From positions 1 to 48,873 of the IMG/VR virus record IMGVR_UViG_3300032731_000731: a stretch of 48,873 bases of DNA. One strand, given 5' to 3'. Position numbers and translations under genes: made by a program. Below are positions 1-48,873 of this stretch, piece after piece (the first letter of the stretch is position 1; the number at the start of each line of letters is the position of its first letter). A model generated the notes under the pieces. That model was given only the letters and a program-made list of their open reading frames with translations. It did no database searches and was not told where the DNA came from. This DNA comes from a virus.

Positions 1-1161
1 AGAGAATCTTACTGTATTTGTTGATCCATCTCCCTCAACATCTAAAAGTGCGCCAGGACTTGTTGTCCCGATGCCGACGTTGCCGCCGTTTAATATCGTT
101 AATTTTTCAGTACCAGCTGAAATTATACTAAATCTATCAGCATTATAATAACCTGCATCAGACAAAAGTCCCATATGAAAATTCTTTGCATATTCACCTG
201 TTGTGTCACTAAATGGGTCTGCATTGTTGTAACCAGTAGCACTGAATGTCATTAAATTCTGTTGGCGAACGGAAGTAGTGGCATACCCTCCTCTCAAAAT
301 CAAATTACGAATTAAAAGATTTGTATCAGTACCAGTTTTTTGAACATCCAACAAAGCCCCTGGACTTGTTGTTCCAATTCCTACATTACCACCATCTAAA
401 ATAGTAAATACTTCAGTAGTTCCGTCAAATATATTTATTATATCTGCTGCTGCTGATTGTGAAACTACGAATTTAGCTCCAGGATTTGTGAGTCCTATTC
501 CTACATTTCCAGAAGATAAAATAGTCATTCTAATTGGAATATCAGCACCTCCAGCGGCACCCGACGCTTTTGTAGCAAAATATAAATCACCATAACTATT
601 TGTACCGACTCTTTTAAATATTATTGCAGCGCCAACATTCGTTGCTTCCGTAGAAAGCCCAAATCCAAGACCAACTGCTTCTCCATTATCATCTGCAGGA
701 TTCATTATTTTCATAGATAATTCTGAAATATCAACGTTTGATCCAGTAATTGCATTATTAGTTGTATTAATTTGTAATGAATGTAAAGGATTAGTAGTTC
801 CAATTCCTACGTTGCCGTCAGGCATTAATGCAATATGCCCAAGTGCCGCAGTATCGTCTACAGTGGTAATAGTTAGTGCACCGTCTGCTGCTACAGCAAA
901 GGTTGCGTAGTCTGCCGCTCCGCCAGAGAGTTTAAGTTGAGTGCCTACTTTGTATAGTTCGAGTAGGGTGTCTGGGTCGGTGACTCCAATTCCTACATTA
1001 CCGTTATCTAAAATAGTAAATAAAGACTCACTTGAGCTCATAAATGCTATAGAACCACTCTCATGCACTTCCAATTGCATGGAGCTATACGCTGATCCTG
1101 AAAATTGGATCGTTGGATTTCCAGATGAAGGGCGAGTGAAAATTCTGATATCCTTAGTCAT
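1..1161 (-). CDS. Tail fibre protein, N-terminal part (runs off left edge)
   Basis: The ATG at 1161 opens a frame of 387 codons without a stop to base 1, so the 3' end lies outside the window. The protein carries at least five copies of a GNVGIGxTxPxxxLxV repeat, the same motif found in the 2176-residue fibre upstream. Such repeats are typical of trimeric beta-rich phage tail fibres, often with a C-terminal self-cleaving chaperone that cannot be checked here. The start overlaps the stop of the GIY-YIG endonuclease gene by 8 bases. It is probably a second host-recognition fibre or a distal fibre segment on the virion. The structural role is inferred from the repeats and the neighbours; no receptor-binding domain is visible. 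Confidence 0.8.
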   Translation of the reverse strand, partial: MTKDIRIFTRPSSGNPTIQFSGSAYSSMQLEVHESGSIAFMSSSESLFTILDNGNVGIGVTDPDTLLELYKVGTQLKLSGGAADYATFAVAADGALTITTVDDTAALGHIALMPDGNVGIGTTNPLHSLQINTTNNAITGSNVDISELSMKIMNPADDNGEAVGLGFGLSTEATNVGAAIIFKRVGTNSYGDLYFATKASGAAGGADIPIRMTILSSGNVGIGLTNPGAKFVVSQSAAADIINIFDGTTEVFTILDGGNVGIGTTSPGALLDVQKTGTDTNLLIRNLILRGGYATTSVRQQNLMTFSATGYNNADPFSDTTGEYAKNFHMGLLSDAGYYNADRFSIISAGTEKLTILNGGNVGIGTTSPGALLDVEGDGSTNTVRFS

Positions 1162-2083
1162 TACTATTTCCTATTTTACAATTTTCAAAATGACACCGTT
1201 TCATAGCACTAATTCCACCACTTTTATCACAATATGGACATTTTACTATTTTTTGTTTATATCCCATATGTGATATACTCATTTTTTTCTTGGTTTCATC
1301 AGATACTACTTTGTTTTTATGTATTTTACCGAGTTTTAATCGGGTTTCTTTTGATACCGGTGGTCTATTTTTTGCAGATTCTCTCATTTTTCTTTTAGTT
1401 TCTTCAGAATATTTTTTACCTTTATTTCCAATACTAATTTTTCTACGTGTTTCAATAGATACATTTTGTTTTGCTATACTAATCTTCTTTTTAGTTTCTT
1501 CAGAATGTGTTTTACCAGTATTTGCTATGCTTAATTTTCTACGCGTTTCTTCAGATACTGGAGGTCTATTTTGTTGAGCTTTACTCATATTCCGTTTTGC
1601 CTGGTCGGAATGTTTATATCCAGTAACTGCCGTGCGGATTTTCATTTTCCATTCATCTGTCCTATTTAAAGCGGCTTCTCTCATTTTCATTTTAGTTTCT
1701 TCAGAATGTTTTTTCCCATAAAACGGATTATTTTCACCAATTTGTTTACCTTTATGAGCTTTACTTAATTTTTCTCTCGTCTCGACAGAAACTATTCTAC
1801 CAGGCATACCCGCACACCCTTCACCCCCGATTGATAAATTATATCCATTGGGAAATTGTGTATTATATTTATCAATCCAATATACTTCAGTCTTATTTAA
1901 TGTTCCAAAATTAAAACAAAATTCCAAAATAGTTTTTTCAAAATTTTCAATTCCATATTTAATAATTGATCGTTTAAGTAACTTACCAGACCCATAATAA
2001 TTTTTCGTTTTAGAAAAAGTTCTTCGCGTCTGCCCAACATATAATTTATTATTTATTTTATTTCGTGTTTTGTAAATGTACAT
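1154..2083 (-). CDS. GIY-YIG homing endonuclease with NUMOD3 repeats
   Basis: The N-terminus (residues 2-60) has the GIY-YIG nuclease layout: YIYKTRNKINNKLYVG, then an Arg-containing helix (RSIIKYGIENF) and the catalytic-type Glu in EVYWIDKYN. Residues about 95-280 hold eight or nine NUMOD3-type segments of the form SxETRRKxS or HSEETKxKxS, which are modular DNA-binding elements of intron-type endonucleases. The C-terminus has a small zinc-finger pattern (CPYCDKSGG then CHFENC). It is free-standing, lies between two tail-fibre genes and overlaps the start of the downstream one. It probably nicks or cuts a fibre-gene site in related phages and copies itself there. Family assignment is firm; the target is inferred. 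Confidence 0.9.
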   Translation of the reverse strand: MYIYKTRNKINNKLYVGQTRRTFSKTKNYYGSGKLLKRSIIKYGIENFEKTILEFCFNFGTLNKTEVYWIDKYNTQFPNGYNLSIGGEGCAGMPGRIVSVETREKLSKAHKGKQIGENNPFYGKKHSEETKMKMREAALNRTDEWKMKIRTAVTGYKHSDQAKRNMSKAQQNRPPVSEETRRKLSIANTGKTHSEETKKKISIAKQNVSIETRRKISIGNKGKKYSEETKRKMRESAKNRPPVSKETRLKLGKIHKNKVVSDETKKKMSISHMGYKQKIVKCPYCDKSGGISAMKRCHFENCKIGNSND

Positions 2084-2108
2084 AATTTTTCTCTGTTACA
2101 TATAAATA

Positions 2109-2363
2109 TTAAATTTCTTTAATTTTAGTTTTTCTATTACCATGTTCTTTTTCCCACTTCTGCGCGGCAGCCTCTGCTTGTTTTTCTGTCTTATATACAT
2201 CATCTGTATCATCTTTATCAATCCTTGCTACCCAAGCAACTGCCGGAATCCAACTCATTCTCTCTGGAAATATGAATTTTTGCTTAAATAATTTATATCT
2301 CTTTTTCTCAATTTCTGGTTTCTTTATATCAGCAGTCTTTATATCAGTCGTTATTTCAGTCAT
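2109..2363 (-). CDS. Small hypothetical protein, 84 aa
   Basis: I do not recognise a family. It is a charged, lysine-rich protein with an aromatic stretch around residues 36-47 (MSWIPAVAWVARI) and an Ala/Lys-rich predicted helix near the C-terminus (EKQAEAAAQKWEKEHG). Its ATG shares one base with the stop of the large fibre gene (TAATG), so it is probably translationally coupled to it. An AGAGG ribosome-binding site and a TATAAATA sequence lie just upstream, inside the end of the fibre gene. The position directly after a long fibre gene would suit a fibre-assembly or structural accessory role, but this is only context. Confidence 0.65.
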   Translation of the reverse strand: MTEITTDIKTADIKKPEIEKKRYKLFKQKFIFPERMSWIPAVAWVARIDKDDTDDVYKTEKQAEAAAQKWEKEHGNRKTKIKEI

Positions 2364-5300
2364 TATTGAACCTCTAGTTTATTTATATCTTTTCTAACAC
2401 CATATATGTTATAATAATAGTGTAATTTCTTTTTGAATCCTTTTCTTTTTATATATATTTTGTAATCTTTTACTTTAGATACATATAATTGTTGTGAGAA
2501 TTCTACTGGTGTTATTTGTGCAGTTATGCTGTCTGAATCAACGAGCCATTTCCAATAATCTGGGCATTCTATTACATTAGTATCACTTTCGCCTCTAAAA
2601 TATATACCAATTTCATTTCCTTCAAGAGCTACTTGTGTTAATTGTTGCCCCTCTGGAGTTTTAACCATTGCTGCTTTAAATCCCGAGGCCCTAATGTTAC
2701 CATCTATGAATAAATCACCACTTCCTGATATTACTCCTGCAAATGTAGATGTTCCTGATATATCTAAATTGCTTCCTGATATTGTTCCGGCGAAACTTGC
2801 ACTTGATTGGATTTGTAATGATGAACCGCTTATATTACCCCATACATGAAGTTTAGCGGCAGGTGATGCTGTGCCAATTCCTACATTTCCTATAGCTCTT
2901 TCCATTACTAAAATATTACTAATATCAGTTGAATCAATAATAAATTTATTAACGCCACCATCATATATAAAATTAAATCCATCAGTGGGAGTTTCCCTAA
3001 AATGAATTTCTGCATCATTTCCAGATGGTCCAGATTCAATTCGTAGAACAGCATCAGCACCAGATGAACTTAAATGTAATAACGCTTGTGGAGCAATTGT
3101 TCCAATTCCTACATTTCCGGTGGTAGTCCAATTCAATACATTAGTTCCACCTGCTATTAATGAACCTGTGTCTGCTCCTGCCCATCCTATTCCAGTGTCT
3201 GCATCTGCTCTATTTGAAAGTAGTGTCGGATTTGTAGAAGTTGCCGCTTCATTTAATAATTTTGCTCCAGCCGCATTACTAACTTGTAAATTAGTATAAA
3301 CTTCCGTGACCGTGCTTAATCTCATTACTTCTGAACCACCAGCAATTAATGACAATTGATCTGCACCTGCGGATCCAATTCCAGTATTTAAATCATTTCC
3401 GGCCGGAACAAAAGATGGTGTGGTAGAATTCATCCCGGTTTGTTTAATCAAACCACCAGTAGAACTAACAGAACCAATCCAATGTTCAGATGCTTGCCAC
3501 TTTGCAGCTCCAGCATTTGCAATATAAATTGAATTATCGGCCGCTTCATAAAACCCTGTATTTCCATCTCCGAATGCTATTGTTGGTGTTGCAGGATCAT
3601 TACTCAATGGTAATAATAGTTGTCCAGTAGTTTCTGTGATTTTTATTGAGCCAGAAACATCTAATTTTTCAGCTGGATCAGTAGTTCCAATTCCTACATT
3701 TCCACCAGATAAAATTCTCATTCGTTCTATACTATTTGTTGACAATCCTATATAGGTAGCACCTTGTGTTCCAAGATACATGGGATATGTTCCCCCTGTC
3801 GTAATAAAGAATGTTGATGCTCTATTAACACCTAATAAAGTTCCTGCAGTATTTGCCGCACCCATAAATTGAAAAAGCCCAGTAGTTTGTCCAGAATGCA
3901 TTCTAAACGCAGATTCTTGACCTGAGAAATTTGATCCACTAATTAATAGTGTTGATCCACTTCCTGAACTTGTATTTCTAATATCTAAGTCATATAATGG
4001 AATTACAGTTCCAATACCAACACTACCACTTATAAACACATATCCAGGAGTTGCATGACTTGTACCCGCAATTGTCAAATTATCTCCTGAACCATCACCA
4101 CCATATAATGCTTGGCCACCTGTAATACCATCAAGTAATGCAAGTGTACCATTACCCTTCGGAGGAATATATGCGTAACTCGTTGATGTTGTGAATGAAT
4201 CTAATGTAAATTGAAAGAATTTTGATGTATCTAAATTATCATATACCTTAAATAAATCATCTGGAAATGCTACAATTGAACCGGATGGAGTAGTTGAACC
4301 CGCTCCAGCCGCTGTGAAAGCGTCTTTCCCTCTTAAATCAATCCAAGAATATACTACCCATGTTCCACCAGATTTTCTACATGTAATTCTTGCAATTGTA
4401 AATCCAGTTGACGATTCAATATTAAATTCTCTTGGAATATCTAAAACATCAAATCCACTAACATCATTTTGAGCAGAAGTTAAAGTATTATAACTATCTG
4501 TCGGTAAATTTACCATCAATGGAGAATATTCTCCACCTTTATTTGCAACTCCCCAAATCATAATATTAAAATATTTATTTGTAAGTGTTCCACCAGATGC
4601 ATCGGTGTCAATATTATATAAATTTGCAGATGCAGAGTATGCAGTAGTTGGATGATTAACAACATGAATATCATCGCCGGCAGATGTATCTTTCGCACCA
4701 TAATTATGAGTGTGCATTTGATATATTACACCAGAACCAACTTGGACAGTTACAGAACCTGCAGTTGGCGTTAGATAATTATCACTTCCGGCAGGATCAC
4801 ATCCACTGGCATAAATAGCACCCATCCGTCTTGAACGTTCTGCCATATGTAATAAATGACCCTGACCATTATCACCTGCTAAATGATCATTCCAATTTTG
4901 ATTAATAACCGCACCATCGTCCGCTACATATGCGGCAGTTTGAACTAAGAAATAAGAAACTTTAATATGTTCTTCGCCTGGCCATGCAGTAGTGGACTTC
5001 GTTAATGTTTTTGTAGAAAATGGTACATAAACAAAATTTTCTTGCGGTGATGCTATTGTTCCTACTGTTAATTGAATAGATGCAGATGGAGTACAATCTA
5101 ATGTTGTAAGACCATCCGAAAATTGCATTGTTAAATCACCACCCACAGAACTTTGTAATGAAGCCGTAATATTTGTACCGTCTGAAGTCACCATACAATT
5201 AAATGTTTCTATAAATGAACCATTAACTAATGATCTTGGCACCGTTGCATTATATGTGGCAAGTGCAGTTGGTACCTCTGTATGTGTTGAAGATTGATAA

Positions 5301-8300
5301 ATTGATTGGGTAATATTTGAAATGTCACTATCACCAAGATTCAATCCTGATGAAGATACGGTTCCTACAACGTGTAGTTTAGTTTGTGGATCAATAGTTC
5401 CAATTCCTACATTACCACTTCCAACAAAATAAGAATCATCTGACGCACTGACCCTTAACGCACCTGAAATTGGGAACGCACTTCCACTAAAATCAAACGA
5501 ACTTGATATAACTAATCTATCAACGTGAAGTTGATCAAATGTACTTGAACTTACAGCTGCATTAACAGTTGAAAATGGCAATTTATGATAGTGATCCCAT
5601 CTTGAATATGGAACTTCAATTCCAGAACCAGATGCTCCTTCAACTGGGCGGGCTGGATTATCAGATGGTGGGATTGTTAATGAACTAAATTCACCAGTAT
5701 TTGCGAATCGCCCCGCAATATTTGTAATATTTACATCTAATTGGTCTGCTGAGAAATTACGGCCACCTTTAATATCAATTCCATCTTTCGTTAATTTAAT
5801 ATATGATCTTGGAGAACCATAAATCAAAAATCCTTCTGGTGACATTTCAACTCTAGGACGTTCTGCCGATAAATGAAATGTATCATAAAAAACATCAGTG
5901 AAACCCAATTTACCAGTAGCTACACTTGACGTAGCAATTGAGCCACTAACTAGAACACGAACTAATGAAGCGGAAACTGGTAACGAAGTTAAAAACGCAT
6001 TCGTTGAATACTCAGTACCTACATTAAACGTATCAAAATCATTTGAACTGGATGGATAAAATTTAACTAATCCAGTGCTACCGGACGTTACCTCATAATA
6101 CATCGCAAATTGCTGTACAATATTATCTCTGTTAATATCCGCCTGCAATGAATGTGATATCTTCGCCACTAATGTAGCATACATTGAATCCGCAGTGGTA
6201 AAACTACCTGTTAATTCTTGGTATAATTGATATTGACCACTTTGATTGTAATTAGTTGGTGTACCAAACACAACGGATTGCGTACTATTAGAAGAAACCG
6301 ATTCATCGCTTACTAATTCTTGGGTAACATCACCAGTAATAGACCATTGCCAATTTGGAAGAGTAGCACTTGAACCTGCGCTACCAGTTTCGAACCCGGA
6401 GTTCAAAAGAATATTTGGTGAACCAGTAATCGCACCTAAATCACGATCTGTAACCGCAACCATTCTATATTGACTATTATCTGTAATAGATAATCCTCTC
6501 AATGAAGAATCAAGGGAAACTTCTCCTTGTGAAGACGTTGCGTAAAGTTTCGTAGTGCCAATTGTCCATCCACCAATACTACCAGAAGCGGCAGTGATTG
6601 AACCTGAAATATATACATTACCATCCGGGGTTAACCAGAATCCAGATGAACTTATTTCAATATTACCCTCTGCACCACTAATAAATTGAGTACTAGAATC
6701 TCCAACAAAAAATGATTCAGCAATAACTTCAAATACACTTGGATTTGTTCTAAATCTCAAACTACCATTTGTTCCACCACCATGTAATTCAAGACCTACG
6801 CCTGCATATGAATTAGCACTGTCTTTTAAAACTGAACCGGAGAACATCATAAATCCAGGACCGCCCGATCCATCTATTGCTTCTTCAAATCCTTCATATC
6901 CTATTGATCTAATGTAGCCTGAATTAAAACCTGCCATTTCAATGCCAGTACCGATGGAGTTTCCGATACACATAGCGCCTGAAAGGACATTATCCCCCCC
7001 GTACATAACCAAATTTTCACCCTCGAAATTAACATCATTCGCAAAGGCTACAGTCTCGGCTACATTATTATTTGGATCATAAAATTCTGCAATAAAATCT
7101 AAATTATCTGGACGTTTTTGTAATACTGGCAGTGGAGTTACAATTCGTACATAATCAGGTGAAAATCCTGCTTGTGCCGCTGGTTGTACTGAAATATCAG
7201 ACAGATACCAATTACCACTCACAACACGAAATTGAAGAACACCCGAACCAGACGGTATTGTAGTTGATAAATCAGGCGTAAACGTATGTTCCACAACACC
7301 AAAGTTTTTAAATGGCACGTTATCAAACGTTAAAATACCTAGTTCATTTCCCCAAGCAGTACCTAGTTCATGATTTTTACCAAACGCAGAACCAGAAAGG
7401 TGAATTGCTATTTCAGCTTTATTTGATCGTGATCCTGCAGCATCTAATTTATCAGCAGATTGCCCCACTATCGTAGCAGTAAAAGTATAATCAACATTAT
7501 CTTCAAAACTCATACTTACCGACGCAGATTGTTCTACCCTCAACCAATTTTGAAACGCATAATTAGAACCAGATATATACATAGCATCTAATATAATACT
7601 GGAATCTGTAGTAACGGTTAAATCACCAGCACCTGAACCAAATTTACCACTAGATGATACCCAATAATTATCAATAACATCTTGATTTAAAATATATCCT
7701 GCTCGTTGTACACCAGTACTGGATAATGGATCAGTTAATAATTCAGGGCTTTCTACTGGAGTATCAACCAATAATTCAAAATCACCACGGGTACCTTCAC
7801 TTTTAGCATATAATTTAACTCTCGCAACATCACCAGAAAATGTCCGTAAATTTTTTAATCTAATATCAGCAAATGACCTGAAATTTACCGTACTAATTGA
7901 ATATGTTGGTTCCGGGGTATATGTTATTTCATAACTACTATCTGCTAATGGCGCAACTAATTTTTCATCTGTTCGAGTATCAGTAACCGTAAATTCTTCT
8001 TTTGGAATTAATGTAGTTTCATTTTCTATATCTTTAATTGTAGTCACGTATGAAGAGGTTTGATAATAACTTTGCCATTCAAATTTTTTCTTATCAATAA
8101 TTGGATCAGCAATTGTTAATGTACCACCAACTACTTTTCGTCCAAATTTTTCTTCTTCATCAGCAAGAATTTTTACTTTAAATAATTCTATTTCTGGCGA
8201 AGATCGTCTGGTGGTACGACTTCTAGCACCAACACCAGGTTTACTACCAGCGGAACGTTTATTAATTAATTTATTCTTTTCAACTGCAATATCCAAACCA

Positions 8301-8893
8301 ACTTGTGTTTTTGTATCAACCACTTTCTTTTCGGCATCTTTACCGCTGATAGTATCTCCTGACGAAGTACCAGTTTGAGAAAGAGATGAACTTTGATATG
8401 TAATATTAATGAACCCTTTAACAAGTTCTGTTACAGTCATTGTGGGTTGTTTATAAAAGAAAATTGGTTCTACATTTATCGCTGATGTATTTATAAGTAT
8501 TGGCTGAGACCATCTTACATTATAAACATCAAGCCACTCTGGTGGGACAGTATTTTTGGTGGGGTCCAATTCACCTACAATATATATTGTTCCATCACCA
8601 GGAGTAGTATCTGGATATATTTCAATTGAAACGCGGCGTGCGGCCCCCTCTAAATAATTGGCTACCGGTTCGGTATAGATAGTATTCCCAGCGGAATCCA
8701 ATATTTCAATTCTAAGCTCGACTCCAGGTTTTAATAAATCTGAGCCAGCTATTAATATTGAACTTTTACCTTGAGGGAATACCGTTGGGCGGTCTAAAAC
8801 TTGAAAATATTTAGAAATGAATGTAAATTCATCTTCTAAAACTTGTATGTCTTTGAGGCCTTGGTATTTGTTTGATTTTTTATATACAGCCAT
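2363..8893 (-). CDS. Large tail fibre protein, 2176 aa
   Basis: A very long virion protein rich in Ser, Gly and Thr. The first 130 residues look like a beta-sandwich attachment domain. From about residue 1160 there are five GxVGIGTxxPxxxLxV repeats (near 1164, 1626, 1734, 1929 and 2006), typical of elongated trimeric fibres. The last 100 residues (LTQVALEGNEIGIYFRGES, then DSITAQITPVE) resemble a C-terminal end domain that I have seen in other phage fibre-like proteins. The gene starts after a 119-base divergent intergenic region and has a GGAG site close to the ATG. It most likely forms a long host-binding fibre. Whether it matches a particular T4 fibre (gp34 to gp37) cannot be told from sequence. 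Confidence 0.85.
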   Translation of the reverse strand: MAVYKKSNKYQGLKDIQVLEDEFTFISKYFQVLDRPTVFPQGKSSILIAGSDLLKPGVELRIEILDSAGNTIYTEPVANYLEGAARRVSIEIYPDTTPGDGTIYIVGELDPTKNTVPPEWLDVYNVRWSQPILINTSAINVEPIFFYKQPTMTVTELVKGFINITYQSSSLSQTGTSSGDTISGKDAEKKVVDTKTQVGLDIAVEKNKLINKRSAGSKPGVGARSRTTRRSSPEIELFKVKILADEEEKFGRKVVGGTLTIADPIIDKKKFEWQSYYQTSSYVTTIKDIENETTLIPKEEFTVTDTRTDEKLVAPLADSSYEITYTPEPTYSISTVNFRSFADIRLKNLRTFSGDVARVKLYAKSEGTRGDFELLVDTPVESPELLTDPLSSTGVQRAGYILNQDVIDNYWVSSSGKFGSGAGDLTVTTDSSIILDAMYISGSNYAFQNWLRVEQSASVSMSFEDNVDYTFTATIVGQSADKLDAAGSRSNKAEIAIHLSGSAFGKNHELGTAWGNELGILTFDNVPFKNFGVVEHTFTPDLSTTIPSGSGVLQFRVVSGNWYLSDISVQPAAQAGFSPDYVRIVTPLPVLQKRPDNLDFIAEFYDPNNNVAETVAFANDVNFEGENLVMYGGDNVLSGAMCIGNSIGTGIEMAGFNSGYIRSIGYEGFEEAIDGSGGPGFMMFSGSVLKDSANSYAGVGLELHGGGTNGSLRFRTNPSVFEVIAESFFVGDSSTQFISGAEGNIEISSSGFWLTPDGNVYISGSITAASGSIGGWTIGTTKLYATSSQGEVSLDSSLRGLSITDNSQYRMVAVTDRDLGAITGSPNILLNSGFETGSAGSSATLPNWQWSITGDVTQELVSDESVSSNSTQSVVFGTPTNYNQSGQYQLYQELTGSFTTADSMYATLVAKISHSLQADINRDNIVQQFAMYYEVTSGSTGLVKFYPSSSNDFDTFNVGTEYSTNAFLTSLPVSASLVRVLVSGSIATSSVATGKLGFTDVFYDTFHLSAERPRVEMSPEGFLIYGSPRSYIKLTKDGIDIKGGRNFSADQLDVNITNIAGRFANTGEFSSLTIPPSDNPARPVEGASGSGIEVPYSRWDHYHKLPFSTVNAAVSSSTFDQLHVDRLVISSSFDFSGSAFPISGALRVSASDDSYFVGSGNVGIGTIDPQTKLHVVGTVSSSGLNLGDSDISNITQSIYQSSTHTEVPTALATYNATVPRSLVNGSFIETFNCMVTSDGTNITASLQSSVGGDLTMQFSDGLTTLDCTPSASIQLTVGTIASPQENFVYVPFSTKTLTKSTTAWPGEEHIKVSYFLVQTAAYVADDGAVINQNWNDHLAGDNGQGHLLHMAERSRRMGAIYASGCDPAGSDNYLTPTAGSVTVQVGSGVIYQMHTHNYGAKDTSAGDDIHVVNHPTTAYSASANLYNIDTDASGGTLTNKYFNIMIWGVANKGGEYSPLMVNLPTDSYNTLTSAQNDVSGFDVLDIPREFNIESSTGFTIARITCRKSGGTWVVYSWIDLRGKDAFTAAGAGSTTPSGSIVAFPDDLFKVYDNLDTSKFFQFTLDSFTTSTSYAYIPPKGNGTLALLDGITGGQALYGGDGSGDNLTIAGTSHATPGYVFISGSVGIGTVIPLYDLDIRNTSSGSGSTLLISGSNFSGQESAFRMHSGQTTGLFQFMGAANTAGTLLGVNRASTFFITTGGTYPMYLGTQGATYIGLSTNSIERMRILSGGNVGIGTTDPAEKLDVSGSIKITETTGQLLLPLSNDPATPTIAFGDGNTGFYEAADNSIYIANAGAAKWQASEHWIGSVSSTGGLIKQTGMNSTTPSFVPAGNDLNTGIGSAGADQLSLIAGGSEVMRLSTVTEVYTNLQVSNAAGAKLLNEAATSTNPTLLSNRADADTGIGWAGADTGSLIAGGTNVLNWTTTGNVGIGTIAPQALLHLSSSGADAVLRIESGPSGNDAEIHFRETPTDGFNFIYDGGVNKFIIDSTDISNILVMERAIGNVGIGTASPAAKLHVWGNISGSSLQIQSSASFAGTISGSNLDISGTSTFAGVISGSGDLFIDGNIRASGFKAAMVKTPEGQQLTQVALEGNEIGIYFRGESDTNVIECPDYWKWLVDSDSITAQITPVEFSQQLYVSKVKDYKIYIKRKGFKKKLHYYYNIYGVRKDINKLEVQ
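2380..2387 (-). promoter_or_regulatory. T4-late-type TATAAATA element before the 84-aa gene
   Basis: On the minus strand the bases read TATAAATA, the consensus of T4 late promoters recognised by gp55-type sigma. It is about 17 bases upstream of the ATG of the 84-aa gene, with AGAGG in between. It lies inside the 3' end of the fibre gene. In DNA this AT-rich several such octamers are expected by chance, so the call rests on placement and on the phage having a gp55-like gene. Confidence 0.35.
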
Positions 8894-8965
8894 TAATATT
8901 TATCTCCGAATTGCAACTTTAGAATTCAATAATAAATATCAATTTATAAAAAATTAAAAATGGAT

Positions 8966-8981
8966 GTTATATTTTTATAAC
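8966..8981. promoter_or_regulatory. Inverted repeat in the divergent promoter region, possible operator
   Basis: GTTATA and TATAAC flank a 4-base spacer, giving a perfect 6-base inverted repeat. It lies between the fibre gene (minus) and the small plus-strand gene. Its place, 32 bases before the start of a putative ribbon-helix-helix protein, fits an autoregulatory operator. AT-rich palindromes also occur by chance. Confidence 0.35.
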
Positions 8982-8988
8982 TTATACA

Positions 8989-8996
8989 TATTTATA
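8989..8996 (-). promoter_or_regulatory. T4-late-type TATAAATA element upstream of the large fibre gene
   Basis: The minus strand reads TATAAATA about 95 bases upstream of the fibre ATG, in the only intergenic region before that gene. It fits a late promoter used by the gp55-like sigma factor encoded at 31855. The call is by motif and position alone. Confidence 0.4.
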
Positions 8997-9012
8997 TAAA
9001 ATGAGAGGAAAT

Positions 9013-9210
9013 ATGACAAAAAAATTTGAAATATTACGAGTGAGGAAAGAATACCACGATCAGTTGAAAGCATATTGTGGATTTACAGACAGTAAAATGT
9101 ATGCGGTGATTGAAAAGTTAATTAAAGAATATTGTAATCTAGAAAAACCTAAAATTTTAGTGACATTACAGCAACCAAAAAAGCTATCCAGTACAATTAA
9201 AAATTTATAA
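9013..9210 (+). CDS. Small protein, possible ribbon-helix-helix regulator (lone plus-strand gene)
   Basis: This is the only plus-strand gene I accept in the window. The chosen start is the ATG at 9013 because GAGAGGA lies just before it; an ATG at 9001 would have no such site. The 65-residue protein begins with a short beta-like segment (KKFEILRVRKEYHDQL) followed by two helices (DSKMYAVIEKLIKEYC), which is the outline of MetJ/Arc-type ribbon-helix-helix DNA-binding proteins. The 3' end overlaps the end of gp46 by 14 bases, tail to tail. It could regulate the divergent fibre promoter and itself through the inverted repeat at 8966. The fold is my inference; no family match was run. Confidence 0.6.
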   Translation: MTKKFEILRVRKEYHDQLKAYCGFTDSKMYAVIEKLIKEYCNLEKPKILVTLQQPKKLSSTIKNL

Positions 9211-11773
9211 AACTAAAATTTTGTTTATCTTTTTTAATTTCTAAGAAATGGTCCACTGAATCTCTCATTGTTTCTAAATGAGATATAATAGCTACAAATT
9301 GAAATTGGGTTTTTAAATATTGGAATAACATATGAACAGAATTAATATTATCAGCATCTAACGACCCCCAACCTTCATCAATTGCTAAAAAATTAGAGCG
9401 AGGTAAGTTGCAAACATTAATTAAACCGACTCTTAAAGCTAAAGATGAAATAAATCTTTCCATACCACCACTTAATTCTAGTGGCCATACATTATCTTCA
9501 TCATATGCAATATAAGTATTAATATTTTTACCGTCCATATGTAAAACAATACTGAAATCAACTATTTGTGCTAATATATTATTGACTTCACCTTCAATAG
9601 TCGGTAATGACTTTTCTATAAGTTCATATGGAACACCATCACGTTTAATAGCATCTAAATAATATTCATATGCTTTATATTTACGTTCCAGTTCCCTAAC
9701 TTTTTCAATAGTTTCTAAAATTGAAGTATGTCTGCTCTCACAGATTTTTATTTTACTATGAATATCCTGCAATTTAGTAAGCACACGTTCACGTTTATCT
9801 AAAGTATCATTTAATATACGAGTTGCATCGGCAATTTTACCATTGATCGTTACATTGTGTTTAATATCATTTTCTTTTTCATGATGATCAGCAATTTTTC
9901 TATCAACATTTTCTACCTGAAGATTGTATCCCTTTGCCTTTTCTCTAAATAATCGTAATGAGGTTCCTGTATTTTCTTCGGCTAATGTCAAGTCTGATAA
10001 TTGTTCTTGTAAATCAAGAAACCGTTGATATTCTGCATCTATTGGTGCTAATCGTTTACTAATATCTTCTAATAAATGTACCTTTTCTACATATTTACCA
10101 ACTAATTCCTGGTTCTTTTTGTGATTTTTGTTTGTTTCTATCGCTCGAAGTAACCATGGATTGGTTCTGCAATATTCACAATTTTTATCATATTTATAAT
10201 TTTTAAGAAGTTCCAAATCATCAACTTTTTGTTTAACAATCACCTTTAATTTATCTAATTCAATACCTGTTTGTTCATGGTCTTGCCTATGTATCAATAA
10301 ATCCTGATATTGTGCTGTTATATCATGGGTTTCTAATTCTTGAATTTGATTAGTGATAGATGATAAACGTTCTCGCTGTAAATTTCGTGTTTCTATAACT
10401 GATATTTCCTTCTGTAAAAAATCATCTCGTTTATTTTCAAAATCTTCTTTAGCAAGCAATAATCTATCTAAATCAATAATAGATTTATCAATAGGTTTTA
10501 ATTTTTTAGTTAAACGTAATAATTCAGCATTAGCCTTCTTTTCTTCTGCTATTAAAATAGTCTTTAATAATTCTAATTTATCATACTGGGTTGTATATTC
10601 GGCTTGCTCACATTCAGTTTCTACTAAATCCTTATCATAATTATGTTTACGAAAATCTTTAAGAATAGCTGAAATATCAAAGCTTTCATCATGAGCGACG
10701 GTGTATAATTTATCAAATAATCCCATACCCATAAATTGGGCAAGTAATTCTTTTCGTTCCTTTTGAGTTTTATCAATAAATACAGTAAAATTATTCTGTA
10801 ATGAAAGGCTCGTTAACACAAAATCTTCATATGTACCAATATATTTACGAATATTAGCATTTGTACTCCGGCGTTGATCTCCATTTAACTCGAATTTTTC
10901 GCCGGTTTCATCTACACACCAAAAATTAACGTTAACTTTAACTTTCTCATTTTTTAATCTCTTAGCAGATCGTTCAATATAAAAATCTACTTCATTCATT
11001 ACAAAATGTATCTTACATTTAAAAGTACTTCGCCTACTGTTTAACACTTTCTCTGCTTTAAATGCCCTAGAACTAGTATCATATAAGCAAAACGATAATG
11101 CATCCCATAAACTAGATTTTCCATGTGAGTTTGCGGCAAATAATCCTACTACACCATCTAGTTTAGTAAAGTCTACTTTATTACCAGTTCCATATGAAAA
11201 CATATTATCAAATTCAAATTCTTTAAGGGACCAAAATACATTCCGGTTAACGTCTTCCTCGGGCAAATCCGTTACAATCTCTAAATTAATTCGTTCAATT
11301 TCATCATATATATCCTCACTAATAATATAATTTCTATCTAAATAATCTTTGATTAAACTAAACAAATAATTAGGATTTGAAATATCACCAACACTAATTT
11401 TGGTTTCTCGATCACCCGTTTTCGTATTACTTAATGAATCCACCCTATTAATGGTAACTTCAGAAATGCCATACATACGTCTAATTTGAGCCAGAACAAG
11501 TTTTAATTGTGAAGTGTCAGTATTACTCACTCTAACACGTAAGCGAGCATTTTGCGGCATATTAGACACGTCTGGAACGATTCCGTTATCTACATCTAAG
11601 GTATAATAACCATATGGATTATATATTTTGTGAAAATCAGGTTTTCTCGTTTTAACATCCCATGTAAGAAATCCTTTATTCAAATCCTCACCATAATTCT
11701 GTGCAATTAATGCTCCTGCATAACTTATCGCCGGAATTTTACGTATAATTTTATATTTTTTACCCAATATCAT
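9197..11773 (-). CDS. 46: gp46-like recombination exonuclease subunit with a fused gp47 C-terminal domain
   Basis: A Rad50/SbcC-type ATPase. Residues about 185-235 hold the N-terminal ATPase half with Walker A ANSHGKSS (Lys about 219; the first Gly of the loop is Ala). A long coiled coil carries a zinc hook CEYC near the middle. The C-terminal half has the signature LSGGMERF and Walker B FLAIDEGWGSLD. The first 165 residues are not Rad50-like: ISYAGALIAQNYGED and LNKGFLTWDV are typical of the C-terminal domain of phage gp47/Mre11 proteins. So this frame joins the end of gp47 to gp46. The ATG at 11773 is preferred over a TTG at 11776. With gp47 it resects DNA ends in recombination-dependent replication. 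Confidence 0.9.
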   Translation of the reverse strand: MILGKKYKIIRKIPAISYAGALIAQNYGEDLNKGFLTWDVKTRKPDFHKIYNPYGYYTLDVDNGIVPDVSNMPQNARLRVRVSNTDTSQLKLVLAQIRRMYGISEVTINRVDSLSNTKTGDRETKISVGDISNPNYLFSLIKDYLDRNYIISEDIYDEIERINLEIVTDLPEEDVNRNVFWSLKEFEFDNMFSYGTGNKVDFTKLDGVVGLFAANSHGKSSLWDALSFCLYDTSSRAFKAEKVLNSRRSTFKCKIHFVMNEVDFYIERSAKRLKNEKVKVNVNFWCVDETGEKFELNGDQRRSTNANIRKYIGTYEDFVLTSLSLQNNFTVFIDKTQKERKELLAQFMGMGLFDKLYTVAHDESFDISAILKDFRKHNYDKDLVETECEQAEYTTQYDKLELLKTILIAEEKKANAELLRLTKKLKPIDKSIIDLDRLLLAKEDFENKRDDFLQKEISVIETRNLQRERLSSITNQIQELETHDITAQYQDLLIHRQDHEQTGIELDKLKVIVKQKVDDLELLKNYKYDKNCEYCRTNPWLLRAIETNKNHKKNQELVGKYVEKVHLLEDISKRLAPIDAEYQRFLDLQEQLSDLTLAEENTGTSLRLFREKAKGYNLQVENVDRKIADHHEKENDIKHNVTINGKIADATRILNDTLDKRERVLTKLQDIHSKIKICESRHTSILETIEKVRELERKYKAYEYYLDAIKRDGVPYELIEKSLPTIEGEVNNILAQIVDFSIVLHMDGKNINTYIAYDEDNVWPLELSGGMERFISSLALRVGLINVCNLPRSNFLAIDEGWGSLDADNINSVHMLFQYLKTQFQFVAIISHLETMRDSVDHFLEIKKDKQNFSFINF

Positions 11774-12461
11774 CAAGTTTCCACCCTCTGTCTAAATAAT
11801 ATTGTAATACATTTTCATCTACAGTTTTAGTTTCTATTGAATATTCTTGAAGTGACTGCATCCGATGAATATCACCTAGAAGAACCATATCATAACCAAT
11901 AAATTTATTGATTTTTATTTTACTTTGAAGTTCAAAACCAAAATCGGTTTTTGATCTGGCAACTGTACCATGAAATAATGCAATTTTAGTACGTGTACTT
12001 TCAAAATCTTTAGCTTTAATATATTTTTTAGGATCATCAAATATTGACATTACAACAAAATCAATATCTGCTATTGTATATATGCCGCTATCACGAAGAT
12101 AGAATAAATTAGGATTATTTAAATTATTAATAATAGGAGAAAGTGCATCTAAACGATGAGGATTATTTAGATTTGCATCGTGATTGCCCGTTATAACAAT
12201 AGTTGGAGCAATAGACGCACATGTAGATAAAAACTTTGAGGTTTGATGGATTAACTCCGGAGACATTTGTGTTTTAGCATGCACAATATCACCGCCAATA
12301 TAGATAATTCCATTACCCGTGAATTCTCTTAATTTGGAATATAACGTTTCAAAAACATGCTCGTATTCTCGGTGTCTTTTCAAATTTCTAATATGGATAT
12401 CAGCAATATGTGATATCCATTCTATAGAATTGAACCCAACATCAATTTTCTTTTTATTCAC
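11760..12461 (-). CDS. 47: gp47-like (Mre11/SbcD) nuclease subunit, phosphoesterase domain only
   Basis: A calcineurin-type metallophosphoesterase. Visible motifs are DIH (residues 21-23), GGDIVHAK (about 56), GNHD (about 95), IALFHG and VLLGDIHRMQS. At 233 residues it is short for the family (T4 gp47 is about 340) because the capping domain that follows the last motif is missing. That domain is encoded at the start of the next frame, which overlaps by 14 bases in the +1 frame. The final codons read ATT GGG TAA, and a +1 slip there would continue into the gp46 frame. Partner of gp46 in double-strand-end processing. It overlaps the upstream 66-aa gene by 8 bases. Confidence 0.88.
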   Translation of the reverse strand: MNKKKIDVGFNSIEWISHIADIHIRNLKRHREYEHVFETLYSKLREFTGNGIIYIGGDIVHAKTQMSPELIHQTSKFLSTCASIAPTIVITGNHDANLNNPHRLDALSPIINNLNNPNLFYLRDSGIYTIADIDFVVMSIFDDPKKYIKAKDFESTRTKIALFHGTVARSKTDFGFELQSKIKINKFIGYDMVLLGDIHRMQSLQEYSIETKTVDENVLQYYLDRGWKLDDIG

Positions 12462-12654
12462 TAAATATTTTCCGTGCTATTTTAATATTTTCTGGTGTGA
12501 CTTCTACATCCCATGCTATCGGTTTTCCTCGCTTTATATATTCAGCGACAATTTTACCGTCAGCGTCTTTAACTGCTTTATTAACTTTACGTTTACCTGT
12601 TAAATGCAGTCTCCACCGGTCATAATATTTCCATATATCTTTTTGGCTTGCCAT
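12454..12654 (-). CDS. Small hypothetical protein, 66 aa
   Basis: I do not recognise this protein. It is basic in the first half (DRWRLHLTGKRKVNKAVKDA) and ends in a short helix. It overlaps the end of the primase gene by 35 bases and the start of gp47 by 8 bases, in a tightly packed replication operon. The overlaps on both sides and the lack of another use for these bases support a real gene. Confidence 0.6.
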   Translation of the reverse strand: MASQKDIWKYYDRWRLHLTGKRKVNKAVKDADGKIVAEYIKRGKPIAWDVEVTPENIKIARKIFSE

Positions 12655-13582
12655 ATGTTAATTTATACTTCATTAAATCTGAAAATGAAGTTTCCTCTGT
12701 ATCATTTATATATTGTATCATTTTCTGAAATCCAATTTCTGATGGATCTCCTTCTTTTAAATTGACAAGATACACTTCAATTCCACTATTTAAAAATTCT
12801 TCAACAATAGTAAGGGAATCTTTCATTGCATCCGTGTCTAATGATACATATATCCGTTTAACATTTTTTTCAAATATTTTTTTCTTTAATTTAGATAAAA
12901 TTGTTTTGCCAAACAATGGAATAACATTACGTTTAATTGCCATTGCATCATAGGGCCCTTCTACTAAAATTATTGGTTCATCCCAATTAATAAATAAATC
13001 AAATCCTATAATATTTTTAGGAAAATCACAATTACGATATGGCATTTTACTTTCATAAAATGATCGGCCTACAAAAAAATTTAACTGCGCATTACCATCA
13101 TATGATGGTATAATAATTCTGTTATTATATTTACCTGATTCACAATATCCTAAATTATATTTTAAAATATCTTTAAAGGTAATATTTCTATGCGTTAAAT
13201 AAGTTATTGCATGATTATATTTTGGCGTTGACTGCTTTACATATAACGGTTGATATTCACGTGGTAAATATAATTGATGTTTAGTTTCAGTATCAGAAAA
13301 TTTCTTGTGTGGACTAAAACCTACTAATGCATTTAATTCATTACACTGAGAACGAGATGCACGTATAACTTTAAATAATTGATGAAATGTTCGGCCTTTG
13401 GCATTACAAACCCAACATTTCCAATAACCATATTGTTTTAATTTGTTGTCCATATTAATTTGTAATTTAGTTTTATAATGATTACAAAATGGGCAAAAAA
13501 ATGAAATTTCTCCAGGCTTTGTAAGGATTTTTCCCCGTCCTAAAATGGTTTCAATTAAATTTAATAATGCTGAATTTATCAT
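12620..13582 (-). CDS. 61: DNA primase, T4 gp61 type
   Basis: The N-terminus has a zinc-binding module with Cys 30, 33, 56 and 59 (CPFC and CWVC). This matches the single-stranded DNA-recognition zinc domain of CHC2-type primases. The middle carries a Toprim domain: EPIILVEGPYDAMAIKRN (about residue 200) and VSLDTDA (about 248), which supply the acidic metal-binding residues. The length of 320 is close to T4 gp61 (342). The enzyme makes RNA primers for lagging-strand synthesis, working with the replicative helicase, which is not in this window. The start overlaps the last 32 bases of the Vsr-like endonuclease gene, and there is no strong ribosome site, so coupled translation is likely. Confidence 0.88.
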   Translation of the reverse strand: MINSALLNLIETILGRGKILTKPGEISFFCPFCNHYKTKLQINMDNKLKQYGYWKCWVCNAKGRTFHQLFKVIRASRSQCNELNALVGFSPHKKFSDTETKHQLYLPREYQPLYVKQSTPKYNHAITYLTHRNITFKDILKYNLGYCESGKYNNRIIIPSYDGNAQLNFFVGRSFYESKMPYRNCDFPKNIIGFDLFINWDEPIILVEGPYDAMAIKRNVIPLFGKTILSKLKKKIFEKNVKRIYVSLDTDAMKDSLTIVEEFLNSGIEVYLVNLKEGDPSEIGFQKMIQYINDTEETSFSDLMKYKLTYGKPKRYMEIL

Positions 13583-14168
13583 TTAAAAACTCGTCATTAG
13601 AAATTCTATAAAATCTACAATCCAAAGCATCAATTATCTTCCGCTGTCTTTTCATATCTTCATCTTTTAAATTTCCATATTTATTATAATGATGATTTTC
13701 ATCCCATTCAATAACCAAATTTAAATTTGGTTCATAATAATCAACTGTATATCTACCTAAACGAACTTCACCACCATTTTTGGCATGATTTCCATTCCAA
13801 TTCATAAACATATTTAACCAATCAAAATATTCACATGCAAGTTCATTAAAATTTGCCCACTGGCCTTTAGGAAGTTTTAATTTTCTAATATTTGATTGTG
13901 TAATACAAAAATCACTACCCATCTTTATTCCCGTTTTAGCAATACTTATATTTTTTTTATGATTATCTGATAATGATCTTCCGTACCAATAATTATTTTT
14001 ACCTTTTTTACATTCCGACCACTGAATCAATTGTTTAGGTGTTAATTTAGAGCCCTTTCTATTTCCACCAGTTTTCTTAAAATGATACATATAACAGTTT
14101 TTACTGCAATATGTTTTATTATTTTTAAGTATATCATTTTTACAAACCAAGCATTTTCTTTTTCTCAT
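13551..14168 (-). CDS. Homing-type endonuclease: zinc finger, NUMOD3, Vsr/DUF559-like domain
   Basis: Residues 6-25 form a small zinc finger (CLVC, then CSKNC). Residues about 58-80 (NNYWYGRSLSDNHKKNISIA) are a NUMOD3 DNA-binding segment. The C-terminal 80 residues have the Vsr-like PD-(D/E)xK layout: YTVDYYEPNLNLVIEWDENHH, then DMKRQRKIIDALDCRFYRIS. This combination is typical of free-standing homing endonucleases of the EDxHD group. The frame begins inside the 49-aa gene upstream, and its last 32 bases overlap the primase start, as if the element had supplied a new leader to the primase. The target site is unknown. Confidence 0.8.
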   Translation of the reverse strand: MRKRKCLVCKNDILKNNKTYCSKNCYMYHFKKTGGNRKGSKLTPKQLIQWSECKKGKNNYWYGRSLSDNHKKNISIAKTGIKMGSDFCITQSNIRKLKLPKGQWANFNELACEYFDWLNMFMNWNGNHAKNGGEVRLGRYTVDYYEPNLNLVIEWDENHHYNKYGNLKDEDMKRQRKIIDALDCRFYRISNDEFLNDKFSIIKFN

Positions 14169-14289
14169 AATATTTCTCCATACGTCGCTTCTTTATTTTT
14201 TCTGCGTTTTTGAGATAATATTTTCTTGACTTTATTTTATTAGCTTCTTTTATTTCTTCTTTGGTTTTATATATTACTTTTCTACCCAT
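14140..14289 (-). CDS. Small basic protein, 49 aa
   Basis: The ATG at 14289 follows GAGAGG at good distance. The protein is dominated by Lys and Arg and has two RKYY/EKYY-type segments (SRKYYLKNAEKIKKRR and MEKYYEKKK), a pattern common in short phage proteins next to HNH or NUMOD endonucleases. It overlaps the start of the Vsr-like endonuclease by 29 bases. It could be a DNA- or RNA-binding leader of the endonuclease gene, or a remnant of another mobile gene. Function unknown. Confidence 0.55.
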   Translation of the reverse strand: MGRKVIYKTKEEIKEANKIKSRKYYLKNAEKIKKRRMEKYYEKKKMLGL

Positions 14290-14355
14290 ATTACCTCTCT
14301 ATTATAAATATAAAGTAATTACAAAAAAGTAATAACATTATTGATTTTCAGCCAT

Positions 14356-14880
14356 TTAACTACGTTTATTATATGGATCAATTTGAAATTCCACAAATAA
14401 TTGATTCAAAGGCTTAGTAAGTTTACCAGATTTTGGAAAAATTGGAAATTTCTTTTTTTGTCCTGATTTAATATAAATCTTTTTAAGAGTATTATAATTA
14501 CGTTTTGATATCTTTCTCTCCTTAGGCTTTTCAGTAGGATGAATTAATAGGTATTTTTCTCTATCTAAATAATCAGCAAGATTTCTTAACAATTCCTGCA
14601 AGGATAACTGTTTTTTATGTAATCCCATTCTCCTAAAGTTTTTAAAAATTTTTCCCTCCCAAGAATTACAGACTTTACACAAAACACCCCTGATTAACCC
14701 AGCCCCATCTTTTATTAGTGGCTGATTTTTAAATAACTTATGTTGATGATCAAGAGTAATATTATCTTTCCCAGCAGTTTCACCACAAATAAGACATTTA
14801 CGATCCTGATGTTCGTATATTTCTTCTCGTTTTTTCTTTATATCTGAGTATTTTAAATATTTAACGTTAGTTTCACCCAT
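14356..14880 (-). CDS. 49: Recombination endonuclease VII (Holliday-junction resolvase)
   Basis: The key T4 gp49 residues are in place: zinc ligands C29 and C32 (CLIC) and C68 and C71 (CKVC), catalytic D44-H45 and H47 in LDHQHK, and N72 right after the last Cys (CNSWEGK). The region after it, a helical dimerisation part ending in LLRNLADYLD, then IHPTEKP and a basic tail, also parallels gp49. Length is 174 against 157 in T4. The enzyme resolves branched DNA before packaging. No clear ribosome site precedes the ATG. The gene follows a 241-base intergenic gap that probably holds its promoter. Confidence 0.9.
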   Translation of the reverse strand: MGETNVKYLKYSDIKKKREEIYEHQDRKCLICGETAGKDNITLDHQHKLFKNQPLIKDGAGLIRGVLCKVCNSWEGKIFKNFRRMGLHKKQLSLQELLRNLADYLDREKYLLIHPTEKPKERKISKRNYNTLKKIYIKSGQKKKFPIFPKSGKLTKPLNQLFVEFQIDPYNKRS

Positions 14881-15121
14881 ATGGGACCTACGACCTGAAA
14901 TGTTAGAAATAATATTTAATTAATATTTAGTTTTTAATTTTTAATTTTTATTTAATAATTAATAATATATTTAAATTAACTAGTGTATTAGAGTTATCAG
15001 GTCAATTTAGACCATAATTATAGGTATGTATATAACAATTAATTCAGAAAAATTAATTTATAACTTCTTCCGTCTAGACAATAATATATAGTTCCTACAA
15101 ATAGAAAACCATCAAAATATT
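14881..15121. other. Largest intergenic gap (241 bases), very AT-rich
   Basis: No open frame of note and no tRNA-like structure on either strand. It contains a promoter-like block (15081-15110) that is repeated before the tmRNA gene, long A/T runs, and close to the resolvase start an AGGTC-GT-AGGTC direct repeat on the minus strand. It is probably the promoter and leader of the endonuclease VII gene. Confidence 0.5.
15081..15110 (-). promoter_or_regulatory. Promoter-like block shared with the region before the tmRNA
   Basis: Read on the minus strand the block is GGTTTTCTATTTGTAGG followed by AACTATATATTAT. About 24 of 31 positions match a block at 34736-34766, including 12 identical bases in a row (ACTATATATTAT). 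Both sit upstream of a gene start in non-coding DNA. This suggests a shared early or middle promoter class with a TATATT-type -10 element. Confidence 0.4.
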
Positions 15122-15772
15122 TTAATTATTTTCAAATATAATTTCACCAGGAAATTCTTTCCAATATTGTGTATCAAAGGCATCTAATCTATATAATTTC
15201 TTATATAATAATTTCCAATCAATTATAAAAACGCCATTATAATAATCTATTGCAGTATATATAGGTAATTTATAATCTTTAGCTAATTTAATTATTTGTC
15301 GTGCATGTGCTTCTATTTCTGTATAATCAGTTTTATATTTATTAAAATATTTATCAGAAGGATTATTTAGATTATCATATGATTTCATATACCACTTAGA
15401 CTCAGGAAATTTATAATGCTGTATAATATGAGTAATTTCGTGTTCTATTTGAGTTAATAATTCTAACCGTAACTCATGTATATTATTTATATTTTCAGAC
15501 CGAAATTTCCCAGCAAAATTTTTATCAAGTCTTAATTTTATTGAATCACTGTAGGTAACAGATGCTCTTAATAATCCAGGAACGTGTTTGGTTTGATATA
15601 CTTGGATTGATACATTCTTAAATATAGTTTTAAATTCACCCTGTAAATCAGAATCTAAATTATCTATAACAAAATCAGCGGTAGTTTTTCGTAATAATTT
15701 TAATATAATTGAGGTGAAAATATTAGATATATTACTAGTTTTTATTTTAATTAGAACCTCTAGAATTACCAT
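15122..15772 (-). CDS. Putative zinc metallopeptidase-like protein (HExxH)
   Basis: Residues about 110-125 contain IEHEITHIIQHY, a HExxH motif. A Glu-rich helix follows about 40 residues later (TEIEAHARQIIKLAKD), which would supply the third zinc ligand in a gluzincin-like arrangement. The gene lies at the end of the tail-structural cluster and overlaps the MscS-like gene by 26 bases. The first 30 residues are hydrophobic and basic but not a clean signal peptide. Possible roles are virion-protein processing or cell-wall entry; neither is shown. I do not recognise a named family. Confidence 0.65.
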   Translation of the reverse strand: MVILEVLIKIKTSNISNIFTSIILKLLRKTTADFVIDNLDSDLQGEFKTIFKNVSIQVYQTKHVPGLLRASVTYSDSIKLRLDKNFAGKFRSENINNIHELRLELLTQIEHEITHIIQHYKFPESKWYMKSYDNLNNPSDKYFNKYKTDYTEIEAHARQIIKLAKDYKLPIYTAIDYYNGVFIIDWKLLYKKLYRLDAFDTQYWKEFPGEIIFENN

Positions 15773-16094
15773 TTTGTGGTAATGTTTTTTCTATATCCAT
15801 ATCAGGTAATCTATGATTAAATACCATCATTTTTCGTCTTGGATCTACGTCTAACATAATAAATATAGTTTTACGAAATCCCTTTCTTGAAATTCTGGCT
15901 TTTCTACCTTTAAGATATACAATATCATCTTCGTTAATATCATTTCCTAAAAATACAGAAATTCCAGCCGCTAAATTTTTAACAAATTCACGTATCATAG
16001 TCATACACATAAGGCCTACCAGTAATACAAGTAATTTCCAACCATATGTTATAATTAAAAATTGTAAAGTCTGTTCAATCTGTATTTCAGTCAT
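15747..16094 (-). CDS. Single-pass membrane protein resembling a minimal MscS channel module
   Basis: One hydrophobic segment spans about residues 13-34. It is followed by MIREFVKNLAAGISVFLG and NDINEDDIVYLKGRKARI. That succession resembles the pore helix and beta-domain of small mechanosensitive channels (NLAAGI..F, then GD/DDIV, G, V..I, T). The whole channel is normally above 250 residues, so at 115 residues this would be a stripped version or an unrelated membrane protein. It lies between a tail structural gene and the HExxH gene. Localisation to the host inner membrane is likely; channel function is a guess. Confidence 0.6.
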   Translation of the reverse strand: MTEIQIEQTLQFLIITYGWKLLVLLVGLMCMTMIREFVKNLAAGISVFLGNDINEDDIVYLKGRKARISRKGFRKTIFIMLDVDPRRKMMVFNHRLPDMDIEKTLPQNGNSRGSN

Positions 16095-16127
16095 AAATAG
16101 TTCCTGGTTTTCGTAAACGTTATAATT

Positions 16128-17174
16128 TTATACATCAAATCTAACCACAACACCAAGTTTTAATTCTGGATCATTACGCATCGGTTTAGCTAATTTACCA
16201 ATAACCAGTAATTGGTTTTGATCATTAAACAATCCAACTGTTGTAATATATGGAGCAAAATCAGAATGTGTTACCTCATTAATATATGTACTTGTTGCAT
16301 TATAAGAACTAGAATATGAACCAGTACCATATAATTTAGGATTGTCACCCGGCGGGAAAAATTTATGTACATCAAATGAACCAGGTTTTATAGTTATACT
16401 ACCACTTCTATCATTTGAAACACTAATATTAGTTGTACCATTGAATTCACCAGCATCAACCATACAAACGTATTCATATTCATATATGGTATGTGTTGAT
16501 TTAAAATTAATTGAAAATCCATTTGAACCTGAATTTAATCCTACAGTAGCATATGAACCAGTGTCTGTAATTGTAATTATACCTTGAGAATAAAAGGCAT
16601 TACCAATTACACTTCCACTTTCTGTATCTACTACTAATGAACTTGTATCGGCAAAACTCTCACTTTTATAAGATGCAAAACTTGATGAATAAGCAAAATC
16701 ATATAAATTACCATCTCCATCATCTCGTATATCATAAGTTACGTTGGTTGAATCATCTGTTAACTTGATAGAACCAGGTTTAATGTTTTCACCATAAAAT
16801 TTTTGAGGAACCGTAATTACATTAACCCGGCCATATAAGTTACGCTGCTCTTTTGATGTTTGATTACCACCAAGTGTATATGGTGGTTTATTAAAATCTT
16901 TATAATATAACTTTTTAATACCAAAATAAACTGGTAATTTATAAAATGTTCCTATACTATAAGCTAAATGATTTAAACCATAACTAGCAGACAGTGAATT
17001 ATATGTACCAAAACTCTGAGACGCGGCTGAGCTTGTAAGAAAATTCCACGCACTGCCACTTAATCCTTCAAGCCCGAATACTCCACTAGCACTATCAGCA
17101 CTTGTAAAGGTAAATTCTTTGTAAACTTTGAATGGATTAACTGAACTATCATCTGGATTAAGTGTTTTGTACAT
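16128..17174 (-). CDS. Virion structural protein with ITTVGL(F/Y)ND C-terminal domain
   Basis: A Ser/Thr/Gly-rich, beta-type protein of 348 residues. Its C-terminus (APYITTVGLFNDQNQLLVIG then KLAKPMRNDPELKLGVVVRFD) closely parallels the end of the 340-residue protein two genes upstream (KTYITTVGLYNDNNELLAVA). The two therefore share an attachment or assembly domain. The neighbours are all tail and baseplate genes, so it is probably a baseplate- or tail-attached structural protein. Its first 17 bases overlap the end of a homing endonuclease gene. No catalytic motif is seen. Confidence 0.75.
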   Translation of the reverse strand: MYKTLNPDDSSVNPFKVYKEFTFTSADSASGVFGLEGLSGSAWNFLTSSAASQSFGTYNSLSASYGLNHLAYSIGTFYKLPVYFGIKKLYYKDFNKPPYTLGGNQTSKEQRNLYGRVNVITVPQKFYGENIKPGSIKLTDDSTNVTYDIRDDGDGNLYDFAYSSSFASYKSESFADTSSLVVDTESGSVIGNAFYSQGIITITDTGSYATVGLNSGSNGFSINFKSTHTIYEYEYVCMVDAGEFNGTTNISVSNDRSGSITIKPGSFDVHKFFPPGDNPKLYGTGSYSSSYNATSTYINEVTHSDFAPYITTVGLFNDQNQLLVIGKLAKPMRNDPELKLGVVVRFDV

Positions 17175-17943
17175 TTATTTTCTCTAAAAGTATTTTAGGA
17201 TTTTTCTCTATTTCACTTTGCCAAAACCTATGAATTTCAAACCCATGTTTTTTAGCAAATTCATTTTTGAAAGCATCATTCTGTTTGGTTTCTTCTAATT
17301 TAAAAAATGGAGTATATTTTTTGGCTTTTGGACCCCCATGCCAATAATCTCCATCTATTTCTAATATTATATTTGTTCCTTTAAGTTTAAAATCATACGA
17401 TTTACATATTCCATCCCTATTTAGAAAAAATTGATAATAATATTTTATATTGTGTTTAGTTAATAAATCAGCAACTAATTTTTCCAAATTATTCATTGGT
17501 CGCTTAGACATTATTTTTTTAATAGCTTCTAGTGTATGAGTTTTACCATACATCCCATTGTTTTTGCCCTGTGATAATTTCAATCGTTTTCGTGTATCAC
17601 TCATTTTTTTCTTAGATTCTTCTGAAAATTGAAATCCCAATTTAAAATTACCTTGTTTTTTGCGAATTTTACTTATTTTGGCCTTGGTTTTATCAGAATG
17701 AGGATGGCCATAATGAGGAGATTTTTCTCCAGTCCAAGTTTTCTTTAATTCAGCTAAACATTTTCGTGAACATGTAGTTCCTCCGGTAATTGTTTCACAT
17801 ATCGGACATGGATTATAATTTGGAAAATCATTTAAATTTTGAGCTACATAATTAATAAATTTAATTTTATGTAACATTTTTAAATGATGACTAAATCCTT
17901 TAATACCGATCTTTTTATTACAGTATCTACATTTAATAATCAT
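17158..17943 (-). CDS. Homing-type endonuclease: zinc fingers, NUMOD3 repeats, DUF559/Vsr-like domain
   Basis: The N-terminus has a C2H2-like finger (CRYC..HHLKMLH) and a second Cys cluster (CPIC, CSRKC). Residues about 92-150 hold three NUMOD3 segments (SPHYGHPHSDKTKAKISKIR, FSEESKKKMSDTRKR, NNGMYGKTHTLEAIKK). The C-terminal 110 residues form a PD-(D/E)xK-type nuclease: SYDFKLKGTNIILEIDGDYW, HGG, then a helix and GFEIHRFW. It interrupts the run of structural genes and its end overlaps the start of the next one by 17 bases. This arrangement repeats at other endonuclease genes in the window. Function as a mobile homing nuclease is well supported; its target is unknown. Confidence 0.85.
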   Translation of the reverse strand: MIIKCRYCNKKIGIKGFSHHLKMLHKIKFINYVAQNLNDFPNYNPCPICETITGGTTCSRKCLAELKKTWTGEKSPHYGHPHSDKTKAKISKIRKKQGNFKLGFQFSEESKKKMSDTRKRLKLSQGKNNGMYGKTHTLEAIKKIMSKRPMNNLEKLVADLLTKHNIKYYYQFFLNRDGICKSYDFKLKGTNIILEIDGDYWHGGPKAKKYTPFFKLEETKQNDAFKNEFAKKHGFEIHRFWQSEIEKNPKILLEKINVQNT

Positions 17944-17977
17944 TATTAATCACTATAAGTTTAATAATATCAAGTAC

Positions 17978-19000
17978 TTAGAAATCAAGTTTTACCTTCA
18001 AGAGGCATTCACGTGAATAATTCTTAAGGATCGGCCTACTTAATTTTGCTACGGCAAGTAATTCATTATTATCATTATAAAGTCCTACTGTAGTAATATA
18101 CGTTTTTGGATCTTTTTTAAATGAAACATTTGTAAGTGAACCATCTGATGACGTAAAAAATGTATGATTAGTACTAAAATTAAATTCTTTATTAAACGCT
18201 CTACAAAAATAATGTGTAGATGAGATTTTTTCTTCTCTCCGCGCTGCAAAATATGCACTTCTTGATATTTGATTATACAATTTAGCTGAATTATCATCAT
18301 CAGTATTAGATGTTCGGCCCGTGGCCATAGATGAAGATGCATCTAAAATAAGTGGATGTAATACAATTATACCAAGATCAGGATAAAATAATCCATATCC
18401 GCCGCCTGGCTGACTCGTTGCAACAGTTTCAGTTACTGCGGTACCCGTTGCAATTGTTCCTGAAACAACATTAAAAACACGGCCACCTTCACCAACAGAT
18501 GCATTTGTTGTTGCACCACTGTCATCAATTAATTTTATAGACGCGCTAGCAGCGTGTTGTTGTATTCTCACCTCCCAATTGCCAGGATCAACCTTTTCAC
18601 GCATTCGTGCACGATTAACAGATATTACATAACAATCACTGCTAGTTACACTGCCAGCAAACGTAAATTTATTAGTATTTGGTCCTAACAAAATATTTCT
18701 AAACTGTGAATATACTGCAGCAGATGACCGGTTTCCTGTTGCGGCTCCCACAGTTCCCTTTGATCCACTACCGTTAATATTACCATATGCTAATCCAAAT
18801 TGAATTTCAGCAGTTGAATCAGTAACAGGATTTGTTTTATATACATCATAATAATAATTACCGGAACTACCACTTTGTGTAGATGATGTATGAAATGTAG
18901 TTAATGTTGCGGTACCACTACTCCACATTCCTGAAGAAATAGTTTGTTTAATATTTGTTACAATATCATTATCTAAATCAAATTGTTTTATTAAAGTCAT
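17978..19000 (-). CDS. Virion structural protein, paralogous at the C-terminus to the 348-aa protein
   Basis: 340 residues, beta-type composition. The last 45 residues (ITTVGLYNDNNELLAVAKLS) match the end of the 16128-17174 protein. The N-terminus (MTLIKQFDLDNDIVTNIKQT) differs. It lies between the 209-residue structural protein and a homing endonuclease, inside the baseplate/tail cluster. It is probably a tail or baseplate decoration protein; no enzymatic motif is visible. Confidence 0.75.
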   Translation of the reverse strand: MTLIKQFDLDNDIVTNIKQTISSGMWSSGTATLTTFHTSSTQSGSSGNYYYDVYKTNPVTDSTAEIQFGLAYGNINGSGSKGTVGAATGNRSSAAVYSQFRNILLGPNTNKFTFAGSVTSSDCYVISVNRARMREKVDPGNWEVRIQQHAASASIKLIDDSGATTNASVGEGGRVFNVVSGTIATGTAVTETVATSQPGGGYGLFYPDLGIIVLHPLILDASSSMATGRTSNTDDDNSAKLYNQISRSAYFAARREEKISSTHYFCRAFNKEFNFSTNHTFFTSSDGSLTNVSFKKDPKTYITTVGLYNDNNELLAVAKLSRPILKNYSRECLLKVKLDF

Positions 19001-19010
19001 AATTTACTCC

Positions 19011-19640
19011 TTATGAACTAGTTACATTTATTGAAACTGGAATAGTGAGCGTTGCACCAGTTTCATTACCAACAATTGTTAATTGTGTGGAAGTAATATT
19101 TGTAGCTTTAGCTATAAGTATTGCTGATTGTGCAACTACTGTTTGACTATTAGTTAAATCATCATCACTTAAAAATGCTGGAATAGTCGCGCCTTGCTGT
19201 GGTACTGTCTGTCCAGTTGCGTTCATTCGTACATTTTCTGCATCAAATAAAATAAACGTATAGCCGAGTGTTGAATCACTAGCATTTCGAGTAGTTGGCG
19301 TTACTGCTTGTTGATCGCCAGCCGCTGTAAATGTAACAGCAGAAATACCAATTTGAAGAATCGGCATTTTTGTAGTATTTTTAGGTAATGTAACAAGTTT
19401 ATACCTAAGCATTTGATTTTCATCTGGAAATGCTTCTAATAATGGCATATTTTCAATTACACTTCCGTAATAATCAGTACCATTGGGATGCGTAACATCC
19501 CATAATTTATAATCAATTTCATCATCACCAAATGCAAATTTAGTAACTTTAAATTCATTTTTTCCTCGGCTTAGAAGCTCTCGTCCCTTTTTAGTTAGTA
19601 TAGCATCTACGGTTACGGTCGTCCGATTTAAAAAACCCAT
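19011..19640 (-). CDS. Conserved tail/baseplate structural protein, 209 aa
   Basis: The N-terminal part (MGFLNRTTVTVDAILTKKGR, ELLSRG, FGDDEIDYKLWD) looks like a family of structural proteins that I recall from marine T4-like phages. The remainder is a Thr/Ser-rich beta domain. It starts 11 bases upstream of the 340-residue structural gene, with AGGAG before its own ATG. The upstream neighbour is a decayed endonuclease that sits between it and the 1722-residue protein. The exact position in the virion is unknown. Confidence 0.72.
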   Translation of the reverse strand: MGFLNRTTVTVDAILTKKGRELLSRGKNEFKVTKFAFGDDEIDYKLWDVTHPNGTDYYGSVIENMPLLEAFPDENQMLRYKLVTLPKNTTKMPILQIGISAVTFTAAGDQQAVTPTTRNASDSTLGYTFILFDAENVRMNATGQTVPQQGATIPAFLSDDDLTNSQTVVAQSAILIAKATNITSTQLTIVGNETGATLTIPVSINVTSS

Positions 19641-19651
19641 TTGTATTCTCC

Positions 19652-20027
19652 TTATATTTTCAATCTAATAAATTCACAATCGGGTAATTTTATAATTTCC
19701 CGCTGTCTTTTTAAATCTTGTTTTTTTAATGTCCCGTTAGAATTAAAATGGCCCTTTTCATCTATTTCAATCCAAACATTTTTTTGTTCATCATACCCAT
19801 CTACATGTTGTGCACAACTTTTACATTTTATAAATTTTTGTTTTCTAGCATGTTTAAATCCACATAAGTTCATAAATACCACTATCCTTAATTTTTTTCA
19901 TTTCAACTGTTTGTGGACCATGAGTATTCTGCAACTGATTCTTTCGTGATCCAATTCCATGAAAAATCCTATTATCTATATCAGCTGTCAAACCTTTATT
20001 CCAAGGTATACATCCTTTATTTGCCAT
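19652..20027 (-). pseudogene. Decayed homing endonuclease (two overlapping frames)
   Basis: A first frame (19854-20027, 57 aa) starts at an ATG with AGGAAA before it and begins with MANKGCIPWNKGLT, a common start of NUMOD3 endonucleases. It stops at TAA. A second frame (19652-19882, GTG start, 76 aa) overlaps by 29 bases. It carries the second half of a Vsr/DUF559-like nuclease: DGYDEQKNVWIEIDEKGHF, then DLKRQREIIKLPDCEFIRLK, closely similar to the end of the 13551-14168 protein. The middle of the protein is missing. The most likely story is a free-standing endonuclease that lost its centre and frame. Both frames could still be translated. Confidence 0.65.
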
Positions 20028-20076
20028 AACATTTCCTATTCGTATATAAATAGTTATATTTTAAATTTTTCATAAT

Positions 20077-23000
20077 TTATCTTACTTCAAGTTTTGAATC
20101 ACCTGGAACTTTAGAAACAAGCGTTGTTGGTGATGTAATTGATACTTCAACCGGCAATTCGCCATCAATAGTAGTAGTTAATGTTTGCAAACAACCTAAG
20201 TAATGTCTATTTGTAGAGCCTAAATCACTTGGAGTTTGTAGTTCACTTGATACATATGAAGACGAATAAAATTTATCTAAGGATTGGCTTAATGATGAAC
20301 TGTAAAAATATCTGGCTTCTTGATTATGTTCAGAATATCGCGACTCACTAATAAATGGTTGTACTCCTTCTTCAAATACATACATTGGTCCACCAGATGA
20401 TAGTGAAGATGTATTATATAAATAATTTCCAGTCAATCTATATAAAGATGCCTTTTGTAATGTGTTCGTACTAACAATAGACCCAGTATAATTTAGATAA
20501 TCTCCGCTCATTGAAATACGAGAATCTCCAGCTTCAAATTGTGAAACATTAATGTAGCCTTCATACTCTAAATCTTCATAATTTGGTACTTTATTAACAA
20601 TATTTTTCGAGCGTTCAAATATATTTGGCTCTATTATAACTCCAAAAGTAGGTTTAGTTCGTGCTGGGATTAAAATTTTCATTTGGTCGAACATAGATTG
20701 GTCATAATATTTAATCAGTCGCATATAATCCCAAAAATTATTTGGTGTAGTATATTTTTGCCAATATGAATATGCAACTTTTTCCAAACCTCTATATGAA
20801 AGTTCAAACACATCACGAGGATCACCTATATATTCATTAAAATCCAAATCTGCGACAGATAAAATAATATCTTCATTAATAACATCAGTTGGAGCAAAGA
20901 AAAGTCCTAATTTATTAGAATCTAATGGTGCAAAATCAAATGCGGCCTTTTCTGCACGTTTATCTACCGATAATTGACGAGTACGTTTATTAGTTTCTAT
21001 CCGAATTTTACTTGACATTCTACGACTAGCACCAATATTAGGGATAAACATATTCTGCTGTTCTTCAATAGAAGAATAATTTATTTCATTAGCAAAACCA
21101 ACAGCACTACCTGTTTGAATATACGATTGATCTGCACTAGTATCTCTGACCGAAGTATTTGTAGACTGGTTGATATTATCATCAAAAGAATATCTCAATA
21201 CTAAATCAGTATATGAAGCAGACGCATGATTACCATTAAACGATTTTGGTGATGCAACATGATTATTAAATGCAGATTCATTAAGTGGCGAATTCCAATA
21301 TCTGAATTCCATCATAGAACCACTAAATTGAGCACCAAATGTTGTATTATTACCACCAATATATGCGGCTTGACTTGCAGTAAATTGAGCATTATATGAT
21401 TCTGATACTAATCCTTCGGATCCAGAAATAATCATTGAATTTTCAGATTCATATATAATTTTATCCCTACCACCGTTATATTTTTTAACATATAAATCAT
21501 ATTTAATTGATTGATTTACAGCATCAGACGTTATATCTATCATTGGAAGTACTCTGGATTGGGTTGCAACACCAGCTATAAACGTTGTAGTATCGGCAGT
21601 CTTGATCTGTCGTTTCGGCCAACCTTTAACTCCTACTAATTCTCCCGTAGTATCATTTTTATCAGTATATTCTAAAGTAATGTCTTTACCTTCAGTATTT
21701 GATATTGCAATTTTACCTTTACTTGGATATAATGTAGAATTGTTTAATTTAATACGGTTTGCTCCATAAGATACAGTATCATTTACATATGATTGAGATG
21801 CTTCTGGTATTATTGTACGTCGTAACATTATAGAATAAAAATCGCCATCATATATTGGTAATTGTGATGAACTAAGTTCTTGATATCCTTCAGAACCAGA
21901 AAGCATAAATGATACACTTCCATAATTATCCGATGATCCATTTTCTTTTAACCTAAGTGCCCAAGAACTGCCCACTTGCAATAGGGTTTGATTAGAACCC
22001 GTAGCAGATTTGAAACGAAGTTCTACTGTATCGGGTTTTCTACTACTATTTTGATCATTTGCCCATGTAGTTTTAACATATTGTGTCCCTTTAAAATCAA
22101 TTGCCTTAGTAAATTTACGTTCAATTTCATATGTAGGCGTATCATTTTTAACGTCGGGACCACCATATTCTTTTATACGAAGAATTGTCGCTGGTACTCC
22201 ATAACAGTTGATCAGGCCCCGCAAAGCTTGTACCGTACCTTTTGTTTTTAAAAAGTATGGCATATTATTAATAATACGGCTCCAAATTTCTCTAGAAATA
22301 TCCCGCTCGGCAGTTGTAGATGATATTGCATGAACCGTAGATGATGATCCAGTAACATTAAATCCCAAAGCAAATTTTGGTAATTCAATTAAATCTTTAC
22401 TATTAGGCATTTTCCAACCCAATGATTCTGCAACTGAAACCAATAAATCTTTTGGAATACCGACATCCAATTTGTCACTTCGGTTATAAATATCTGACAT
22501 GCCATTTACATATGTCCAAATACCATCAAAATGATGTGCAGTCATATCAATAAATTTTATAAAAGTATCATTTTCTGAATTTTCTTTAATGTGTGCAGGT
22601 AAGTTATTAGCTAATCTATTACGGTTTTCTCTATCGTATAATGAAGCACTAGTATTTTGAGCAGAATAAAACGAAATCCCCACGGAAGATGTCGTAGCCG
22701 CGAAAATATAAGGAGAAGTCGTAGTACCAGATCCACCAGTTTTTGGCCATGCATTACTAAAAAATTCACCTAATGAATTTGATACATATGATGAGCTTTC
22801 AATATACATATACTTTTCAAATCCATCAAATTCATTAACATATTTTCTAGTATTACGCTCATATTTTTGAATTTGTGTTGTTAAGCTGGAAGTTGTTGGA
22901 TTATTATTCGTGGCTAATGATGCACTCTGAGATACATTAGTTTCTATTTGTTCTAATTTATATTTAAAATTCTTTAATCGTTGTTCTACTGAACTAAAAT

Positions 23001-25245
23001 TTACAAAATTAGCAAATTGTGAGTAATCAATATTAAGATTTACACTGTCAAAACTTCCACTTAAAAATTCATCTTCTAATTGCTTAGACACTGCAGTATC
23101 AGACGTTAAAATAGAACCTTTAGTTTTATATTGTGTTTCTCCCCGGCCGATTGGAGAATCAACCGATTGTAAATTAGGGCTACGTAATAAAATATCACTA
23201 ATTTCTTCATCTACAAAATTAATTAAATTAACTGTTTCTGTATGTGTAGGTGCCATTTCACGTACCACAAAGCATGTATCACCAATTTCTATATCATCCG
23301 ATAATTCATCATATAATTTATAAACTACTGAATGTGGCCATTTACTAACGGTAATATCATCCTTTTTATAATTTATAGCTAAAGAAAGTTTATTATTACT
23401 AAAATTTAATAATGTAGTTAATTGTCTAGAATCATTTACTTTATAAGTAACACCCCAATCAGTAAAAGGATAATTAGGACTTGAATCAGATAAAATTTCT
23501 CCTAAATGCCCTACTTCTAATGCTTGTTCTACCCAACTTTGATCTACTATAATTTGATTAGATGATTGTACAGATACAATATTTGCAGTATATGGTTGAT
23601 AAATAGCTGTGTTTTCTATTATTTTAGAATATATAAATGACAGTTGAATATCATCTACCCATAAAATTCCAGTTTCACCTTTATTACCGTAAACATATAA
23701 TCTAAAATCAGAATCCAAATCCCAATTAGAACCAATTTCTGTAATAAACGTTCTTTGTTCCCACTCACCAATTGTTTGAACATCAAAATCACCAATAGTT
23801 GAAATATTATTTTCAAATGATTTAGTAGGAGCGATTTGATTTGATACCCACTGTGATCCAGTCCATATCCACGCCCCCTTCGCACTTATAACATTCAATT
23901 CTGGTAAAATTCTTGTAAACCAATAAATATATGATGTGCCATTTTGAATCCACCGTTTCCCAGGGCTTAATGTTCCGTACGGAAAGTCATCAATTGAAAC
24001 GCCGGTATCTGGCAACGGCTCTGCTAAATCAAGACCATTTGGTGGTTCGGTAGGCATTGGTTCATCATTAAAATTACCAGTAGTATGATGTAATCCAACT
24101 CTTGTTCCTTTACCCAATACATCAGATTTTTGCCACCATGTAACTTTAATTTGATCACCAACATCTAAACCCCTAGATGAAAGATTATTTACATGTTGAT
24201 TAATTCCTAACCAGCGATGTGAAAGTGATTGACCGTTTTGATCAACAAATTGATTATTTTTATCTACAAATTTCATACAATTAGAATTATTACGACCCTC
24301 GTTCATAACCCATTTTGCATGATGGCCAATTGAAGGTGCTTCAACTCCTGAATTATAACCTACCGACCAATTTCTTGGTTTAACTGCGTCACCATGTAAA
24401 TTATCATCCCATCCAGGTACTGTGTAATCCCAGTTAACTTCTAATTCTTCACCACTCATATTTGCAATTGCATTAGCATTATCACTAGTTTCTGCACTTG
24501 CTGTTTGATATCCAACTATAAAAGCATTTTTTAATTCAATAGTACCACCAATCATTGAATCCTGAATCCCGGGGTCACTATCATTAAGATCAAATGCTAA
24601 ACCTGGCTGTTCAGCACTTACCGTAAATGTACCAGTTCCATCTCCATTTGTTGTATTTGGTTTATAAATTTTTAATGTTTGATATAATGTTTCAAAATCA
24701 GTTTTATATTTATTTTGTTTAATATCTAGCGGCGCTAATCGCACCTCGGTTCGGGACGGTGATATCTCTTGTACAAAATATTTATAGTCTTTAATATCCA
24801 ATTCAGTCGGATTTGTATTTAAATCACCTTCCAATCCAATATACACCATGCCTTTATCATTAACCCAATATGGCTGTTCAGCAAATCCGGTAATCCACGG
24901 CGCACCAGTATAAATTTCATTTGTTGTTGCGCCAACAGTATGTGTTAATACAACTTCATCTGCACCGGCTAAATGTCTAAAGAAATTATAAACAACTTTA
25001 TATGTACCCGTAATAAATCCAACTTCACGTAAATTATCACCTGGTTTCACCCGAATGGCGTCGCCATCTTTAAAATTACGAGTAATTCCAGATTTTAATA
25101 ATGTATCATCAGTATCATATACATGAAATTCAACATAATCTCGTTCATCAATACCATACTCCGGTCTGGTATAGCTGTCTGAATTACCTACTATATATGA
25201 ACCTCCCTGCTTAAGGAGATTAAAGTCTTTTTCTTTTAATCTCAT
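20077..25245 (-). CDS. Large virion structural protein, 1722 aa (baseplate region)
   Basis: It lies in the baseplate operon after gp25, gp6 and two smaller genes, where T4-type phages keep large wedge proteins such as gp7. The sequence is not clearly gp7. The first 200 residues are beta-rich (GSYIVGNSDSYTRPEYG). A conserved-looking core near residue 1000 reads YFLKTKGTVQALRGLINCYG. Residues about 1050-1350 resemble a LamG/concanavalin-like module (VELRFKSATG, then FSGSMMEFRYWNSPLNES and LVLRYSFDD). The ATG overlaps the stop of the upstream gene (ATGA). It could carry both baseplate-anchoring and glycan-binding parts. The role is inferred. Confidence 0.75.
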   Translation of the reverse strand: MRLKEKDFNLLKQGGSYIVGNSDSYTRPEYGIDERDYVEFHVYDTDDTLLKSGITRNFKDGDAIRVKPGDNLREVGFITGTYKVVYNFFRHLAGADEVVLTHTVGATTNEIYTGAPWITGFAEQPYWVNDKGMVYIGLEGDLNTNPTELDIKDYKYFVQEISPSRTEVRLAPLDIKQNKYKTDFETLYQTLKIYKPNTTNGDGTGTFTVSAEQPGLAFDLNDSDPGIQDSMIGGTIELKNAFIVGYQTASAETSDNANAIANMSGEELEVNWDYTVPGWDDNLHGDAVKPRNWSVGYNSGVEAPSIGHHAKWVMNEGRNNSNCMKFVDKNNQFVDQNGQSLSHRWLGINQHVNNLSSRGLDVGDQIKVTWWQKSDVLGKGTRVGLHHTTGNFNDEPMPTEPPNGLDLAEPLPDTGVSIDDFPYGTLSPGKRWIQNGTSYIYWFTRILPELNVISAKGAWIWTGSQWVSNQIAPTKSFENNISTIGDFDVQTIGEWEQRTFITEIGSNWDLDSDFRLYVYGNKGETGILWVDDIQLSFIYSKIIENTAIYQPYTANIVSVQSSNQIIVDQSWVEQALEVGHLGEILSDSSPNYPFTDWGVTYKVNDSRQLTTLLNFSNNKLSLAINYKKDDITVSKWPHSVVYKLYDELSDDIEIGDTCFVVREMAPTHTETVNLINFVDEEISDILLRSPNLQSVDSPIGRGETQYKTKGSILTSDTAVSKQLEDEFLSGSFDSVNLNIDYSQFANFVNFSSVEQRLKNFKYKLEQIETNVSQSASLATNNNPTTSSLTTQIQKYERNTRKYVNEFDGFEKYMYIESSSYVSNSLGEFFSNAWPKTGGSGTTTSPYIFAATTSSVGISFYSAQNTSASLYDRENRNRLANNLPAHIKENSENDTFIKFIDMTAHHFDGIWTYVNGMSDIYNRSDKLDVGIPKDLLVSVAESLGWKMPNSKDLIELPKFALGFNVTGSSSTVHAISSTTAERDISREIWSRIINNMPYFLKTKGTVQALRGLINCYGVPATILRIKEYGGPDVKNDTPTYEIERKFTKAIDFKGTQYVKTTWANDQNSSRKPDTVELRFKSATGSNQTLLQVGSSWALRLKENGSSDNYGSVSFMLSGSEGYQELSSSQLPIYDGDFYSIMLRRTIIPEASQSYVNDTVSYGANRIKLNNSTLYPSKGKIAISNTEGKDITLEYTDKNDTTGELVGVKGWPKRQIKTADTTTFIAGVATQSRVLPMIDITSDAVNQSIKYDLYVKKYNGGRDKIIYESENSMIISGSEGLVSESYNAQFTASQAAYIGGNNTTFGAQFSGSMMEFRYWNSPLNESAFNNHVASPKSFNGNHASASYTDLVLRYSFDDNINQSTNTSVRDTSADQSYIQTGSAVGFANEINYSSIEEQQNMFIPNIGASRRMSSKIRIETNKRTRQLSVDKRAEKAAFDFAPLDSNKLGLFFAPTDVINEDIILSVADLDFNEYIGDPRDVFELSYRGLEKVAYSYWQKYTTPNNFWDYMRLIKYYDQSMFDQMKILIPARTKPTFGVIIEPNIFERSKNIVNKVPNYEDLEYEGYINVSQFEAGDSRISMSGDYLNYTGSIVSTNTLQKASLYRLTGNYLYNTSSLSSGGPMYVFEEGVQPFISESRYSEHNQEARYFYSSSLSQSLDKFYSSSYVSSELQTPSDLGSTNRHYLGCLQTLTTTIDGELPVEVSITSPTTLVSKVPGDSKLEVR

Positions 25246-25550
25246 AATTCTTTAAATTCTCGTTTTAAAATAATATCTAATTGATCATCTGCTCTAACTT
25301 TTAGTGTTAATGGTGAAATAAAAACTTCTTGCCAAATGCCCTGTTTACTAAGACCAGTTTCTGGGTCTTCATATGAAATAAAAATTCCATCTGCAGTACG
25401 TAATGTTTCGGGATTTGAATCTGCAGTTGAACCAGAAATTAATGTTCTAGTTCGTTGATCATTAATTGTATTTTCATACAGCATCCGATCAGTCTCTGCT
25501 AAATCTTGATAATATGCATTATTTTGTAATTCTTTAAGTGAATATGGCAT
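25242..25550 (-). CDS. Small protein between baseplate genes, 102 aa
   Basis: No family is recognised. The N-terminal 35 residues are helical and acidic (LKELQNNAYYQDLAETDRML), the rest is beta-like. It overlaps the start of the 1722-residue gene by four bases and lies 3 bases after the DNRLRE-like gene, so it is co-translated with virion proteins. Probably a minor baseplate component. Confidence 0.65.
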   Translation of the reverse strand: MPYSLKELQNNAYYQDLAETDRMLYENTINDQRTRTLISGSTADSNPETLRTADGIFISYEDPETGLSKQGIWQEVFISPLTLKVRADDQLDIILKREFKEL

Positions 25551-25553
25551 TTT

Positions 25554-26684
25554 TTACTTTGCAACTTTAAATACAAAATTATTACTATAATATAATTCTG
25601 TTTGTTCAGCGGAATTACTACCGCTAACTATTTTAAATTCTATTTCATAAAAACGCTCTGGTTGAAAGCCATTCATCCAAACTGTAAAAAAATTACTAGT
25701 TGAATCACAACTTACTATTGAGCCAGTTCCATATGAAATAATTACATCTTCAGTACGTGCATCTTTAATAGAATAATATGTTCCATTTAAACTTGTTGTA
25801 CTTCCACTAGGTAAATAATTTACTGTTAATAACGATGGTGAGGTAGAAAATGTCATATCAGGATATTTTTTTCTTCCAACTATTCTAAATTTAACTTTAG
25901 AATTTTCTTTGTATGATGGCCGCATTCCTTTCATATAAAGTATTGGATCCTCTAACATTGATCCAGATAATTCTGTTAATGAGCCCGTGGACCAACTAGA
26001 ATCATCCCACACAATTTCTAATTTTGGTGGATATACTGTATGTGTATCACTAGAAAAAAAGCTAAAATTACCAAATTTAGTTGAATTTCCTTCGGCAGCC
26101 CCGGAACCAGTATTTTCATTACCTAAACTACCACTTCGTTTAATCATAAAGCCTTCATTTGGAATACTTAAATTCAACCATTGAGAAACAAGCTCTGTTA
26201 CATTAGCTCTAAAATCTGTCGTTTCATGATCAAAGGATTGTGAAGCAACTTGACCACTACCACTATACCAATTGCCTCCAGTATCATTTGAGCCAGAAGA
26301 CCATTGATCTGCTGTATTTTCTCCCGTTTTATATCTCCAACTTACACCTTCTGTTGTAGTAGGAAAATCAGTAAATTTACCATCTCCCATCGTCCAACTC
26401 TGACTTATTGGATATATATATAAACTTTGACTTGTAGCCAATTGAGTAGGATTTGCATCATACATATTAAGATAATATTTTGCAGTTGTAGGAATAACTC
26501 CCTGTACAATAGAGCTTGATATTGCAGTTAAATTAAATTTCATTAAAATTCTAGAAACATTAATAACTGACGCGTCACTATTCATAGATTTTTGAATTTC
26601 TAATATTTCATCAAGGCCAGTATTCATGGATTGTGATGCTTCATAAAGAGTAGCATCTTTTTCAGGAAATATAAAAAAGTGCAT
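25554..26684 (-). CDS. Virion protein with DNRLRE/CBM96-like beta domain
   Basis: The N-terminus reads EKDATLYEASQSMNTGLDEI, then SRILMKFNL. A WLN motif, a GFMIKRSGSL strand and PPKLEIVWDD follow. This succession is the pattern of the DNRLRE/CBM96 carbohydrate-binding fold, a beta-sandwich found in extracellular proteins and phage virion proteins. The last 130 residues form a second beta domain. It lies directly downstream of gp6. A role at the baseplate edge, perhaps in polysaccharide binding, is plausible but not demonstrated. Confidence 0.65.
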   Translation of the reverse strand: MHFFIFPEKDATLYEASQSMNTGLDEILEIQKSMNSDASVINVSRILMKFNLTAISSSIVQGVIPTTAKYYLNMYDANPTQLATSQSLYIYPISQSWTMGDGKFTDFPTTTEGVSWRYKTGENTADQWSSGSNDTGGNWYSGSGQVASQSFDHETTDFRANVTELVSQWLNLSIPNEGFMIKRSGSLGNENTGSGAAEGNSTKFGNFSFFSSDTHTVYPPKLEIVWDDSSWSTGSLTELSGSMLEDPILYMKGMRPSYKENSKVKFRIVGRKKYPDMTFSTSPSLLTVNYLPSGSTTSLNGTYYSIKDARTEDVIISYGTGSIVSCDSTSNFFTVWMNGFQPERFYEIEFKIVSGSNSAEQTELYYSNNFVFKVAK

Positions 26685-26717
26685 ATTATTGTCCTTCGTT
26701 TAAGTTAAAATTTTTCA

Positions 26718-28697
26718 TTAAATATCTCCAATTGCACGGCCTTCTATATCCGTATTTGGTGCACGAAGTTCAAAACAACTTGGATCCATTGAGGGATAGA
26801 CTATTCCATTTTTAGTAGCGCTAGCAATATCATATATATTACCTGAATATCCATCTCCGCGTCTCCATTTATTGATTATTTTAATAGGTAAATTTGATGG
26901 ATTATCTTCTTCCGGAGCTATCATTGATGCTACGCCATCAACTAATGAAATCTTATGTGCCAGATCGCCAATAATAATAGGTTGATTTATTTGCCATTTA
27001 TCAATATTAAAGAAATTTTTAACTACATCAATACACCGTAATAAAACCGCTTGCTTATTAAATCCTCGGTGTGTAACTATTGAAAATTGTACACCAATAT
27101 TAATTATCCACGCATTTTTAATATTGACCGCATCACTAATCATTCTAAATTGTCCTAAATATGTTCGTAGGTTTTCTTTTACTGCTTGATTTAATAAAGT
27201 TAACTGTTTAGACGAATTAAACCCCAATACATATAAATTTAAAGACATTGGATTTGGGATTCTATGTGTAATTTTACTAATTGGTTTACCTACATCTTCA
27301 ATACCTATTACTGAAGTTAGGTCATTTACATTATCCAAAGACACATTTAATTGGTCATCTGGTACTAGATAGGATTTTGCTATATTGCCATATTTTGCTG
27401 GTAATGCATATGTTCTAACAATATAATCCTCTTTAGTTACTGCTCTCTGCTGAGCCTGAAAATACGCCAGGGCATTTTCTTTCACTTCTAATGGAGATTC
27501 ACCGGACCTGCCGCCAGTTGCTGGAATAGGATTAGTAACCGCAACTGAATCTTTGGCATCTTGAACCGTCGTCGCATCCAATCCAGTTGTGTCAATTGTA
27601 TATGAAATAGATGAAATATTATTTAGAGCACCCTGAGAAACATTATCAGCAACACCGCCACCGTGAGCGTATACAGCAGTTAATGTTGTATTTGACGGTG
27701 CTAAACCATAAGTTCGAGTTGTTAAAAAATTTGATGGATCAAACGCCTGCCCTAAATAACTTGGATTACCCGGTAATGATGATCCAACTAAATCTGGATT
27801 TGGAACCAATTCTTCATCTGGACTATCCGAGGTACCTGCACCAAATTTCAATTTCGTTTTACTGTCGGTTCTAATATATGTTGTAAATCTACGTGGCGTT
27901 CTAAGAAGTTTTAATAAAAACGGAGCATCATTGCTATATTGTGATAATTCCGGATCATTAGCCGATGAATTTTCTACATCTTCAAATACTGTGTCCTGTG
28001 CTAAAAATGGTACTTCTTTCCATGCATTACCATCACTATCTGTCATACTAATAATTTCTAAAATATTTGGTTTACTTAAAACAAGTTCACTATATTTTTC
28101 TGCAGTACCAAAACTAAAATATTCAGTATTGATATCACCACTTTCAACTTTGATTGATTTTTTTAATAAATATTTTGACGGTAATTTGGTAGTTGCATCT
28201 GATTCAAAAATATCTATGGTCATTTGATCATATGAACTTGAAAATTTAAAATTAACATCTTCTAATGATCTAAACGTAACTCCAGTATTTGATTGTATTC
28301 GCATACCCGACGGAATAATTAATCCATATCTTAAATCTGGTTTCACTGTTGCTACATCACCTATAGCAGGAACAGTTTGAAAAATATCAACGGAAGTTTT
28401 TGCTGAAAATGAAACTTTTGGTTTATAACCAAACGCTTGTGCAGATTCATAAATTGTTTTCTTTTCTTCAGCAAAAGACATTAACAATTCTTTAAATTGA
28501 TTATCTATATAATATGATAATACATCTCCCGTGAAAGCCGCCATTTCAATAAATAGCATTCCAGGAGACGATTCAGAAAAATCATTATATGTATTTGGAA
28601 AATAAACTTTTGCAAATTCAATTAAATCATTTCTAAAATTAACAAAGTTTTTATTAAGATATTTAACATCTTTTTGTATATTTTTTTCAGCCATCAT
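26718..28697 (-). CDS. 6: Baseplate wedge protein gp6
   Basis: The N-terminus has NFVNFRNDLIEFAKVYFPNT, then FSESSPGMLFIEMAAFTGDV and LSYYIDNQFKELLM, the well-known start of T4 gp6-type baseplate wedge subunits (Baseplate_J family). The length of 659 is close to T4 gp6 (660). gp6 dimers form the wedge ring around the central hub and drive the change in baseplate shape on infection. It follows gp25 with adjoining coordinates, the usual order in T4-like phages. Either of the first two Met codons may be used. Confidence 0.93.
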   Translation of the reverse strand: MMAEKNIQKDVKYLNKNFVNFRNDLIEFAKVYFPNTYNDFSESSPGMLFIEMAAFTGDVLSYYIDNQFKELLMSFAEEKKTIYESAQAFGYKPKVSFSAKTSVDIFQTVPAIGDVATVKPDLRYGLIIPSGMRIQSNTGVTFRSLEDVNFKFSSSYDQMTIDIFESDATTKLPSKYLLKKSIKVESGDINTEYFSFGTAEKYSELVLSKPNILEIISMTDSDGNAWKEVPFLAQDTVFEDVENSSANDPELSQYSNDAPFLLKLLRTPRRFTTYIRTDSKTKLKFGAGTSDSPDEELVPNPDLVGSSLPGNPSYLGQAFDPSNFLTTRTYGLAPSNTTLTAVYAHGGGVADNVSQGALNNISSISYTIDTTGLDATTVQDAKDSVAVTNPIPATGGRSGESPLEVKENALAYFQAQQRAVTKEDYIVRTYALPAKYGNIAKSYLVPDDQLNVSLDNVNDLTSVIGIEDVGKPISKITHRIPNPMSLNLYVLGFNSSKQLTLLNQAVKENLRTYLGQFRMISDAVNIKNAWIINIGVQFSIVTHRGFNKQAVLLRCIDVVKNFFNIDKWQINQPIIIGDLAHKISLVDGVASMIAPEEDNPSNLPIKIINKWRRGDGYSGNIYDIASATKNGIVYPSMDPSCFELRAPNTDIEGRAIGDI

Positions 28698-29111
28698 TTA
28701 TCCTTTAAATTTTATAGCAATAGAATTATCAATATTTGGTTCTATAGGAACAGTAAACGATATTTGAATTACAATAATATTTTGATCGCGTTGATCTAAA
28801 GAAACCTGAATATTTGTTATATCAATATATGGCATCCAAATATCAACGGCACCTCGAATTTCTTCTTCAATTTTATTAACTAATAAATCATCATTTATAG
28901 ATTCAAAAACTATCTGATATAAATCAGTTCCAAATTCCGGTTGAGCAACTCGCTCACCTTTCATAGTTAACAATAAATTTTCTAAATTATAGGCCGCCTG
29001 GTCTAACGTAGTTTTAGTCTGTTTAAAAAATCCTGTATTAGAACGGCCGAGAGGAAAACTCAGGCCTATCCATGTATCTGGATTTAAATCTTTATCTCTT
29101 GCTCCTGGCAT
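28698..29111 (-). CDS. 25: Baseplate wedge protein gp25
   Basis: 137 residues against 132 in T4. LSFPLGRSNTGFFKQTKTTL, NLENLLLTMKGERVAQPEFG and TDLYQIVFE are the hallmark segments of the gp25/GPW family, a baseplate wedge protein once called lysozyme-like. It connects the wedge with the tail sheath. It sits immediately upstream of gp6, with gp5-like hub two genes further upstream. Confidence 0.93.
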   Translation of the reverse strand: MPGARDKDLNPDTWIGLSFPLGRSNTGFFKQTKTTLDQAAYNLENLLLTMKGERVAQPEFGTDLYQIVFESINDDLLVNKIEEEIRGAVDIWMPYIDITNIQVSLDQRDQNIIVIQISFTVPIEPNIDNSIAIKFKG

Positions 29112-29113
29112 TT

Positions 29114-29698
29114 TTATTTTTTATCTTCTTCAAAGTCATTAAAATTTATATTTTTAAAATTTAGTGGTATTGGAAGTGCCGAATTCATTTTTTTACTATT
29201 TTTTAAAACGCTACTGTAGTTCCGGGTTAAATTTTTCAATACCGCATCAGGTACATTATCTACCGAAGCTCCCGGTACAGATTTTAATGTTTGCACCGCG
29301 CCGATCTCTAATTTAATCTGAGCCTCTTGCTCGGAATTACCTTGTGTAAGTTGTTGAATATTTTCTTCTGTAATACCTGCGGCGTATGGATTGGTCGCAT
29401 TTACAAATTCAGATTCAATTCCACCTCGTGTTAAATTTAAGACCTCATTTAATGTTGTATTCTTAGAAAATTGATGAGGTTTAGATATAGGAGGTGTAGG
29501 AGAAGATTCATGAATCATATTAGTAAGCGTAGTTTCCGTCTTTACGACCGGTTTCGGTGTACGGACTGGCGCACTTTTAGAAAATATGGCTCGTTTCCCT
29601 TCAATAATAAATATCTCATTAATTTGTTTTCTGACTTCATTTTTGATATCTTTTTTTATTATTTCACGTATTATATTAATTAATTCCGATTTTTTCAT
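29114..29698 (-). CDS. Hypothetical protein in baseplate operon, 194 aa
   Basis: The start MKKSELINIIREIIKKDIKN is a charged helix that I have seen at the N-terminus of many small virion-associated proteins of T4-like marine phages. A Pro-rich linker follows, then a helical second half. It lies two bases upstream of the gp25 ATG, so it is part of the baseplate operon. It may be a structural or assembly factor. No firm family. Confidence 0.65.
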   Translation of the reverse strand: MKKSELINIIREIIKKDIKNEVRKQINEIFIIEGKRAIFSKSAPVRTPKPVVKTETTLTNMIHESSPTPPISKPHQFSKNTTLNEVLNLTRGGIESEFVNATNPYAAGITEENIQQLTQGNSEQEAQIKLEIGAVQTLKSVPGASVDNVPDAVLKNLTRNYSSVLKNSKKMNSALPIPLNFKNINFNDFEEDKK

Positions 29699-29707
29699 AG
29701 TAATTCC

Positions 29708-30766
29708 TTACATATTTGATGTTAGTATTTTTTTTAATTTTGTTTTAAATATTTTTACAAATATTGGATTAAAAGTAGTTCCCGTATTAAATAATACCGG
29801 AGTGCCTGGTGGCGCCGGTATCACTTGATTTTTCATTAAAGTATCCAATAATTCTTCAAATACTTCAATTAACGTTTCCGCTACGGTTAAATGATCTTTT
29901 CCAACTAAAATTTCAGGCGTTTCAAATTGAATTTTTGAATTAGAATTTACAATAAATTTTGGAGCACCAAAATAAATCTGTGTTTTTGAAAATCCCATTA
30001 ATTCATTCACCTTTGAATTAAAAACTATCCGGTTTGAATTTAAAAAGATTTGTGCCCCTGAAAACGATGGTTGTGCTGCATCATCATATGCAGGTGTCAT
30101 TTTTATTTCTTCATTTGTAATTATCCATAAAGAAGATTTATCAGTATTTATATTTTCAACTTTAGGAATATTATTATCATGTTCATAACCAACACTAATT
30201 TTAATATTAGGAGCTAATGTTTCTTCATGTTTTCCAAAATGTATAGAATGCCCAAATCTTCCATTTAAAATAATATCACCAATCCCAGGTTGAATTTGTG
30301 TTATTTTATTATTATGTTTAAAATCTAATGTAAAATTTTCATCGCGTTCTATGTCACTAATTCCTGGTAATGCGTTATGATTCACTGAATTTAATAAATT
30401 AATATTTTGGGAATAATATACGCCGCCGATATAAGAAGAAACAATAACATATTCACCAACTATTGGTAATATTTTAATATTACTATCTAAAGAACGAATA
30501 TAGCCTAAATTTTCTAATTTCACTCCATGTTCACTGTGAATTAATCTAGCTTTAATAGCACCCGTATAAGAGTAGTCTGGTGAATTATCAGGTAATACAG
30601 GTAAATCTTCATTATCTATTAAGACTTCTAAAACTTCCGCCGCTTCTAATTCATAAAATTTAATATTTTCAGACAACCCTTTAATTAAATTATAAATTTT
30701 GGGAAGCGTAGGTAGCCCAGCCGGGAATCCACTAACATTTTTTGTATTTTTTGTTGTCCACGCCAT
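29708..30766 (-). CDS. Baseplate hub / central spike protein, gp5-like
   Basis: Residues about 40-135 have the OB-fold pattern of phage hub/spike proteins (EAAEVLEVLIDN, TGAIKARLIHSE, LGYIRSLDSNIKILPIVGEY, VIVSSY). A long series of short beta strands follows (ISVGYEHDN, IWIITNEEIKMTP, IFLNSNRIVFNS), consistent with a spike-like beta helix. No lysozyme domain like that of T4 gp5 is seen, so cell-wall digestion would need another protein. Genomic order, upstream of gp25 and gp6, supports the hub assignment. Confidence is moderate because family similarity here is structural rather than motif-based. Confidence 0.7.
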   Translation of the reverse strand: MAWTTKNTKNVSGFPAGLPTLPKIYNLIKGLSENIKFYELEAAEVLEVLIDNEDLPVLPDNSPDYSYTGAIKARLIHSEHGVKLENLGYIRSLDSNIKILPIVGEYVIVSSYIGGVYYSQNINLLNSVNHNALPGISDIERDENFTLDFKHNNKITQIQPGIGDIILNGRFGHSIHFGKHEETLAPNIKISVGYEHDNNIPKVENINTDKSSLWIITNEEIKMTPAYDDAAQPSFSGAQIFLNSNRIVFNSKVNELMGFSKTQIYFGAPKFIVNSNSKIQFETPEILVGKDHLTVAETLIEVFEELLDTLMKNQVIPAPPGTPVLFNTGTTFNPIFVKIFKTKLKKILTSNM

Positions 30767-31170
30767 TAATCTAGATCCGGAGTGGCCTGTTCAATTGTTT
30801 TTATAATTTTATCATTCTGCACTTGTAATCCTTGCGCGGCATCGTTTAAATTTTGAAGAATTTGTTGTTTTTCTTCTTCTGGAAGAAATCCGCCTTGTCC
30901 CGGAGATGCCATTGCGCGATCTTCTGCAGTAATTAATCTCTGCACAATCTGTGCCAATTTAATTAATTGTTCATCGTTTTTTACATTTATATCTAAATAT
31001 TCTTTAATCACAGGCACCAACCGCTCTGCCGAATCGGTATTTTTAATAAACGTAGAAACTTCCTTTAATAAACCTTGTAATTGTTTTTTGTTTCGTACCG
31101 AATTGTTGTATATATCTTTAAATAATTCAGAAAGATTTTTTCCTTTAAATAATTCAAATTCTTTTCCCAT
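30766..31170 (-). CDS. Hypothetical helical protein in baseplate operon, 134 aa
   Basis: Entirely helical composition with several heptad-like Leu/Ile patterns (LFKDIYNNSVRNKKQLQGLL, then QLIKLAQIVQRLITAEDRA) and a short Gly/Pro break (SPGQGGF). The stop shares a base with the ATG of the hub protein. It may be a small hub, chaperone or tail-length accessory protein. The family is not recognised. Confidence 0.65.
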   Translation of the reverse strand: MGKEFELFKGKNLSELFKDIYNNSVRNKKQLQGLLKEVSTFIKNTDSAERLVPVIKEYLDINVKNDEQLIKLAQIVQRLITAEDRAMASPGQGGFLPEEEKQQILQNLNDAAQGLQVQNDKIIKTIEQATPDLD

Positions 31171-31179
31171 AATGATCCT

Positions 31180-31743
31180 TTATTTTAGTGGAATTTTATC
31201 AAAATCAATATTATGCTCTTCACATAAATCCAAACATTTTCTATATGCACTATATGCTTCATGTTTATTATTACTTCTCGATAATGCTTTTAACTTTTTT
31301 AGTTTACTAAAAGTTCCTAAAGTAATGTTTCCATATAAATATTCAAATAACTCTGGAGTTTTTTCCATTACTGTTACTTCCTCATGTGTCATATGGCCCA
31401 CTTCTTCATTCAATTTTTGTCGTGTTGTTTCTTTTTTTACATCCTTATGTTCATTCATAAAGAAATATAACCAATTTAAAACTGGTGTATAAATTGTAGG
31501 AATAAACCCTGAACTTGCAATTACTTCATCTTTAGAATATCCACGGCTAAACCCATCCGTTATTAATACTTTTTGTCTTTCAGTACCCTCAGAAATTTCA
31601 TGTTTATATAAATTATTATATTTATCCGCTATGTTAGTAATTTTTTGTTTGTCAGCTTTTACTTGTTTAGTAATTCGTTTTAACCGTACTGCGTACAGTT
31701 TATCTAAATTCAATTGACTAATTAAATCTGTCATTTTTTCCAT
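31180..31743 (-). CDS. First gene of the baseplate operon, hypothetical, 187 aa
   Basis: A charged, helical protein with no recognised domain. LNWLYFFMNEHKDVKKETTR and a C-terminal YRKCLDLCEEHNIDFDK stand out. It has a good AGGAG before the ATG and is the first gene after the terminator at 31802-31833, so a promoter must lie at 31744-31800. It may be a baseplate hub or assembly factor. The upstream bases hold TATATTTATTAATG but no exact TATAAATA on the minus strand. Confidence 0.65.
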   Translation of the reverse strand: MEKMTDLISQLNLDKLYAVRLKRITKQVKADKQKITNIADKYNNLYKHEISEGTERQKVLITDGFSRGYSKDEVIASSGFIPTIYTPVLNWLYFFMNEHKDVKKETTRQKLNEEVGHMTHEEVTVMEKTPELFEYLYGNITLGTFSKLKKLKALSRSNNKHEAYSAYRKCLDLCEEHNIDFDKIPLK

Positions 31744-31801
31744 ATTTACTCCTTAATGTTATAACTCATTAATAAATATAAAAAACTAAAAAATAAACAA
31801 A

Positions 31802-31833
31802 AAACCCCCACAAAAATTAATTTATGGGGGTTT
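31802..31833 (-). terminator. Rho-independent terminator after the late sigma gene
   Basis: A 9-base perfect stem, AAACCCCCA and TGGGGGTTT, with a 14-base AT loop. On the minus strand it is followed by TTTGTTTATTTTTT. It lies about 20 bases after the stop of the gp55-like gene and separates it from the baseplate operon. This is the only unambiguous intrinsic terminator I found. Confidence 0.88.
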
Positions 31834-31854
31834 AGATGGAAAAAAATTAAAAAT

Positions 31855-32571
31855 TTACCAACTACGTGAGCCTGTGTATTGAGTGTCTATAAATCCACAA
31901 TTCATAAATTCAGCCTTCAAATTTAAATTATATTTTTTCATAATATTTACAATTCTAGTAATATGCTGAGTTTTAGAGCCAGTCTGTTCACGAATTAAAA
32001 TATAGAGATATTTTTTGTTAAAATTTTCTATATTTTCACGCTCTTTAAATAATGATAAAATAGCATCTGCAACATGTTGATCTTTTCGCCGTCTAAAAAT
32101 TCGAGCTAGATTAAATTCCCAATAATCTATCATTTGAGGTACAAATTCTTCAACAAGTGATTGGGATTCTGTAGTGTAATGCTCACCCAAAATATTTCGT
32201 TTATAATCTAACCTATCTAAATTATCATGCTTTTTATATTTTTCGTAATTTTTATTATTATGGTGAATTAAATAATTCTTTGTAACAATACTAAAATATG
32301 AAAATGCTTTACCCTTTCCTGGTTTATATTTATGAATGTTCATTATTAAAAATGAAACTACTTCATGCTTTACTTGTTCTGATGGAACATCAAAATAATA
32401 AAATCCAAAAGTGTGTATTATATTTTCAACCAATTTTTCAAACGCGGGCCTAATGTCTTCCTTATATATTTTATTACGTTCAACGGAATCGGTTACTCCG
32501 TTATATAAAATTATTGCATCTTCTGTGTCCTTTGAAAAGTAAACATTCTTTTTTTTCTTTTTTCGTGCCAT
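31855..32571 (-). CDS. 55: Late-transcription sigma factor, gp55-like
   Basis: The pattern FEKLVENIIHTFGFYYFDVP, then KHEVVSFLIMNIHKYKPGKG and KAFSYFSIVTKNYLIHHN, is that of sigma region 2 in T4 gp55-type late sigma factors. Region 4 is weak or absent, as in gp55. At 238 residues it is longer than T4 gp55 (185). A Lys-rich N-terminus (MARKKKKKN) may aid DNA or polymerase binding. It would direct host RNA polymerase to TATAAATA-like late promoters, in T4 together with the sliding clamp and gp33. It ends at a strong terminator. Confidence 0.85.
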   Translation of the reverse strand: MARKKKKKNVYFSKDTEDAIILYNGVTDSVERNKIYKEDIRPAFEKLVENIIHTFGFYYFDVPSEQVKHEVVSFLIMNIHKYKPGKGKAFSYFSIVTKNYLIHHNNKNYEKYKKHDNLDRLDYKRNILGEHYTTESQSLVEEFVPQMIDYWEFNLARIFRRRKDQHVADAILSLFKERENIENFNKKYLYILIREQTGSKTQHITRIVNIMKKYNLNLKAEFMNCGFIDTQYTGSRSW

Positions 32572-32581
32572 ATTTCCTTTA

Positions 32582-32950
32582 TCATTTGTCTGCCTGTTCA
32601 GCCTGTTCAGTAAGTGTATTTAATGAATTAATTATATCTTTTATTTGTTGAAATATTACCCCTATTTCATCATCAGATTCAAAATGCCCAGTGGAGTCTA
32701 TTCTAGTCAAATCTTGTTGAACTTGAACTACTTTAGCTATATATCCATGTGTCCATTTTTCCATTAATAACATTTTATGAAAATTAATCCACGCTAAATA
32801 ACCTATTACAGCTAATAAAATTAAAACTCCAAATATTATAAATATATTAATAGAAATTACTGGAACAAAGTTCCAAACTAAAAACATTGCTGATATTATA
32901 ATTATAGATGATAATATTATCCAAAATGGATGTACTTGTATTGAATTCAT
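32582..32950 (-). CDS. Two-pass membrane protein, 122 aa
   Basis: Two hydrophobic segments at about residues 9-30 (FWIILSSIIIISAMFLVW) and 33-54 (INIFIIFGVLILLAVIGYL). They are followed by a soluble helical tail with FESDDEIGVIFQQIKDII. It starts directly after the HD-hydrolase gene. It is probably an inner-membrane protein of the infected cell. A holin role is possible because a lysozyme-like gene lies two genes upstream, but this is only context. Confidence 0.65.
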   Translation of the reverse strand: MNSIQVHPFWIILSSIIIISAMFLVWNFVPVISINIFIIFGVLILLAVIGYLAWINFHKMLLMEKWTHGYIAKVVQVQQDLTRIDSTGHFESDDEIGVIFQQIKDIINSLNTLTEQAEQADK

Positions 32951-33703
32951 TTATTCCTCCTCTTTAAATAAATCCTCAAATGGTTGTTTTGATGATAAAT
33001 TCGGTTTGTCCGGTTCTACTCTTTTTTTAATGGGCTTTGGCTCAACTAACTTTTTTATCCATTGATCACGTTCAAGTCGTGTCGCCATAAAATCTGCCCA
33101 ATGAACTATATATGGTAAACTATGTTTAAGTTGATATTTAGTATCATATTGTTTAAGATATTTTTCATTAGCTAGTTCATATAAACCATCAGCTAATTTT
33201 ATACCTAATGTTTCACTAATTGTAACTTTGATTCCAAAATATTGTAATAACCACAATGAACGATCTGTAATATTCATTAATTGTAATTTTGGATTTATCT
33301 GATATAATTCACCTTTGTTTTTTACATGCCAGTCACTAGTTTGTGGAATATAATAGTCGTGTTCTAAATCGCCTAATTTTCCTAAGTCATGATGTGCACA
33401 TGCAAATACCAATTCTTCAGGTGTATAATTTATATATCCTTCATTTTTTATATATAATTCATGAAGTTGTTCAGCCATATCAATTACATGTAATATATGT
33501 AATACATAACCACCTGGGAATGTATTATGCCAGGCCGATCGCATACTTGCTGGAGCCGTCATCATCCGCGCGCCGAAATGATCATACATTTTATTAATTC
33601 GTGCAGCACGATTTTCCGAAAATGTATCGGTTATTTTATTTTGTAATTTAGTATAATTTTCTAATAATTCATCTGGTGTTAAATCCCTTAAATAGTTACT
33701 CAT
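32951..33703 (-). CDS. HD-domain phosphohydrolase
   Basis: The HD signature is clear: GGYVLHILHVIDMAEQL supplies the first His, ACAHHDLGKLGD the His-Asp pair, and LPYIVHWADFMATRLE a later Asp. Such proteins hydrolyse nucleotides or cyclic and polyphosphorylated nucleotides using a metal pair. The C-terminal 40 residues are Lys/Pro-rich. Its start overlaps the end of the lysozyme-like gene by 8 bases. In a phage the substrate could be dNTPs or signalling nucleotides of host defence; the sequence does not decide. Confidence 0.82.
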   Translation of the reverse strand: MSNYLRDLTPDELLENYTKLQNKITDTFSENRAARINKMYDHFGARMMTAPASMRSAWHNTFPGGYVLHILHVIDMAEQLHELYIKNEGYINYTPEELVFACAHHDLGKLGDLEHDYYIPQTSDWHVKNKGELYQINPKLQLMNITDRSLWLLQYFGIKVTISETLGIKLADGLYELANEKYLKQYDTKYQLKHSLPYIVHWADFMATRLERDQWIKKLVEPKPIKKRVEPDKPNLSSKQPFEDLFKEEE

Positions 33704-34202
33704 TGTCCTCCATATATTTTTTTAATATAATAATTCGGGCTTTAATTTCTCTAGCATAGCTTGGATTTCCAATCCAACCACCATTATACGACGCCCAAAT
33801 TTTCATCCAATTTGCATCTCCATGGATGCCTTCCCAAAATTCTAATTCTGCTATAGATTCAGCGCCTGAAAATTCAATGTCTCCGATTAACATAGACGCA
33901 ACCCTGTTTCTATTAAATGGTGTGTCTTCAATTTCAGGGTGTCGCGACATTACACTGTTGATATGATTATGAAAAACTCCAAATGATGGATCTTGAATAT
34001 TGACTAGCCATTCTCCCGCATTAGATTCTTTCCAGGCAATAGCCGAGAGTGTATAACCAAAATTAAATTCTTTGCCTAATTGATACGAGCGGTCAAGAAT
34101 AATTTTTTGATTAATAGTCATCTTCAAATAATCATTTTCTAATTTAGATGATGGATTAACTATAGCTATAACTATAACAAATATTAATAATAATTTTTTC
34201 AT
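33696..34202 (-). CDS. Secreted lysozyme/transglycosylase-like protein (candidate endolysin)
   Basis: The chosen start is the ATG at 34202. A longer frame reaches back to 34268 but would be translated from within the tmRNA. The new N-terminus MKKLLLIFVIVIAIVNPSS is a signal peptide or signal anchor. The domain that follows has the lysozyme-fold pattern: LSAIAWKESNAGEW (Glu 59 as likely catalytic acid), DPSFGVFHNHI, and WASYNGGW near the end, as in goose-type lysozymes and lytic transglycosylases. It would cut peptidoglycan in the periplasm. It begins only 8 bases after the tmRNA 3' end and has no clear ribosome site. Confidence 0.68.
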   Translation of the reverse strand: MKKLLLIFVIVIAIVNPSSKLENDYLKMTINQKIILDRSYQLGKEFNFGYTLSAIAWKESNAGEWLVNIQDPSFGVFHNHINSVMSRHPEIEDTPFNRNRVASMLIGDIEFSGAESIAELEFWEGIHGDANWMKIWASYNGGWIGNPSYAREIKARIIILKKYMEDNE

Positions 34203-34210
34203 AACTTTAG

Positions 34211-34576
34211 TGGAGATGGGCGGTACTGCCCCGCCGTCCGAATATAATTTGTATAAAAAATCATTCACAAGTTTAGTTAATTTTGCTAAGTTAACGAAGC
34301 ATCAAAATCAACAAAATGCCAACAGCCATCTATTCTTTATTATCGTGCCTCCCGTGTTGCATTGGAACGTCGCTTCTGGATTTTTTAGTGCCACCGCGAT
34401 TGCACATAGCCGATGTATTCGCCTCTATCTCTTATCGGTGTCTGAGTAAAGACGGCTTAGCGATTAAGCGTAAGCGTATTGTACGTTGTTTCCAACTATT
34501 TGTTCTGATTATTTGGTTAATCACTCCCACTTGCATTTTTATCAAATAGCATACCCGTCGAATCTAGTTCATCCCC
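34211..34576 (-). ncRNA. ssrA: Phage-encoded tmRNA (ssrA), 366 nt
   Basis: The 5' end GGGGATG and the 3' end CATCTCC pair over seven bases with a G-U third pair, the tRNA-Ala identity element. The discriminator A follows at 34211. The 5' part contains GATTCGACGGG, the tmRNA hallmark. The 3' part has GGACGGCGG...CCGCC, matching the T-arm region. CCA is not encoded. About 84 nt from the 5' end, AAATAGTT precedes the tag frame, very like E. coli AAATAGTC before its resume codon. The tag frame (34493-34464) starts with GGA and ends at TAA. tmRNA releases stalled ribosomes and tags nascent peptides for proteolysis. No smpB gene is in the window, so the host protein is presumably used. Confidence 0.93.
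34464..34493 (-). other. tmRNA tag reading frame, encoding GNNVQYAYA
   Basis: Nine codons and TAA inside the tmRNA. The alignment with the E. coli frame is codon for codon in its first half: GCA AAC GAC there, GGA AAC AAC here. The tag ends in YAYA rather than the usual YALAA. A Gly resume codon is known for Bacteroidota tmRNAs (from memory, tags of the GExNYALAA kind). The altered end could change recognition by ClpXP-type proteases. Confidence 0.85.
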
Positions 34577-34718
34577 ATGTTTCGTCCTCCGATGGTTCAA
34601 TGGCCAAAAGAAGTCTTTCTAATAATTCCTTAGCTTCCATTATTAAATTCCAATCTTTTGTTTCAATTCCAGCTGTTAGTACTTCTAACAACATAATTAA
34701 ATCTGTTTCTTCCGGCAC
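34569..34718 (-). CDS. Small acidic protein, 49 aa, GTG start
   Basis: A GTG at 34718 with AGGAG seven bases upstream is the best start; the nearby ATG in another frame stops after 20 codons. The protein is leucine-rich and acidic (TDLIMLLEVLTAGIETKD, then IMEAKELLERLLLAIEPSED), probably two helices. Its stop codon overlaps the first eight bases of the tmRNA, so the two are probably co-transcribed. Function unknown. Confidence 0.6.
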   Translation of the reverse strand: MPEETDLIMLLEVLTAGIETKDWNLIMEAKELLERLLLAIEPSEDETWG

Positions 34719-34735
34719 CCATATTCTCCTATAAT

Positions 34736-34766
34736 AATAATATATAGTACCAATAATAGGAAAACA
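34736..34766 (-). promoter_or_regulatory. Promoter-like block upstream of the tmRNA unit
   Basis: On the minus strand it reads TGTTTTCCTATTATTGGT followed by ACTATATATTAT. It shares about 24 of 31 bases with the block at 15081-15110. It lies 18 bases before the GTG of the 49-aa gene, with the ribosome site in between. It would drive the 49-aa gene, the tmRNA and perhaps the lysozyme-like gene. Confidence 0.42.
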
Positions 34767-34778
34767 CTGTTTTTATTT

Positions 34779-34994
34779 TTATCCATGTAGTATTTTTTTC
34801 TCTGTCGGGCCATCTGTTATTTCACCAAATTCATTTATAATATTTTGGTGCCCATATCCTAATGCTTGAGCTAATCTTATACATGCAATTCTAAATTCAT
34901 GTGTAGATAAATCTGCGTGTACATTAAGTTCTATTTTTTCTGGTTCTCCACTCGCAACCGTTTCACATCCACGAATATATATCAATTTGTCCAT
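34779..34994 (-). CDS. Small hypothetical protein, 71 aa
   Basis: The ATG at 34994 is chosen because AAAAGGAAAA precedes it and it clears the stop of the upstream gene; a longer frame to 35021 would overlap. The sequence (MDKLIYIRGCETVASGEPEK, then FRIACIRLAQALGYGHQNI) has no recognised family. It is in a run of small accessory genes between the prepilin-like gene and the tmRNA. Confidence 0.62.
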   Translation of the reverse strand: MDKLIYIRGCETVASGEPEKIELNVHADLSTHEFRIACIRLAQALGYGHQNIINEFGEITDGPTEKKILHG

Positions 34995-35005
34995 TATTTT
35001 CCTTT

Positions 35006-35392
35006 TTATTTTCCATAGCAATATTTACAATTTCCCTTATGAGTTATTCCACCGTTATCTCCCATAGATACGTATTCACATCCTTCGATTTCAAATACAT
35101 AAACTTTTACTCCTAAATTATAATATCGCAACTTTGCTTTTTCACAATTTTTTTCAGTTTGAATTTGTTGTGCAGTTTTAGATGAAACTTTTTTTCCAGC
35201 CAAGATTTTTCCAGAGTTTCCCACTAATCCGGTACCGGCCAATATAGAAACCTTTTCATTTTTAGGATGATCTGCTGTCTTCGCTGCTCGTTGATTTAAA
35301 GAATTAAATTTTGGTATAGCTATAGCTATGATCATAATTATAACAATGACCATCATTACTTCTATTATAGTAAATCCGTTATTTTTATTCAT
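35006..35392 (-). CDS. Prepilin-like protein with class III signal and phage C-terminal domain
   Basis: The N-terminus is a textbook type IV prepilin/pseudopilin signal: short basic leader MNKNNG, then FTIIEVMMVIVIIMIIAI with Glu at +5 after the Gly-Phe cleavage point. A prepilin peptidase of the host could cut and methylate it. The rest is not pilin-like. It ends in GCEYVSMGDNGGITHKGNCK, a Cys-rich ending that I recall from short phage proteins with the HKGNC motif. It is thus a chimera of a membrane-targeting pilin helix and a phage domain. It starts 8 bases inside the end of the NADAR-like frame. It might interfere with host pili or act at the membrane. Confidence 0.72.
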   Translation of the reverse strand: MNKNNGFTIIEVMMVIVIIMIIAIAIPKFNSLNQRAAKTADHPKNEKVSILAGTGLVGNSGKILAGKKVSSKTAQQIQTEKNCEKAKLRYYNLGVKVYVFEIEGCEYVSMGDNGGITHKGNCKYCYGK

Positions 35393-35573
35393 TTTTATCT
35401 CGCAATTTCATCAATAATTTCCCGAGTGCATTACAACCAGTCCCAGTTTTATCAAACATTCCCCAGCATTGGTCATTCCACCAAGTCCATTCTATTATTT
35501 GTCTGTTTTCTGTATTTTTTAAAAGCTCTTTAAATGTGGGACATATAAATTTTTGTTGTAATCCTGACCACAT
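35385..35573 (-). CDS. NADAR-like domain, C-terminal half only, 62 aa
   Basis: GLQQKFICPTFKELLKNTEN, then WNDQCWGM and GCNALGKLLMKLRDK follow the end of the NADAR (YbiA-like) domain: LL-T-D, WD-WG, G-N-LGK-LM-R. A full NADAR domain is about 150 residues, so the first half is missing. Upstream there is instead a fragment of a different protein (peptidyl-tRNA hydrolase-like). It could be a small functional domain or a remnant after a deletion. NADAR proteins act on ADP-ribose-type N-glycosides. Confidence 0.6.
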   Translation of the reverse strand: MWSGLQQKFICPTFKELLKNTENRQIIEWTWWNDQCWGMFDKTGTGCNALGKLLMKLRDKNE

Positions 35574-35590
35574 TACATTATATTTTATAT

Positions 35591-35713
35591 CTACATAGAT
35601 AAAAATCCATCATTTAATACTGCCATCAAAACAGCGTGGCCCACTTGAGCGCCAAACTTGCTTTTTCTCATTTTAATGTCATTTCTGACAACTATACACT
35701 GTTTCAGTTTCAT
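35591..35713 (-). pseudogene. Fragment of a peptidyl-tRNA hydrolase 2-like gene, 40 codons
   Basis: The frame starts at an ATG overlapping the upstream stop (ATGA) and encodes MKLKQCIVVRNDIKMRKSKF then GAQVGHAVLMAVLN. This is the start of the PTH2 family (VVRxDLKMxKGKxAAQxxHA). It ends in TAG after 40 codons, where the family needs about 115. The downstream frame belongs to a NADAR-like domain, so the missing part was probably lost by deletion. The 40-residue peptide may still be made. Confidence 0.6.
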
Positions 35714-36210
35714 AATCCATATATTTCATCCTCTAAATAAACAAATATAGCCGCGACATTACAAATTAAAGGTAATGGCTTACTGCTGGCTATTTTAAAT
35801 TTTACACCGTCTTGTAAAATTAAATCAAGTAATTGTATTGTTGGTTTTGGATCGCGGGCATACGGTCTTGAATCTAAATTATATCTCGCCCTAGGCACGC
35901 TTAATAAAGTAAAAAAATATGTTTGTTGTGTAATTGATGATTGGGCTGTAATAATTAAATTTTTCCCACTAGCTTTACTTACCACCGTTCCATGCCAGCT
36001 ATTCTGTTGCACCAACACTTTAAATTTAGACATTTCTTGAACGCCGCTTCCACGAACAGTTGTAGGTTCTTCTCGGTCTTCTCCACTCGTACTCATTGAA
36101 TTAATGGCAGAATACGATGTTTTTTCTTCTGTATCTATTAATAAACCACATAGAAATGCGAGCAATGATATTAATACAAATATAGCTCCATTTTTTTGGT
36201 GTATATTCAT
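35710..36210 (-). CDS. Membrane-anchored hypothetical protein, 166 aa
   Basis: One hydrophobic segment at residues 8-25 (GAIFVLISLLAFLCGLLI) and then a Ser/Thr/Glu-rich linker. A beta-type domain follows (KFKVLVQQNSWHGTVVSKAS, then ITAQSSITQQTYFFTLLSV). The topology is an N-terminal anchor with an exported or cytoplasmic globular domain. The 5' end overlaps the preceding gene by four bases. No family recognised. Confidence 0.62.
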   Translation of the reverse strand: MNIHQKNGAIFVLISLLAFLCGLLIDTEEKTSYSAINSMSTSGEDREEPTTVRGSGVQEMSKFKVLVQQNSWHGTVVSKASGKNLIITAQSSITQQTYFFTLLSVPRARYNLDSRPYARDPKPTIQLLDLILQDGVKFKIASSKPLPLICNVAAIFVYLEDEIYGL

Positions 36211-36413
36211 TTTAAACTTTCATATAACTTATTTAAACGTTCTAATTCTAAAATAGTTTCAACCCGAAGATCGCTAAGGGCGTCATCTGATATTGGAGAT
36301 ACAGCGATATCTTTACCGTGTTCATATATCGCTAAGTCACGAACAACTACAACATTGGATGTAATTCGTAAAATACGAATTGGTTTACCTTTACGTGAAA
36401 TTAAATAATTCAT
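36207..36413 (-). CDS. Small hypothetical protein, 68 aa
   Basis: A compact protein with a beta-like first half (GKPIRILRITSNVVVVRDLA) and a helical, acidic C-terminus (LRVETILELERLNKLYESL). It overlaps both neighbours by four bases (ATGA type), which is strong evidence of translation in an operon. Function unknown. Confidence 0.65.
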   Translation of the reverse strand: MNYLISRKGKPIRILRITSNVVVVRDLAIYEHGKDIAVSPISDDALSDLRVETILELERLNKLYESLK

Positions 36414-36718
36414 TTTTGTTTCCCATATGCTGATTCAACTCGATTATTTTTGTTAAGAAATTCAACCAAATCAACACAAAATAATGTTAATGTTATTATT
36501 TTAGTACCGTCAGAATTGTCAGAAATCCACTGTTCCAAAAATAGTTTTATTTCACTTTCAGTAACAAGAAATTGATTTCCTTCACATATATCTTTAAACT
36601 TTTTTAACCAACCAGTATCATTGATTAAATTTTCTTGCATGGATTTACGTTCTTCCGCGCAACGGTTACACTTTCCACATGCAGTACCTAATGCATAACA
36701 TCCTTTACAATTGTCCAT
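36410..36718 (-). CDS. Small Cys-rich (zinc-binding?) protein, 102 aa
   Basis: Five cysteines in the first 20 residues (C4, C7, C14, C17, C20: CKGC..CGKCNRC) form a likely zinc or iron-sulphur site. The remainder is helical (WLKKFKDICEG, LFLEQWISDN). It is followed by a four-base overlap with the next gene. The family is not recognised. Confidence 0.62.
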   Translation of the reverse strand: MDNCKGCYALGTACGKCNRCAEERKSMQENLINDTGWLKKFKDICEGNQFLVTESEIKLFLEQWISDNSDGTKIITLTLFCVDLVEFLNKNNRVESAYGKQK

Positions 36719-36836
36719 TGCGAGCCCTTTCGGTTAAATTTTTAGCACCCAAAAATAATGGCATCCAAATCAATTTAATGAATATGAAACACCATATTAT
36801 TACTGCTAATATAATAATGAAATCAAGAAAAGTCAA
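36705..36836 (-). CDS. Possible small membrane protein, 43 aa, TTG start
   Basis: A TTG at 36836 with AGGA eight bases upstream opens a frame for a single-pass membrane peptide (FIIILAVIIWCFIFIKLI, then MPLFLGAKNLTERARNG). It ends just inside the next gene. The same bases contain a good sigma-70-like promoter, so the frame may be fortuitous. I give it as possible. Confidence 0.4.
   Translation of the reverse strand: MTFLDFIIILAVIIWCFIFIKLIWMPLFLGAKNLTERARNGQL
36808..36836 (-). promoter_or_regulatory. Sigma-70-like promoter, TTGACT-17-TATATT
   Basis: On the minus strand TTGACT (36836-36831) and TATATT (36813-36808) are separated by 17 bases, ten of twelve matches to consensus. It lies 12 bases after the stop of the radical SAM gene and would drive the small genes from the Cys-rich protein onward. 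Confidence 0.45.
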
Positions 36837-36847
36837 GTAATTTTTTC

Positions 36848-37669
36848 CTATTCAAAGCTACTCCCATAAATTTTCATATCTTTCATATCAAGATATTTAC
36901 TGAAGATTTCCGGTTCGTATAAGGATACTTGAAATTCATTATTTCTACTTTTAAGATCAGGATAAAAATTAGCGCCAAATGCTATATCTGAAATGTCATC
37001 TAGTCCAGATAAAACTGAAAATAAATATTCGGAATCAACATCAATATGTTTAGCACGGCCCTTTTCAGTATGTGGAAGTAATACAAAATATTCAACTTTA
37101 TTTTTATATTCAGCATAAATTTTCAAAAAATCATCAACGCTTGTTTTATCAGAAATAATAATATGAAAATTAGTTTTAATATCAGCTACATGTAATGTAT
37201 CAAACGCAGAGTTCCAATATTTTGTTAAATGAGGATGACAACTTATTGCTACACCACCACAATATTTTTGAGTGGCTTTAATAAGTTCATCTGTGATGTG
37301 CATTCCATTTGTAGTATAATTTGGTGTAATTCCCATCGTATAGAATGCTTTTAAAATCTCAATAAACTCAGGATGTAATGTTGGTTCACCACCACCGATT
37401 GCTACTTGAAATGGCTTTTGATTTTCATCTAAAATACCAAAAAAACTAGTGATATTTTCCAGAACATTATAGTGATTTGCATCAATTAATGAATTTTGAT
37501 AACACCATGGACAGTTGCCATGGCATTTACCCGTAATTTTAACATCATAAAATTCTGGATATTTTAAATCATCAATTGGTTTCTTAGGATTAAGTGCAAT
37601 TCTAAGCGTTTTACCGTTGTGATATATTGCTTTATAGTTGTGCTCTGGAAAACATCGTGTTTTTATCAT
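36848..37669 (-). CDS. Radical SAM enzyme beside the ITNSST paralogues
   Basis: KITGKCHGNCPWCYQ is the CxxxCxxC cluster that binds the 4Fe-4S centre and S-adenosylmethionine. AIGGGEPTLHPEFIEILKAF is the SAM-contacting GGEP segment, followed by a TIM-barrel pattern (TNG, AISCHP). There is no SPASM-type second Cys cluster at the C-terminus. The ATG at 37669 is preferred: GAGGG precedes it, and the start at 37690 would overlap the upstream gene. It follows four tandem paralogous genes without a gap, which suggests that it modifies one or more of their products. Modification of a nucleic acid is an alternative. Confidence 0.85.
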   Translation of the reverse strand: MIKTRCFPEHNYKAIYHNGKTLRIALNPKKPIDDLKYPEFYDVKITGKCHGNCPWCYQNSLIDANHYNVLENITSFFGILDENQKPFQVAIGGGEPTLHPEFIEILKAFYTMGITPNYTTNGMHITDELIKATQKYCGGVAISCHPHLTKYWNSAFDTLHVADIKTNFHIIISDKTSVDDFLKIYAEYKNKVEYFVLLPHTEKGRAKHIDVDSEYLFSVLSGLDDISDIAFGANFYPDLKSRNNEFQVSLYEPEIFSKYLDMKDMKIYGSSFE

Positions 37670-37670
37670 T

Positions 37671-38180
37671 TTACATATCCCTCGCGCCATCTAATTCAAA
37701 CATACTTTCAATTCGCGCAGTTAAATTCATTTCTTCAGTATTATCTTTTGGGGTAAGAATTAAATCGTGCATATCCCAACCGTAGTCATGTGTACCAATT
37801 TCTTCAGCTGGATTTTCCTCTGCATATTTATAAAATTCCGCTTTTAATTCATTATGTTTAGTTTTATACTTTGGATCATCCCAATATGAATGTTCATGGC
37901 CATTTTCACCTTGATAATATCGCTCAAAATTAGTTTCATCTATCCATGCATCTATTTTTTCATCCACCCATATATCTAAGCATGCACTATTAGGAACAAC
38001 TTTAAATTCAAAAAGATCATCAGCAGTTTTATCTGACTTCGCCATTTCCAAAAAAGCATTAATCAAATCTTTAGCGTATTGAATTGTATTATCATGAACC
38101 TGAACAAAAATGGTTGTAGACGAATTTGTAATTACATCCACAAAACTATGTATTGGTATTCTAATTATTTTACCCATCAT
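37671..38180 (-). CDS. ITNSST-family protein A, 169 aa
   Basis: One of four tandem paralogues. Residues 8-24 read IPIHSFVDVITNSSTTIF, and residues about 45-57 SDKTADDLFEF. The middle is longer and more acidic than in the other three. The end (LILTPKDNTEEMNLTARIES) matches the C-terminal block of its relatives. AGGAGG precedes the first ATG. The next gene downstream is the radical SAM enzyme. The family is not one I can name; its role as a modified substrate is inferred. Confidence 0.75.
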   Translation of the reverse strand: MMGKIIRIPIHSFVDVITNSSTTIFVQVHDNTIQYAKDLINAFLEMAKSDKTADDLFEFKVVPNSACLDIWVDEKIDAWIDETNFERYYQGENGHEHSYWDDPKYKTKHNELKAEFYKYAEENPAEEIGTHDYGWDMHDLILTPKDNTEEMNLTARIESMFELDGARDM

Positions 38181-38499
38181 AATGTGCCTCCTGACTAAAT
38201 ATATTCTGTAATTTATTTAATAAATTTAGTGGTTTTTCAGAATCACCTTTTGATGTAATTTTTAAAGTATTTTCTGCTGACATACAATTCCAATCATTAG
38301 GATCATGCTCCTCATCTTCTATTATTTCAAATTCAAAAAGATCATCAGCAGTTTTATCTGAACCGGCGGCATCTAAAATCTCATTAATTAAATCTTTGGC
38401 ATATTCTATTGATTTACTATGAGTATTAGTATATATTTCAGTAGATGAATTTGTAATTACATCTATTATACTGTGTATAGGTATTGCTATTTGTTTCAT
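38170..38499 (-). CDS. ITNSST-family protein B, 109 aa
   Basis: The ATG at 38499 is chosen because AAAGGAG precedes it and the product then begins MKQIAIPIHSIIDVITNSST, matching its three relatives; the longer frame to 38556 would add an unrelated leader. It keeps SDKTADDLFEF and a short C-terminal block (LKITSKGDSEKPLNL). It overlaps paralogue A by 11 bases. Shortest member of the set. Confidence 0.75.
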   Translation of the reverse strand: MKQIAIPIHSIIDVITNSSTEIYTNTHSKSIEYAKDLINEILDAAGSDKTADDLFEFEIIEDEEHDPNDWNCMSAENTLKITSKGDSEKPLNLLNKLQNIFSQEAHYDG

Positions 38500-38509
38500 T
38501 TTTTCTCCT

Positions 38510-38929
38510 TTATCCATAAATTTCTTCAGAACTGAAAACTTTATTCCATTCTTCAATAAAATCTATTGGTGCTTCTTTTCCATCTTTTGGTGTTAATAAA
38601 ATAGATATATCTCCATAAACATCTTCAACCTCATCAATGTTAAAATCAGAATCATTAATATCTTTATAATATTGTGCTTCTGCTTCTTTTTCACTAGCTT
38701 CTGGATTTACGTCACACATAAAATCATCCATCCAAACTTCTTTATATGATTCTGGTGGAATCAATTTAAATTCAAACAACTCATCTGCCGATTTATCTGA
38801 GCCACTGGCTTTTAACAATTTATCAACTAAATCCTTCATGGCTCCAATTGCATTTTTTTGAGGCCGCACATATATTTCAGTTGAAGAATTTGTAATTACA
38901 TCTATAAAACTGTGTATTGATACTTTCAT
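38510..38929 (-). CDS. ITNSST-family protein C, 139 aa
   Basis: Begins MKVSIHSFIDVITNSSTEIY and has SDKSADELFEF at about residue 45. An acidic middle (EASEKEAEAQYYKDINDSDF) leads to the conserved end ILLTPKDGKEAPIDFIEEW. The start overlaps the stop of paralogue D by four bases. Same proposed role as A. Confidence 0.75.
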   Translation of the reverse strand: MKVSIHSFIDVITNSSTEIYVRPQKNAIGAMKDLVDKLLKASGSDKSADELFEFKLIPPESYKEVWMDDFMCDVNPEASEKEAEAQYYKDINDSDFNIDEVEDVYGDISILLTPKDGKEAPIDFIEEWNKVFSSEEIYG

Positions 38930-39303
38930 CGTTCTCCTTCAAATACATCAAATATTCGTTCAAATGTGGTTGCTAAATCAATATTATCATTTCCACTTTT
39001 TGGTGTTATTACTAGATTTTTAATTAAGTAAGTTTCACCAACCATATTGTATTCTTCATTATACTCATCTTCATCATACTCATATTCTTTCATAATATTG
39101 TCTTTATTATAGTAATCATCATCTTTAAAAGAAAATTCATATAAATCATCTGCTGTTTTATCTGAACCAGATTCTTTAAGAATTGTATTAATTAAATCCT
39201 TGGCATACTGAATTGTATTATTTGTTACGTTTACAAAAATTTCAGTAGATGAATTTGTAATTACATCTATAAAACTATGTACTGGTATTATTATTTGTTT
39301 CAT
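38926..39303 (-). CDS. ITNSST-family protein D, 125 aa
   Basis: Begins MKQIIIPVHSFIDVITNSST, with SDKTADDLYEF further on and LVITPKSGNDNIDLATTFER near the end. The middle is very acidic (EYEYDEDEYNEEYN). It is the first of the four in transcription order, with AAAAGGAG before its ATG and a zinc-ribbon gene upstream. Same proposed role as A. Confidence 0.75.
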   Translation of the reverse strand: MKQIIIPVHSFIDVITNSSTEIFVNVTNNTIQYAKDLINTILKESGSDKTADDLYEFSFKDDDYYNKDNIMKEYEYDEDEYNEEYNMVGETYLIKNLVITPKSGNDNIDLATTFERIFDVFEGER

Positions 39304-39318
39304 TTGGTCTCCTTTTGT

Positions 39319-39585
39319 TTATCCTAAATGATGCCTTCGAGCATTAAAGAAATTTTCAATTAAATAAAACCATGGTTTGATACTACTAATATATCCGCCG
39401 TTATTGCCTCTATATTCCTCACTGGTGAAAGTTTTTTCTTCAATAGTAACGATTTTTCCACAACTACATTGTCTTGCCCGCGGAGGATTGTTTATATATT
39501 CATAACTTTCTCCACACTCACATTTCCCAATATACAACTTTCGTTTTACTAATTTTATTACTTCCACATTATTATTTATATCCAT
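39319..39585 (-). CDS. Zinc-ribbon protein, 88 aa
   Basis: Residues about 21-45 hold CECGESYEYINNPPRARQCSC, a CxC/CxC zinc ribbon. The rest has no known domain. The ATG at 39585 directly follows the stop of the RNA ligase gene; an upstream ATG at 39600 would overlap that gene. It may be a small nucleic-acid-binding protein. Confidence 0.65.
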   Translation of the reverse strand: MDINNNVEVIKLVKRKLYIGKCECGESYEYINNPPRARQCSCGKIVTIEEKTFTSEEYRGNNGGYISSIKPWFYLIENFFNARRHHLG

Positions 39586-39586
39586 T

Positions 39587-40660
39587 TTACCAAGTCCCAT
39601 CTATAATATTAACAAAATTTTCACGAATCAAAAATGCGCCGTCTTTATTAATAAGTTTATTAATTCTTTTAACATCTGGTTTGTCTAGTTTATTCCAGTC
39701 ATCAATACCACCATCTTTATGATAATCCATGATGGTATCTCGAATAAATAATGCCAGTAATTTACCAAACTCTTTTTGTTTAACCTCACCAAATTTTGAA
39801 ATTACATTATGTAAACGATTTTCTGATAAATATGCAGATACGTCCTCATATACCAATTGTGCTTGCCTTTGTAATGGTTCTGAAGGCGCTTTCGGTTTTT
39901 TAGTCTGGTTATGTTCCGACCATTTATTATTCTTATTTTTAAAAATAACTCGTGAACCACTTTTTAATATCACCGGTTGAACTGGCCGAAGAACAACACC
40001 TTCCATAATATTAATATTATCTTCACCGTTTTTGTTTTTACCCATCATTCCAGCTTTAAGTTCTGGAAGATCAAATTCTTTATAAATTTGACTTAATCCA
40101 TCATTTGGAAATTTAAGTGCTTCTGATAATGTACCATGGAATAATTCTTTTGCGTAAAGAAATCCCAAATGGTCAAATAAATTATTTGCAAAATTAAGAT
40201 GTAAATATTCACCATTTACTGTAATATCAAATACATAAAAATGATTATCCGGTGAGTAATAAATTCCACTCTGAACAGATTTCGCAGTTAAATTTTTAGT
40301 AATATCAGGGTGAGGATAATTTCCGCCCATTATTTCACCATATACTACAATTTCGAGTGTTGTGGTATCCCAATCTCCTTTGGTAGACATAATATAATTG
40401 TAAAGTGTAATAATTCGTTCTCGATTATCTTCTAAAACTTTTACATAATTATAGAAGTTTTCACCAGTTCCACGTGTATCAAGAAAACTGGAACGCTTAC
40501 CAGCTTTCATTATTTCTCCATCATACCAAATAGAGAAATTTGCACCGTGCACCTTTTCAGATACCGACCAGTCCCCACCACCATAACCTTCGGACAAAAT
40601 AAAGTCCATAGTTTTTTGTCGATGGGTTCCTTCTATGTCATTGAATCGTTTAAATTGCAT
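39587..40660 (-). CDS. RNA ligase, Rnl2 type
   Basis: The nucleotidyltransferase motif I is SEKVHGANFSI with Lys 36 as the adenylylated residue. Motif III is near VYGEIMGG. Motif IV is NIMEGVVLRP and motif V is SRVIFKNKNNKW. The order and spacing fit T4 Rnl2 (334 residues). The C-terminal 100 residues form the helical domain of the family. It joins nicked RNA using ATP, as in tRNA repair after host cleavage of tRNA. The promoter at 40705-40733 and three repeats lie just upstream. Confidence 0.88.
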   Translation of the reverse strand: MQFKRFNDIEGTHRQKTMDFILSEGYGGGDWSVSEKVHGANFSIWYDGEIMKAGKRSSFLDTRGTGENFYNYVKVLEDNRERIITLYNYIMSTKGDWDTTTLEIVVYGEIMGGNYPHPDITKNLTAKSVQSGIYYSPDNHFYVFDITVNGEYLHLNFANNLFDHLGFLYAKELFHGTLSEALKFPNDGLSQIYKEFDLPELKAGMMGKNKNGEDNINIMEGVVLRPVQPVILKSGSRVIFKNKNNKWSEHNQTKKPKAPSEPLQRQAQLVYEDVSAYLSENRLHNVISKFGEVKQKEFGKLLALFIRDTIMDYHKDGGIDDWNKLDKPDVKRINKLINKDGAFLIRENFVNIIDGTW

Positions 40661-40670
40661 GGATAACCTC

Positions 40671-40703
40671 TAAATATGTCTAAATATGTCTAAATATTAT
40701 GTC
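40671..40703 (-). repeat. Three tandem TAAATATGTC-type repeats in the RNA ligase leader
   Basis: On the plus strand TAAATATGTC occurs twice without a gap (40671-40690) and a third time with three extra bases (TAAATATTATGTC, 40691-40703). They lie between the -10 element and the ribosome site, the place of an operator or an mRNA-binding site for a translational repressor. Confidence 0.55.
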
Positions 40704-40704
40704 T

Positions 40705-40733
40705 AATTTACGAAATTTTCAGAACAATGTCAA
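40705..40733 (-). promoter_or_regulatory. Sigma-70-like promoter for RNA ligase, TTGACA-17-TAAATT
   Basis: Minus strand TTGACA (40733-40728), a 17-base spacer, and TAAATT (40710-40705). It lies in a 76-base gap directly upstream of the RNA ligase gene. The same hexamers with the same spacing occur at 46497-46525, which supports both. Confidence 0.65.
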
Positions 40734-40736
40734 GGT

Positions 40737-41195
40737 TTAATTACTTCGCTTGACATATTTAAACCACCTTTCCCATAATAGTTCTTTTTCTTTTTCATTT
40801 TCATCCCAATCAAGCGGATCAAATTCTTTCCATATATCGTTTGCGACTTCTATATCAAATTTATTATTCCGAACATACACAATTTTTTGTGGTTCGGCTA
40901 TAATAGGACTACCCAACATAATAAAATCAATATTTTTCGTAAGATATGATTTTAGAACCGTTGATACAACATCTTTTTCAGACCGAAATCGCGTACTTAA
41001 ATCACCTTTTTTGTACGCTTCATAATTTTCTTTTCGATTCAAATAGTTTACTTCTTTTTGATTAAGTGGAGTTTCAATTTCAATACGGTCACTATCCACA
41101 ACCAATTTAGCATACACATGAACTGCGTCATGTGAATATCCAATCCAGGAGGATATTTCTATGTATGCACAATTTTTTAATTCTGAACTACTCAT
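40737..41195 (-). CDS. Hypothetical protein, 152 aa
   Basis: No family recognised. The first 40 residues are beta-like (LKNCAYIEISSWIGYSHDAV), the C-terminus acidic and Trp-rich (WKEFDPLDWDENEKEKELLW). It ends at the RNA ligase promoter and overlaps the next gene upstream by 8 bases. Confidence 0.62.
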   Translation of the reverse strand: MSSSELKNCAYIEISSWIGYSHDAVHVYAKLVVDSDRIEIETPLNQKEVNYLNRKENYEAYKKGDLSTRFRSEKDVVSTVLKSYLTKNIDFIMLGSPIIAEPQKIVYVRNNKFDIEVANDIWKEFDPLDWDENEKEKELLWERWFKYVKRSN

Positions 41196-41385
41196 AATTT
41201 AATATGGCTCTCAATTGTTCAAGATTATCATTTAATACTTTTACTATTGCGTTTGCTTCCTTATTAACTTGTGAATGATATACATCATCAAAATCTATTT
41301 CTATTTCAATCTCAAACTCATCTGGACCCCTAATTAGAAAAGATTTATCTGCTCCACTATGCACGTCTATTGTAAATTTCTTCAT
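41188..41385 (-). CDS. Small acidic protein, 65 aa
   Basis: MKKFTIDVHSGADKSFLIRG, then an EIEIEIDFDDVYHSQ stretch and a helix. The alternation of acidic and hydrophobic residues suggests a beta-hairpin-helix fold. It overlaps its neighbours by 8 and 4 bases. Function unknown. Confidence 0.62.
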   Translation of the reverse strand: MKKFTIDVHSGADKSFLIRGPDEFEIEIEIDFDDVYHSQVNKEANAIVKVLNDNLEQLRAILNYE

Positions 41386-42254
41386 TGTTTTCTCATTTCT
41401 TCAATATCTTCATATATTACTTGTTGACCACATAATATGCAGCGGTCTATTTCTTGTAAAATAAAAGTGTTTATATCTCGTCCAACAAGCAACAATCCGA
41501 CATTACAAGCTGGGCATATGCGTTTCCAATACCCAGCTTCCCATTCTTTTAATTCTGAATGTTTTACTGTTATTGGAGGCTTATTTATATTAATTATAAC
41601 CAATTCTTCTCTATTCAAGTTATCCTGTTCCATTACCGTCAAATTTTTTGCTATACAACTTCTTGATATATGGTCTATACCGTGTTGAAGTGTCACAATG
41701 CCCTCCCGTAAACTATCAATTCCTGCATCAAAAGAATCTAGTAAATCTTCAAGTTCTCTTTTTAATTCATAAATCTCATCATTTGTTAATCGTTTACGCT
41801 TAGGATTAATCCATGCTTTTGATGGGCGCGGGTAATCAATTTGTAAAAACGTTAAAATTTCAGACCATTCCGCCATTTCAAATCCAGCTTTATCCTCTAA
41901 AAACACATCGTAATATGGTTTATCTTCATAATATCCAAAATCTTCAAATGATCTAATTTCAGGATTTTCATTAACATAATCAAATTTAATACCATATCGT
42001 TTTAATTGATTTAAATACTTAGCAACCTGATCAGGATACGAAGATGTAAATAATATTAATCTAATATCCTTTCTGATAGTCATTAATTGAAGTGCTTTTT
42101 TGGCGTAGTCCGGAAACTCAATATCTGGAGCATCGATTTGATAATTGGGTGTTGTAATTACTCCATGCATATCAATCGCCCAATAAGATTCATACCAATG
42201 ATTTTTAATATGTTTTTGGAATTGTTTTTTTAGTAAATTATATATTGAACCCAT
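41382..42254 (-). CDS. HAD-like protein with C-terminal zinc ribbon
   Basis: Residues 24-33 (YWAIDMHGVI) and about 95-103 (LILFTSSYPD) match HAD motifs I and II; VFLEDKAGF (about 146) could be motif IV. Motif I has DxH where the family has DxD, so the general acid Asp is missing and the activity is uncertain. A helical linker (LTNDEIYELKRELEDLLDSF) leads to a zinc ribbon (CPACN and CILCG) at the C-terminus. It overlaps the Nudix gene. It may act on nucleotides or nucleic-acid ends, or be an inactive scaffold. Confidence 0.65.
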   Translation of the reverse strand: MGSIYNLLKKQFQKHIKNHWYESYWAIDMHGVITTPNYQIDAPDIEFPDYAKKALQLMTIRKDIRLILFTSSYPDQVAKYLNQLKRYGIKFDYVNENPEIRSFEDFGYYEDKPYYDVFLEDKAGFEMAEWSEILTFLQIDYPRPSKAWINPKRKRLTNDEIYELKRELEDLLDSFDAGIDSLREGIVTLQHGIDHISRSCIAKNLTVMEQDNLNREELVIININKPPITVKHSELKEWEAGYWKRICPACNVGLLLVGRDINTFILQEIDRCILCGQQVIYEDIEEMRKQ

Positions 42255-42780
42255 TATTTATCTCCATTCCTAAATAAAAACTTAATACCTTAGCGCCGAT
42301 ATCAGTTCCTTTTAATCGTTCGGTATCAATTAATGATTTTAATTTTGATAAGTCTACAGTTATATTTTCAATTTGCTCCGTAAGTTCTCGATTCGGCTTC
42401 CGATCATATTCAACTAGAGCAGTAACTTGAGCTACCTTTTCATTTGATAATCCTTCGCTACTTACTGATGGCGGTTCTGCATGTAAAATTTCTGTGATTG
42501 TATAACCAGTTTCCTCTTGTAATTCTCGATACGCAGTTTCTATATAATTTTCACCTTCATCAACCATTCCAGCTGGAAATTCTAATACCCAATTGTTGAT
42601 CGGCCGACGAAATTGCCTTATAAGTAATATTTTATACATTGTATCAGTAAATTTAATTATGGGAATTATATTAACCGCGCCTCTTTTGGATATACGTTCT
42701 ACAAATTCCCATTCACGATCATCATCCGTAATTACACTGAATTGTAAAAAATTACCTTTATGAATTACTTTTTTACTCAT
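42238..42780 (-). CDS. Nudix hydrolase, ADP-ribose pyrophosphatase-like
   Basis: The complete Nudix box is present: G, five residues, E, seven residues, RELQEETGY (about residues 77-99 of the longer frame). The upstream context (IRQFRRPINNWVLEFPAGMV) is typical of ADP-ribose and NAD-related pyrophosphatases. The ATG at 42780 with GGA before it is the best start; the frame is open to 42810. Its neighbours make or use NAD, so it may recycle ADP-ribose or clear NAD breakdown products. Confidence 0.85.
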   Translation of the reverse strand: MSKKVIHKGNFLQFSVITDDDREWEFVERISKRGAVNIIPIIKFTDTMYKILLIRQFRRPINNWVLEFPAGMVDEGENYIETAYRELQEETGYTITEILHAEPPSVSSEGLSNEKVAQVTALVEYDRKPNRELTEQIENITVDLSKLKSLIDTERLKGTDIGAKVLSFYLGMEINNGFNI

Positions 42781-43084
42781 CATTTTCCATTTTATATTTA
42801 AGTGTACCAATTAATTTTCCAACATTAGCTTTATTACGTCTAACAAAATATCCACTTGGAAATAATTCTTTTAATAATCGTGATAGTGCATATGGATGTT
42901 TTAGCGTGAATTTTCTCCCACACCATTTTCGCGTTTGATTAAGCCCCCAATCTTTATATCCAATTAACCAAATTGCACGAATCCCAGCATCAACTATATT
43001 AGATTCAAGTATGTCACGATGTTTTTTTTCCCACTTTAGTTGATATTTCGCAACAAATAAACTACGTTTTGTAGGTGATATCAT
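42773..43084 (-). CDS. Hypothetical protein, 103 aa
   Basis: A basic protein with IVDAGIRAIWLIGYKDWGLN and KWCGRKFTLKHPYALSRLLK. No family recognised. It overlaps NadE by four bases and the Nudix gene by eight, so it is part of the same translational unit. It could bind nucleic acid, given its charge. Confidence 0.62.
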   Translation of the reverse strand: MISPTKRSLFVAKYQLKWEKKHRDILESNIVDAGIRAIWLIGYKDWGLNQTRKWCGRKFTLKHPYALSRLLKELFPSGYFVRRNKANVGKLIGTLKYKMENDE

Positions 43085-43845
43085 TTTTCCTTTTTATATG
43101 ATGGTGGCATCTTTTGTTTATGTATTGATCCAAGTAGACGCGATGCCAACTTAAATTCTTTTTCATTACGCCAATATGGAATGCCTATATTCCGCCAGAT
43201 TAAAAAGTCATCAATTTCTTCATAACTCATACCCAATTCCTCTTCATCTGTCTTACTGATTCCGAGTCCAGCATTAGGAGATTTCCTTATAATTTTTTTA
43301 GGAATTCTTAATTCTTCGGCCATTTCCCAAATTTCTGTTTTATAATAATCCGCGATAGGTTCAAAATCAATTCCACCATCACCATATTTAGTGAAAAAAC
43401 CAATCATCATTTCAGTTTTATTGGTAGTTCCCATTACGTAACCATCGTATTGATTAGCAAACATATAAAGTGCAACCATCCGAAGTCGAGATTTTAAATT
43501 ACCTTTGGTTAAATTTGTTAATGGTGCATCTTTTTCAAAATCATCCTCTATTAACATAAAATCATATGTATCCATCACACTTACAAATATATCATCAAGT
43601 GGAAATTGTATAACATCAATTCCTGGAAATTGTGACATTACCAAATAAGCGTCTTTAGCATCTTCTGGATCAGAAATACACGGCAGAACTACAGCAGTAA
43701 CTTTATCTACACCAACTGCTTTAACACTTAATGCAAGAACAACTGCAGAGTCAATTCCTCCACTTACACCAAGTATAATTCGTTTGTCTCCAACCTTATC
43801 TTTAATCCAGCTTGAAATGTTTTCTATATCTTTTGTGTATTTCAT
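43081..43845 (-). CDS. nadE: NAD synthetase (ammonia-dependent)
   Basis: The PP-loop SGGIDS is at residues 28-33. MGTTNKTEMMIGFFTKYGDG and DFEPIADYYKTEIWEMAEEL are characteristic of NadE, as is IRKSPNAGL for binding the deamido-NAD substrate. Length 254 fits the ammonia-type enzyme. It converts nicotinate adenine dinucleotide to NAD with ATP. It is the last step of the Preiss-Handler route. PncB of the same route is two genes beyond the NAD-consuming ligase. Confidence 0.92.
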   Translation of the reverse strand: MKYTKDIENISSWIKDKVGDKRIILGVSGGIDSAVVLALSVKAVGVDKVTAVVLPCISDPEDAKDAYLVMSQFPGIDVIQFPLDDIFVSVMDTYDFMLIEDDFEKDAPLTNLTKGNLKSRLRMVALYMFANQYDGYVMGTTNKTEMMIGFFTKYGDGGIDFEPIADYYKTEIWEMAEELRIPKKIIRKSPNAGLGISKTDEEELGMSYEEIDDFLIWRNIGIPYWRNEKEFKLASRLLGSIHKQKMPPSYKKEK

Positions 43846-43848
43846 TTT

Positions 43849-44205
43849 TTACTTTCGTGTCCCAATGGATAACGAATCTCCATCAATAAACACATAATCT
43901 CCAACAATAGTCCAAACATGTGCATATAATTCCAATTTTCTGGTTTTGCGTTCTCCTGCATCATTGAATCCAGTTATTTCAATACACCAATCTTCGTCAT
44001 CATGTATCATTTGAGATTGCATCGTCGTTATTTTACCAATCGTGATTGGCACCATCATTACATTATTAGTTTCTTCTTCATACCATTTATGAATTACTTC
44101 ACCTTCTGAAATAGCTGGTGTGCAACTTACTAACAAAGTTATAATTATTCCAACGAGTATCCCAATCACAAAAGACGAACCAGAATGATCATTATGTTTA
44201 GGCAT
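43849..44205 (-). CDS. Putative lipoprotein, 118 aa
   Basis: A hydrophobic segment (SFVIGILVGIIITL) is followed by LVSC with Cys 28, fitting a type II signal peptide lipobox. The mature part is a small beta-type domain (VWTIVGDYVFIDGDSL). The N-terminus is longer and less basic than usual, so a simple membrane anchor is the alternative. It lies between ligase and NadE. A role in surface exclusion is possible but unsupported. Confidence 0.6.
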   Translation of the reverse strand: MPKHNDHSGSSFVIGILVGIIITLLVSCTPAISEGEVIHKWYEEETNNVMMVPITIGKITTMQSQMIHDDEDWCIEITGFNDAGERKTRKLELYAHVWTIVGDYVFIDGDSLSIGTRK

Positions 44206-46146
44206 TTATTCCCCTATCATATTAAAGAAATTTTCTTCACTAAGAATTTCAACACCAAAGTTAAGTGCTTTCTTAGTTTTAGTACTTTGACTTGACGGAT
44301 CAGCTTGTACCAAATATGTCAATCCTTTTTTCACACTTGATACATCACCACCATTTTTGATGACTACTGCTTCCATCATTTTACGGGTGAATCGTTTTCC
44401 ATCATCACCAACTTTTTGAATTGCACCAGTAAAACAAAAACTCTTATCCATTAACCGACCTTCCATATCATCCATTTTTAACTCCTTTTTAATAGTAACA
44501 CCATTTATTAATAATGCGTATCCTAATTTCTTTTTCTTATTTATTTCAAAAACAAAATCTATTGCTCTTGATTCACCAAATCCATCTATTTTTATAATAT
44601 CAGTTGAATGTAAATCTAATAATTGACCAAATGTTTCATATTTTTTGGCATCAATTATTCGTTGAACTAAAGATGAACCAAAATGTCCAAGATTTAATCC
44701 ACCAACAAAATCGGCGAGTGATATTTCTTTATGAGCTTGAATAATATTAACCATTTTTGTAGCTGAACGAATTTGAAATCCACCCATATCTAAAAAATCT
44801 TCAACTTCTAATGTGTATAAGTGATCCGGTGAATTTATCAATTTATTATCAACAAGACGCTCAACAGTTGCATTACCTATACCTTTACCTGCCATTCCAG
44901 ATTTTTCAATCCACTTCATAATTCCACCAATGATGGCTCCACGACAATTTTCATTTTCACATCGTAAGAATTTATCATCTACAACTAACCGTGAATTACA
45001 TTCTGGACAATTTGAGGGATAATTGAATGAACGATTACCATTATCTTTACGAGAAATTGATTCCACATGCGGAATTACATCTCCTCGGCGCGATACAATT
45101 ACTTCATCATAAAGACACAATTTCAATTCATTAAATATATTGAGATTAGCAAGGCTAGCACGACTAACAGTAACTCCACCCATATTTACAGGCTCCAATA
45201 CTGCAACTGGAGTAAGTGTTCCACTTTTACCAAGCGACCAATCAATATCTTCAATAATTGTTTTTGCTTTTAAACTAATGAATTTGAATGCTCTGGCGAA
45301 CTTGGGATTTCCGTGTTTATCGTAACCTAACTGTTTACGCGAAGTGAAATCATTTAATTCTAATACGAGACCATCGATTTCGTAATTAAGTTCTGCTCTG
45401 CGTTCTGATTCATAATATTCATACATTTTTAAAATAGAATTTTTGTCGGGCATGCATCTCCAATTTGGTGTATCAAAACTATTATTTTCTAACCAACTCA
45501 TTTGAAGAAATTTATCCATTTCAAGGCTGGTATCGTAACATTTAATTGTCAAATATCCACAATAAATACCTTCACGATCACGAGCTTTTCCGCTCGCCCC
45601 ATTTCTTGGATTTTTAAGTGGATCATCTCCACGCAATTTCTGTAATTCTACAATTGAATTAAAATCGTTTTCAAGTAAAATGATTTCACCACGAACTGAT
45701 ACACTCATTTTTGTATTTAATTTTTTAGGAAATCCTTTCATTTTCGATACATTAACTGTAATATCTTCTCCAACAATACCATCACCACGGGTAATACCAC
45801 GAACAAGATTTCCATCTTCATATTCTAATGAAATAGAAATACCATCCAATTTTTCGCTAATTACGATAGTTTCGCCCTTTAATGTTGAATACCATTTCAA
45901 AAATTCATCTTCATCTGTAACTTTATCCAATGAACCCATTGGAATATGATGATTTGCTTTCTCCCACGCTGATGCTCTTGAAATCGGTGATCCAATAGTT
46001 GATTTCAATTCTTCATCTTCATAATCTTCAAAATATAATTTTTGTAGTTCATCAAATATATGATCTGGAACAAGTGACACATTATCATTATAATATGAAT
46101 CACTGTATTTGATTAATTCTGCTCTACGTTCCACTTGGGTCATCAT
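44206..46146 (-). CDS. ligA: NAD-dependent DNA ligase
   Basis: Nucleotidyltransferase motif SEKLDGIS with Lys 99 as the adenylylated residue. RGDGIVGEDITVN and RGEIILLENDF follow in order, then NPRNGASGKARD. A four-Cys zinc finger is at about residues 405-430 (CPEC, CENENC), then helix-hairpin-helix repeats and a BRCT domain (about 560-640). The N-terminal Ia domain that binds NMN is present. Length 646 is near the bacterial norm (about 670). It seals nicks with NAD instead of ATP. T4 uses an ATP ligase, so this is a departure from the T4 model. Confidence 0.93.
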   Translation of the reverse strand: MMTQVERRAELIKYSDSYYNDNVSLVPDHIFDELQKLYFEDYEDEELKSTIGSPISRASAWEKANHHIPMGSLDKVTDEDEFLKWYSTLKGETIVISEKLDGISISLEYEDGNLVRGITRGDGIVGEDITVNVSKMKGFPKKLNTKMSVSVRGEIILLENDFNSIVELQKLRGDDPLKNPRNGASGKARDREGIYCGYLTIKCYDTSLEMDKFLQMSWLENNSFDTPNWRCMPDKNSILKMYEYYESERRAELNYEIDGLVLELNDFTSRKQLGYDKHGNPKFARAFKFISLKAKTIIEDIDWSLGKSGTLTPVAVLEPVNMGGVTVSRASLANLNIFNELKLCLYDEVIVSRRGDVIPHVESISRKDNGNRSFNYPSNCPECNSRLVVDDKFLRCENENCRGAIIGGIMKWIEKSGMAGKGIGNATVERLVDNKLINSPDHLYTLEVEDFLDMGGFQIRSATKMVNIIQAHKEISLADFVGGLNLGHFGSSLVQRIIDAKKYETFGQLLDLHSTDIIKIDGFGESRAIDFVFEINKKKKLGYALLINGVTIKKELKMDDMEGRLMDKSFCFTGAIQKVGDDGKRFTRKMMEAVVIKNGGDVSSVKKGLTYLVQADPSSQSTKTKKALNFGVEILSEENFFNMIGE

Positions 46147-46388
46147 TTGGATTCCCTTTCCATTTTTGCTATAATTTTTCGTAATTCACAAATAATCTGT
46201 TCCAAAACCTCAGTCCTATATGATTCCATCCATATAAAAAGTGCTGATATCCAAAATCCCATTGTTATTCCACCAAATAAACCATTAGCAAGAGCTACAT
46301 CTTCAGGAGTTGATGCCACCGGAATAATCATATATCTAAGCAATAAAAATAATGTACCAATTAAAAATACCATTGTATGTAATTTCAT
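46143..46388 (-). CDS. Two-pass membrane protein, 81 aa
   Basis: Two hydrophobic segments at about residues 6-24 and 35-54 (FLIGTLFLLLRYMIIPV, then LFGGITMGFWISALFI) and a charged C-terminal helix. It overlaps the ligase start by four bases. A small inner-membrane protein of unknown function. Confidence 0.62.
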   Translation of the reverse strand: MKLHTMVFLIGTLFLLLRYMIIPVASTPEDVALANGLFGGITMGFWISALFIWMESYRTEVLEQIICELRKIIAKMERESK

Positions 46389-46406
46389 AATACCTTTTTA
46401 CCTAAA

Positions 46407-46490
46407 TCAGTTAGCTGGACTAAATTTAGAATAAAACTCATAGTGTGAAACCAAAAGTAAATCTCTTTTCTGTGCGGCAGTCAATTTCAT
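46407..46490 (-). CDS. Possible 27-aa peptide, leaderless
   Basis: ATG to TGA encodes MKLTAAQKRDLLLVSHYEFY then SKFSPAN. There is no ribosome site, and the predicted transcription start of the promoter above falls at or near the ATG. It could be a leaderless peptide or simply leader RNA. Confidence 0.3.
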   Translation of the reverse strand: MKLTAAQKRDLLLVSHYEFYSKFSPAN

Positions 46491-46496
46491 CTATTG

Positions 46497-46525
46497 AATT
46501 TACAAAATTTTATGTTAAGTGTCAA
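46497..46525 (-). promoter_or_regulatory. Sigma-70-like promoter, TTGACA-17-TAAATT
   Basis: Minus strand TTGACA (46525-46520), a 17-base spacer, TAAATT (46502-46497). It lies just after the stop of PncB and would drive the membrane protein, ligase and NadE genes. Both hexamers and the spacing equal those of the RNA ligase promoter. Confidence 0.62.
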
Positions 46526-46526
46526 G

Positions 46527-47753
46527 TTAAACCCTTAATACGTTCTTAGCTAAATCAATCATTCTAGAATCACCGGTATGTTTACCAACATCATCTGAAA
46601 GTTTAATTGCTGAAACCCAATTATTATTTACTAAAACGTGGGTCATTTTAATAACAATATTGAGTGGCTTTACTCCAACATCATTTGATAAATATGTTCC
46701 TATGCCAAATGAACATTTAATTTCATCAATGCAAAATCTATAAATTTCAGTTGCTTTTTTAAGATTAAGTCCATCTGAAAAAATAATAGTTTTACTACGT
46801 GGATCGATTCCTTTTGATTTATAATGACTTACTGTTTTTTCAATAAAATCAAACGGATCTCCACTATCATGCCGAACACCATCAAATAATTTTGAGAGTT
46901 TAGTATTAAAATTAGAATAAAAATCATCTGTAGTAAATGTATCAGTTAATGCAATTCCTAAATCACCTTGATACACGCTTGCCCAATTTTCAAGAGCCAT
47001 TTCATTGGCTAATTTAAATCCATATTTTGCCGCATGAAACATAAACCATTCATGCGCATGAGTACCGATCGGTTTAATTCCATGAATTCGTGCTAAATGA
47101 ACATTGCTGGTTCCTACAAAAAATGAATCACCACCAATCTTACTAAGGTAATATGTTTCTAATTCCTGATACATATATGAATATCGCCTACGTGTTCCAA
47201 ATTCTGCTAAATATGCCCCTAGTTTGGCAAACCCACCAATTTTCTTTAATAGTGGTTCTAAAACATCAGGATTGATTACATTATGATCACTCCATACAGA
47301 TGATTTATTATTCTTAACGATATCAGTTTGTGAAGTAAATAATTCAACAATTTGACCAGTTTCCTTAAAGTATAATTCACTTATCATTGCAAGTAATGGA
47401 ACTTCCCACAAAATAGTTCTATACCAATATCCTTCTACAATAACTTTTAAAGTACCGCCAGTTTGTTTAATAGTAACTTCTGCAGGATCATATTTATATC
47501 CACGTAAAAAGTCTATATAGACTGGATCAAAATAATAACAATTACCATGCAAAAAATCTACTTCCAATTCAGTTAAATAATGTTGTGTCATTAATTCAAC
47601 CTCATTACGTAATTTCTTTGCAAATCCTTTTGAAAATATTGTAGTTCCTCGATTTATAAATTCAAAACGAACCACTTCCCGTGGAAATAATTTACACACC
47701 GCGGATTGCATAGAAAATTTATACAAATCATTATCTAGTATGGATACTATCAT
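46527..47753 (-). CDS. pncB: Nicotinate phosphoribosyltransferase
   Basis: Motifs match bacterial PncB throughout: LDNDLYKFSMQ at the N-terminus, ILWEVPLLAMISELYFK, EFGTRRRYS, FFVGTSN, GTHAHEWFMFHAAKYG with His 234 as the likely phosphorylated residue, GIALTDTFTTD, RHDSGDP and SFGIGTYL. Length 408 against 400 in E. coli. It converts nicotinate to nicotinate mononucleotide, the first step of the Preiss-Handler route. A nicotinamide enzyme (NAMPT/NadV) was considered but this fits PncB better. Confidence 0.9.
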   Translation of the reverse strand: MIVSILDNDLYKFSMQSAVCKLFPREVVRFEFINRGTTIFSKGFAKKLRNEVELMTQHYLTELEVDFLHGNCYYFDPVYIDFLRGYKYDPAEVTIKQTGGTLKVIVEGYWYRTILWEVPLLAMISELYFKETGQIVELFTSQTDIVKNNKSSVWSDHNVINPDVLEPLLKKIGGFAKLGAYLAEFGTRRRYSYMYQELETYYLSKIGGDSFFVGTSNVHLARIHGIKPIGTHAHEWFMFHAAKYGFKLANEMALENWASVYQGDLGIALTDTFTTDDFYSNFNTKLSKLFDGVRHDSGDPFDFIEKTVSHYKSKGIDPRSKTIIFSDGLNLKKATEIYRFCIDEIKCSFGIGTYLSNDVGVKPLNIVIKMTHVLVNNNWVSAIKLSDDVGKHTGDSRMIDLAKNVLRV

Positions 47754-48340
47754 TTTATTCTCCTCAACATGTCTGTATCTGTCGGGAAGATATCATAATA
47801 ATCCATATCTTCAAAGCATGTATTATGTTTTCCATTATCAGTTTTCTCATTCCAAATTTCTTTAGCAACTTCTTTACTACATGGATCACATATATCCACC
47901 CATATATTATCAAATCTATCATAAAGTCTAACAATATACAATTGAAATTCAGTTTTAATTTTAGCTTTAGCTTCTTGCACAACCGCATACAGTTCCGCAA
48001 AGTCTTCAAATGTTAATTGCAATCCACCGTTCATTGATATAAAAATATTTTTACCCATGGTGCTCAAATTATCAGATTCCCGCCGGTAATGTTTATAATT
48101 AAATCCATCATTACCAACAATAATTAAAAGATTAGCACCGGAAAATGTTTTACGAAGTTCAACTTGAGCACTTTTTCCGTCCCGGTGTTTAATAAATTTC
48201 CCTTTCCAGGATGTTTGATCCTTTTCATCCATATTAGGAACAAAAGTACCTGGTATTCCACTATCAGATACATGCATATCATTATGGTTTTTTGTAGAAC
48301 GTAATTTTTTAGGTTTATTCCAATTAATTAAGTTTTTCAA
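47750..48340 (-). CDS. Hypothetical protein, 196 aa
   Basis: No family recognised. The first 60 residues are polar and disordered-looking, the rest is mixed alpha/beta (VELRKTFSGANLLIIVGNDG, NIFISMNGGLQLTFEDFAEL). It overlaps PncB and the gene to its right by four bases each, so it belongs to the same operon. Confidence 0.62.
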   Translation of the reverse strand: MKNLINWNKPKKLRSTKNHNDMHVSDSGIPGTFVPNMDEKDQTSWKGKFIKHRDGKSAQVELRKTFSGANLLIIVGNDGFNYKHYRRESDNLSTMGKNIFISMNGGLQLTFEDFAELYAVVQEAKAKIKTEFQLYIVRLYDRFDNIWVDICDPCSKEVAKEIWNEKTDNGKHNTCFEDMDYYDIFPTDTDMLRRIK

Positions 48341-48873
48341 AATAACCTCGATGCTTCAGAATTCCACATTGTATATAAATGGCCATCTTCATGAAAAATT
48401 AATGATCTAATATCATTTCCATCGCTGTTTTCTTGAATACAATAATCAATTCCTACTACCGAAACACCATCTAAATCATATACTTTTTCACCAGTATTTA
48501 ATGTTCTAATATGACGTCCACGGCTTTTAATACTACGATCCATTGCATGAACAATATTATTATAAAGTTTTTCAGGTGCATTCATTTCAATCCATTCAAC
48601 TACATCACTATCATCAGATCCATATTCAGGTATTGAAAGTTTACGTATTAATACTTGATTGACATTCAATTTTTTAATTTCACTAAAAATATTTGTCCAA
48701 GATTCAAACATCATATTGGAAATATTAATTGTTAATCGTACAGTTAATCCGATTTTTTGCATTTCCTTAATTACAAAAACAAATCGTTTAAAATCTTTTT
48801 TCCTATCTACGGAAATTGCAACAATATCAATTCCCCAATCATGTAACTTTTCATATAAAAATGTGTGTTGCCG
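48337..48873 (-). CDS. Radical-SAM-like protein, C-terminal part (runs off right edge)
   Basis: The frame is open to the right edge, so the 5' end lies outside and the true start is unknown. The visible 178 residues look like the second half of a radical SAM barrel: LHDWGIDIVAISVDRKKDFK, GLTVRLTINIS, VNQVLIRKLSIPE. The C-terminus (IRSLIFHEDGHLYTMWNSEA) looks like the end of phage radical SAM proteins. The CxxxCxxC cluster would be off the edge, so the call is provisional. Confidence 0.5.
   Translation of the reverse strand, partial: RQHTFLYEKLHDWGIDIVAISVDRKKDFKRFVFVIKEMQKIGLTVRLTINISNMMFESWTNIFSEIKKLNVNQVLIRKLSIPEYGSDDSDVVEWIEMNAPEKLYNNIVHAMDRSIKSRGRHIRTLNTGEKVYDLDGVSVVGIDYCIQENSDGNDIRSLIFHEDGHLYTMWNSEASRLF

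Follow-up and report, generated by a model that had tools for sequence, protein, structure and literature searches.

Phage tmRNAs are well known: one survey counted tmRNA genes in 402 of 18,146 phage genomes (PMC9004378), and such genes occur in mycobacteriophages such as Bxz1 and Wildcat and in Bacillus phage G (PMC4131195), and are accompanied by SmpB in some huge phages (PMC7162821), so the presence of a tmRNA alone is not new. The commonest tag length in a database of 97,179 tmRNA sequences is 10 residues (PMC11915505). The window, i.e. the whole stretch of 48,873 bases analysed here, is a record (G000) of an uncultured virus of bacteria whose baseplate and tail genes are T4-like; the baseplate wedge was identified through homologues so annotated in cultured phages.

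Identification of the tmRNA gene

Positions 34208–34576 of the window, on the minus strand, were identified as a complete one-piece tmRNA (ssrA) gene of 369 nt, using the Rfam RF00023 covariance model, which matched over its full length (model positions 1–374) with a score of 90.1 bits, above the gathering score of 47, and an E value of 8.5e-34. An earlier sequence-only reading, which named no strand, had placed a tmRNA at 34211–34576; the locus was right, its start lying 3 nt inside the RF00023 match, which also takes in the ACTA 3′ end. The two programs recommended in that reading gave different results: the covariance model accepted the region, and ARAGORN, run on the 48,873-nt window, reported no tmRNA gene. 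Among Rfam families the tmRNA alone was matched in the window, and no riboswitch was found. BLASTN of the gene against phage records returned short matches at or beyond the 3′ end alone, which were judged to be chance. GGGG...TTCGAC lies upstream of the tag and of the CTCCA end on the same strand, which is the one-piece order; a permuted two-piece form was ruled out, as the 3′ half does not precede the 5′ half in the gene. The earlier observation is confirmed: the gene is a real tmRNA.

Structure of the RNA

The 369-nt RNA starts with GGGGATGAACTAGATTCGACGGG and finishes with CATCTCCACTA. Unguided minimum-energy folding of all 369 nt gave a 7-bp acceptor stem, a 5-bp T-arm and a P2 helix of 27 pairs. 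In both the fold and the Rfam alignment the acceptor stem is formed by the 5′ strand GGGGATG (34570–34576) and the 3′ strand CATCTCC (34212–34218; all features of the RNA are on the minus strand), with 7 pairs, the third being G-U; this is the alanine identity pair G3-U70 (AlaRS), and it had been recognised beforehand together with the GATTCGACGGG element, which was likewise found in the RNA. In the fold, the T-arm (34219–34235, GGCGG/CCGCC) closes a non-canonical 7-nt loop, GGCAGTA, and the arms of P2 lie at 34529–34557 (5′) and 34239–34272 (3′). Pseudoknot 1 (34506–34529) was read from the sequence as the interleaved pairings UGG/CCA and UGAUUA/UAAUCA, at the place to which the Rfam alignment assigns PK1. 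The PK2–PK4 region was aligned by Rfam with low posterior probability; the window's own class has too few members for covariation. The 3′ end, ACTA (34208–34211), supplies the discriminator A and encodes no CCA, and relatives carry ACAA or ACCA at this place; since CCA is not always encoded in tmRNA genes (PMC11915505), the ACTA end is not disqualifying.

The T-loop was sought in a genome collection using the pattern GGAC-stem-GGCAGTA-stem-CTCCAC. Matches were obtained mainly in alphaproteobacterial genomes, many of them SAR11, with a few in Saccharibacteria, Marinimicrobia and others, and in many viral contigs. GGCAGTA is the loop of the alphaproteobacterial two-piece tmRNA acceptor pieces and, being common in alphaproteobacteria, is natural rather than a phage invention. 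A simple motif search found no canonical TTCGAC upstream of the scan loci, one locus (L394) excepted, in whose record the RF00023 match lies below the family cut-off; the result is in keeping with the permuted two-piece form known from alphaproteobacteria. Full one-piece RF00023 matches were present in some Saccharibacteria and one other genome of the scan set, and the genome scan returned no one-piece match to the window tmRNA, in which the GGCAGTA T-loop is joined with the one-piece order.

Tag of the window tmRNA

The tag frame (34464–34493) was established by translation and by its position, which fits the Rfam model and the tags of relatives. Its codons, GGA AAC AAC GTA CAA TAC GCT TAC GCT TAA, give GNNVQYAYA and a stop, the same tag that had been proposed from the sequence alone, including its end in YAYA and not ALAA. 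The Gly first codon, which had been pointed out there, is present and not strange in itself, as it is common to nearly all relatives here. By sequence and fold, the frame begins 12 nt past the 3′ strand of pseudoknot 1, and the P5 hairpin (34455–34475), which also appears in the Rfam alignment, carries the stop codon in its loop. Because the P5 helix and the YAYA codons overlap, these codons may be conserved in part through a constraint on the RNA. Neither a genome scan for GNxVQYA tags nor a scan of viral sequences for near copies of the window tag returned a match. Syntenic tmRNAs of related phages also carry the AYA end, which is therefore regarded as a feature of the lineage, not an accident. 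The ssrA tag of Mesoplasma florum ends in YAFA.

Genome context

Upstream of the tmRNA, on the same strand, translation gave a small ORF of 49 aa (34569–34718) with a GTG start preceded by AGGAG and a stop codon inside the 5′ end of the tmRNA. The next gene (33696–34202, minus strand), which has a signal-peptide-like N-terminus and no Pfam match, has its ATG 5 nt past the tmRNA 3′ end, and is followed by an HD-hydrolase-like protein (32951–33703, minus strand), also without Pfam match, homologues of which lie downstream of the tmRNA in relatives where sought; it serves as the anchor of the gene order common to relatives. The position of its homologue in a Flavobacterium phage is annotated as phosphohydrolase. 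No smpB was found in the window (a genome fragment), as the sequence-only reading had also noted. None was detected either in 20 other phage records, among them the huge phage LR756508.1, by a search that was positive in 10 control bacteria. A Shine–Dalgarno-like motif precedes 24 of 45 window genes, which is not decisive for the host. An assignment via the cultured relatives, phages of Microcystis or Flavobacterium, was discarded, given identities of just 38–48% and no recognisable tmRNA in them; no host is claimed.

Elsewhere in the window, a small protein (35006–35392) carries PF07963, a prokaryotic N-terminal methylation (prepilin-like) motif that is unusual for a phage, and four tandem small paralogues (37671–39303) have IPxHSxxDVITNSSTE near the N-terminus in common. 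A T4 RNA ligase 2-like protein (39587–40660; PF09414, PF18043) might repair cut RNAs. The region 42238–48340 forms an NAD cluster with NAPRTase (46527–47753), NAD synthase (43081–43845), NUDIX (42238–42810) and a protein that reads like a putative NAD-dependent DNA ligase (44206–46146); NAD+ rebuilding during infection is possible. Putative homing endonucleases (GIY-YIG, HNH or similar) are located among structural genes at 1154–2083, 13551–14168, 14356–14880 and 17158–17943.

Distribution in related phages

With the gp6-like baseplate protein as query, 80 viral contigs were retrieved at 56–61% identity, and RF00023 scored above cut-off in 6 of 50 records searched. Mapping of the window proteins showed that six relatives likewise have a tmRNA upstream of the HD-hydrolase-like and sigma-like genes and the tail block, on the same strand. 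Its distance to the HD gene is 0.5 kb in the window, 2.3 kb in G051, 2.4 kb in both G064 and G066, 6.3 kb in G106 and 7.8 kb in G126; in LR756508.1 it lies 7.4 kb upstream of the sigma-like gene. The arrangement is old, as the flanking proteins are just 30–66% identical. The tmRNAs of the relatives share about 40–53% identity, yet structure and frame are kept.

Some related phages carry the same anchor genes but no recognisable tmRNA, namely 17 contigs retrieved by the HD protein (39–44% identical) and the cultured relatives that infect Microcystis and Flavobacterium. The tmRNA is therefore not essential across the wider group. The contigs of the closest gp6 relatives (G039 and G042, probably also G046) stop short of the expected tmRNA place, and absence from G039 and G042 is therefore no evidence. 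Many relatives are fragments, and the short-tag class has one close comparator (L467, in G126). Its tag, GNYNTQVAYA (10 residues), is the nearest to that of the window, and its T-loop is likewise GGCAGTA.

Two further arrangements were observed. Near-identical viral contigs (G022/G029; L123, L124, L140, L141) have two adjacent tmRNA-like matches each, the second of 41 bits, below cut-off, with a frame ending in NANDNAYAMAA. The huge phage LR756508.1 (L503, L505) holds a full tmRNA at 92434–92880 and, at 414804–414915, a 112-nt tRNA-domain-only tmRNA-like RNA resembling the DS6A type. The tag frame of its full tmRNA, GVNNADYESAGFTAEDFAQMDGESLYHGSERKPAAV (36 aa, start read by eye), is at the expected place and has a different end, RKPAAV.

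Long tags in a presumed marine branch

In one branch, 17 distinct tags of 36–40 residues were found, with the pattern SL[DE]GLxIDWHLA...YAYA(A), for example GDTSLDGLDIDWHLANLEMGFDNFVEPVQNDQPSYAYAA; the branch is called marine from a reading of the origin of gp6 relatives that is based on contig names, not sample descriptions. The tmRNAs concerned are syntenic or closely similar (L149–L154, L157–L167, L405–L419). The 17 distinct tags end in YAYAA (12), YAYA (4) or YAYTA (1), next to QYAYA in the window and QVAYA in its nearest comparator, and the AYA(A) end spans two tag-length classes. A tblastn search of phage records with a long tag gave only matches with E about 1 or worse.

On 15 long-tag loci, ARAGORN missed 6 and assigned shorter tags of 11–22 residues to the other 9. 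This shorter reading was rejected on three grounds. As in the window, the first Gly (or Asp) codon of the long frame lies about 12 nt past pseudoknot 1; the long tags differ by indels that preserve the frame; and the 12-codon N-terminal core, upstream of the ARAGORN starts, gives a pN/pS of 0.20 when read in the tag frame, compared with 1.10 and 0.84 for the other two. Over the whole long tag the values are 0.59 against 1.09 and 1.16; as the pairs are not independent, these ratios are contrasts, not P values. Core Leu, Ile and Ala codons change synonymously. The N-terminal core of the long tags is under protein-level purifying selection. The first codons form a short hairpin (GGCGA/UCGCU; GACGAA/UUCGUU in L149), which may constrain the bases encoding 'GD.SL'.

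Proposed function and alternatives

Taken as a whole, the data are best explained by a working tmRNA that has long been part of this T4-like myophage lineage, a reading to which we assign a probability of about 0.7. In favour of it are the RF00023 match, the unguided fold, G3-U70, the failure to find SmpB in the records searched, the synteny, the AYA ends and the kept frame; the ARAGORN rejection, the low posterior probability of the central pseudoknots and the relatives without tmRNA count against it. The RNA most likely rescues stalled ribosomes in infection with the aid of host SmpB and marks the products for a host protease. The tmRNA would be co-transcribed with its minus-strand neighbours and have both ends trimmed, after which host enzymes (CCA-adding enzyme, AlaRS) would add CCA and charge it with alanine. 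Host SmpB and EF-Tu would then deliver it to ribosomes that have stalled on mRNA that is broken or lacks a stop codon, the ribosome would move to the tag frame, add Ala-GNNVQYAYA and be released at TAA, and the tagged fragment would be destroyed via its C-terminal AYA by a host protease accepting ...AYA, the choice of protease being a guess. The phage would thereby gain ribosomes, and possibly amino acids, while messages are being degraded. The analysis gave no support to the suggestions of the sequence-only reading that the tmRNA could redirect products away from ClpXP, alter their half-life or make up for defence nucleases.

A further proposal, which is offered tentatively, concerns the tag as an evolving functional peptide. 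The 36–40-residue tags, with their selected SLxGLxIDWHLA core, could provide a docking segment before the AYA(A) end for a phage or host adaptor or protease, and the 9 residues of the window could be a short form of the same system.

Three alternatives to a working rescue tmRNA were weighed. The one that survives best, although it is improbable, holds that host ClpXP recognises an AYA end poorly and that rescued fragments are consequently spared or sent to another protease, e.g. Lon. The tag does end in AYA and not LAA, the end recurs in relatives, and altered tags of the Mesoplasma (mycoplasma) type, which belong to Lon rather than ClpXP (PMC8138137), provide a precedent; however, the window tag may simply copy the host's own tag, and the P5 pairing over the YAYA codons may place part of the constraint on the RNA. 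Considerably weaker, and in our view very unlikely, is a decoy that binds SmpB and blocks host trans-translation, as proposed for the tRNA-domain-only RNA of phage DS6A (PMC4131195, PMC11915505). The tRNA-domain-only match that LR756508.1 carries besides its full tmRNA would fit such a role, but the tag frame of the window RNA is complete, with its stop codon and P5 hairpin, and in relatives selection acts on the tag as protein, which a decoy would not need; the intact and selected frame makes this role less likely. Recent capture of a host gene without function in the phage is already hard to hold: phages often acquire fragments of ssrA, which is an integration site (PMC9004378), and the T-loop resembles that of alphaproteobacterial tmRNAs, but alphaproteobacterial genes are generally permuted two-piece (PMC9004378), unlike that of the window, where no integrase was seen and where only 5 nt separate the tmRNA gene from the start codon that follows; the same place and orientation of the tmRNA in six diverged relatives make a recent neutral capture unlikely.

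Comparison with known systems

What is new is a syntenic tmRNA family with AYA(A) ends and, within it, a branch of selected 36–40-residue tags; a literature search, thin on subscription papers, returned no description of either. Phage tmRNAs and their tags are probably under-reported, because they are usually counted with ARAGORN, which fails on the window gene and misses or shortens the long tags. Tags of 9, 10 and 36–40 residues at one syntenic place form a natural series in which to study the roles of a tag beyond ClpXP marking, and protein-level selection on the conserved core opens to test the question of whether phages direct rescued products to a chosen protease or partner.

Compared with the standard one-piece tmRNA (RF00023), the window RNA is alike in gene order, G-U third pair, GATTCGACGGG, P2, PK1, tag frame and a P5 with the stop codon in its loop, and differs in the GGCAGTA T-loop, the ACTA end, the AYA tag end and the low posterior probability of PK2–PK4. 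With the tmRNAs of Bxz1, Wildcat, phage G and huge phages it shares the setting of a full tmRNA in a tailed-phage genome; its phage lineage and its tag family are different ones, and the records searched here yielded no smpB, whereas some huge phages carry it (PMC7162821). The permuted two-piece tmRNA of the marine phage Melnitz and SAR11 phages (PMC9004378) is also a phage tmRNA, and GGCAGTA is found in alphaproteobacterial acceptor pieces, but the window gene is not permuted and no riboswitch accompanies it. Compared by tag sequence alone, the window tag has the aromatic-Ala C-terminal pattern of the Mesoplasma florum tag in place of LAA, and differs from it in its 9 residues and unrelated upstream part.
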